40,598 bases of DNA, from positions 1-40,598 of the forward strand of contig JAENZX010000033.1 in the NCBI GenBank assembly GCA_016841045.1, read 5' to 3'. The notes under the pieces were generated by a model. That model made no database searches. It saw only the letters and a list, made by a program, of their open reading frames with translations, and was not told where the DNA came from. The stretch is from Thermincola carboxydiphila (GTDB lineage: Bacteria; Bacillota; Thermincolia; Thermincolales; UBA2595). The position numbers and the translations under genes are program-made. This document shows, one piece after another, positions 1 through 40,598 of this stretch; position 1 is the stretch's first letter, and every line of letters begins with the position of its first letter.

Positions 1-593
1 TTGAGGAACTGGCTAAACATGCTGATATCCCGGTTGTAAACGGACTAACTGACCTCAATCACCCATGCCAAATACTGGCTGATTTCCAGACCATCATTGA
101 GAAAAAAGGCAAACTTGAAGGACTTAAACTTGCCTATATCGGTGACGGTAACAACGTCTGCCACTCACTTCTTAATGGTTGTGCAAAAGTTGGAATGAAC
201 ATATCAGTCGGCTGTCCGAAAGGATATGAACCAAGTGAGGAAATTGTTAAGCTTGCTGAGGCTGATGCCCGCGAAAGCGGGGCAATTATTGAAATAACCA
301 ATGATCCTGTAAGGGCAGTTAAGGATGCCGATATCGTTTATACTGACGTATGGGCCAGTATGGGTCAGGAGGCTGAACATACTGAACGTCTGAATATATT
401 CAAGCCATTTCAGGTTAATGAAGAACTGGTAAGTCAGGCTAAACCGGATTATGTTTTTCTGCACTGCCTGCCCGCACACAGGGGTGAGGAAGTAAGTGCA
501 GGTGTAATTGACGGGCAAAATTCCGCTGTGTTTGATGAGGCAGAAAACAGGCTGCATGCACAAAAATCAGTATTAGCACTGACGATGGGATAA
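1..593 (+). CDS. argF: Ornithine carbamoyltransferase, C-terminal part (truncated by window edge)
   Basis: The reading frame is open from the left edge (first full codon at base 3) to a TAA at 591-593, so only the C-terminal ~196 residues are present. Reading in frame gives the carbamoyltransferase motif HPCQILAD near the start and HCLPAHRG near the end; in this family these bind carbamoyl phosphate and the ornithine side respectively. The HCLPAHRG form is typical of ornithine rather than aspartate carbamoyltransferase. The enzyme makes citrulline from ornithine and carbamoyl phosphate in the cytoplasm. argG follows after 30 bases with a GAAAGGAG ribosome binding site, which fits an arg operon. 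An internal ATG at 195 is not the start, because homology continues upstream of it. Confidence 0.95.
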
Positions 594-623
594 CGATATT
601 TTTACGAAAGGAGTTTTTACATA

Positions 624-1835
624 ATGGCAGAAAAAGTTGTACTGGCATATTCGGGGGGGCTTGACACATCAATTATTATCCCCTGGCTAAAGGAAAATTA
701 CGGATATGAAGTTATTGCTATGGCCGCTGATGTAGGTCAGGGAGAAGAACTCGAGCCCCTAAATGAGAAGGCAATCAAAACCGGTGCCAGCAAAATTTAC
801 ATAGAAGATGTCAATAAAGAGTTCGTTGAGGAATTTATTTGGCCGACACTTAAGGCAAATGCTGTATATGAAGGCAAATACCTACTGGGTACTTCCTTTG
901 CCCGACCCCTTATCGCCAAAAGGCTGGTTGAAATAGCACGCCAGGAAGGCGCTACGGCAATATGCCACGGGGCTACAGGAAAAGGCAATGACCAGGTAAG
1001 ATTTGAGCTTACTGTTAAAGCCCTTGCACCAGATCTTAAAATAATTGCACCCTGGAGAGAGTGGGACATTCGCTCCCGGGAAGATGCAATTGCCTATGCA
1101 GAAGAAAGAGGGATTCCTATTCCTGTGAAGAAAGGACATGCTTACAGCATGGACCGTAACCTGTGGCATTTAAGTCATGAGGGGGAAGACTTAGAAGATC
1201 CGTGGAATGAACCCAAGGGCAGTATGCTGCTGATGATAACGCCGCCTGAACAAGCCCCTGATAAGCCCGCTTATGTGGAAATCGATTTTGAACAGGGCAT
1301 TCCGGTTGCCTTAAACGGCGAAAAGATGGATGGTGTATCACTTATTGAGAAACTCAATAAAATAGCCGGAGACAATGGAGTGGGGATTGTTGATATGGTG
1401 GAAAACCGCCTAGTCGGTATGAAGTCAAGGGGAGTTTATGAGACGCCTGGTGGAACTGTACTATATGCCGCTCACCGGGAGCTTGAGCTTCTCTGTATTG
1501 ACAGAGATACTCTTCATTATAAAGACTCTATTTCACAGAAGTACGCTGAACTGGTCTATTATGGAGTCTGGTATCATCCTCTTAGAGAGGCTTTAGATGC
1601 TTTTGTTGATGTAACACAGAAAACCGTTACAGGTACTGTAAGGATGAAGCTTTACAAAGGCAGCTGTACTCCTGCTGGTTCCAAGTCTCCTTACTCACTC
1701 TATAATGAAGAATTCTCAACTTTCGGTCGCGATGAAGTTTACAATCAGAAAGATGCCGAAGGTTTTATCAACCTGTTTGGTCTGCCGCTTAAAGTACGAG
1801 CCATCATGAAAGAAAAGTCAGGCTTAAAGGATTGA
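624..1835 (+). CDS. argG: Argininosuccinate synthase
   Basis: The 403-residue product has the usual length for this enzyme, which joins citrulline and aspartate with ATP to give argininosuccinate. The N-terminal ATP-pyrophosphatase loop AYSGGLDTS lies at residues 8-16. Further family motifs are visible, including [13 protein letters not shown] around residue 115 and the GxYETPGGT stretch in the C-terminal half. The ATG at 624 follows GAAAGGAG by a normal spacing. It sits between argF and argH, separated from argH only by a small membrane-protein gene, so the three arginine genes are probably co-transcribed. Nothing in the sequence suggests damage. Confidence 0.97.
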
Positions 1836-1871
1836 GGCCGTTGAAATTCCCTATAGAGGGGTGTTTTATAG

Positions 1872-2153
1872 ATGAATAACCCGTGGGTTTTTGCAGTTTT
1901 ACTGTTGATTAGTGGAGCGGGAGTTGCTTTGGGGGGGTATTACTACCTTCGGCCTGAGAAAGTTGTTTTAAGGCGGGTTAAGGAGGAGCATAGACAAACC
2001 GCCCGGACAGACCGTGAATTCAGAAAATGGCTTGATAACGAAGTCGAGACACAGATTGGTAAGACACGCCGTCTTGGTTTAACTATTCTTATTTTTGAAG
2101 CTATACTAATGGTATTGATCGTCGGTATGCTGCAGAAGAGTTTGGCACAGTAA
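1872..2153 (+). CDS. Small two-helix membrane protein between argG and argH
   Basis: I do not recognise this 93-residue protein. It has a hydrophobic helix at about residues 5-22, a highly charged central stretch (about 28-68, rich in Arg, Lys and Glu) and a second hydrophobic helix at about 70-88. This predicts two membrane spans with a charged, possibly cytoplasmic, loop. The start ATG follows AGAGGGG, and the gene lies 36 bases after argG and 18 bases before argH on the same strand, so it is almost certainly co-transcribed with the arginine genes. No catalytic motif is visible. The context could mean a membrane factor linked to arginine metabolism or a chance operon resident; the sequence does not decide. 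Confidence 0.75.
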   Translation: MNNPWVFAVLLLISGAGVALGGYYYLRPEKVVLRRVKEEHRQTARTDREFRKWLDNEVETQIGKTRRLGLTILIFEAILMVLIVGMLQKSLAQ

Positions 2154-2171
2154 CAGTAAAGGGGGCAAATT

Positions 2172-3554
2172 ATGAAGCTCTGGGGAGGAAGGTTTACAAA
2201 AGGCACAGACAAGGTAGTGGAAGACTTTCATTCATCCATTTCCTTTGACCAGAGGCTTTACAGGCAGGATATCAGGGGAAGTATTGCCCACGCAAGGATG
2301 CTTGGTAAGCAGGGAATAATCCCGGTGAAAGATGCCGAGACCATAATAGCTGCTTTAAATAATATCCTGCAAGACATTGAAACAGGAAAAGCAGAATTTG
2401 AAGTTGGGGCGGAAGATATTCATATGAATATCGAAAAGCTGCTGACTGAGCGGATAGGTGATGTGGGGCGCAAGCTCCATACTGCCAGAAGCCGGAATGA
2501 CCAGGTAGCCCTCGATGTAAGAATGTACCTGAAAGAAGAAATCATTGATGTTTTCGGATTGCTAAAAAAGCTCATGGAAACACTGCTTAACCTTGCAGAA
2601 CAGCATGCTCTGACGGTTATGCCTGGATATACGCACCTGCAAAGGGCTCAGCCGATTACATTCGGGCACCACTTAATGGCATATTTTCAGATGTTCAGAC
2701 GTGATTTTGAGCGTATGACCGATGTTTATAAGAGGACAGATATTATGCCTCTTGGGTCAGGGGCTCTGGCGGGTACAACTTTTCCTCTGGACCGCCAATG
2801 GGTTGCAGGGGAACTTGGATTTTCTGCCATTACCGAAAACAGCCTGGACGGTGTCAGTGACCGCGATTTTGCTATCGAATTTTGTGCTGCGGCATCTATT
2901 ATAATGATGCATCTCAGCCGCTTCTGTGAAGAGGTTATACTTTGGTCTTCAGCTGAATTTAAGTTTATAGAACTTGATGATGCATATTCAACGGGGAGCA
3001 GTATAATGCCTCAGAAGAAGAACCCTGATGTGGCTGAGCTAATCAGGGGTAAAACAGGCAGGGTTTACGGAGACCTGATGGGGTTACTTTCTATGATGAA
3101 ATCACTGCCTCTGGCATATAACAAAGACATGCAGGAAGACAAGGAAGCTCTTTTTGATGCGGTAGATACCATAAAAGGATGCCTTTTAGTATTTACCCCG
3201 ATGATTGAGACCATGAGGGTCAGGTCTGACCAAATGGCCAGGGCTGCACGAGGAGGCTTTACCAATGCAACCGAAGTGGCCGACTACCTGGCTAAAAAAG
3301 GGATACCCTTCAGAAATGCACATGAGATCGTGGGAAAGTTAGTTCTTTATTGTATTGAGAGAGATATGGCACTTAATGAACTCTCCCTTGCTGAATTTAA
3401 AGAAGCCTCTCCGCAAATCGAAGAAGATATATATGAAGCAATTGATATTATCAAATGTGTTGAGGCACGGAAAGTTCCCGGGGGCCCTGCCCCAGGTGCT
3501 TTAAATTTTTCAATAGCATCAGGGCGTAACTGGTTGAAAAATCTCCCAAGCTAA
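2172..3554 (+). CDS. argH: Argininosuccinate lyase
   Basis: The 460-residue product belongs to the fumarase/aspartase superfamily and releases arginine and fumarate from argininosuccinate. The N-terminus MKLWGGRF is typical of ArgH. The superfamily signature [12 protein letters not shown] lies at residues 275-286 and holds the catalytic serine loop; the upstream TARSRNDQ and [10 protein letters not shown] motifs are also present. The ATG at 2172 follows AAAGGGGGC. It is the last gene of the arginine group: a strong hairpin terminator begins about 35 bases after its stop. Confidence 0.97.
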
Positions 3555-3588
3555 CATGACCTGATGTAACTAAACGTGGATTAAAAAA

Positions 3589-3616
3589 GGGGCAGCCTTA
3601 GCTGCCCCTAAATTTT
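3589..3616. terminator. Bidirectional intrinsic terminator between argH and the convergent gene
   Basis: A perfect 8-bp stem, GGGGCAGC (3589-3596) with GCTGCCCC (3601-3608), encloses the loop CTTA. On the plus strand it is followed by TAAATTTTGTTT. On the minus strand the stem is followed by a clean run of six T. It can therefore stop transcription of argH and of the convergent gene ending at 3619. Confidence 0.85.
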
Positions 3617-3618
3617 GT

Positions 3619-4392
3619 TTAATAGGGAATCGTCACAGTATTGTAGTCAATTTCATATCCATCCGGTGTGGACAGTTGTAACAGGTATTCCTGACTGGTG
3701 TTTTGTGCCAGCACCTCGCCGGAGGCGTTGCTTGAGAGGTCACGTTTGTCGACAGCTATTATCTGTACTCCTGTTCTTGTTGGTGTTCCTAACAAGACTA
3801 TCTGATTTTTAAACATCACTATATCAGTAATATGATGCTGCAGCGCCACTATTGCCACGGTGTTTTCCTCCCGGTCATCATAAACCGGCAGTTTGAATTT
3901 GTCGGCGATTTCAACCAGCCCGCTGTCATGAAGTGCTTCGTCCCAAAGACTGTTACTGCCAATGGTAACGAAAAGGCGGTGGTATGAATTATGTATCCGG
4001 TCAGGTATATTGCTCCAAATTCCCGGTTTACTGTGCCAGTATGGTTGGTAATCAGGTCTTATCCAAGTAGGATCTTCGTAAACTTTAGTAAACGGAATCC
4101 TGCTCCCATCGACAAGAACATCTACTACAGAGAGATCATAAATATTACTTGACGGCTGCTGAGCACGAATGATTTTTACAGGTGAAGCCGGTTCCAGCTT
4201 GGACAACCTTTCCTTGAGCTCCTGATTATCCCTGGCCAGCTTTTCGAGCTGCGTCATTTTACTTTCTGTAATAGGTTTTATGCTTACTCTGGGTTCCTGA
4301 TGAACCACTGAAAAGAACCCAAAGGCTGAAATTATAATTATCAGGTATAGTACAAGCTTGTTTTTATCCAGTAATTCTCTAATATTTGGCAT
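3619..4392 (-). CDS. Membrane-anchored coiled-coil protein of unknown function
   Basis: I do not recognise this protein. Using the ATG at 4392, which follows GAGGTGA at good spacing, it is 257 residues long; an in-frame start 25 codons further upstream lacks such a site. Residues about 14-31 form one hydrophobic helix, followed by a short charged coiled-coil-like stretch (about 45-68, LEKLARDNQELKERL) and a ~190-residue soluble domain rich in beta-forming residues. This predicts a single-pass protein with an extracytoplasmic domain. It has no close co-oriented neighbour: it converges on argH and diverges from aspartate kinase. The layout (anchor, coiled coil, domain) resembles DUF881-type proteins found elsewhere in this window, but I see no shared signature motif. 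Confidence 0.75.
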   Translation of the reverse strand: MPNIRELLDKNKLVLYLIIIISAFGFFSVVHQEPRVSIKPITESKMTQLEKLARDNQELKERLSKLEPASPVKIIRAQQPSSNIYDLSVVDVLVDGSRIPFTKVYEDPTWIRPDYQPYWHSKPGIWSNIPDRIHNSYHRLFVTIGSNSLWDEALHDSGLVEIADKFKLPVYDDREENTVAIVALQHHITDIVMFKNQIVLLGTPTRTGVQIIAVDKRDLSSNASGEVLAQNTSQEYLLQLSTPDGYEIDYNTVTIPY

Positions 4393-4491
4393 AAAAATCA
4401 CCTCACTAACAGGATAGGCCAGATTCAGCGTGTTTATACCTGTTATTGAAAATATCAAAAATATCAACAGTAACTTAAAGTTATAGAGTTA

Positions 4492-4520
4492 TTGAAATAG
4501 TAGGATAAAAGGTATATACT
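4492..4520 (+). promoter_or_regulatory. Sigma-A type promoter for aspartate kinase
   Basis: TTGAAA (4492-4497) and TATACT (4515-4520) are separated by 17 bases, each a five-of-six match to the vegetative consensus. Transcription would begin near 4527, leaving a leader of only about 20 bases before the GGGGGAG ribosome binding site of the kinase gene. There is no room for a leader riboswitch. Confidence 0.7.
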
Positions 4521-4546
4521 AAAAAAATAGATTAGTGGGGGAGTGT

Positions 4547-5752
4547 GTGAACAAGTTGAAAATTATTGTTCAAAAGTTTGGCGGTACTTCGGTAGCTACT
4601 GCAGAAGGACGTGCCAGTGCCATGGACAGGATAATTGACGCCAAAGAACAGGGCTATGCCTCCGTTGTCGTTGTATCTGCCATGGGCAGGAAGGGCGAGC
4701 CTTATGCGACTGATACTCTTATAGATTTAGTAAAAAATGTACATTGCGATATTGAACCGCGTGAAATGGACCTGCTCGTTTCCTGCGGAGAAATCATATC
4801 AACGGTTGTCATGGCTACTTCGTTAAAATCGCGGGGGCATGCAGCGGTTGCCTTAACAGGGGGGCAGGCTGGTATTTTTACAGATGGGAACCACGGCAGT
4901 GCCCAAATTCTAAATATTGATCCTGAGCGAATAAAGAAGCATCTTTCTCAGGGTAAAATAGTGATTGTGGCTGGCTTCCAGGGTATGGATGAAGACGGAA
5001 GCATAACCACTCTTGGCCGTGGAGGCAGTGATACAACAGCGACAGCTCTTGGTGCCGCACTTGATGCGGAAGTTGTTGAAATATATACGGATGTTGACGG
5101 GGTTATGACCACTGACCCGAGGCTGGTTCCTGATGCGTTAATTATGAAGGATATTTCATATAAAGAGATATGTGAAATGGCTCACCAGGGTGCCAAGGTA
5201 ATCCACCCAAGGGCAGTTGAAGCTGCAATGGAAGGGAAAGTTCCCATTAAGATAAAAAACACCTTTTCTGATGCGGAAGGAACTCTGATTGCTGAAAATG
5301 TTAAGGAGCGGGTTATTACAGGGTTGGCACATCTAGGCAATCTTTCCCAAATTAAAGTTGGTCCTTTGGCAGGGGATGCTGTCCAACTGGCTAAGGTACA
5401 GGTACTTAAAACTATGGCTGAAGCACATATCAGCATTGACATGATTGGTGTTGCCCCAAATTCTATCTTTTTTATCATTAGCGCTGATGATACAGAAAAA
5501 GCGCAAGGGATACTCCAGGAGGCAGGGTACAATGTTGTTATTGAAACAGGTTGTGCCAAGCTATCGGTGATAGGGTCGGCAATGGTAGGGCGTCCCGGAG
5601 TTATGGCAAATGTTATGGAATCGCTTCATAAAGCAGGTGTGACGGTACTGCAGACTTCAGATTCGGATATTACAATTTCCTTTCTTATTAAAGAATCAGA
5701 CTTATCTAAAGCTATCCAAATGCTTCACAACAGCTTCTGTCTCGGTCAGTAA
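4547..5752 (+). CDS. lysC: Aspartate kinase
   Basis: This enzyme phosphorylates aspartate, the first step to lysine, threonine and methionine. The kinase domain carries KFGGTS near the N-terminus (residues 10-15) and GRGGSDTTA about 40% along. The C-terminal third holds tandem ACT regulatory domains, as expected for a feedback-controlled single-function aspartokinase. With the GTG at 4547 the protein has 401 residues, a normal length. The start is uncertain: the GTG at 4535 overlaps the GGGGGAG site, the GTG at 4547 is very close to it, and the TTG at 4556 would give the typical N-terminus MKIIVQKFGG. It appears to be transcribed alone from its own promoter, upstream of the branched-chain operon. 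Confidence 0.95.
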   Translation: MNKLKIIVQKFGGTSVATAEGRASAMDRIIDAKEQGYASVVVVSAMGRKGEPYATDTLIDLVKNVHCDIEPREMDLLVSCGEIISTVVMATSLKSRGHAAVALTGGQAGIFTDGNHGSAQILNIDPERIKKHLSQGKIVIVAGFQGMDEDGSITTLGRGGSDTTATALGAALDAEVVEIYTDVDGVMTTDPRLVPDALIMKDISYKEICEMAHQGAKVIHPRAVEAAMEGKVPIKIKNTFSDAEGTLIAENVKERVITGLAHLGNLSQIKVGPLAGDAVQLAKVQVLKTMAEAHISIDMIGVAPNSIFFIISADDTEKAQGILQEAGYNVVIETGCAKLSVIGSAMVGRPGVMANVMESLHKAGVTVLQTSDSDITISFLIKESDLSKAIQMLHNSFCLGQ

Positions 5753-5773
5753 TAACTGGTTTTTAAAAATATC

Positions 5774-5803
5774 TTGACATTTTAGTATATAATTCTGTAT
5801 ACT
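5774..5803 (+). promoter_or_regulatory. Promoter of the branched-chain amino acid operon
   Basis: A perfect TTGACA (5774-5779) and TATACT (5798-5803) are separated by 18 bases. The predicted start near 5810 lies just upstream of the T-box leader, as expected for a riboswitch-controlled operon. Confidence 0.8.
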
Positions 5804-5835
5804 AGATTCAATTATATTTAAAAAGTAAATGGTAA

Positions 5836-6112
5836 TGATGGGGATATTAATACATTGAGAAGGCTACAGAGAGCCGGTCAAGGGCTGAAAGCCGGTGCCA
5901 AATTATGTACTATTGCTCACCCCTGAACTGACTGTCGAACGGTGTTATACATACCTAGTAGGCATCTCCGGTGCATACCGTTAAAATGCATTGGTCACAA
6001 TAAGTGGCTCTGTTCCAGTCATAATCCGGTGCAGGGCAAACAGGGTGGTACCGCGGAAGGTTTAACTCTCGTCCCTGATAGTTTCAAGACTGTCTGGGCG
6101 GGGGTTTTTTTG
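5836..6112 (+). promoter_or_regulatory. T-box leader (tRNA-sensing riboswitch), probable leucine specifier
   Basis: The hallmark T-box sequence AGGGTGGTACCGCGG is at 6042-6056. Stem I features precede it: CAGAGAG on the 5' side near 5870, a GC-rich hairpin with GCTGAAAGCCGG, and on the 3' side CTCACCCCTGAAC. By position I read CTC (5916-5918, followed by A) as the specifier codon, which would sense uncharged tRNA-Leu. An intrinsic terminator follows at 6066-6111. T-boxes let transcription proceed when the matching tRNA is uncharged, so leucine shortage should switch on the whole ilv-leu-cimA operon. The class call is firm; the specifier is my inference, and the exact 5' boundary is approximate. 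Confidence 0.92.
6066..6111 (+). terminator. T-box regulated intrinsic terminator
   Basis: The region starting CTCGTCCCTGATAG pairs, with G-U pairs and one bulge, with CTGTCTGGGCGGGG, and is followed by seven T. Its 5' arm lies directly after the T-box bulge sequence, which would otherwise form the antiterminator. Confidence 0.85.
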
Positions 6113-6154
6113 TTACGATTTTTACATGTAGATGTTCGAGGGAGGGGTTTTAGT

Positions 6155-7819
6155 TTGAGAAGTGATGCAGTAAAAAAAGGACTGGAAAAAGCACCCCACC
6201 GCTCTTTGTTTAAAGCGATGGGTTATACCGACGAGGAATTGGCGAGGCCATTAATCGGGGTCGTTAATTCTAAAAACGAAGTAGTTCCCGGACATATTCA
6301 TCTAGATACTATAGCCGAGGCTGTAAAGGCCGGGGTAAGAATGGCAGGGGGGACCCCTATAGAGTTTCCTGCTATTGGGGTATGTGATGGAATTGCTATG
6401 AATCATGAAGGAATGAGATATTCTCTTGCAAGCCGTGAAATCATAGCCGATTCGGTTGAAATAATGACTCAGGCCCATGCCTTTGATGGTTTAGTACTTA
6501 TACCAAACTGTGACAAGATAATTCCGGGTATGCTTATGGCAGCTGCCCGACTTAATATACCCACCATTGTTGTTAGCGGCGGGCCTATGCTAACAGGAAA
6601 ATATCAGGGCAGGGACGTCTCACTAAGCAACATATTCGAGGGAGTAGGCGCTGTCCGCGGCGGCAGGATCACTGAAGAGGAACTGAGCGAGATGGAAGAA
6701 GCTGTGTGTCCGGGTTGTGGTTCCTGTGCAGGGATGTTTACAGCAAACACCATGAACTGTCTTACAGAAGTACTCGGTTTGTCACTTCCGGGAAGCGGGA
6801 CTATACCTGCAGTAACGGCGGCGAGAAAGAGACTGGCCAAGACGACCGGAATGAAAATAATGGAGTTGGTTGAAAAAGATATAAAGGCCCTTGACATCAT
6901 GACAGAACAATCGTTCTACAATGCAGTGTCAGCAGATATGGCCTTAGGCGGCTCCACCAATACAGTACTCCATTTACCGGCAATAGCTCATGAATGCGGT
7001 TTTAAATTGAAACTTGACAGTTTCCAGGAAATCAATGAAAAGACACCTCACCTTTGCAAACTAAGTCCCGCAGGGACTCATCATATTCAGGACCTAAACG
7101 AAGCCGGCGGTATACCGGCCGTACTAGCTGAATTAAGTAAAAAAGAGATTCTCAACCTTGATTGCCTTACGGTAACAGGTAAGACGGTAAGAGAAAATCT
7201 GGAAGGTAGAAACATATTAAATCCTGAAGTCATCAGACCCCTAGACAATCCTTATAGTGACAAGGGAGGATTGGCAATTCTAAAGGGCAATATAGCTCCC
7301 GAAGGCTCAGTTGTCAAAGCGGCTGCAGTGGCGCCGGAAATGCATCATCACAAGGGACCGGCAAAAGTCTTTGAATCAGAGGAAGAGACGGTTCAGGCTC
7401 TAATTGACGGTAAGATTCAAAAAGGTGATGTTATTCTTATCCGGTATGAAGGCCCTAAAGGGGGACCCGGTATGCGGGAAATGCTCACTCCCACTGCAAT
7501 GGTAGCAGGACTAGGCTTGGATAAAGATGTTGCTCTGATTACCGACGGCAGATTCTCCGGAGCTACAAGAGGTGCTTCCATAGGCCATGTTTCACCTGAA
7601 GCAGCTCTTGGAGGACCTATTGGTGCAGTGCAGGATGGGGACATTATTGAGATAGATATTCCCAACTGCCGTTTAAATGTTCTCCTTAGCGACGAGGAAA
7701 TTAAGGCCCGGATGGCCGGATGGCAGCCAAAAGAACCCAGGGTTAAGAAAGGTTATCTGGCCCGTTATGCCAAACTGGTTACCTCTGCAAGCACAGGTGC
7801 TGTGCTGAGCGACGAGTAG
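6155..7819 (+). CDS. ilvD: Dihydroxy-acid dehydratase
   Basis: The enzyme dehydrates dihydroxyisovalerate and dihydroxymethylvalerate to the 2-keto acids of valine and isoleucine, using an Fe-S cluster. I chose the TTG at 6155: it follows GGGAGGGG at good spacing, gives the typical N-terminus [17 protein letters not shown], and yields 554 residues, the normal length. An in-frame opening further upstream runs through the T-box leader and is not coding. Cluster-associated motifs [10 protein letters not shown] and [11 protein letters not shown] are present, as is the C-terminal [20 protein letters not shown] region. It is the first gene after the T-box terminator. Confidence 0.96.
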
Positions 7820-7825
7820 CAGAAA

Positions 7826-7915
7826 AGTAGTGGAGAGTGAGGAGTAGGGAGTGATAAAAAGATCCGATTTACACTCCCTACACACCACTCCCCACACACC
7901 ACTTCACATAATATA
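7826..7915. repeat. Intergenic inverted repeat of the TAGTGGGTAGTG family
   Basis: The gap between ilvD and ilvB holds a purine-rich stretch (GTAGTGGAGAGTGAGGAGTAG type) followed by its degenerate complement. The clearest arms are GTAGGGAGTG (7844-7853) and CACTCCCTAC (7872-7881), with more CACTCCCC/CACCACT after that. There is no T run, so it is not an obvious terminator. The same kind of sequence recurs in other gaps of this window. Confidence 0.7.
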
Positions 7916-7953
7916 TCCACCACATTACATACTAACAGCGGAGGTGTTCAAAG

Positions 7954-9615
7954 ATGAAACTTTCCGGGGCGGAAATTATTATAAAGAGCTTGCAGGAAGA
8001 AGGCGTTGATGCCATTTTCGGGTATCCCGGAGGGCAGGTCATTCCATTTTACGATGCACTTTATGATGCAACACTGAAACATTACCTGGTAAGACATGAA
8101 CAGGGAGCCGCACATGCGGCAGACGGCTATGCCAGGGCCACTGGAAAACCCGGAGTATGTGTTGCTACCTCAGGGCCAGGAGCTACAAATCTTGTAACCG
8201 GAATAGCTACAGCGTATATGGATTCCATACCCATGATTGCTATAACCGGGCAGGTGCCTTGCAGCATGATTGGCAAGGATTCATTTCAGGAGGCTGACAT
8301 CACAGGGATTACCCTTCCTATTACAAAACATAATTTTCTGGTTGATGATATAAATGACCTGGCCAGAATAATTAAAGAGTCTTTCCATATAGCCACCACC
8401 GGCAGGCCGGGCCCTGTACTGATAGATGTTCCCAAGAACGTGCAGGTTGAGAGTACCAACTACAAGTATCCCGAAACAGTTTCTCTAAAGGGCTACAAGG
8501 TGACCATGGAAGCCAACAAGGCACAGGTAAAAAATGCTGTGAACCTGATAAAAGAATCTAGAAGACCTGTTATTTATGCTGGAGGCGGGGTTGTAAACTC
8601 AGGCGCTAGCAGTGAACTGTACAGGTTGGCGGAATTAACATCAAGTCCAGTTACTACTACTTTGATGGGTATTGGATCCTTCCCTGAAACACACCCCCTG
8701 TCCCTTGGAATGTTAGGGATGCATGGAACAAAAGCAGCTAATTATGCAGTTACCGATTGTGATCTGCTGATTGCCGTAGGGGCTCGTTTTGATGACAGGG
8801 TAACAGGAAATATTGCCGAGTTCGCACCAAAGGCCAGGATAATACATATTGACATAGATGCAGCTGAAATCGGAAAAAATATTAGGATCGACGTACCCAT
8901 AGTGGGTGATGTTAAAAATGTACTCACTGAACTCAACAAAAAACTTGAGCAGACTGAGTCACATGAGTGGTATAATAAAATTATTGAGTTAAAAGATAAG
9001 TACCCTCTTGCGTATGAAAATAACGGAAAACTGAAACCACAATTTATAATTGAACAAATATATGATCTCACTAAAGGGGAAGCTATCATTACGACTGAAG
9101 TTGGGCAGAATCAGATGTGGGCAGCACAATATTACAAGTATACCAAGCCCCGCAGCTTTATTTCATCCGGTGGTCTTGGCACAATGGGGTATGGTTTTCC
9201 GGCTGCCATCGGAGCCAAGGTGGGCTGTCCGGATGCAGTCGTAATAGATATAGCCGGTGACGGAAGCATCCAGATGAACATTCAGGAACTGGCCACGGCA
9301 GTTCAATACAATATTCCGGTAATAGTGGCTATACTAAATAACAATTACCTGGGGATGGTCAGACAGTGGCAGGAATTATTTTATGACCGCAGGTATTCCC
9401 ACACAGACATTACCGGACCTGACTTTGTGAAACTGGCCGAGGCATACGGCGCTATGGGTATCAGGGTAACGGAACCCGGTCAGGTAAAACCCGCCCTAAA
9501 GCAGGCAATTGAGGCTAAGCGTCCGGTTGTTATTGATTTTGTTGTGGACCGGGAGGAAAACGTATTTCCTATGGTTCCTCCGGGCGGGGCAAACCACAAG
9601 ATGTTAGGGGGTTAA
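7954..9615 (+). CDS. ilvB: Acetolactate synthase, catalytic (large) subunit, canonical copy
   Basis: This ThDP enzyme condenses two pyruvates to acetolactate, or pyruvate with 2-ketobutyrate to acetohydroxybutyrate. The 553-residue length is normal. The ThDP-activating glutamate is E49 in RHEQGA, the Mg/ThDP motif starts at GDGSIQMN, and the substrate-side motif LGMVRQWQ has the conserved Trp at residue 472. The C-terminal [13 protein letters not shown] segment is also canonical. ATG follows GGAGGTG. ilvN begins 4 bases after the stop, so this copy and the small subunit are translationally paired. A second, divergent large subunit lies downstream of ilvC. Confidence 0.96.
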
Positions 9616-9619
9616 ATCA

Positions 9620-10132
9620 ATGAGGCATATACTTGCAGTATTGGTAGAAAACAATCCCGGTGTACTTACTCGGGTTGCCGGGTTATTCAGCCGCCGTGGA
9701 TATAATATTGACAGTTTGTCGGTGGGGCGAACCGAGCACCCCAATGTTTCCAGGATGACTATTGTCGTAGAAGGTGATGACCTGGTCCTGGAACAGGTCA
9801 CAAAACAATTACATAAGCTGGTCGATGTTATCAAAATTAATGATATAACATCAGAGGAATACGTTGACAGGGAACTTGTCCTTGTCAAGGTTGGCGCTGA
9901 CCCTGCAGTTAGGGGAGAAATAATTCAGATTGTGGATATTTTCAGAGCCCGGATTGTTGACATTGGCCAACGTACACTCATTATTGAATGTACCGGAGAC
10001 GAGGGGAAAATCAGTGCTGTTATTGAGTCTCTTAAGCCTTTTGGCATTAAGGAACTGGTCCGTACAGGAAAAATTGCCATGCTGAGGGGACATAAATTTA
10101 CTTCATTAAATGAATTTAAGGAGGAAGAGTAA
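9620..10132 (+). CDS. ilvN: Acetolactate synthase, regulatory (small) subunit
   Basis: The 170-residue product starts [27 protein letters not shown], a classic N-terminal ACT domain of the IlvN/IlvH family, and has the usual C-terminal dimerisation domain. It activates the catalytic subunit and confers valine feedback inhibition in this family. It starts 4 bases after ilvB. The ribosome binding site of ilvC (AAGGAGG, 10118-10124) lies within its last codons. It is the only small subunit in the window although there are two large subunits. Confidence 0.96.
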
Positions 10133-10133
10133 T

Positions 10134-11129
10134 TTGGTAAAAATGTATTACGACAGTGACGCAGATCTAAATTTACTGAAAGACAAAACTATCGCTGTGA
10201 TTGGTTATGGCAGTCAGGGCCATGCCCAGGCTCAAAACCTGAAAGACAGCGGGCTAAAAGTTATTATTGGCTTGCGTCCCGGCCGTCCTAACTGGGATGC
10301 TGCAGTAGAATATGGTTTCGAAGTAATGACCGTTGCAGAAGCAGCAGAAAAAGCCGATATCATTCAGATTCTTGTACCGGACGAAACCCAGGGTCAGATT
10401 TACAGGGACTACATTGCCCCACATATGACCGCCGGTAAAGTGCTTTGCTTCTCCCATGGCTTTAATATTCATTTCGGACAGATTGTACCCCCGGCGGACG
10501 TTGATGTAATTATGGCTGCTCCCAAGAGTCCAGGACACATGGTAAGAAGAATGTATCAGGATGGAGCAGGTGTCCCCGGTCTGGTTGCAGTTCACCAGGA
10601 TGCCACTGGAAAAGCAATGGCAATAGCACTGGCTTATGCCAAAGGCATTGGGTGCACAAGGGCAGGAGTATTTGAAACCAGCTTTAAGGAAGAAACAGAA
10701 ACTGACTTGTTTGGTGAGCAGGCAGTGCTTTGCGGTGGTGTAACTGAACTGGTTAAAGCAGGATTTGACACCCTTGTGGAAGCCGGCTACGCTCCCGAAA
10801 TGGCTTATTTCGAATGTCTGCATGAACTTAAGCTTATTGTGGACTTAATGTATGAAGGCGGCATGAGCTACATGAGATACAGTATTAGTGATACCGCTGA
10901 ATACGGTGATTATGTAACCGGTCCTCGCATCATTACAGATGATACCCGTGAAGAAATGAGGCAGGTACTGTACGAAATTCAGACAGGTCAGTTTGCCAGA
11001 GATTGGCTCCTTGAAAATAGTGTTAACCGCCCGGTATTTAATGCCCTGAGAAGACAGGGAGCCGAGCATGAGATAGAGGTAGTTGGTAAGAAGCTGCGGG
11101 AAATGATGCCTTGGCTTAAAAAGAAGTAA
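10134..11129 (+). CDS. ilvC: Ketol-acid reductoisomerase
   Basis: The enzyme isomerises and reduces acetolactate or acetohydroxybutyrate with NAD(P)H. I chose the TTG at 10134, one base after the ilvN stop and 9 bases after AAGGAGG, giving the typical N-terminus [15 protein letters not shown] and 331 residues, the length of short class I enzymes. The nucleotide-binding motif [10 protein letters not shown] is at residues 24-33, followed by the cofactor-specificity loop LRPGRPNW. Metal-binding acidic residues of the C-terminal knotted domain are present ([12 protein letters not shown]). The arrangement ilvB-ilvN-ilvC is standard. Confidence 0.97.
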
Positions 11130-11171
11130 TTACTGTTTAGACTAAAACAATGATGCAATATGATGAAAAAG

Positions 11172-11194
11172 AGGCCTCTTTCGCCAAGAGGCCT
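11172..11194 (+). other. Hairpin between ilvC and the second ilvB gene
   Basis: AGGCCTCTT (11172-11180) and AAGAGGCCT (11186-11194) form a perfect 9-bp stem with the loop TCGCC. A run of five A precedes the stem, but TAATTA rather than a T run follows it, so on the plus strand it is more likely an mRNA processing or stability element than a full terminator. A similar AAGAGGCC-TTAATTA string recurs just upstream of the cimA gene at 17424. Confidence 0.6.
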
Positions 11195-11223
11195 TAATTA
11201 TGAAGTGTTAGGGGGGATACGGA

Positions 11224-12891
11224 ATGAAAATGACAGCCGCAAAAGCTCTTTTACAGTGCTTAAAGGAGCAAGGGATAGATGTTGTTTTCGGCTATCCGGG
11301 AGGCAGCATTCTTCCTGTTTATGATGCTTTATGTGATTTTCCGGAAATACGACACGTGCTTGTACGGCATGAACAAGGGGCCGTACACGCGGCTGACGGG
11401 TATGCCAGGGTAACAGGTAAAGTTGGAGTCTGCATGGCTACTTCCGGACCGGGAGCTACTAACCTTGTTACAGGTATAGCCAATGCTTATATGGATTCCG
11501 TCCCCCTTGTAGTGATTACGGGTCAGGTAGCGACAACAATGGTCGGGACTGACGCTTTTCAGGAAGTTGATATTACCGGAATTACTATTCCTGTAACCAA
11601 ACATAATTATCTTGTCAAAAATGCAAATGAGATACCCCTTGCTGTAAAAAGGGCTTTTCACATAGCTTCTACAGGTAGGCCTGGACCGGTTCTAATTGAC
11701 CTGCCTAAAAACGTTTTGCAGGAAGAAATAACGTATACTAACCCAACTGATCTGAAACTCCTTGGATACAGACCTACATATAAAGGTCATAGATCACAGA
11801 TTCTTAATGCACGTGACTTGATTATGAAGGCCAAACGTCCATTGATTTACGCTGGTGGAGGAGTTGTGTCATCAGATGGTGCAAAATCTCTAAAAAAGCT
11901 GGCTGAAACAATTTCGGCTCCGGTGGTTACCACTTTAATGGGGATAGGCAGTTTCCCGGGGGACCATCGTTTGGCACTAGGGATGGTTGGCTTGCACGGG
12001 ACCAAATATGCCAATAAAGCGGTTACAGAATGTGATCTCTTAATTGCCCTTGGTGTACGGTTTGATGACAGGGTTGCTGTTGATTTTAAATCCTTTGCTC
12101 CTAATGCTAAGATAATACACGTTGACATCGATCCTGCTGAAATTGGGAAGAATGTTAGGGTTAATGTACCGCTGGTTGGTAATGTCAGTACTGTAATAGA
12201 GTCAATACTGGAAAACCTTAATAATAAACAAGAGGATGAGTGGCTTGAACTGATCGAAGAATGGAAGGCTGCGTATCCTCTAAGGTATGAGGCCGGTGTT
12301 GAGTTAAAACCACAGTTTGTTATTGAAACAATCAGGGAGCTGACTAACGGAGAAGCAATTTTAGTTACGGATGTTGGACAGAACCAAATGTGGGCCGCTC
12401 AGTACTATAAGGCTAAAGGACCTCGTACATTTATCAGTTCGGGGGGACTAGGCACTATGGGGTTTGGATTTCCGGCTGCCATAGGGGCCAAAATAGGCTC
12501 TCCGGAAAAGGATGTAATACTGATAACCGGCGACGGCGGTTTTCAGATGAATATGCAGGAATTTGGAACAGCAATGGAACAGGGGCTTTCTATTAAAATC
12601 ATAATTATTAACAATAGCAGCTTGGGAATGGTTCGGCAGCTTCAGAAATTTTATTGTGACGGTCGCTACAGTGCTATTAGTTTTCACAAAAACCCGGATT
12701 TTGTTAAATTTGCCGGTGTATATGATGCTTTGGGTCTTAGAGTCCGTGAGCCGGGAGAACTAAGGGGTGCTCTGGAACAAGCGCTCAGTACGGATGGGCC
12801 GGTTATCGTTGACTGTATTATTAGTGAGGAAGAAAACGTTTTTCCAATGGTTTTATCTGGGCGGCCATTAAATGAGCCCATTGAAGGATAA
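11224..12891 (+). CDS. ilvB: Second acetolactate synthase-type large subunit, divergent active site
   Basis: At 555 residues it is a full-length homologue of the upstream IlvB. It retains the ThDP glutamate (E50 in RHEQGA), [11 protein letters not shown] and the GDGGFQMN cofactor motif. It differs where substrate choice is set: LGMVRQLQ replaces LGMVRQWQ, so Leu473 (codon CTT at 12640) replaces the conserved Trp. The C-terminal lid reads [12 protein letters not shown] instead of [12 protein letters not shown]. In E. coli AHAS II this Trp (W464) gives preference for 2-ketobutyrate, and Trp-to-Leu changes also give herbicide resistance in plants. I infer an enzyme biased to acetolactate, or with another keto-acid role. 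Its start follows AGGGGGG, and leuA follows directly. Confidence 0.93.
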
Positions 12892-12934
12892 AAGCTTTAG
12901 AATTGAAGGGATTTACCGTAAAGGGGGGAATGGA

Positions 12935-14494
12935 ATGAACAATCGGGTATGGGTATTTGATACCACCCTGAGGGATGGTGAACAGTCGCCGGGAGTGAGT
13001 CTTAATACTCAGGAAAAGCTGGATATAGCCAGGCAGCTGCAGAAACTCGGTGTGGACATCATTGAGGCTGGCTTTCCGATAGCCTCTGTAGGCGATTTTG
13101 AAGCAGTGAAACTGGTCGCCCAGAATGTCAAAGGTGCAGCTATTGCAGGATTGGCCCGAACTTCCTTTGATGATATAGACCGGGCATGGGAAGCTATTAA
13201 GTATGCTGAACAGGCCAGGATTCATACGTTTATTGCTACTTCAGATATACACCTTAAGCATAAACTCAAATTGACCAGGGAACAGGTTCTTGAGGCAGCA
13301 GTTGCAGCGGTAAAACATGCAAAAAAATATACATCGGATGTTGAGTTTTCTGCAGAAGATTCCTTTAGAAGTGACCTCGATTTTCTCTGCCAGGTAGTAG
13401 AAGCTGTTATTTCCGCCGGTGCTACAACCGTCAACATTCCCGATACTGTTGGATATGCCACCCCTGTGGAATATGGGGAATTTATAAGGGATATTATTGC
13501 TAAGGTTCCTAATGTAGATAAGACAATAATCAGTGTACACTGTCACAATGACCTGGGGATGGCTGTGGCTAACTCTCTTGCGGCAGTAACCAATGGGGCC
13601 AGGCAGGTTGAGTGTACCATAAACGGTATAGGTGAGCGGGCCGGTAATGCCTCGCTGGAAGAAGTCGTTATGGCTATTTATACAAGAAACAAGTTTTATG
13701 ATGTTTATACCAATATTAATAAAGAGGAAATTTACCGTACCAGTCGTCTGGTTAGCAGCCTGACTGGTATGAAGGTACAGCCTAATAAAGCCATAGTGGG
13801 GAAAAATGCTTTTGCCCATGAATCCGGTATTCATCAGGATGGGGTTTTAAAGGAACGCTCTACCTATGAAATAATGAATCCTAAAATGATAGGACTCAAT
13901 ATCAATAATATTGTCCTGGGTAAACATTCGGGACGTCATGCTATCAAGGACCGGTTATTGGAATTGGGATATAACCTTTCTAATGAGGAAATTGATAAGA
14001 CATTTGTAAAATTTAAAGCTCTTACCGACAAGAAAAAAGAGTTTAAAGATGAGGACCTTATTGCTATAGTGGAAAATGAAGTTCTTACGGTTCCGGAAAC
14101 ATACAAACTTGAGTACCTCCATATCTCCAGCGGAACAAGAATGATTCCAACAGCAACCGTAAGGCTTGAGAGGAACGGGGAGATGGTTGAGGAAGCTGCG
14201 TGCGGCGATGGACCCGTAGATGCCATTTACAAGGCTATAGATAAACTAACAGGTATGTCTTGTACCCTTCACCAGTATAACATTAATGCTGTCACAGGCG
14301 GAAAAGATGCACTGGGGGAAGTTACCGTCAAGATTCAGCCAAATGGCGGAAATAAAAAGGTATACCTTGGTAGAGGAGTCAGTACGGATGTACTTGAAGC
14401 CAGCGCCAAAGCATACCTTAATGCTGGAAATAAGATAGCTTTTGCTCAGATGGAAGACGGGGGAATGGACCAAGAGCCTAAATCAGGTGTTTAA
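12935..14494 (+). CDS. leuA: 2-Isopropylmalate synthase
   Basis: The enzyme condenses 2-ketoisovalerate with acetyl-CoA, the first committed step to leucine. The ATG at 12935 follows AAGGGGGG and gives the N-terminus [20 protein letters not shown], with the metal- and substrate-binding DTTLRDGEQ motif; the product is 519 residues. An in-frame ATG 63 bases upstream overlaps the end of the second ilvB and is not needed. [13 protein letters not shown] and [14 protein letters not shown] motifs are visible in the barrel, and the C-terminal ~130 residues form the regulatory LeuA dimer domain that binds leucine. It is closely related in sequence to the operon's last gene, cimA. Confidence 0.95.
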
Positions 14495-14533
14495 TAACAG
14501 GTAATTATAAATAAAGGTAGAGAGGTGATTTAA

Positions 14534-15799
14534 ATGGGGATGACAATAACAGAAAAAATACTGGCTGCTCATGCCGGTAAAGCTTCGGTTGCGCCAGGCG
14601 AGCTGATTAATTGTAAACTGGATGTAGTACTTGGAAATGATATAACAGCTCCTGTAGCTATCAAAGAATTTGAAAAGATCGGGGTTCCTGAAGTTTACGA
14701 TAAGGAAAAGGTTGTACTTGTACCTGATCATTTCACGCCTAATAAAGACATTAAATCAGCTGAACAGGCTAAGATTCTCCGCGATTTTGCCAAAAAGCAG
14801 GGGCTGACCAACTATTTTGAGGTTGGCAAAATGGGAATTGAGCACTGTCTTCTGCCCGAACAGGGAATAGTTTTGCCAGGTGACTGCATAATTGGCGCGG
14901 ATTCCCATACCTGTACTTACGGGGCACTGGGGGCCTTCTCAACCGGTGTCGGTAGTACAGATATGGCGGCTGCTATGGCTTCCGGTGAAGTTTGGTTTAA
15001 AGTACCTGAATCAATCAAGTTTGTTTACAACGGAGAACAATTAAATGAGTGGGTCAGCGGCAAAGACCTGATTCTTTACACAATAGGTGATATCGGCGTT
15101 GACGGCGCCCTTTATGAAGCCATGGAATTTACGGGCCCTGCAATACGCAACCTTTCCATGGACGGCAGGTTTTCAATGGCCAATATGGCTATCGAAGCCG
15201 GAGGAAAGAACGGTATCATAGAAGCTGACCAGACCACCATTGATTATGTGGAAGCAAGAGCTAAGCGTCCTTACAAAGTATATAAGAGTGATGAGGATGC
15301 CAAATACGAAAGAGTTATCGAATATGATGTCGCTGATATCGAGCCTCAGGTTGCTTTCCCCCACTTACCCGAAAATACTAAAGGAATCAGTGAAGTGGGT
15401 ACAGTGGAGATTGACCAGTCTGTCATCGGTTCGTGTACTAACGGCAGGATTGAAGACCTGAGAATTGCAGCTAAAGTACTAAAGGGGCATGAGGTGCACC
15501 CGGACGTCAGGCTGGTAGTTTTCCCTGGGACTCAACAAATTTATAAACAGGCGATGCTGGAAGGTCTTTTTGAAGTTTTCGTAGACGCAGGAGCTGCTAT
15601 AAGCACACCCACCTGCGGACCCTGCCTGGGTGGTCATATGGGTATTTTAGCTAAAGGTGAACGGGCAATTGCCACTACCAACCGCAACTTTGTTGGTCGG
15701 ATGGGTAGTCCCGAGAGTGAAGTATACCTGTCTAACCCCGCTGTTGCAGCAGCATCGGCTATTCTTGGCCGTATTGCCAGTCCAGAGGAGGTGGAATAG
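14534..15799 (+). CDS. leuC: 3-Isopropylmalate dehydratase, large subunit
   Basis: The 421-residue product is an aconitase-family protein of the shorter type common in Clostridia and archaea. The [4Fe-4S] ligands are in GSCTNGR and TCGPCLGG in the second half, with [13 protein letters not shown] upstream. With LeuD it isomerises 2-isopropylmalate to 3-isopropylmalate. Because a citramalate synthase gene ends the same operon, the enzyme probably also handles citramalate. ATG 14534 follows GAGAGGTGA; leuD begins on the base after its stop codon. Confidence 0.95.
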
Positions 15800-16294
15800 A
15801 TGGAATTTAAGGGACGTACATGGAAGTTTGGTGCGGATGTTGATACAGATGCCATTATTCCGGCCCGCTATTTAAATACTACTGATCCTGCAGAACTTGC
15901 TGCTCATTGTATGGAAGATGCAGACCCCGATTTCCCTAACAAGGTTAAGTCAGGGGATATAATTATTGCCGAAAAGAATTTCGGCTGTGGCAGTTCACGG
16001 GAACATGCCCCTATCTGCATAAAGGCGGCAGGTGTATCTTGCGTTATTGCCAAGTCCTTTGCCAGGATTTTTTACCGGAATTCCTTTAATATCGGCCTGC
16101 CAATACTTGAATCTCCTGAAGCAGTTGATGGTATTGACGAAGGAGATGAGGTACGAGTCGATGTTGATAATGGTATTATCTACAACCTGACAAAAGGAAC
16201 GAGTTTTAAATCAACTGCTATTCCTCCTTTTATGCAGGAACTCATTGATGCCGGTGGGCTGATAAATTTTGTGCGGAGGAGGCTTAACAGTTAA
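15800..16294 (+). CDS. leuD: 3-Isopropylmalate dehydratase, small subunit
   Basis: This 164-residue swivel-domain subunit begins [24 protein letters not shown] and contains [12 protein letters not shown], both typical of the short LeuD type that partners the ~420-residue LeuC. It starts immediately after the leuC stop, using a GAGGAGG site inside the leuC end, and its TAA overlaps the leuB ATG by one base. This tight coupling suits subunits needed in equal amounts. Confidence 0.96.
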
Positions 16295-17364
16295 TGTTTA
16301 AAATTGCCGTATTACCAGGCGACGGTATTGGAGCGGAAATTGTACCTGAAGCCGTTAAAGTGTTAGAAGTTGTTGGAAAAAAATTCGGCCACTCTTTTGA
16401 TTTTACCGAAGGGCTTATAGGGGGAGCCGCTATTGATGCGGTAGGTGTACCTCTCCCTGAAGACACTCTTAAACTATGTAAAAGCAGTCATGCTGTACTT
16501 TTAGGAGCCATCGGAGGACCTAAGTGGGATACTCTGCCGGTTCACCTTAGGCCTGAAGCCGGTGCGCTGCTGCCACTTAGAAAAGCTCTGGGTCTTTATG
16601 CAAATCTTCGTCCAGCAACGTTGTATAATTCTCTTTTAGAGGCGTCAACCCTCAAAAAAGAAGTTATTGAAGGTATTGATATAATGGTTATCAGAGAACT
16701 TACGGGTGGACTTTATTTTGGTGAGAAGAAGCGGGAAAAAACACCTGAAGGGCAGATTGCTGTTGATACTCTTGTTTACAGTACTGAGGAAATCAAGCGT
16801 ATTGCCCGTTTAGGATTTGAAATTGCCATGAAGCGTAAAAAGGTTCTTCATTCAGTGGACAAGGCAAATGTACTCGAAAGTTCCCGGTTATGGCGAGAAA
16901 CAGTTACTGAAATGTCTGCAGAATTTCCAGAAGTCGAACTTATACATATGTATGTGGATAATTGTGCAATGCAGTTAGTACGCTGGCCAAAACAGTTTGA
17001 CGTAATTGTTACTGAAAATATGTTTGGTGACATTCTTACAGATCAGGCTTCTATGCTTACAGGTTCAATAGGAATGCTTCCTTCCGCCAGTCTTGGAGGG
17101 CAGGTTGGCCTCTATGAACCCAGCCATGGTTCAGCGCCTGACATAGCAGGTCAGAAAAAAGCTAACCCTTTGGCGACAATACTGTCAGCGGCTATGATGC
17201 TAAGGTATGCCTTTGATCTTAGCAAAGAGGCGCAAATTATTGAGGACGCAGTTGTTAAAGTGCTGGAACTAGGGTTTCGTACTCCGGACATCATGAAAGA
17301 GGGTTTTAAACTGGTTAACACTGAAGAAATGGGAGACAGAGTAGCAGAACAGATTGGCGCTTAA
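16294..17364 (+). CDS. leuB: 3-Isopropylmalate dehydrogenase
   Basis: The 356-residue enzyme oxidatively decarboxylates 3-isopropylmalate with NAD. The N-terminus [29 protein letters not shown], the [11 protein letters not shown] substrate loop, the [11 protein letters not shown] and [11 protein letters not shown] metal-ligand regions and the NAD-binding [13 protein letters not shown] are all present. Translation is coupled to leuD through TAATG. In the citramalate route the same enzyme can turn methylmalate into 2-ketobutyrate, which would serve the neighbouring cimA. Confidence 0.96.
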
Positions 17365-17400
17365 ATAGTGGGTAGTGGGTAGGGGTAGTGAGTAGATAGT
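17365..17400 (+). repeat. TAGTGGGTAGTG-family repeat copy
   Basis: Directly after the leuB stop the sequence is a degenerate run of AGTGGGTAGTGGGTAG-type units, purine-rich and without an obvious complement in the same gap. It is the simplest of the dispersed copies seen here. Confidence 0.65.
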
Positions 17401-17448
17401 ACCCTAAATTGTTTACTCGTGGCAAGAGGCCATTAATTAAGGAGTTAA

Positions 17449-19044
17449 ATGATTATGAAAAATGTAACAATATATGACACTACTTTGCGGGATGGGACCC
17501 AGGGCGAAGGAATTTCACTGTCGGTGGATGACAAGCTTAAAATAGCCATTAGGCTCGATAAGATGGGAGTTCACTATATTGAAGGCGGGTGGCCTGGTTC
17601 TAATCCTAAGGATATAGAGTTTTTTGAAAGAATAAGCCAAGAGGAGCTGGAACAAGCCAAAATAGTTGCTTTTGGCAGCACTTGCCGTCCCGGGGTGTCT
17701 CCCGAAGAAGACGCGGGGTTTCAGGTGCTGTTATCATCCGGTGTAAAGGCTGCCGCAATTGTTGGCAAGAGTTGGGATTTTCATGTGACTCATGCCCTTA
17801 AAACGACCCTCGAAGAAAACATTAGGATGATCAGCGAATCTGTCAAATGTCTTAAATCAAAGGGCTTTGAGGTCTTTTATGATGCTGAGCACTTTTTCGA
17901 TGGTTATAAGAAGAATCCAGGTTATACCATGCAGACAATTCTGGCTGCCCAGGAGGCGGGTGCGGATTTAATTTGTCTGTGTGATACCAATGGTGGAAGT
18001 ATGCCATTTGAGATAGCGGAAATTGTTGGGAATGTAGTCAAGCAATTACAGGTTCCGGTTGGTATTCATGCCCATAACGATGGAGAGTTAGCTGTGGCCA
18101 ATTCTCTTATGGCGGTTACGGCAGGAGCAGTTCAGATTCAGGGTACTATAAATGGTTTTGGAGAGCGGTGCGGTAACGCCAATCTTTGTTCCGTAATACC
18201 TAACCTGGTATTTAAAATGGGTTGTGAATGTATTGCCGAAGAGAAAATCGCTGGCTTGACTGAACTTTCCCGTTATGTTAATGAGTTAGCAAATAAGGTT
18301 CCAAACCCACATCTTCCGTATGTCGGAAACAGTGCTTTTGCTCATAAGGGAGGGATTCATGTCAGCGCCCTTCTTAAAAACCCCGAAACGTATGAGCATA
18401 TCCAACCCGAAAAGGTTGGGAATGTCAGGCGAGTACTGGTTTCAGAACTGTCAGGCATGAGCAACATTATTTACAAAGCAGAAGAACTTCAGCTTGATGT
18501 GGATCTAAACAATACCAATCCTGAGACCAAAGCTGTACTGCAGCAAATAAAAGATCTTGAACACCAGGGGTACCAGTTTGAAGGTGCGGAGGGCTCCTTT
18601 GAACTGCTTTTAAGGAAAGGTTTTAACGGATATCATGAACCCTTCACTCTTGAGAACTTAAGAGTAATCCTCGAGAAGCGGGAAGACAAAGAAATTACTT
18701 CAGAAGCAATCATAAAGATGCGGGTTGGTAACGAAGTTGTACATACTGCTGCGGAAGGCAACGGTCCTGTCAACGCTATTGATAACGCTTTAAGAAAAGC
18801 CCTGGAGAGCTTCTACCCCGAAATCTGTGACATGAAGTTGGCAGACTATAAGGTAAGGGTTCTGGATGAGGACAGAGGGACCACATCATCGGTCCGGGTA
18901 CTTATTGAAACTCATGATAAGCATGATTCATGGGGAACTGTCGGGGTTTCCGGAAACATTATTGAAGCAAGCTGGCAGGCTTTAGTTGATAGTATTGCTT
19001 ACGGACTTATAAAAAAGAAAAGAAGCAGCAAAAAGGAGGCTTAG
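17449..19044 (+). CDS. cimA: Citramalate synthase
   Basis: The 531-residue protein is a LeuA-family aldolase with [12 protein letters not shown] at the N-terminus and [11 protein letters not shown] shortly after, the form typical of citramalate synthases (CimA, ~530 residues) rather than isopropylmalate synthases. [13 protein letters not shown] and [14 protein letters not shown] mark the barrel, and a LeuA-type regulatory domain ends the protein. It condenses pyruvate and acetyl-CoA to citramalate, giving 2-ketobutyrate for isoleucine through LeuCD and LeuB. ATG 17449 is 4 bases after AAGGAG; an in-frame ATG at 17455 is 10 bases after it and equally plausible. It is the last operon gene, and its stop codon lies in the loop of a terminator. 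Confidence 0.93.
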
Positions 19045-19057
19045 GCCTTCTTTTTTT
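19033..19057 (+). terminator. Intrinsic terminator overlapping the cimA stop codon
   Basis: AAGGAGGC (19033-19040) pairs with GCCTTCTT (19045-19052), with one G-U pair, around the loop TTAG, and a T run follows. The TAG in the loop (19042-19044) is the cimA stop codon, so a terminating ribosome would cover the hairpin. Confidence 0.8.
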
Positions 19058-19082
19058 ATGACAAAGCGTTATCCAATATTAT

Positions 19083-19109
19083 GCAGATACACTAGTATCT
19101 GCTTTTTTT
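19083..19109 (+). terminator. Second, tandem operon terminator
   Basis: GCAGATAC (19083-19090) and GTATCTGC (19095-19102) form a perfect 8-bp stem around ACTA, followed by seven T. It lies 26 bases after the first terminator and backs it up. Confidence 0.93.
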
Positions 19110-19186
19110 GTTTTATCCAGTTTAAATTAAGGTGTAAACGGTAGAATACACAGGTTTGTCGGTGACCAAAAAAATGAACAACCATT

Positions 19187-19223
19187 CGGTTAAAATTGTC
19201 CCGGTAAATTTACATTTTAACCG
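19187..19223. promoter_or_regulatory. Inverted repeat upstream of acs, possible operator
   Basis: CGGTTAAAAT (19187-19196) and ATTTTAACCG (19214-19223) are perfect 10-base inverted arms with a 17-base spacer. There is no T run. It lies in the 419-base gap between the operon terminators and acs, upstream of a weak promoter candidate. Two smaller inverted repeats follow: AAAAG/CTTTT at 19235-19246 and GACTA/TAGTC at 19250-19264. A regulator-binding site is my inference; no known operator consensus is matched. Confidence 0.45.
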
Positions 19224-19339
19224 TTTGGATTTACAAAAGGGCTTTTCGCGACTAAAAAATAGTCATGTACAAAACAGTTGTATTAGAATGTAACTACAAG
19301 ATAGCAATAAGGTGAATCGGTAGTGCAGTTAGGGATTAG

Positions 19340-19368
19340 TTGCATTGCAATACGTGAAAATATATACT
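19340..19368 (+). promoter_or_regulatory. Candidate promoter for acs
   Basis: TTGCAT (19340-19345) and TATACT (19363-19368) are 17 bases apart. The -10 is a good match and the -35 a weak one. It would give a leader of about 90 bases, containing an eight-G run at 19379-19386, before acs. Confidence 0.4.
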
Positions 19369-19463
19369 CCAACAAAAAGGGGGGGGCAATCAAATTTACA
19401 TAATAGTTTTTTTGAGAATGGTTGAGACTATGTTTTTAAATTAGTTCTGAGGAGGAAGTATAA

Positions 19464-21386
19464 ATGGAAAACAATAACATTGAGAGTCGCGTGTTTTATC
19501 CTTCCGAGGAAGTTATCAATAATGCCAATATTAAGCAGGCAATGTACGACGAGGCTAAAGCGGACCGCCTTGGTTGGTGGAAGAAGCAGGCCGACGAGCT
19601 GGTATCTTTTTTCAAGCCTTATGAAAAAGTTTTGGATGATAGTAATCCTCCGTTTTACAGGTGGTTTACCGGTGGAACAACTAACGTATCCTATAACTGC
19701 ATTGACCGCCATTATAATTCGCCGAAGCGGAACAAAGCAGCTATTTGTTATGAAAGTGAAATCGGCAGAAAAGTCGTTATGACATACAGAGACCTTTATG
19801 TTGAGGTAAACAAATTTGCCAATGTCTTAGCGGGATTGGGTGTTGAGAAGGGCGACAGGGTATGTCTATATATGCCAATGGTTCCAGAGGCTGCTGTGGC
19901 AATGCTGGCCTGCACCAGGATCGGTGCAATTCACTCAATTGTATTTGGGGGCTTCAGTTCCGACTCGCTGGCTGACAGGATTAATGATGCACAGGCGAAA
20001 GTCGTAATCACTGCTGACGGTAACTTCCGTAAAGGTACACCGTTCCCGCTTAAGGTAAATGCCGATGTTGCCATGCAGAATACACCTTCAGTCGAAAAGT
20101 GTGTTGTTGTAAAGAATGCCGGTAACGATGTGGAAATGGTTGAAGGCCGCGATGTTTGGTATCATGAACTGATGGCAGGCGCCGCTAAATACTACGAGCC
20201 TGAAGAGATGGAAAACGACGCTCCGTTATTTATATTATATACTTCCGGTTCCACCGGAAAACCAAAAGGTGTTCAGCACACTACAGCTGGATATCTGACT
20301 CAGGTTCAGTCTACACTGAAATACGTTTTTGACCTAAAGGAAACCGATACCTTCTGGTGCACTGCAGATATCGGTTGGATTACCGGTCACAGCTATGTGG
20401 TCTACGGCCCACTGGCACTTGGCATGACCACCTTTATGTATGATGGTACAGTTGATTATCCTGAAAAGGATAGGATGTGGGATATGGCTGAAAGATGGGG
20501 AGTAACAGTATTCTATACTGCCCCTACAGCTATCAGAACCTTCATGAAGTGGGGTGCTGAGTATCCTAAGAAGCATGACCTGTCACAAATCCGCCTGCTG
20601 GGTACTGTTGGCGAGCCTATCAACCCAGAGGCATGGATGTGGTATCACGAAAATATTGGCGGAGGCCGCTGCCCGATAATGGATACATGGTGGCAGACAG
20701 AAACCGGTGGCTTCATGATAACACCGACTCCGATGGTTTCTTTGAAGCCGGGTACTGCAACTATTCCGTTCCCTGGCATAGAGGTGGATATTGTTGATGA
20801 GAATAAGCAATCAGCAGATACAGGATACCTTGTTGTAAAATCTCCGTGGCCCTCGATGCTGATGACCATCTGGGGTGATGACGAGAGGTATATTGACCAG
20901 TACTGGAAGCGTTTCGGGGACTTTTACTTCGCCGGTGACGGAGCCAAGAGAGATGAAATGGGTTACATTTGGGTAACCGGTCGTGTTGATGATGTTCTTA
21001 ACGTTTCAGGTCACCGTCTCGGAACTGCTGAAATAGAAAGCGCACTGGTTGAATGCACGGAAGTTGCAGAAGCAGCAGTAATTGGTAAGAAGCACGATGT
21101 TAAGGGTGAAGCGCCATGTGCCTTCGTTATCCTTAAAGATGGTTATGAAGGAAACCCTGAGCTTATAGATAAGCTTAAGAAGCATGTAGGAGTGAAGATT
21201 GGTCCCATCGCCCGTCCGGATGATGTTATTTTCACTGCAGGTCTTCCAAAGACCCGTTCCGGTAAGATTATGCGCCGTCTACTCAGAGATATTGCAGAAG
21301 GCCGGACCTTGGGTGATGTAACTACATTGGCAGACCCTGGTGCTATGCAGGAGATTGCCTCTAAGTACAGCGGCAAGGAAGAATAA
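19464..21386 (+). CDS. acs: Acetyl-CoA synthetase (AMP-forming)
   Basis: The 640-residue enzyme activates acetate with ATP and CoA, and has the full length of the Acs family. The P-loop-like motif [11 protein letters not shown], the TWWQTETGG motif, and the C-terminal [15 protein letters not shown] with its catalytic, acetylatable lysine are all intact. [13 protein letters not shown] near residue 66 is the usual Acs N-terminal region. ATG 19464 follows GAGGAGG at normal spacing. It is a single-gene unit between the operon terminators and its own hairpin. A related but different AcsA-type gene with an internal deletion lies about 1.2 kb downstream. Confidence 0.96.
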
Positions 21387-21411
21387 TTTAATGTAATATA
21401 AAGCTATTAAG

Positions 21412-21460
21412 GGGAGCGTCCCATAAGTTAAAAACTTATGATGACGCTCCCTCTAATTTT
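21412..21460 (+). terminator. Long hairpin terminator after acs
   Basis: GGGAGCGTC (21412-21420) pairs with GACGCTCCC (21443-21451), and inside it CATAAGTT (21422-21429) pairs with AACTTATG (21433-21440). A weak T-rich tail (TCTAATTTTTG) follows. Confidence 0.75.
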
Positions 21461-21475
21461 TGTTATAAAAGTTTA

Positions 21476-21497
21476 GTGGGCTCTTTCTCAAGCCCAC
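21476..21497. other. Small GC-rich hairpin in the acs downstream gap
   Basis: GTGGGCT (21476-21482) and AGCCCAC (21491-21497) form a 7-bp stem. A second palindrome, GCAAGT-GGGC-ACTTGC, lies at 21618-21633. Between them the sequence is AT-rich and I see no gene. Both precede the long hairpin element at 21664 and may belong to it. Confidence 0.5.
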
Positions 21498-21663
21498 TGA
21501 ATAGTTGCCAACATAGACAAGTTATGTGCTATACATAACAGTCCCCACTCAACATTAAATTTTTCAATATTGTATCAAACCAGGTATTTTCATTTTTTGC
21601 CGCAATCCCGCCCATAAGCAAGTGGGCACTTGCCTGAGATTTTTTTATTTTCCTTGCGGGTAA

Positions 21664-21897
21664 GTCCGGGAATCCGGTGGGGCGTTGCGTAAGATTTTCC
21701 CTGCACCGGCGTTGTGAGGAATTTTACCGAAGCCTCCGCTAAGCGAAGTCACAGACCGGAGCCACGGATGGCGGAGCCGCCCCTGAGGCAGGAGCCGAAT
21801 TGGGCGGTTTAGTCTGTGACTTCGCCAGGAGCAAGGTTAGATTCCTCTGACGCAGGTGTGGAAAATCGGCGCAATGCCTCGCCGGATTCCCCGGCAC
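21664..21897. repeat. Long imperfect hairpin element, ~234 nt; candidate structured RNA or palindromic mobile element
   Basis: The stretch folds on itself in register through nested arms: 21664-21689 with 21870-21897 (near-complete, with G-U pairs), GATTTTCC 21693-21700 with GGAAAATC 21860-21867, 21709-21722 with 21841-21853, and a perfect 14-bp arm GCGAAGTCACAGAC 21743-21756 with 21812-21825. The 55-nt apical part contains the small hairpin GGCGG-AG-CCGCC (21770-21781) and three GGAGCC units. It is much more GC-rich than its flanks. No significant open frame runs through it. I do not recognise a known RNA family. It could be a structured non-coding RNA, a MITE-like palindrome or a decayed mobile element; the spared pairing with G-U pairs favours an RNA role. 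Confidence 0.75.
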
Positions 21898-21968
21898 TAA
21901 GTTTCAGGAGTTTGAAAAAAAGGAACGCCCCATTTTGGACATTCCCACTTCGTTTATGTTGAATTAAT

Positions 21969-22325
21969 TTAATTATTCATAATATTTTTGTCGAACTTTC
22001 CTTTAGCAGTAAAGGCGGCCCAGTCGACAAAGGAAATACCTGAATTGGCATAAAACTCGATTTCTTTAGCACGTTCCTCATCCCACTGTGTATAAAATTC
22101 TTTAACTTCAGCAAGTGCCTCAAAGAAGATGTCTTCATCCATTAACCCGGACTGAAACAGCAGGACTTTTAAAGTATTATTCTCCTGTTCGAGATTCTTT
22201 AGCCTTCTAAAAAGTTCAATAAATAAAAGACGTGCGTACTCCTCGTTTATGGGACGCTTGGCGTCAATCAGCATGGACCAGATTGTTTTGTCAGCCAGCA
22301 TATCCCACGGTTCGTCTTTATTCAT
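21969..22325 (-). CDS. Small acidic, helical protein of unknown function
   Basis: I do not recognise this 118-residue protein. The ATG at 22325 follows AAAGGCGG at good spacing; longer in-frame openings to 22499 run into a basic, low-quality sequence and lack a site. The protein is largely helical and charged, with a likely coiled-coil segment around residues 30-58 (RLLFIELFRRLKNLEQENN). It has no signal peptide or membrane segment, so a cytoplasmic role is expected. It is transcribed divergently from the deleted AcsA-type gene, across a ~220-base gap, and follows the long hairpin element. Confidence 0.65.
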   Translation of the reverse strand: MNKDEPWDMLADKTIWSMLIDAKRPINEEYARLLFIELFRRLKNLEQENNTLKVLLFQSGLMDEDIFFEALAEVKEFYTQWDEERAKEIEFYANSGISFVDWAAFTAKGKFDKNIMNN

Positions 22326-22548
22326 AAATATACCGCCTTTCAGTATTTTCATAGTAACAGTCTTCCTCGAAAAAACATCTTTATACAGGAAGAATATGTG
22401 AAGTATAGTGTAGTCTAAAAATACCGTTCGCGAGCGCGAGGTGACCGTTCGGGGTCTGGAAACGACAGTTCGTCGGAAAAAAATGACGAAATCCGACAAG
22501 ATGTAATAGAATTAGACAATGGCAAGCTCGAAAGAGGAGGCGATAGTT

Positions 22549-23142
22549 ATGGCGGAAGACGCAGCATTTAGCTGGTCCGCCATCAGCAGATCTAACCTTG
22601 CATATGAAGCTTTTGACATGGTTGATGAAAAAGAGCGTAAAAAGATCTTTGCTTTTGCGGACATTAAAGCCGGTTCAAATAAGGCTGCCAATATTCTAAG
22701 AAAATACGGTGTTGGTAAAGGTGACTACGTATTTATTTTCATGCCCAGGAGCCCGGAACTTTATTTCAACTTTATTGGAATATTTAAGATTGGAGCAATT
22801 GCAGTCCCGCTGTTTAAGGACTTTACAGAAGGTGCGTTAAGAGACCTGCTTGTTGATCGTGAAGCTGCTGCAATTATTATTACACCTGAATTTAAGGGAC
22901 GCATTTTAAGATATGAACTTCCCAACTTGAAATACGTTTTTGTCGTTGGAGCTAATGGTGAACTTGGCCAGCGAGAGATTGACTGGGACGCGGAATTTGC
23001 CCGGGCTTCCACAGAGGCTGAGCCAGAATGGGTAGATCCTAATTATGGGGATACTTCCAACATACATTCAGGTAAAATCATGCGCCGTATTCTCAAGGCC
23101 TGGGAACAGGAAGTGTCTGTCGGTGACTCTTCTGAATCGTAA
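22549..23142 (+). pseudogene. AcsA-type acyl-CoA synthetase with an in-frame central deletion
   Basis: The 197-residue product joins the first ~170 residues of a Bacillus AcsA-like AMP-forming ligase (FIFMPRSPELYFNFIG, KIGAIAVPLF) directly to its last ~24 residues (SGKIMRRILKAWEQEV). The junction reads YGDTSNIHSGKIMRR; the normal protein continues after this N-terminal part into [11 protein letters not shown]. About 350 central residues, including the ATP-binding loop and most of the active site, are missing, so it cannot be a working synthetase. The start at 22549 has a strong AGAGGAGG site 8 bases away, and the frame is open throughout. It is either a recent pseudogene or a retained short protein. 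It is not a partial copy of the neighbouring acs: its N-terminal sequence is of a different subtype. Confidence 0.85.
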
Positions 23143-23156
23143 TTAATGTGGATAGT

Positions 23157-23285
23157 TTGGTAGCGGGTAGGAGCTGCTAGTGGCTTTTAGTACAGAAAGG
23201 TTTGCATGCGCAAACCTTTCAGACTTTAACCAGCCACTAGCACTTTTAATTCTCATCACTACCCACTCCCCACCAAGCACTACTT
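23157..23285. repeat. Palindromic repeat cluster of the TAGTGGGTAGTG family
   Basis: Nested inverted arms form a cruciform-like unit: GAAAGGTTTGC (23195-23205) with GCAAACCTTTC (23210-23220), CTAGTGGCT (23177-23185) with AGCCACTAG (23232-23240), and outer GTAGCGGGTAG-type with CTACCCACT-type sequence. The GGTTTGC/GCAAACC core recurs at 31336-31353. It separates the deleted AcsA gene from the lytic transglycosylase gene. Confidence 0.75.
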
Positions 23286-23362
23286 ATTTTCCAGCAGGAT
23301 ATTTCTATTTAATCGAGAATTATAACTAATACCTTTGTCCCGTAATTTTTGGAGGATACACA

Positions 23363-24388
23363 ATGGCTAAACTAGTAATTAGGTCTTGGCGTCCAATATT
23401 TAGATTTAACTCTAAAAAGTTATTTAAAAAGTGTAAAAAATTTCTCCGTAAGATAACTTTATGGAGGGCTTTTTGGTTTGTGCTGTTTGCTTTTATATGG
23501 GCTACTGTTTATTGGACTTCATTTAGTGACAGCATTTTGGAGTATAGAGCAAAACAGAAGCCGCCATTTACCGAGCTGCCTGCAAATGCCAAATTTGACA
23601 TTCCAACCACATTGGTATATATGAAAGAAAAAAGGACAGTGGTCAGGACAAATATAAAGAATGTATTTAAAATAATCCTTAGAGATATAGGTTTTGGGCA
23701 GATGGAAAGCAAAAAACTCGTTAGTATAAGCGCTGCTATGCCAGTTTCGTCTGATCTTGACAAAAACCTCATGGCTGATGACGGAAGGAAAAAGGTCGAA
23801 GGGGACTGGGGAATTATTAAAGAGAATCTTGTAGATGCCCTTAAGTCGTATGGATATATGCTCAGTGTGAAGATAGTAAGTATTCAAAGTGAGACCGGAA
23901 AACAGGTTAAGATGGTAGTTGCTGAAACGGGAGAACTGGTTCCCTGGGATAAAACCGATAGGATTCTACGCTGGGCGCCTTACATTCAGACTGCTTCGCA
24001 GAAATACCAGGTGGATCCTGCAATTATAGCAGCAGTTATAGAGCAGGAGTCCGGAGGTAACCCCAGGGCTGGCAGTCACGCAGGCGCTCAGGGACTAATG
24101 CAGCTGATGCCCCGGACGGCGAAGGGGTTAGGGGTAGACCCTTGGGACCCCGCGCAAAATATAGATGGAGGGACACGCTATCTTTTATACCAGTATAGGC
24201 GGTTCGGAAACCTTGAACAGGCTTTAGCGGCTTATAATGCAGGGCCGGGGAATGTAATCGACGGCGATTACCTGTACATTTCCGAGACTCAACGCTATAT
24301 AAGGAATGTTCCCAGATTAATTGAAAAATATAGAGATGTCTTCGCCACAGCGGGACGGGCAAGTAGTAGGAACTATATTGTGCAGTAA
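23363..24388 (+). CDS. Membrane-anchored lytic transglycosylase (SLT domain)
   Basis: The 341-residue protein has a strongly basic N-terminus, one membrane helix at about residues 36-53, a ~150-residue linker region I do not recognise, and a C-terminal SLT/lysozyme-like domain (about 205-330). The catalytic glutamate is probably E229 in EQESGGNP, followed by GAQGLMQLMPRTA and AYNAGPGNV, the standard motifs. It would cleave peptidoglycan glycan strands outside the membrane with formation of anhydromuramic ends. ATG 23363 follows TTTGGAGG. It converges on the DUF881 gene group and is closed by a strong terminator. Similar proteins act in growth, sporulation or secretion; nothing here selects one. 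Confidence 0.9.
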   Translation: MAKLVIRSWRPIFRFNSKKLFKKCKKFLRKITLWRAFWFVLFAFIWATVYWTSFSDSILEYRAKQKPPFTELPANAKFDIPTTLVYMKEKRTVVRTNIKNVFKIILRDIGFGQMESKKLVSISAAMPVSSDLDKNLMADDGRKKVEGDWGIIKENLVDALKSYGYMLSVKIVSIQSETGKQVKMVVAETGELVPWDKTDRILRWAPYIQTASQKYQVDPAIIAAVIEQESGGNPRAGSHAGAQGLMQLMPRTAKGLGVDPWDPAQNIDGGTRYLLYQYRRFGNLEQALAAYNAGPGNVIDGDYLYISETQRYIRNVPRLIEKYRDVFATAGRASSRNYIVQ

Positions 24389-24445
24389 GAAGTCGGCAGT
24401 TGACAGATGACAGTCGATAGTGGGCAGTTGTTTAGAAGCAATACG

Positions 24446-24479
24446 AAAGGAACGGTTTAAGTACAACCGTTCCTTTTTT
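24446..24479 (+). terminator. Intrinsic terminator after the lytic transglycosylase gene
   Basis: AAAGGAACGGTT (24446-24457) and AACCGTTCCTTT (24465-24476) form a perfect 12-bp stem around TAAGTAC, with a T run on the plus strand. On the minus strand only three T follow, so it is weaker for the convergent gene. A 40-base AGTCGGCAGTTGACAGATGA-like low-complexity stretch precedes it. Confidence 0.88.
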
Positions 24480-25170
24480 ACTCAGTGACTAATTTGGAGT
24501 ATTCAAATTTGGGCGGCAGGGCCGGTGGTAAGGTTATCTTTTCAGATTGTTCTATTACCAAAGGTATCTTATAGACGACTCTAAGGTTGTCTATGATTCC
24601 TGAGGGGATAGAAATACCCTTATCAAGGGCTGCGGGTTCTCCTATAGCCTTGACTACATACGGGTAGAATACCTTGTGGCCATTTATTAGAATGGCAGAG
24701 TATTCCTCACCGGGCGTGACAAAAGTATTTTGAGTGATGCGAATGCCATTTACGGAGATGGCTTCTGCTCCTGCATTCCAAAGTTCATTTACTATGTCGA
24801 TAACGTCCTGATAGCCGAAATAGTTTATATCGTTTTCAGGAATGGTTACGGTTATTCCCGGCCCTTCTACAGTATTAGAACCAATTGCAATACTCAGCTT
24901 TTGCTGCTCCCTTGTCATAGCTTCCAATACAGATTTGTTCTGGTCAGCAGTTTGTTCAAGAAGTTTAAGCTGGGTTCTTAGATCCCAAACTTCCCGGATT
25001 AGCTGGTAATACTTAGAAGTTAGGTTTCTTGCCATTGCAGCAAGGGCTTCGCTGTTTTGCGAATTGAGGTCTTTTTCCAGAGCCTTATGTGTGCTGAACT
25101 GCAGTGATAGCAGAAGGCCAAGGGAGGCGAAGGCGACTGTAAGGGAAAGCTGCCATTTTTTTTTGAACAT
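24478..25170 (-). CDS. DUF881 family membrane-anchored protein (second copy)
   Basis: The 230-residue protein has a basic start and one membrane helix at about residues 8-24, then a coiled-coil region (about 33-92) and a C-terminal DUF881 domain with VEGPGITVTI, NELWNAGAEAISVNGIRI and the AIGEP motif. DUF881 proteins (YlxW/YlxX-like) are linked to cell division gene clusters in Firmicutes, but their function is not established. ATG follows GAGGTGTAA at normal spacing. It is third of three minus-strand genes, three bases after the small basic protein gene, and is a paralogue of the first. Confidence 0.9.
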   Translation of the reverse strand: MFKKKWQLSLTVAFASLGLLLSLQFSTHKALEKDLNSQNSEALAAMARNLTSKYYQLIREVWDLRTQLKLLEQTADQNKSVLEAMTREQQKLSIAIGSNTVEGPGITVTIPENDINYFGYQDVIDIVNELWNAGAEAISVNGIRITQNTFVTPGEEYSAILINGHKVFYPYVVKAIGEPAALDKGISIPSGIIDNLRVVYKIPLVIEQSEKITLPPALPPKFEYSKLVTE

Positions 25171-25173
25171 ACA

Positions 25174-25551
25174 TTACACCTCATGGGAAGCTGATTGAGA
25201 TTTCTTTATATTTTGATGAAGGTAGCGATTAATAAATTCACGTCTGATGATAGCCAGGTTCTGAAATATCCTTACACCGAAAACAAAAATTACTACATAA
25301 TAAAGGTCTACACCTATCCATTCACCAGTAAGAACCATAAAGGCTGAAAGGGTACCGTTGATAAAGAAACCAGTCATGAGAATTGCTGCGTCATAAGTAT
25401 TCTGCATTACACCCCTTACTCCGCCCAATGTTGAATCGAGAGTTGCCAAAATGGCAACAGAAAGATAAGGTGCAAACTCCGGGGGAAGGGAAAAAGTAAA
25501 AGTCTGGCCGACCAGGAAACCTAACAATAAAGCTAAAAGGGGCAGCCACAT
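25174..25551 (-). CDS. sbp: Small basic protein family (DUF1290) membrane protein
   Basis: The 125-residue protein has three or four hydrophobic segments and the motif LDSTLGGVRG, followed by AAILMTGFFINGTLSA, characteristic of the Sbp/DUF1290 family. In Bacillus the homologous gene lies beside ylxW and ylxX and near ftsA-ftsZ; its function is unclear. The ATG overlaps the stop of the upstream DUF881 gene (TAATG), so the two are translationally coupled. It is sandwiched between two DUF881 paralogues, which supports a joint membrane role. Confidence 0.9.
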   Translation of the reverse strand: MWLPLLALLLGFLVGQTFTFSLPPEFAPYLSVAILATLDSTLGGVRGVMQNTYDAAILMTGFFINGTLSAFMVLTGEWIGVDLYYVVIFVFGVRIFQNLAIIRREFINRYLHQNIKKSQSASHEV

Positions 25552-26261
25552 TACTTTTCACCTTCTTTCAGAGGTACCGCATAGTTAAAGGTATAACTTC
25601 CTTTATATGCGGGGATAAGTATTTCGTCCTTTTTTTCCAGAGTGACGGGAAAGTTACCAAGCTCCAGGAATCCATATTCACCGGATTGGGCTACGGCTTC
25701 AAGCTTATCAGGATCACCTATCGCCTGGATTCGATATGGGGGGGCTAACCGGTGTGTATTAACCAAAATAATGTTACCTGCACATCGTATGTCGGTTGTT
25801 GAGACAACTCTGTCATTGTTCACCGAGATGGCTTCCGCTCCGGCTGCCCGCAGGTCATTTACTATATAGAGGATGCTGGAGAAGTGTATTAAGTACATTT
25901 CTGGCTCTTTGGACGTGCGGGCTTTTTCCTGGTCATCAAGGGTGATGACGATTCCGGGACCAGTGACTTTTGTTAAACCGGCGGCAAAAGTCAATTCCTC
26001 GATGTTCTTTTTTAAGGGTGCAAGCCCGTTTTCGCCTGATTTGGTTGCATGGTACTCTTCTATCTTTTTTCGGCTCGCGGTGATTTCCGTTTCCAGCTCC
26101 TGGTTTTTATTTTCCTGAGTTTTAATGAAGTCAACTAGGGTTTTGTTTCGAGCCGCAGTCGGATTGACTTCCTGGAGCTGGGTTTTAAGATTAGATGTAA
26201 AGAGCAGTCCGAATAAAAGGCACACAAGTGTTATGGAAAGATGCCAGTTTTCAAGCTTCAA
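25551..26261 (-). CDS. DUF881 family membrane-anchored protein (first copy)
   Basis: The 236-residue product begins at a TTG (26261) that follows AAGGAGGGTCC. It has one N-terminal membrane helix (about residues 8-24), a coiled coil (about 28-80) and a DUF881 domain with VTGPGIVITLDD, DLRAAGAEAISVNN and QAIGDPDKLE. It heads a minus-strand trio with sbp and the second DUF881 gene and diverges from cdaA across a 250-base gap. The architecture is the same as its paralogue, but sequence identity is modest by eye. Confidence 0.9.
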   Translation of the reverse strand: MKLENWHLSITLVCLLFGLLFTSNLKTQLQEVNPTAARNKTLVDFIKTQENKNQELETEITASRKKIEEYHATKSGENGLAPLKKNIEELTFAAGLTKVTGPGIVITLDDQEKARTSKEPEMYLIHFSSILYIVNDLRAAGAEAISVNNDRVVSTTDIRCAGNIILVNTHRLAPPYRIQAIGDPDKLEAVAQSGEYGFLELGNFPVTLEKKDEILIPAYKGSYTFNYAVPLKEGEK

Positions 26262-26512
26262 AAAAGGACCCTCCTTAAATTACAGATACTTAAATAATAT
26301 TCGGCAACGGGTATCAAACTTCCTTCTGAAAGACCAAGAAATAAAGGGTAAAGAGCTATATTTGGAGAAATTTAACAAACATTAAAGGGTAATATTAACT
26401 TTCGTCGAATGAATGACAAAAAGAACAATAGTTAGGGTAAGTAGTGGGGTAATTACACATAATAGTAAAGGCTCCGATTTGGGGCCTACGGGTATCAGAA
26501 TGGGGTGCGGAG

Positions 26513-27331
26513 ATGCTGGCTCAACTGCCCACAATCAGTTTAATCAATATTATCGATATGTTGGTAGTGGCAGTTTTAATATATAAACTGTTTCAATTGA
26601 TTAGGGAAACAAGAGCAGTCCAACTGTTAAAAGGTCTCGTTGTTTTGCTGGTTGCGGCTACTGTTAGTGACTGGCTTCATCTTTATACCATCAACTGGAT
26701 TCTGGAAAATGTCAGGACTATGGTTGTGGTCGCAATTCCTGTGGTTTTTCAGCCCGAACTGCGCCGTACCCTTGAACGGTTGGGTAGGGGGAAGCTTTTT
26801 GGCGGGCCACAGGTTATTTTGGGTGAAGAAGATACTCGGAGAATTATCAACGAAATAGTAAGGTCTATGGTTAACATGGCCAAGAATAAAACCGGTGCAC
26901 TAATAGTGCTTGAACGTGAGACCGGAATAACTGACTACATAGAAACAGGCGTTGCCCTGGACAGTATTGTTTCCGGAGAACTGCTGACAAACATTTTTAT
27001 ATCCAATTCGCCGCTGCATGATGGAGCGGTGATCATCAGAGGTGACCGGGTAGCAGCTGCCGGCTGTTTCCTGCCGTTATCCGAGTCTCCTAAATTAAGC
27101 CAGGAATTGGGAACAAGGCATAGGGCTGCTATTGGTGTAAGCGAACTTTCTGATGCAGTGGCCCTGGTAGTATCGGAGGAAACGGGGATCATTTCTATTG
27201 CATATGAAGGTAAGTTGATGAGAAATCTTGATGAAAAAATTACCAGAGACTTTCTTGAGGAAAAATTGTACCGGAAATCGAACGGGCAAGCTTCTTTCTG
27301 GAACTGGAGGTCAAAACCTTGGGCAGACTAG
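26513..27331 (+). CDS. cdaA: Membrane diadenylate cyclase CdaA
   Basis: The 272-residue protein makes cyclic di-AMP from two ATP. Three hydrophobic helices occupy roughly the first 85 residues; the DisA_N catalytic domain follows, with the DGA motif at residues 170-172 and RHR at 202-204, both essential in this family. The start ATG lies after GGGTGCGGAG. The cdaR gene overlaps its end by 13 bases and glmM lies in the same unit, the conserved Firmicute cdaA-cdaR-glmM arrangement. c-di-AMP controls potassium and osmolyte balance and cell-wall homeostasis. Confidence 0.96.
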   Translation: MLAQLPTISLINIIDMLVVAVLIYKLFQLIRETRAVQLLKGLVVLLVAATVSDWLHLYTINWILENVRTMVVVAIPVVFQPELRRTLERLGRGKLFGGPQVILGEEDTRRIINEIVRSMVNMAKNKTGALIVLERETGITDYIETGVALDSIVSGELLTNIFISNSPLHDGAVIIRGDRVAAAGCFLPLSESPKLSQELGTRHRAAIGVSELSDAVALVVSEETGIISIAYEGKLMRNLDEKITRDFLEEKLYRKSNGQASFWNWRSKPWAD

Positions 27332-28245
27332 ATACAGGGGACAGGGGCCTTAAGGTATTATCCCTTTTGGTAGCTGTAGTTTTATGGGTATATGTTTCCA
27401 ATGAATTGAATCCCACTAAAGAACGGGAATTCAGAGACGTTGGAGTCGACATTCGTGGGGTAGCCTCTAATCTTGCTGTATCTGAACTCCCAGGAAGTGT
27501 CAGGATTAGGGTGCAGGCAAGTCAGGATGTAATTTCAGAGTTGAACCCTGGGTCTATTGAAGTCTTCGCAGATCTTAAGAATGTAAAAGTGGGGCGAAAT
27601 ATTATTCCGCTGGAAGTTCAGGTTCCTTCTGGTGTAAAAGTGGTGGATCTGAAACCCCAGCAGGCAGAAATCAATGTAGAGCCCCTGACGGAGAAACAGG
27701 TATCGGTCAAAGTTAGGTATGGAGATTCTATTGATAGAGGGTACAAAGTCGGCACAATACAGACAAAACCTGACGAGATTATTGTTCGGGGTCCTAAGAG
27801 TATTGTGGATGGAGTCTCGTCTGCTGTGATTGATATTAGTATAGCCAATAGGCAGAAGTCTTTTAGTGAAAACGTTCCGATCAGGGTCACCGATGAGTTG
27901 GGTACATTAATAGAGGAAAGGTTTATAAAAAAGATTCCACCGATGGTTGATGTGTTTGTTACTATTGTACCGGACCTGCCATCAAAGAAAGTACCGGTAA
28001 TTCCTGTGCTTACAGGAGAACCCAGTCCGGAGCATACAGTAACAATGACGGTTGTCGACCCGACGGAACTTATATTAACAGGAAAATCTGATGTTCTGGA
28101 AAATATCAGTCAAATATCAACTAAGGCAATAGACATTACCGGGGCGCAAAAGGATTTGTATATTGATATTGCACCTGATTTGCCTCCTGGTGTGGTTGCA
28201 AACAGACAGTCCCTGAAAGTTTTAATCAGAATAGGCGAGGAATAG
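27319..28245 (+). CDS. cdaR: CdaA regulator with YbbR repeats
   Basis: The 308-residue protein starts at a TTG inside the end of cdaA, with GGAGG upstream, and begins with a short tail and one membrane helix (about residues 10-28). The rest is repeated beta-rich YbbR domains on the outer side, each with a motif of the V.V.PP.V.V or I.VRGPKSIV type. In Bacillus and Listeria CdaR binds CdaA and modulates c-di-AMP production. The overlap with cdaA indicates coupled translation. Confidence 0.93.
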   Translation: MGRLDTGDRGLKVLSLLVAVVLWVYVSNELNPTKEREFRDVGVDIRGVASNLAVSELPGSVRIRVQASQDVISELNPGSIEVFADLKNVKVGRNIIPLEVQVPSGVKVVDLKPQQAEINVEPLTEKQVSVKVRYGDSIDRGYKVGTIQTKPDEIIVRGPKSIVDGVSSAVIDISIANRQKSFSENVPIRVTDELGTLIEERFIKKIPPMVDVFVTIVPDLPSKKVPVIPVLTGEPSPEHTVTMTVVDPTELILTGKSDVLENISQISTKAIDITGAQKDLYIDIAPDLPPGVVANRQSLKVLIRIGEE

Positions 28246-28285
28246 AGCAATATGTCAGTTAATATCGATTAAACAGGGGGAGCGT

Positions 28286-29896
28286 ATGGTCTACCGGGTA
28301 AATGAGGTCAGAGTGGATATAGACAGGGATGGATCTGATATTTCACGGGAAATTGCAAAAAAGATTTCGCTCCCTGTGGAAGAAATAGTTGATTACAAAA
28401 TCGTGAGAAAAGCACTTGACGCAAGAAAAAAGGATCGACTTCTTTTTGTTTATACGGTCGATGTAACTCTAAGTGCCAAGGGTATTAAGATATTATCACG
28501 TCGCAGGAATTCCGGGTTGACACAAGTATTTTCCGAACCGCAAACTGAAATTTTACCGGGGAATATGTCTTTAAAGGGAAGGCCGGTTGTAGTTGGGGCC
28601 GGTCCGTCAGGTATCTTTGCAGCTTTAACCCTTGCCCGACATGGATATCGCCCGTTGGTATTTGAACGGGGGCAGGATGTTGAAACACGGACGAGGGAAG
28701 TTCAGGAATTTTGGGTAAACCGTTTACTAAGTACTGAATCTAATGTACAATTTGGAGAAGGGGGCGCAGGTACTTTTTCAGACGGAAAACTTACTACCAG
28801 AATTAATGATTCGCGAGTAAGAAAAGTCCTGGAAGATTTTGTGGAGGCCGGTGCGCCGGAAGAGATACTTTACCTTCATAAACCCCATATTGGTACTGAT
28901 AAATTAAAGATAGTAGTTAAAAATCTCAGGTTTTTGCTTCAGGACCTGGGAGGGACAGTTTGCTTTGGTTCTAAGGTCACGGGACTGCTTACTGAGGGTG
29001 GAAGGATATCCGGAGTCGTAGTAAACGGCACGGAGGAGATTTCTACCGAAGTAGTTATAATGGCAATAGGACACAGTGCCCGGGACACTTATGAAATGCT
29101 TCACAAGTCAGGGTGTCCTGTTGAACAAAAGGCTTTTGCCATAGGGGTTAGGATTGAGCATCCTCAAGAGTTAATTGATTCTGCCCAATATGGAAAATTT
29201 GCCGGTCACCCGAAGCTTGGAGCTGCAGATTACCAGTTGGTATATAAAAATAGTGAGTTAGACAGGGCTGCATATACCTTTTGTATGTGCCCCGGCGGAC
29301 ATGTGGTTGCCGCAGCGTCGGAAGAGTCTGCTGTTGTTACAAATGGCATGAGTGACTATGCCAGGGATTCTGGTGTGGCTAACAGCGCTGTAGTAGTTTC
29401 TGTCAAACCGGAAGATTTTATGTCAGGTCATCCTTTAGCAGGGATAGAGTTTCAACGTAAATGGGAAGAGACAGCCTTCAAAGTTGGGGGCAGTAATTAC
29501 AATGCACCTGCGCAGCTGTCAGGGGATTTCTTAGCTGGCAGGGCGTCCACCGGTTTGGAGGAAGCACCGTGGGCTACATATAAACCGGGGTTAACCCCCG
29601 CCGACCTGCATGACTGCCTTCCTGGGTATGTTACAACAATGCTGGAGGAGGCCATAAGGGATTTTGACAGGAAGCTGAAAGGCTTTGCTTTGCCTGAGGC
29701 TGTATTGACAGGTGTTGAGACCAGGACTTCAGCTCCTGTACGCCTGGTAAGAAATGAGACCAAGGAGTCTGAAGGACTCGGAGGGCTTTATCCAGCCGGG
29801 GAAGGTGCTGGTTACGCCGGTGGAATTGTGAGTGCTGCAGTTGATGGAATGAGAGTAGCGGAAGCTGTTATACAGAGATACAGAAAGGAAGTTTGA
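28286..29896 (+). CDS. FAD-dependent dehydrogenase-like protein (COG2509 type)
   Basis: The 536-residue protein has an N-terminal ~95-residue domain with alpha-beta pattern ([18 protein letters not shown]) and then a Rossmann FAD-binding motif [13 protein letters not shown], followed by [26 protein letters not shown] and a C-terminal [17 protein letters not shown] motif. This organisation fits the COG2509 uncharacterised FAD-dependent dehydrogenases. The substrate is unknown. It lies between cdaR and glmM, 40 bases after cdaR and 5 bases before glmM, so it is probably in the same transcript. ATG follows AGGGGGAG. Confidence 0.88.
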
Positions 29897-29901
29897 GTTC
29901 T

Positions 29902-31254
29902 ATGAGAGCGTTATTTGGGACAGATGGAGTTCGTGGAGTAGCCAATAAGGAACTCACCCCTATGTTGGCATATAAAATGGGATTGGCTGGGGCTTATGTA
30001 CTAAGCAGATCAGTAAAAGGACCGCTCAAACCGACTATTGTAATAGGTAAAGATACGCGTATTTCGGGGGATATGCTGGAAGCCTCCCTGATTGCAGGGA
30101 TTTGTTCTGTGGGTGTAAATGTACTGCGAGTAGGTGTGATGCCCACACCGGCTGTTGCTCACCTCATAAGGGAATTAAAAGCGACTGCAGGCGTAGTGAT
30201 TTCAGCTTCGCATAACCCCGTTGAAGATAATGGTATAAAGTTTTTTGCTTCCAGCGGCTATAAGCTTCCCGATGAAATTGAAGCTGAAATTGAACGTATG
30301 ATAACAAGGGAAGGTATGACTGAACTGCCATGTCCTGTTGGGTCTGAAGTGGGAGCTGTTAAAGAAATCCCGGAAGCTGGTGACATGTACGCAGATTTTG
30401 CCAAAAGCACTATTTCAACCAGGCTTGATGGCCTTAAAATTGTTCTTGACTGTGCAAATGGAGCGGCATCTTTCTTGTCCCCCAGGATTTTTAGTGAATT
30501 AGGTGCAGAGGTCATCTCAATTAATAGTGAACCTAACGGTATTAATATAAATAAGGGGTGTGGTTCGACACATCCTGAAGAACTGGCGCGTAAAGTAGTA
30601 GAGAGCGGTGCTGATTTTGGTCTGGCTCATGACGGCGATGCCGACCGTGTTATTGCTGTAGATGAGGAAGGCAATATAGTTGACGGTGACCATATTATGG
30701 TTATCTGCAGTACTCATCTGAAGAGGAAGGGACAACTCCCCCTTGATACAGTGGTTGTAACTGTTATGAGTAACCTGGGACTTCGGCTGGGGCTTAGGGA
30801 TGCCGACATAAAAGTATTGGAAACTCAGGTTGGCGACCGTTATGTTCTGGAAGAACTGTTGAAGAGCGGTGCGGTTTTTGGCGGCGAGCAATCAGGTCAT
30901 ATTATATTTTTGGCTCATAATACCACCGGTGATGGGATTGTTACAGGCCTGCAGCTTGCAGCTGTCATTAAGGAAACAGGTAAAACCTTAAGTGAGCTGG
31001 CTGCTCAGATGGAAAGGCTCCCACAGGTACTGGTCAATGTCCGTGTCTTGGACAAAAAAATGGCAATGGAACACGAGGATGTGAAAAAGGCCATTCAAAA
31101 GGGAGAAGAGATTTTAGGAGACAAAGGGCGTATCCTGGTTAGGCCGTCAGGAACAGAACCAAAGGTTCGGGTTATGGCAGAGGGGCCCGATGAAAAGCAG
31201 CTGCAGGAAATTGTGGATGATATAGCTGCGGTGATTTCCGGGGTTGCGGGATGA
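29902..31254 (+). CDS. glmM: Phosphoglucosamine mutase
   Basis: The 450-residue enzyme interconverts glucosamine-6-phosphate and glucosamine-1-phosphate for UDP-GlcNAc synthesis. The ATG at 29902 gives [15 protein letters not shown] and has AAAGGAAG upstream at a workable distance; a TTG 9 bases earlier is too close to that site. The active phosphoserine is S103 in SASHNP, the metal loop is DGDADR, and the C-terminal [12 protein letters not shown] phosphate-binding motif is present. It lies between the c-di-AMP genes and glmS, which supplies its substrate. Confidence 0.96.
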
Positions 31255-31500
31255 TATTAGTGGGTAGTGAGTAGCGGGTAGTGGCTAGAGGAAAGATGTT
31301 AGTCAGTAGAGGCTAGTGGGGAGTGTTTGATTGAAGGTTTGCGGCTGCAAACCATCCTTTAGGCATCGTTCCGCTGCGATGCGGAACGATGTAACGCCTG
31401 TGGCTACCACTTGAGATGGGAGTAGGGTATAATGTTTGAGGGGGGTGATGTTGGGAAGTGAGTAGTGGGTAGTGGTTAGTGGGTGGTGGAAAATCAACCC
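31255..31500. repeat. Intergenic repeat block with hairpins between glmM and glmS
   Basis: No gene is visible here. The block begins and ends with TAGTGGGTAGTG-type runs (about 31258-31320 and 31440-31495). Between them lie two perfect hairpins: GGTTTGC (31336-31342) with GCAAACC (31347-31353), and CATCGTTCCGC (31364-31374) with GCGGAACGATG (31381-31391). The first resembles the core of the 23.2 kb copy. The region up to the ribozyme at 31588 holds nothing else I can name. Confidence 0.7.
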
Positions 31501-31587
31501 GCTGCTAAATGCCTACAGAACAATTAAATATGGGAAAACTTAATATAGTTCAAAAAAATAATAAGCTACGCACTAATCACTAATGAA

Positions 31588-31755
31588 GCGCCTGAGCTTA
31601 GTTCTAAGTAGTGAGGCTAACTGAAGTGGGATACTACACACTACCACTACCCACTAAGCTGACGAGGAGGGAGTTTATCGATTTTCGGCGGATGCTCCCC
31701 GGCTTCCACAAGCCGTTAGATGCAAACAAAACATCCGGTGACGGGTGAACAAATA
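31588..31755 (+). promoter_or_regulatory. glmS ribozyme-riboswitch with an extended P1 arm
   Basis: The order of conserved elements matches the glmS ribozyme: a predicted cleavage site before G31588 (AA|GCGCC), the P1 hairpin AGCTTAGT (31595-31602) with ACTAAGCT (31653-31660), GACGAGGAGGGAG and TTATCG from 31661, then TTCGGCGGATGCTCCCCGGC, GCAAACAAAACATC and a final GGTGACGGGTGAAC. It self-cleaves when glucosamine-6-phosphate binds, lowering glmS expression. The P1 loop is about 50 nt long and made of AGTAGTG and CACTACCCACTA units like the dispersed repeats. The 3' boundary is approximate. glmS starts about 40 bases further on. Confidence 0.93.
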
Positions 31756-31795
31756 TTGCTGATAGTGGGATTACAAAGCGGAGGTTTTATTACAC

Positions 31796-33625
31796 ATGTG
31801 TGGAATTGTCGGATATATAGGGCCTAAATCAGTTGTGCCCATTTTATTAGATGGTCTTAAGAAGCTTGAATACCGCGGATATGATTCTGCGGGTGTGGCT
31901 GTAATTGAAAAAAACAAGATTTTGGTTGTCAAGAGTGTTGGCAAGATAGCTAAGCTGGAGGATAAGATAGCTGCATATACGCCTGAGGGCTCTGTAGGTA
32001 TCGGTCATACACGCTGGGCGACCCACGGCAGGCCGTCTGATGTTAACTCTCACCCCCATATGGATTGTACCGGTAAATTTGCAGTAGTCCATAACGGGAT
32101 TATCGAAAATTATATTGAAATTAGAGAATGGCTTGAATCAGAGGGCCATAGGTTTGTCTCAGAAACTGATACCGAGGTCATCCCACACTTGATTGAGCAC
32201 CTTTTTGAGGATAGTATTGAGCAGGCAGTGAGAGATGCCATAAAAAAACTGGAAGGTTCCTATGCTATGGCAGTGCTCTCTAAAGCTGAGCCGGGCAAAA
32301 TAGTTGCTGCCCGCAAGGACAGTCCGCTGATTGTAGGTCTTGGTGAAGATGAATACTTCCTTGCTTCAGATATTCCAGCTACTCTTTCTTATACCAGGGA
32401 TAATTACATTATCAATGATAATGAGATAGTTGTGATTACTGCTCAGGGCGTTAAAGTGACAGACGCTGAGGGTAATGAAGTTAATAAAGAGATATTCCAC
32501 GTCAAATGGGATGCGGTTGCTGCTGAAAAAGGCGGGTATCCACACTTCATGTTAAAAGAGATTTATGAACAGCCCAAGGCCATCAGGGAAACCTTTAGTG
32601 GACGGCTTTCGGCAGATAATAAGCAGGTTATTTTAAATGAACTTAATATGACTCCTGAGGATATCAGGAATCTGAAGAATATTTTTATCGTGGCCTGCGG
32701 CACGGCATATCATGCCGGAATGGTAGGTAAGTATGTAATTGAGGATCTGGCAAGGATTCCGGTCACTGTTGATATTGCCTCAGAGTTTCGCTACCGGAAC
32801 CCAATAATCGGCAAGGGTGATCTGGTAATTGTCATCAGCCAAAGTGGTGAAACTGCTGATACTCTGGCAGCTCTAAGGGAATCACAAAAAGCAGGAGCCA
32901 GAGTGCTGGCTGTAACCAATGTGGTCAGCAGTTCTGTAGCCAGGGAAGCCGATGATGTTATCTATACCTGGGCCGGTCCGGAAATAGCGGTGGCCTCTAC
33001 CAAGGCATATTCAACCCAGCTTATTGCCATGTTCCTATTGGGTATCCATTTTGCCCAGGTTAGGGAGGCAATTGGCCCTGATTACGCAGAACGTTTAATA
33101 GCGGGTATGAAAGAGCTGCCCCAACAGGTGGACGAAATTCTTGAAGAAATGGCAGGTCTTGAAGGGTTCCTGAAGGAATATGCCAAGCGCCAGAATACCT
33201 TCTTCCTGGGACGCGGCCTGGACTATGCCGTAGCTATGGAAGGCTGCCTGAAGCTTAAGGAAATCTCCTATATGCATGCTGAGGCTTATGCGGCTGGAGA
33301 ATTGAAGCACGGTACATTGGCCCTTATCGAGGATGGCGTACCTGTAGTGGCCCTGGCCACACAGATGGATTTGTATGATAAGATGGTCAGCAACATCAAG
33401 GAAGTAAAAGCCCGTGATGCCCAGGTAATTGGGGTTACCTATAAAGGTAATACGGAGCTGAAGAAGGTTGTGGACCATGTGATGTATATCCCCGAGACTG
33501 ACCGTGTGCTGGCTCCGGTGCTGACGGTGGTGCCGCTGCAGCTTTTGGCGTATCATATAGCGGTGGCCAGGGGTTGTGATGTTGATAAGCCGCGGAATTT
33601 GGCGAAGAGTGTTACTGTGGAGTAG
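31796..33625 (+). CDS. glmS: Glutamine-fructose-6-phosphate aminotransferase (isomerizing)
   Basis: The 609-residue enzyme makes glucosamine-6-phosphate from fructose-6-phosphate and glutamine. The N-terminus MCGIVGYIG supplies the nucleophilic cysteine of the glutaminase domain (about residues 2-230); two SIS sugar-isomerase domains follow, with CGTAYHAG and SQSGETADT. The C-terminus CDVDKPRNLAKSVTVE is intact. It is controlled by the ribozyme in its leader, and its product goes to glmM just upstream. Confidence 0.97.
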   Translation: MCGIVGYIGPKSVVPILLDGLKKLEYRGYDSAGVAVIEKNKILVVKSVGKIAKLEDKIAAYTPEGSVGIGHTRWATHGRPSDVNSHPHMDCTGKFAVVHNGIIENYIEIREWLESEGHRFVSETDTEVIPHLIEHLFEDSIEQAVRDAIKKLEGSYAMAVLSKAEPGKIVAARKDSPLIVGLGEDEYFLASDIPATLSYTRDNYIINDNEIVVITAQGVKVTDAEGNEVNKEIFHVKWDAVAAEKGGYPHFMLKEIYEQPKAIRETFSGRLSADNKQVILNELNMTPEDIRNLKNIFIVACGTAYHAGMVGKYVIEDLARIPVTVDIASEFRYRNPIIGKGDLVIVISQSGETADTLAALRESQKAGARVLAVTNVVSSSVAREADDVIYTWAGPEIAVASTKAYSTQLIAMFLLGIHFAQVREAIGPDYAERLIAGMKELPQQVDEILEEMAGLEGFLKEYAKRQNTFFLGRGLDYAVAMEGCLKLKEISYMHAEAYAAGELKHGTLALIEDGVPVVALATQMDLYDKMVSNIKEVKARDAQVIGVTYKGNTELKKVVDHVMYIPETDRVLAPVLTVVPLQLLAYHIAVARGCDVDKPRNLAKSVTVE

Positions 33626-33730
33626 GGGGAACAACCGTTACTATTGCGTTTTTGTATTGCGCGGTTGGAAATGACAATTTGTGCGGTAACTTTGAAGAAT
33701 GACAACTTGAGTTTTATAAAAACTATATTT

Positions 33731-34024
33731 GTGTTCTATCTTGAAATAACTTACAAGAAGAGATCATTTAACGGTCTCTTTTTCTTTTTTTTGCTTATTT
33801 TTGTTTTTTTTGGATTCGCATTAGGAAATGGCAATAATGAACGTGTCAGGGAACATCAGGCTAAAGTTAATGAATATGTTTCGGTTGCCAAAACATTGAT
33901 TGAGGCAGCGAGATTTTCTGGAAAAACAATTACGATTGAAGACATTGCTGAAGCCCTTGAACTATCAGTTTCGGGTGTTAGCAGATACCCGCAAATATCA
34001 ACGCTTTTAGGAGACATTAGATAA
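33731..34024 (+). CDS. Small protein or gene remnant with a DNA-binding-like C-terminus
   Basis: The frame is open from further upstream, but no start has a convincing ribosome binding site; I give the GTG at 33731, and a start further downstream cannot be excluded. Residues from about 37 on read REHQAKVNEYVSVAKTLIE, then GKTITIEDIAEALELSVSGVSRYP, which resembles the short helix-turn-helix-like tail of Tn554-type accessory (DUF6262-like) proteins. The preceding part is a Phe-rich hydrophobic run that may not be translated. I think it is the remnant of a mobile-element gene, but this is weak. A strong terminator follows. Confidence 0.35.
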   Translation: MFYLEITYKKRSFNGLFFFFLLIFVFFGFALGNGNNERVREHQAKVNEYVSVAKTLIEAARFSGKTITIEDIAEALELSVSGVSRYPQISTLLGDIR

Positions 34025-34060
34025 GAGGGAGGGGTTACCCCTCTGCCTATATTAGAGAAG

Positions 34061-34104
34061 AAAGCAATAACAGGCAGCTGAAGCTGCCTGTTATTGCTTT
34101 TCTC
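34061..34104. terminator. Strong bidirectional terminator-type hairpin
   Basis: The arms 34061-34078 (AAAGCAATAACAGGCAGC) and 34083-34100 form a perfect 18-bp stem around TGAA, followed by TCTCT on the plus strand and TCTTCTC on the minus strand. It lies between two convergent genes. A smaller AGGGG/CCCCT hairpin precedes it at about 34030-34042. Confidence 0.85.
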
Positions 34105-34160
34105 TGTGATTATAACCGCTGCCTTCGCAGCTATTATATTATTTGTGACCACTGTACTGA

Positions 34161-34751
34161 TTATTCTTCGCCACGAAGTTTTTTAGCCAGCTGTAAAAGC
34201 TCATCTTTAAAGTGGCAAAGGAAATTCTCGATATGGTATGGTTCAAGTTCCTGTAATTCTTCAGGAAATTGCTCCTTATTGAGGTAAGGATAATTGGGGT
34301 CATTGCAAAAATATTTAGCCAGTCTTTTGAATTCTGTTCCCCCAAACAGGTTTTCTGCCCCTTCTAAAGCACCGCAGTGGAGGTAGACAACTTCTGGGTA
34401 CAAGTTAAAGTATGCACCAAGCCTGTGGGCAGTATCATATACACATAATGAATCAAAGTTTGGCACTTTGAGCTCATAAATGATGGTGAAAACCTCATCG
34501 AAACTCTTAGATCTCTTAATTTCTTCCAACATGATTGGCTCAAGTAAGCGGCTAACCATTTGATTTAGAGCCGTTTTAAGAATCCGGCGCTCGTGTTTGT
34601 CCCTTGTACGGTCAGGCAAATAACCCCAGACTGCGTCCTCAATTAACTCCTCAAGCGGCTTATACCGATTTCTAAAATCACTTAATTGCCAGTCTTCATT
34701 CCGCCGAATATTCCTATTATAACGTTCAACCAATTCCGCCAGGGTCTTCAT
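34161..34751 (-). CDS. Hypothetical helical cytoplasmic protein
   Basis: I do not recognise this 196-residue protein. The ATG at 34751 follows GGAGG by 7 bases; longer in-frame openings upstream lack such a site. It is predicted mostly helical and charged. The segment CVYDTAHRLGAYFNLYPEVVYLHCGALEGAENL looks like a compact helical domain with a conserved feel, and a GGTEFKRLAKYF stretch follows; no membrane segments or signal peptide are seen. It converges on the strong terminator at 34061-34104 and is followed upstream by the riboswitch cassette, with no shared operon. Confidence 0.75.
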   Translation of the reverse strand: MKTLAELVERYNRNIRRNEDWQLSDFRNRYKPLEELIEDAVWGYLPDRTRDKHERRILKTALNQMVSRLLEPIMLEEIKRSKSFDEVFTIIYELKVPNFDSLCVYDTAHRLGAYFNLYPEVVYLHCGALEGAENLFGGTEFKRLAKYFCNDPNYPYLNKEQFPEELQELEPYHIENFLCHFKDELLQLAKKLRGEE

Positions 34752-34977
34752 GTGACAACCTCCGTTCTTAATATTACGTTTTAGTCTATTCAGCTTACTA
34801 ACCCAAAATTCCATGAGTTGGCATAAGGTTGCGATAAATCGAGGAAATGAAAGTTCGGGTTTGACGAAAATACCCCCCCTACATATAAATAAGGAAAGAA
34901 GCCCGTAATTCTGCAAATAACGTTTGTCTCATGGACCTAAAATCGGAGATTACTGGTGGCCAACACCAGAACAAAAC

Positions 34978-35033
34978 AGCCGTATTTAGCCTTAAATGGC
35001 CAGATACGGCTAGTTTACGTAACATATAATTAA
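34978..35033 (+). repeat. Hairpin repeat copy 1 flanking the riboswitch cassette
   Basis: AGCCGTATTTAGCC (34978-34991) pairs with GGCCAGATACGGCT (34998-35011), with two mismatched or G-U positions, and is followed by a TTTACGTAACATATAATTA-like tail. A second copy in the same orientation is at 37654. A smaller hairpin CTGGTG-GCCAA-CACCAG lies just before it (34953-34969). The rest of the 34752-35171 gap is AT-rich and shows no gene. Confidence 0.75.
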
Positions 35034-35171
35034 AGGAATTTGATTCTCTTAAATCTTCAAAAATTCAAAAAGGTGAATTAAAACAGAGCAGGAAAATAAA
35101 TTATCTAAATCAAAAAGAAGGAAAAATAGGAAAAATGTAGAATTTGATACAAAAACACATACTCCCTGATA

Positions 35172-35252
35172 AAGGCATACTCGTCGAAAGGCGGGGACGC
35201 AAAGCTGCGGGTCTAAGACAGGTAAGATCCTGTTACGATAGCCGGGCCACCA
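35172..35252 (+). promoter_or_regulatory. Cyclic-di-GMP class I (GEMM-I) riboswitch
   Basis: The sequence CGTCGAAAGGCGGGGACGCAA carries the conserved GAAA tetraloop hairpin and GGACGCAAAGC core, followed by GCGGGTCTAAG, a variable hairpin (CAGGTAAGATCCTG) and ATAGCCGGG, in the order of the GEMM-I aptamer. It precedes an intrinsic terminator and then a secreted protein gene. GEMM-I aptamers usually bind c-di-GMP; a few variants bind cGAMP, which I cannot exclude by eye. GATAG at 35237-35241 in the 3' strand could pair with CTATC in the terminator 5' arm, hinting at how it works, but I do not claim ON or OFF. Confidence 0.93.
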
Positions 35253-35272
35253 AAGGAAGTACAGAAATAGTG

Positions 35273-35303
35273 CCTATCCCTTTGAGCCGGGATAGGTTTT
35301 TTT
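35273..35303 (+). terminator. Riboswitch expression-platform terminator
   Basis: CCTATCCC (35273-35280) and GGGATAGG (35289-35296) form a perfect 8-bp stem, followed by seven T. It lies 20 bases after the c-di-GMP aptamer and 27 bases before the downstream ATG, so it is the regulated part. Confidence 0.92.
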
Positions 35304-35329
35304 ATTTTAAATAAAAGGAGTGTGGTTAA

Positions 35330-36445
35330 GTGAAACGATTATTGGTAGGAGTGTTTACAGCCTTGGTGTTACTGTGCTTAATTGGCCTAAATACGAGTGC
35401 TGAAGAACCAGCACTTAAGCTGGTTCGTGTTCAACCATTTACAGTTGATTTTCAAATATCCAAGTATAATCCCCCGGGAGCCATCAAGACCAAGTACTAT
35501 ATTTATAGACAGGAAGGTTTTGAAATTGAGACATCTACGGCCAATTTATTAAGTCAATTAACTCTTCCATCCGCGGTCACTTTTGATTGGTCAAATACCG
35601 ATGTAGATCAAGTTTTTCAAATAGAAAAAGGTTTTACCTATACTTATATAGTTAAGGCGGAGGCTCTAAATGAATCCAACAACATTATTTCTAGTTTTAC
35701 TACAAATTCTGTTATTATTTCCATACCAAAACCAAATGTTTCTTTTAGACTACTAGATAAAGACGGAGAAGTGCTTTCAAATCTTCCAATAGAAATTATA
35801 GGAAATGGTTATGACGAAGCGGCATTTTCTAATGGACGTGGCTATATATCGGGATTTACACTTGATGATGGCCAATATGATATTGTTGTTCGTTCAAGAG
35901 AAACACAGCAAATTATCAAAAAAGGCATATTAGTAATCAGTAATGGTGGATCTATAAATGAACAAGTCGTGTTGGAAACTGTTGAAACTAATAATTCTAA
36001 TATGAATAAGCCTGGATCATCAGGTGGGGGGAGTAATTCAAATAAAGAAAGTAAACCAAGCCTGGATGACAAATATATGATTAATCTTATAGTGGGCAAA
36101 AATGAGGCTATCGTTAATGATGAGCCTGTTCAATTAGATAGTCCGATTTATATTAAAAATAATCGAACTATGGTTCCCATACGCTTCATGGCTGAAAGGT
36201 TAGGGTCTGAAGTTAGTTGGGACGATATTACTTCTACAGTAACCTTTGAGTTGAATGGGAGAATTGTCATTTTAAAAATTAAGGAGCCTTTTGCCTTAAT
36301 TGATGAGCAGATAGTTGCACTGGATGTGCCTGCCGAGATACACAATGGCAGAACAATGATTCCTATTAGATTTGTGGCAGAGACCTTCGGCTTTAATTTT
36401 GGATGGGACTCCCAAACTAGAACGGTTAGTTTATCTAATCCGTAA
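35330..36445 (+). CDS. Secreted protein with copper-amine-oxidase-N-like domains, under c-di-GMP riboswitch
   Basis: The 371-residue protein has a signal peptide (cleavage likely after residue 24, NTSA|EE), a ~180-residue beta-rich region of unknown type, a Gly/Ser/Asn linker around residues 220-245, and a C-terminal part with two copies of the copper amine oxidase N-terminal-like repeat (NNRTMVPIRFMAERLG...W and NGRTMIPIRFVAETFG...W). This domain is widespread on secreted proteins of Clostridia and is thought to be structural or wall-associated; no copper enzyme is implied. The start follows AAAAGGAGTG. Riboswitch control suggests a surface function tied to the motile/sessile switch. Confidence 0.88.
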   Translation: MKRLLVGVFTALVLLCLIGLNTSAEEPALKLVRVQPFTVDFQISKYNPPGAIKTKYYIYRQEGFEIETSTANLLSQLTLPSAVTFDWSNTDVDQVFQIEKGFTYTYIVKAEALNESNNIISSFTTNSVIISIPKPNVSFRLLDKDGEVLSNLPIEIIGNGYDEAAFSNGRGYISGFTLDDGQYDIVVRSRETQQIIKKGILVISNGGSINEQVVLETVETNNSNMNKPGSSGGGSNSNKESKPSLDDKYMINLIVGKNEAIVNDEPVQLDSPIYIKNNRTMVPIRFMAERLGSEVSWDDITSTVTFELNGRIVILKIKEPFALIDEQIVALDVPAEIHNGRTMIPIRFVAETFGFNFGWDSQTRTVSLSNP

Positions 36446-36474
36446 GTTAAAGTCAAAACGAGGGAGGTATTTCT

Positions 36475-37251
36475 ATGAAAAATAAACTTAGATATTTTGT
36501 TTTGATGGCTCTTGTCATAACTTTATTCTTTACTGCAGTAAATACAAGTAATGCCTTAGACTTTTATAGGTATGCATACCCTGATACAATTTCAGCGAGA
36601 GACCGGGAAACGACCACTATTTACTGGGTATTTCAATATGGCCAAGACTGCACAGTTACTGTTAAGGATTCCAACGGGACAGTAGTAAACACTTTAGCTT
36701 CTTACAAATGGTTTGGAGCAGGTGAAAATACTGTTACATGGAACGGTTCGGTAAATACAAGTTATAATTCAAAAGGTTATGCCCCTGACGCAAAGTACAA
36801 AGTCGTAGTTACACCGGAAGATGAATGGAAGCAATACCAAAACATAATTGAAGTAACAGTGGAAAACAGTGCGGAACCAGAACCGCCAAAACTGGAAATT
36901 TCATTAAATACCATCACTTCTTTAACCCCCAATGGAAATAACTATAAAGAATCTCCGTTTACTGTTTCTGCAACAATCCGTAATACAGGAGGACAAACAG
37001 CAAACAGTGTCAATTTAAATTTAAATTTGTCTTCCGGCTTGTTTACACTTGATAATACCAGCAGTTACGTTGGAAGCATAGGGAGTGGAGAAAGTAAGAA
37101 AGTTGTATGGAGAGTGAATGCAAAGACAAAAATTATGAATGACCGAACGGATAGGGTTACTGTAACTGCAACAAGCTCCAATGCTTCATCTGCTTCGAAT
37201 TATCGGATAATAAATGTTCCCGGGTTGGTTGGAGGCTCAATGCACTTTTAG
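36475..37251 (+). CDS. Secreted beta-sandwich protein
   Basis: The 258-residue protein starts after GGGAGG and has a signal peptide (residues about 1-27, TSNA|LD). The first half has a FlgD-like or Ig-like pattern (DSNGTVVNTLASYKWFGAG, NTVTWNG, DAKYKVVVTP), and the second half resembles a CARDB-type fold (SATIRNTGGQTANSVNLNL, SGESKKVVWRV). There is no membrane anchor or sortase motif. It lies 29 bases after the copper-oxidase-like gene and is likely in the same riboswitch-controlled transcript. Function unknown; a structural or adhesive surface role is inferred. Confidence 0.8.
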   Translation: MKNKLRYFVLMALVITLFFTAVNTSNALDFYRYAYPDTISARDRETTTIYWVFQYGQDCTVTVKDSNGTVVNTLASYKWFGAGENTVTWNGSVNTSYNSKGYAPDAKYKVVVTPEDEWKQYQNIIEVTVENSAEPEPPKLEISLNTITSLTPNGNNYKESPFTVSATIRNTGGQTANSVNLNLNLSSGLFTLDNTSSYVGSIGSGESKKVVWRVNAKTKIMNDRTDRVTVTATSSNASSASNYRIINVPGLVGGSMHF

Positions 37252-37311
37252 GTTGACTACGTGAACCAAAAACTGCATATAAAAAACAAATAAATTGAGG
37301 GGTGAATTAAG

Positions 37312-37623
37312 TTGAAGGTAAAAACTATAAAACTATTGTCCTTCTTAGTGATATTTTCAACTATTTTATTTTTATACCCAGTTGGGAAATTACTACTAAC
37401 AGATAGCACAACTACAAAATCACTATTTATCGAACAATACTACGTGAAGATAAATTCCAATCAGAATGAATTTGATGTTTTCCGAAACTATATGGAAGCT
37501 AGCGGTTGGAAAGAAAAAGAACAACTGGGAGGTTTGCATATTTTTGAGAAATATGGCAACAAAAAACAAATATTAAATACCGATGTAAAAACCATTTTCA
37601 TTGATGGTAAATTAAATATCTAA
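37312..37623 (+). CDS. Small membrane-anchored or secreted protein
   Basis: I do not recognise this 103-residue protein. It starts at a TTG (37312) that follows GAGGGGTGAA. Residues about 7-30 form a hydrophobic helix that may be an uncleaved anchor or signal peptide, followed by a ~70-residue soluble part that is lysine-rich and predicted alpha/beta. It is the third gene after the riboswitch and is separated by 60 bases from the secreted beta-sandwich gene, so co-transcription is plausible. No homology is apparent to me. Confidence 0.65.
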   Translation: MKVKTIKLLSFLVIFSTILFLYPVGKLLLTDSTTTKSLFIEQYYVKINSNQNEFDVFRNYMEASGWKEKEQLGGLHIFEKYGNKKQILNTDVKTIFIDGKLNI

Positions 37624-37653
37624 TAATTTGTTTATTGAAGCTATGCCAACTAT

Positions 37654-37709
37654 AGCCGTATTTGGCCCAAAATGGCCAGATACGGCTTCTTTGCGCAATA
37701 TATAGTTAT
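37654..37709 (+). repeat. Hairpin repeat copy 2 flanking the riboswitch cassette
   Basis: AGCCGTATTTGGCC (37654-37667) pairs with GGCCAGATACGGCT (37674-37687), with only one mismatched or G-U position, around CAAAAT. The tail TTTGCGCAATATATAGTTA matches the tail of copy 1 (34978) in the same orientation. No T run follows. Confidence 0.75.
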
Positions 37710-37757
37710 TGAAAGCGTAATATACTCTCACAATCTAAAACAAAAAAGTATTACGTT

Positions 37758-38157
37758 TTATTTCGCTGCTTTTTTGTAGTATCTGACATAATCAATCTCC
37801 ATTTGTGCTGGGAACACAGTGTTTTTTAAATCATTACCTGGCCAATTACCTCCAATTGCCTACGTTAGGATTTTCACCAAGCATTTCCATTATATCAATT
37901 TCTCCATTTTTGGTCATGTTACCGTAAGTATCTTCGGATGCGAGTAACCAAAAGGCCGGAAGTAACCCTTTGCCTCGGGGAAGTTTTGCCTTAATATCAA
38001 TTTTTCCATATAAAAAGTCAACTTTTCCTTTGGTAACTATCCTCGCTGATGTATAGCTTTTGTTTTCATAATTTTCTTTTATTCCATTTATGATTAAATT
38101 TCCCTTACTAATATAACAATTTTCGGGTCTATCCGTATAGACTTGCAATTCATTCAT
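37758..38157 (-). pseudogene. Decayed GH16 beta-glucanase
   Basis: On the minus strand the frame from 38157 reads NELQVYTDRPENCYI, then YTSARIVTKGKVDFLYGKIDIKAKLPRGKG and the GH16 catalytic motif GEIDIME, then GENPNVG. The expected N-terminal part, including signal peptide, is absent. Just beyond, another frame gives IGGNWPGNDLKNTVFP and MEIDYVRYYKKAAK, the typical GH16 C-terminus, ending at a TAA at 37758. So about 100 central residues have been lost together with a frame change. The glucanase must be dead. It hints that polysaccharide-acting genes once occupied this accessory region. Confidence 0.85.
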
Positions 38158-38313
38158 CTTGGTCAGGGGAATTGGTAATGGTGATTTATATTTCAGTGTT
38201 TCTTTGAGATGGTATAAATTAACACGGCCAGACAGGATTTTGTCAAAAAAAGATAGAATAAAAAGAAAAAAGTCGAATTTTACAACTAAAGAATTAAAAA
38301 GGAGTGGCTTTAA

Positions 38314-38349
38314 TTGCAGTTCATTTTAGGTATAAAAGGAATGGTATAA
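38314..38349 (+). CDS. Possible 11-codon leader peptide
   Basis: A TTG at 38314 follows AAGGAG by 9 bases and opens a short frame (LQFILGIKGMV) ending at TAA 38347-38349, 37 bases before the large surface-protein gene. The good ribosome binding site is the only support. It could be a leader peptide, the remains of an older gene start, or chance. The rest of the 38158-38386 gap is AT-rich without a recognisable promoter or gene. Confidence 0.25.
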   Translation: MQFILGIKGMV

Positions 38350-38386
38350 ATAATAATTCCTTAATGTCTAGAAAGGGGAGTATAGA

Positions 38387-40598
38387 ATGGGCAAATCAAA
38401 GAAAAATTTTTTAACTTATGTTATCGTTTTTACTTTTATTTTAAGTTTTTTAGCTGTTGGGAACATGAAGGCTTATGCAGCTCCTATGATTCTTGAACCT
38501 GTGGAGGATACCTACATAAATAATTGGGGAGCTGTAGGATCAGGGGATAATGCCACGTTGCCAGGAGAAATAGTTAACTGGGTTGGGTCTATGGAAAGTT
38601 CGGGTTATTTTGATTCCAAGGCTGCACTTAAATTTGATTTAAGTAGTATTAGTGGTACTATCGTAAGCGCAGAGCTTAGAATACGAGTTTCTTATGTAAT
38701 TGGTAGTCCTATTTTAAATTTATACGGATTGAAGGGTTCAACAAAGGACGGATGGAATGAAAGTGCAGCATCAATTCCTGATACTTCAGGAGATGATCCT
38801 GCATTGTTCACAGGATATTCTATCGCATTTAGCGGAATGAAAAATTTTGATGTTACATCATTTATCAATAATGAGTTTTCAGGAGACAAAGTTGCAACTT
38901 TCGTTCTAACGGGCCAACCAACAGGAGATAGTATCTTTCTTTTTAACTCAGATGAAGATGTAAACTATGCACCACAATTATATGTAGAATACGACCCAGA
39001 TACAATACCACCGAATGCTCCCACTGTAATGGGAATAACTTCTGATTTAGGAGCAAGTGGATTCGATGGGATTACTAAAGACCAAACCCTAATTATAAAC
39101 GGTACAGCAGAAGCAAACAGTACAGTAGAGGTTTTTAGAGACGGGGTTTCTATAGGGACAACCACAGCCAACGGAAGTGCAAACTGGAGCTTTAATTATA
39201 CTGGGACGACACTGCCGGAAGGGATCTATGTGATGACTGCCAGCGCAACAGATGCGGCGGGCAATACAGGACCATTGTCGGCAGGCTTTACTGTTGTAAT
39301 TGACACTACAGCACCTGCTGTACCGGCAATAGCTTCATTTACTAATGATACAGGTGCTTCTTCAACTGATAAAATAACTAACGATAACACGTTAGTGTTC
39401 TCAGGAACTGCGGAGGCAAACAGCTATGTAGAACTTTTTAATGCCGATACATTTGACTCTTGGGGTGTGGCTCAAACAAACGGAGAGGGTAGTTGGAGTG
39501 TAGATTATTCCGGAACCTCTCTGTTCAATGGTACATACAATGTGATAGCTGTTGCAAGAGATATTGCTGGAAATCAGGGTGGTGTATCGTCAACCTTCAC
39601 CTTCACTGTAGACAGAACAGCTCCAGCAGTTACGTTGACAGATAATGAAGCAGATAATCTAGTGAAACAAAACGAGACAGTAATCATAACAGCTACCTTT
39701 AATGAAGCCATGGCGAACGCTCCCACAATAACGATTACTAATGGTGGAGTGGCAGGGGCAGCTATGACAGACAGCGGGGACAGCACTACCTGGATATATA
39801 ACTGGACTGTGCCAGTAGGAAATGCTGCGGCAACTGTTACCGTGGCTGGAAACGACATTGCTGGAAATTCATATGCCGGCGCCAATACCCTTAACTTTAC
39901 TATAGATAATACAGCGCCAACCGTTTCTATAACGGATAACGAAACTGATAATATAGTCAAACAAAATGACACAGTAACAATAACAACAACTTTTAGTGAA
40001 CCCATGACGAATTCTCCCACAATAACGATTACCAATGGCGGAGTTTCAGGAGCAGCTATGACAGATAGCGGGGACAGCACAACCTGGACCTATAACTGGA
40101 CGGTGCCTGTCGGGAATGAAACAGCTAATGTAACAGTAGCAGGCACTGATTTGGCCGGTAATACCTACGTCGAAAGTGATACTTTGACCTTCGCGATAGA
40201 TAACGCGGCCCCTACAATAAACAGTCTCAGTCCAGCAGATGAAGCTGTGAATATAGGAATAAATGACAACCTGGTATTAACATTTACTGAAAATATAGCA
40301 GTTGGAACTGGAAATATAACGATAAAAAAATCGTTAGATAATAGTATAATAGAGGCAATCGATGTAACGGGACCAAAAGTTGCAGGTGGAGGAACAAATA
40401 CAATTACCATAAATCCGGACTCAACTTTTGACACTGGAACAGGATATTATCTGGAAATAGCAGCTACAGCATTTAGTGATATGGCAGGCAACAGCTTTTC
40501 AGGTATAGCAGATGCAACAACCTGGAATTTTACCACAATTTCTTCAAATAACGCTAATCTGTCGAACCTTACCTTAAGTGCTGGCACACTAAGCCCGG
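38387..40598 (+). CDS. Large multi-domain surface protein, 3' end beyond window
   Basis: The frame opens at ATG 38387, after AAAGGGGAG, and stays open to the window edge: 737 codons without a stop. A signal peptide (residues 1 to about 32, KAYA|AP) is followed by a DNRLRE-like domain (about 33-200, with ALKFDLSSISGTIVSAELRI), two bacterial Ig-like domains each ending in AGN (about 205-405), two near-identical 98-residue Ig-like repeats (about 409-604), an SbsA-like Ig domain, and the start of a cadherin-like beta-sandwich (NANLSNLTLSAGTLSP). This is a typical modular surface or S-layer-associated adhesin; an anchoring module is expected downstream but not seen. Confidence 0.9.
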   Translation, partial: MGKSKKNFLTYVIVFTFILSFLAVGNMKAYAAPMILEPVEDTYINNWGAVGSGDNATLPGEIVNWVGSMESSGYFDSKAALKFDLSSISGTIVSAELRIRVSYVIGSPILNLYGLKGSTKDGWNESAASIPDTSGDDPALFTGYSIAFSGMKNFDVTSFINNEFSGDKVATFVLTGQPTGDSIFLFNSDEDVNYAPQLYVEYDPDTIPPNAPTVMGITSDLGASGFDGITKDQTLIINGTAEANSTVEVFRDGVSIGTTTANGSANWSFNYTGTTLPEGIYVMTASATDAAGNTGPLSAGFTVVIDTTAPAVPAIASFTNDTGASSTDKITNDNTLVFSGTAEANSYVELFNADTFDSWGVAQTNGEGSWSVDYSGTSLFNGTYNVIAVARDIAGNQGGVSSTFTFTVDRTAPAVTLTDNEADNLVKQNETVIITATFNEAMANAPTITITNGGVAGAAMTDSGDSTTWIYNWTVPVGNAAATVTVAGNDIAGNSYAGANTLNFTIDNTAPTVSITDNETDNIVKQNDTVTITTTFSEPMTNSPTITITNGGVSGAAMTDSGDSTTWTYNWTVPVGNETANVTVAGTDLAGNTYVESDTLTFAIDNAAPTINSLSPADEAVNIGINDNLVLTFTENIAVGTGNITIKKSLDNSIIEAIDVTGPKVAGGGTNTITINPDSTFDTGTGYYLEIAATAFSDMAGNSFSGIADATTWNFTTISSNNANLSNLTLSAGTLSP
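39611..40198 (+). repeat. Tandem 294-bp repeat coding two Ig-like domains
   Basis: Two adjacent units of 294 bp (98 codons), starting at 39611 and 39905, share most of their sequence, for example NAPTITITNGGV versus NSPTITITNGGV and GAAMTDSGDSTTW in both. The next domain starts at 40199 with the same DNxAP opening but then diverges. This indicates recent internal duplication. Confidence 0.85.

Follow-up and report, generated by a model that had tools for sequence, protein, structure and literature searches.

A diverged relative of TwoAYGGAY in Thermincola carboxydiphila: a dispersed hairpin element with a putative paired CsrA site

Background

TwoAYGGAY (RF01731) is a long stem whose top carries a pair of neighbouring hairpins with loops of the ANGGA type, and its function has been unexplained since 2010. 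Weinberg et al. 2010 marked it as not cis-regulatory (PMC2864571). A CsrA link and a CsrA-site pattern were already proposed for it in 2015, without validation. The CsrB, RsmY and RsmZ sponges carry paired GGA hairpin loops suited to the CsrA dimer (PMC4333381, PMC4383904).

Here we consider a hairpin in a contig of Thermincola carboxydiphila (JAENZX010000033.1, 40,598 nucleotides); the window means this whole stretch. The element has the architecture of TwoAYGGAY, but in the window copy one hexaloop is cut to AGGA and the copy falls below Rfam detection. Its GGA motifs sit in hairpin loops and in pairs, as in CsrB, RsmY and RsmZ. Those are one or two multi-site sRNA genes, whereas this element occurs as many dispersed two-site copies. 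It is short, non-coding and dispersed, has inverted ends, and is present or absent between relatives, all as in MITEs and REPINs. What is unusual for a MITE is that its arms covary from genus to genus while the internal loops and the tip stay conserved. Unlike REPINs, it is not consistently accompanied by a REP-type Y1 transposase, and no partner transposase was found among the Y1 enzymes. Group IIC introns associate with intrinsic terminators. The element shares this association, but it has no Rfam intron domain match, it is a single palindrome, and several copies have target duplications.

The hairpin and its repeat unit

An earlier note, made from the sequence alone, described a nested hairpin of 234 bases. 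Folding agrees: the interval 21640-21920 has a minimum free energy of -158.7 kcal/mol, while 200 dinucleotide-shuffled versions of it give -98.4 +/- 5.4 (z = -11.1). The note was also right that the hairpin is GC-rich in AT-rich surroundings (60.7% GC, with 36% on its left side and 35% on its right). There is indeed a perfect inner arm of 14 bp, and the apical mini-hairpin and the three GGAGCC units are present as well, the units starting at 21758, 21773 and 21791. The gap without genes, put at 580 bases, runs from 21387 to 21968 and is 582 bases long. To its left is a full-length acetyl-CoA synthetase-type gene (19464-21386). To its right a 176-aa reading frame lies on the other strand from 21969; it is without Pfam support and its family was not recognised. 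The hairpin does lie at 21664-21897 as noted, but those limits are slightly short, because the repeat unit common to other copies is 21576-21946. By blastn this interval is covered at 88-89% by copies L003 and L004, and from 21599 by L005 and L006. Taken whole, the unit forms one long palindrome, imperfect and with covarying arms. Its parts are as follows.

21576-21946, plus strand: repeat unit including the flanking terminator-like hairpins, from blastn against other copies in the same genome
21623-21646, plus strand: intrinsic-terminator-like hairpin with a T run, facing inward from the left (0.9 such sites per region expected by chance, 3 found)
21664-21897, plus strand: main nested hairpin as first noted, from folding
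21693-21867, plus strand: inner domain within covariance model R1 (G000:C39:21693-21867, 193.7 bits on the minus strand)
21693-21700, plus strand: motif 1, a recurrent internal loop, 5' half GAUUUUCC, conserved in types A-E; partner 21860-21867
21722-21729, plus strand: motif 2, 5' half UUUUACCG, CUUACC in most copies, kept while adjoining stems change
21743-21756, plus strand: 14-bp inner arm, 5' half, perfect pairing
21761-21772, plus strand: apical hairpin 1, GCC-ACGGAU-GGC, an ANGGAN loop of CsrA-site type by sequence and fold
21787-21796, plus strand: apical hairpin 2, GGC-AGGA-GCC, a shortened GGA loop by sequence and fold
21812-21825, plus strand: 14-bp inner arm, 3' half, perfect pairing
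21834-21840, plus strand: motif 2, 3' half AGGUUAG, kept while adjoining stems change
21860-21867, plus strand: motif 1, 3' half GGAAAAUC, conserved internal-loop motif
21911-21946, minus strand: intrinsic-terminator-like hairpin with a T run, facing inward from the right (stem 21946-21921)

Covariation and the reading strand

The structure of the element is under selection. In an alignment of 15 sequences of the inner domain there are 56 pairs, and in 18 of these both partners have changed in a compensatory way, which is the covariation that the earlier note had asked for. Pairing holds in 96% of the alignment cells and drops to 28-46% once the partners are slid; none of 500 shuffles reached the observed level of covariation. 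Among variable pairs in subtypes A, B, D and that of G009, counted as those departing from the commonest Watson-Crick form, the AYGGAY strand has 77 G.U cells and 31 A.C cells. The nominal p of 1e-5 for this excess is too small because the copies are related. The excess favours the AYGGAY (plus) strand as RNA. We take the plus strand of the window as most probably the functional one.

The tip is conserved. Exactly two GGA-containing apical hairpin loops are found on the AYGGAY strand in 64 of 78 copies and on the opposite strand in none; the copies with no such loop are mostly those carrying tip insertions. The GGA loop of hairpin 1 is present in nearly all copies without such insertions. Hairpin 2 has an ANGGAN loop in many relatives and its closing stem covaries. 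The closing stems of the tip vary between GCC/GGC, GGC/GCC, GUC/GAC and GAC/GUC. One ANGGAN hairpin appears in 5% of shuffles. It must be noted that the window tip itself has one ACGGAU loop and one AGGA loop, rather than two AYGGAY loops.

Copies, subtypes and relation to TwoAYGGAY

A copy-number search suggested in the earlier note gave 7 long matches at 84-100% identity, the window's included, plus fragments in the 4.16-Mb assembly of the same genome. Of this subtype 6-7 copies are near-complete. There are further subtypes, fragments, and copies whose tip holds a nested insert, so the hairpin is not an isolated RNA. The truncated copies in this genome (L013, L015, L018, L011/L012 and L009) keep the 3' end of the plus strand, and are too few to judge. 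Several Thermincola copies (such as L007, L091 and L101) have a short conserved tail, CAAGGYGCRAAGCCTTGAACATAAAG and ATTTCCGAGAGACTTA in the minus-strand sense, beyond the big hairpin. This tail belongs to the inserted unit. A coding origin was considered for the apparent reading frame through L007 and dropped, as its neighbours give no support.

Covariance model R1, built on the minus strand with the window copy among its 15 sequences, finds members in all 9 Thermincolaceae genomes searched. There are up to 56 matches in one genome; such counts are upper bounds, as those with E above about 1e-8 stem in part from other palindromes or from the opposite strand of genuine copies. The subtypes are type A (the window), B (G002), C (G001) and D (the window's own genome). 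Their stem sequences differ, but two internal-loop motifs are retained in all four: GAUUUUC/GGAAAAUC and CUAACC/GGUAAG, the latter in the minus-strand sense. G009, from a sister family, carries a subtype of its own in 17 places or more, and nine genomes of other orders have at most one weak match. The core pattern also matches in Thermincola ferriacetica MAGs and in Firmicutes HGW-Firmicutes-8. The plasmid and phage collections held no match to the element, and viral contigs did not contain the exact core.

The hairpin had been thought to match no known RNA class. This is true of the window copy, which has no RF01731 match up to E = 10 with default or relaxed Rfam thresholds and does not reach the gathering cut-off of 43 bits. 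It is not true of its relatives. Two G009 copies pass the cut-off (L225 with 49.1 bits and L259 with 46.7), and so does G007:C5 with 53.0 bits, while copies of types A, B and D score 38-41 bits, just under it. Relatives over the threshold occur in G009, G007, G002, G008 and G004. The conserved core and R1 tie the window copy to those in the last four of these genomes. The window copy is therefore a diverged relative of TwoAYGGAY and not a member by Rfam's own threshold. In a phylum sample scored at up to 13 candidates per genome, 27 of the 199 genomes have RF01731 matches, often in 10 copies or more. In another family, two TwoAYGGAY copies (L294 in G039 and L282 in G116) each appear to have one and the same terminator-like hairpin on either side.

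A second structured repeat, type E, occurs in multiple copies in G004, G007, G008 and G002 (such as L211, L212, L213 and L302-L321). Its inner part is about 226 nt, and 36 of 85 consensus pairs show at least two Watson-Crick types. The outer arms and loop motifs are like those of type A, and the tip is unrelated and without GGA loops. The two type E copies compared with Rfam gave no match up to E = 1. G004 has type E at two sites where G007 holds type A.

Mobility

The flanks of G007 copies were compared with two further genomes of its genus, and four G007 insertions have continuous empty sites in G004, G008 or both. The cleanest is GGATATGTA|AGAGAGG in G004, where G007 has the whole unit. Terminal inverted repeats GGGCTTGTTGRCAAAT are present in the G002 and G001 elements, with 81 occurrences in G002 where the reversed control gives 3. 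Direct flanking repeats of at least 5 bases are found at 6 of 23 G002 and G001 elements, compared with 1.8% of mispaired flanks. The flanking duplications that the earlier note proposed to look for thus exist in relatives, at lengths of 5-10 bases, but neither a duplication nor an empty site is established for the window copy. Several elements lie within a loop, either of a terminator hairpin or of some other palindrome, and there are arms-only versions of 86-105 bp.

The same note had offered a new structured RNA or a MITE-like palindrome. Both halves have something to them, since the structure covaries with an asymmetry of G-U over A-C and the repeat is dispersed, with empty sites among relatives. 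It is not wholly new, given its kinship with TwoAYGGAY. Mobility appears to be the new part: hairpin elements of the TwoAYGGAY group appear dispersed in this lineage in a MITE-like manner. Open-access literature mentioning TwoAYGGAY, in its accessible text, has no account of mobile repeats, inverted ends, empty sites or target duplications. We infer from its relatives that the window copy is mobile. An inverted repeat common to all families was rejected; TTGTTGACAAA is clear in G001 and G002 and has only 3 matches in the flanks of distant copies. An autonomous element of 1-2 kb with the G002 ends was not found in G002. A RAYT/REP system was rejected as a general partner because the Y1 transposase is absent from the element-rich G002 and G008.

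CsrA and gene context

CsrA is present as a single copy in all 7 complete Thermincolales genomes, and the host's own is at G000:C48:142364-142519 (E = 1e-25). The element has paired GGA hairpin loops, as in a CsrA sponge, and its host encodes CsrA. Of the 27 genomes in the phylum sample with RF01731 matches 26 encode CsrA, against 110 of the 172 that lack them (p = 2.9e-4, lineage not controlled). Counted by genus the figures are 21 of 22 and 93 of 140 (p = 0.005, again with lineage not controlled). Since lineage is not controlled, this co-occurrence is support and not proof. Some observations count against a CsrA decoy, namely the AGGA second loop of the window copy, which is not ANGGAN, and the many copies that are antisense in operons. 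No plus-strand promoter was found for the window copy. Together with the terminator-like hairpins facing inward from both sides, this means that the window copy may hardly be transcribed. A search of open-access literature found none joining CsrA with miniature inverted-repeat elements in the sense of a decoy.

One can imagine that the element is a cis-regulatory RNA of the adjoining genes. Rfam gives TwoAYGGAY the type 'Cis-reg', and some copies lie within operons, for instance between spoVAD and spoVAE (names read from translation). However, among 71 copies the neighbours are both opposite to the AYGGAY strand in 29, both the same in 18, convergent in 17 and divergent in 7. This mixed orientation with few divergent cases argues against cis-regulation and favours insertion at gene ends. 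The same locus is also occupied or empty across sister species, and the 2010 marking points the same way. We rejected cis-regulation on the mixed gene orientation and consider it very improbable. The evidence suggests that the 'Cis-reg' label is misleading.

Which explanation is best?

We argue, with somewhat more confidence than doubt, that the window copy belongs to the TwoAYGGAY group as a diverged copy and that in this lineage the group is a mobile hairpin element carrying a putative paired CsrA site. The argument is built on dispersal, covariation, conservation of the GGA loops, presence and absence in sister species, target duplications at some of the copies and co-occurrence with CsrA, all of which are observed. 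The tip shows two GGA-loop hairpins side by side, an arrangement in which one CsrA homodimer could clamp one RNA. Copies that are transcribed would titrate CsrA or recruit it locally, and so alter its activity. The palindromic ends would be the substrate of a transposition enzyme supplied in trans.

A rival scenario is a purely selfish palindromic element of the REPIN or MITE kind, whose mobilising enzyme recognises the folded DNA or RNA including the GGA loops, with CsrA irrelevant. The empty sites, inverted ends and target duplications all fit this, as do the nesting in terminator hairpins and other palindromes and the arms-only versions. Type E fits too, with shared outer arms and loop motifs and no GGA tip. 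Yet such an element does not predict GGA loops that stay conserved on covarying stems, an overrepresentation of CsrA among genomes matching RF01731, or the surplus of G.U over A.C that points to RNA. We think it a serious candidate, though on balance an unlikely one. Retroposition in the manner of a SINE, in which a reverse transcriptase acting in trans copies the folded RNA into terminator-like targets, would account for target duplications whose length varies (5-10 bases), for truncated copies that share one end and for the association with terminator hairpins. There are very few such cases, however, and a DNA element predicts inverted ends equally, so we regard retroposition as improbable.

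The preferred reading, a mobile element with a paired CsrA site, could be extended. TwoAYGGAY might be the cargo end of an unrecognised class of mobile hairpins, possibly spread through RNA, that seeds CsrA decoys and whose tip is exchangeable, as in type E. This is speculative and we hold it to be rather doubtful. If the CsrA link is true, it would give Clostridia RNAs that bind CsrA, a kind otherwise described in Gammaproteobacteria alone. Mobility of the copies would mean that CsrA decoys can multiply and turn over like transposable elements, a new route to the rewiring of a global regulator. Mobile copies would also make the old question of TwoAYGGAY directly testable.

Other features of the window

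A 207-aa reading frame at 22519-23142 matches only the N-terminal part of AMP-binding enzymes. It is possibly a fragment of a second copy of the nearby acetyl-CoA synthetase (19464-21386). Three known RNAs in the window are over their Rfam cut-offs: a T-box leader at 5826-6079, a glmS ribozyme at 31576-31771 and a c-di-GMP-I-GGC riboswitch at 35165-35255.
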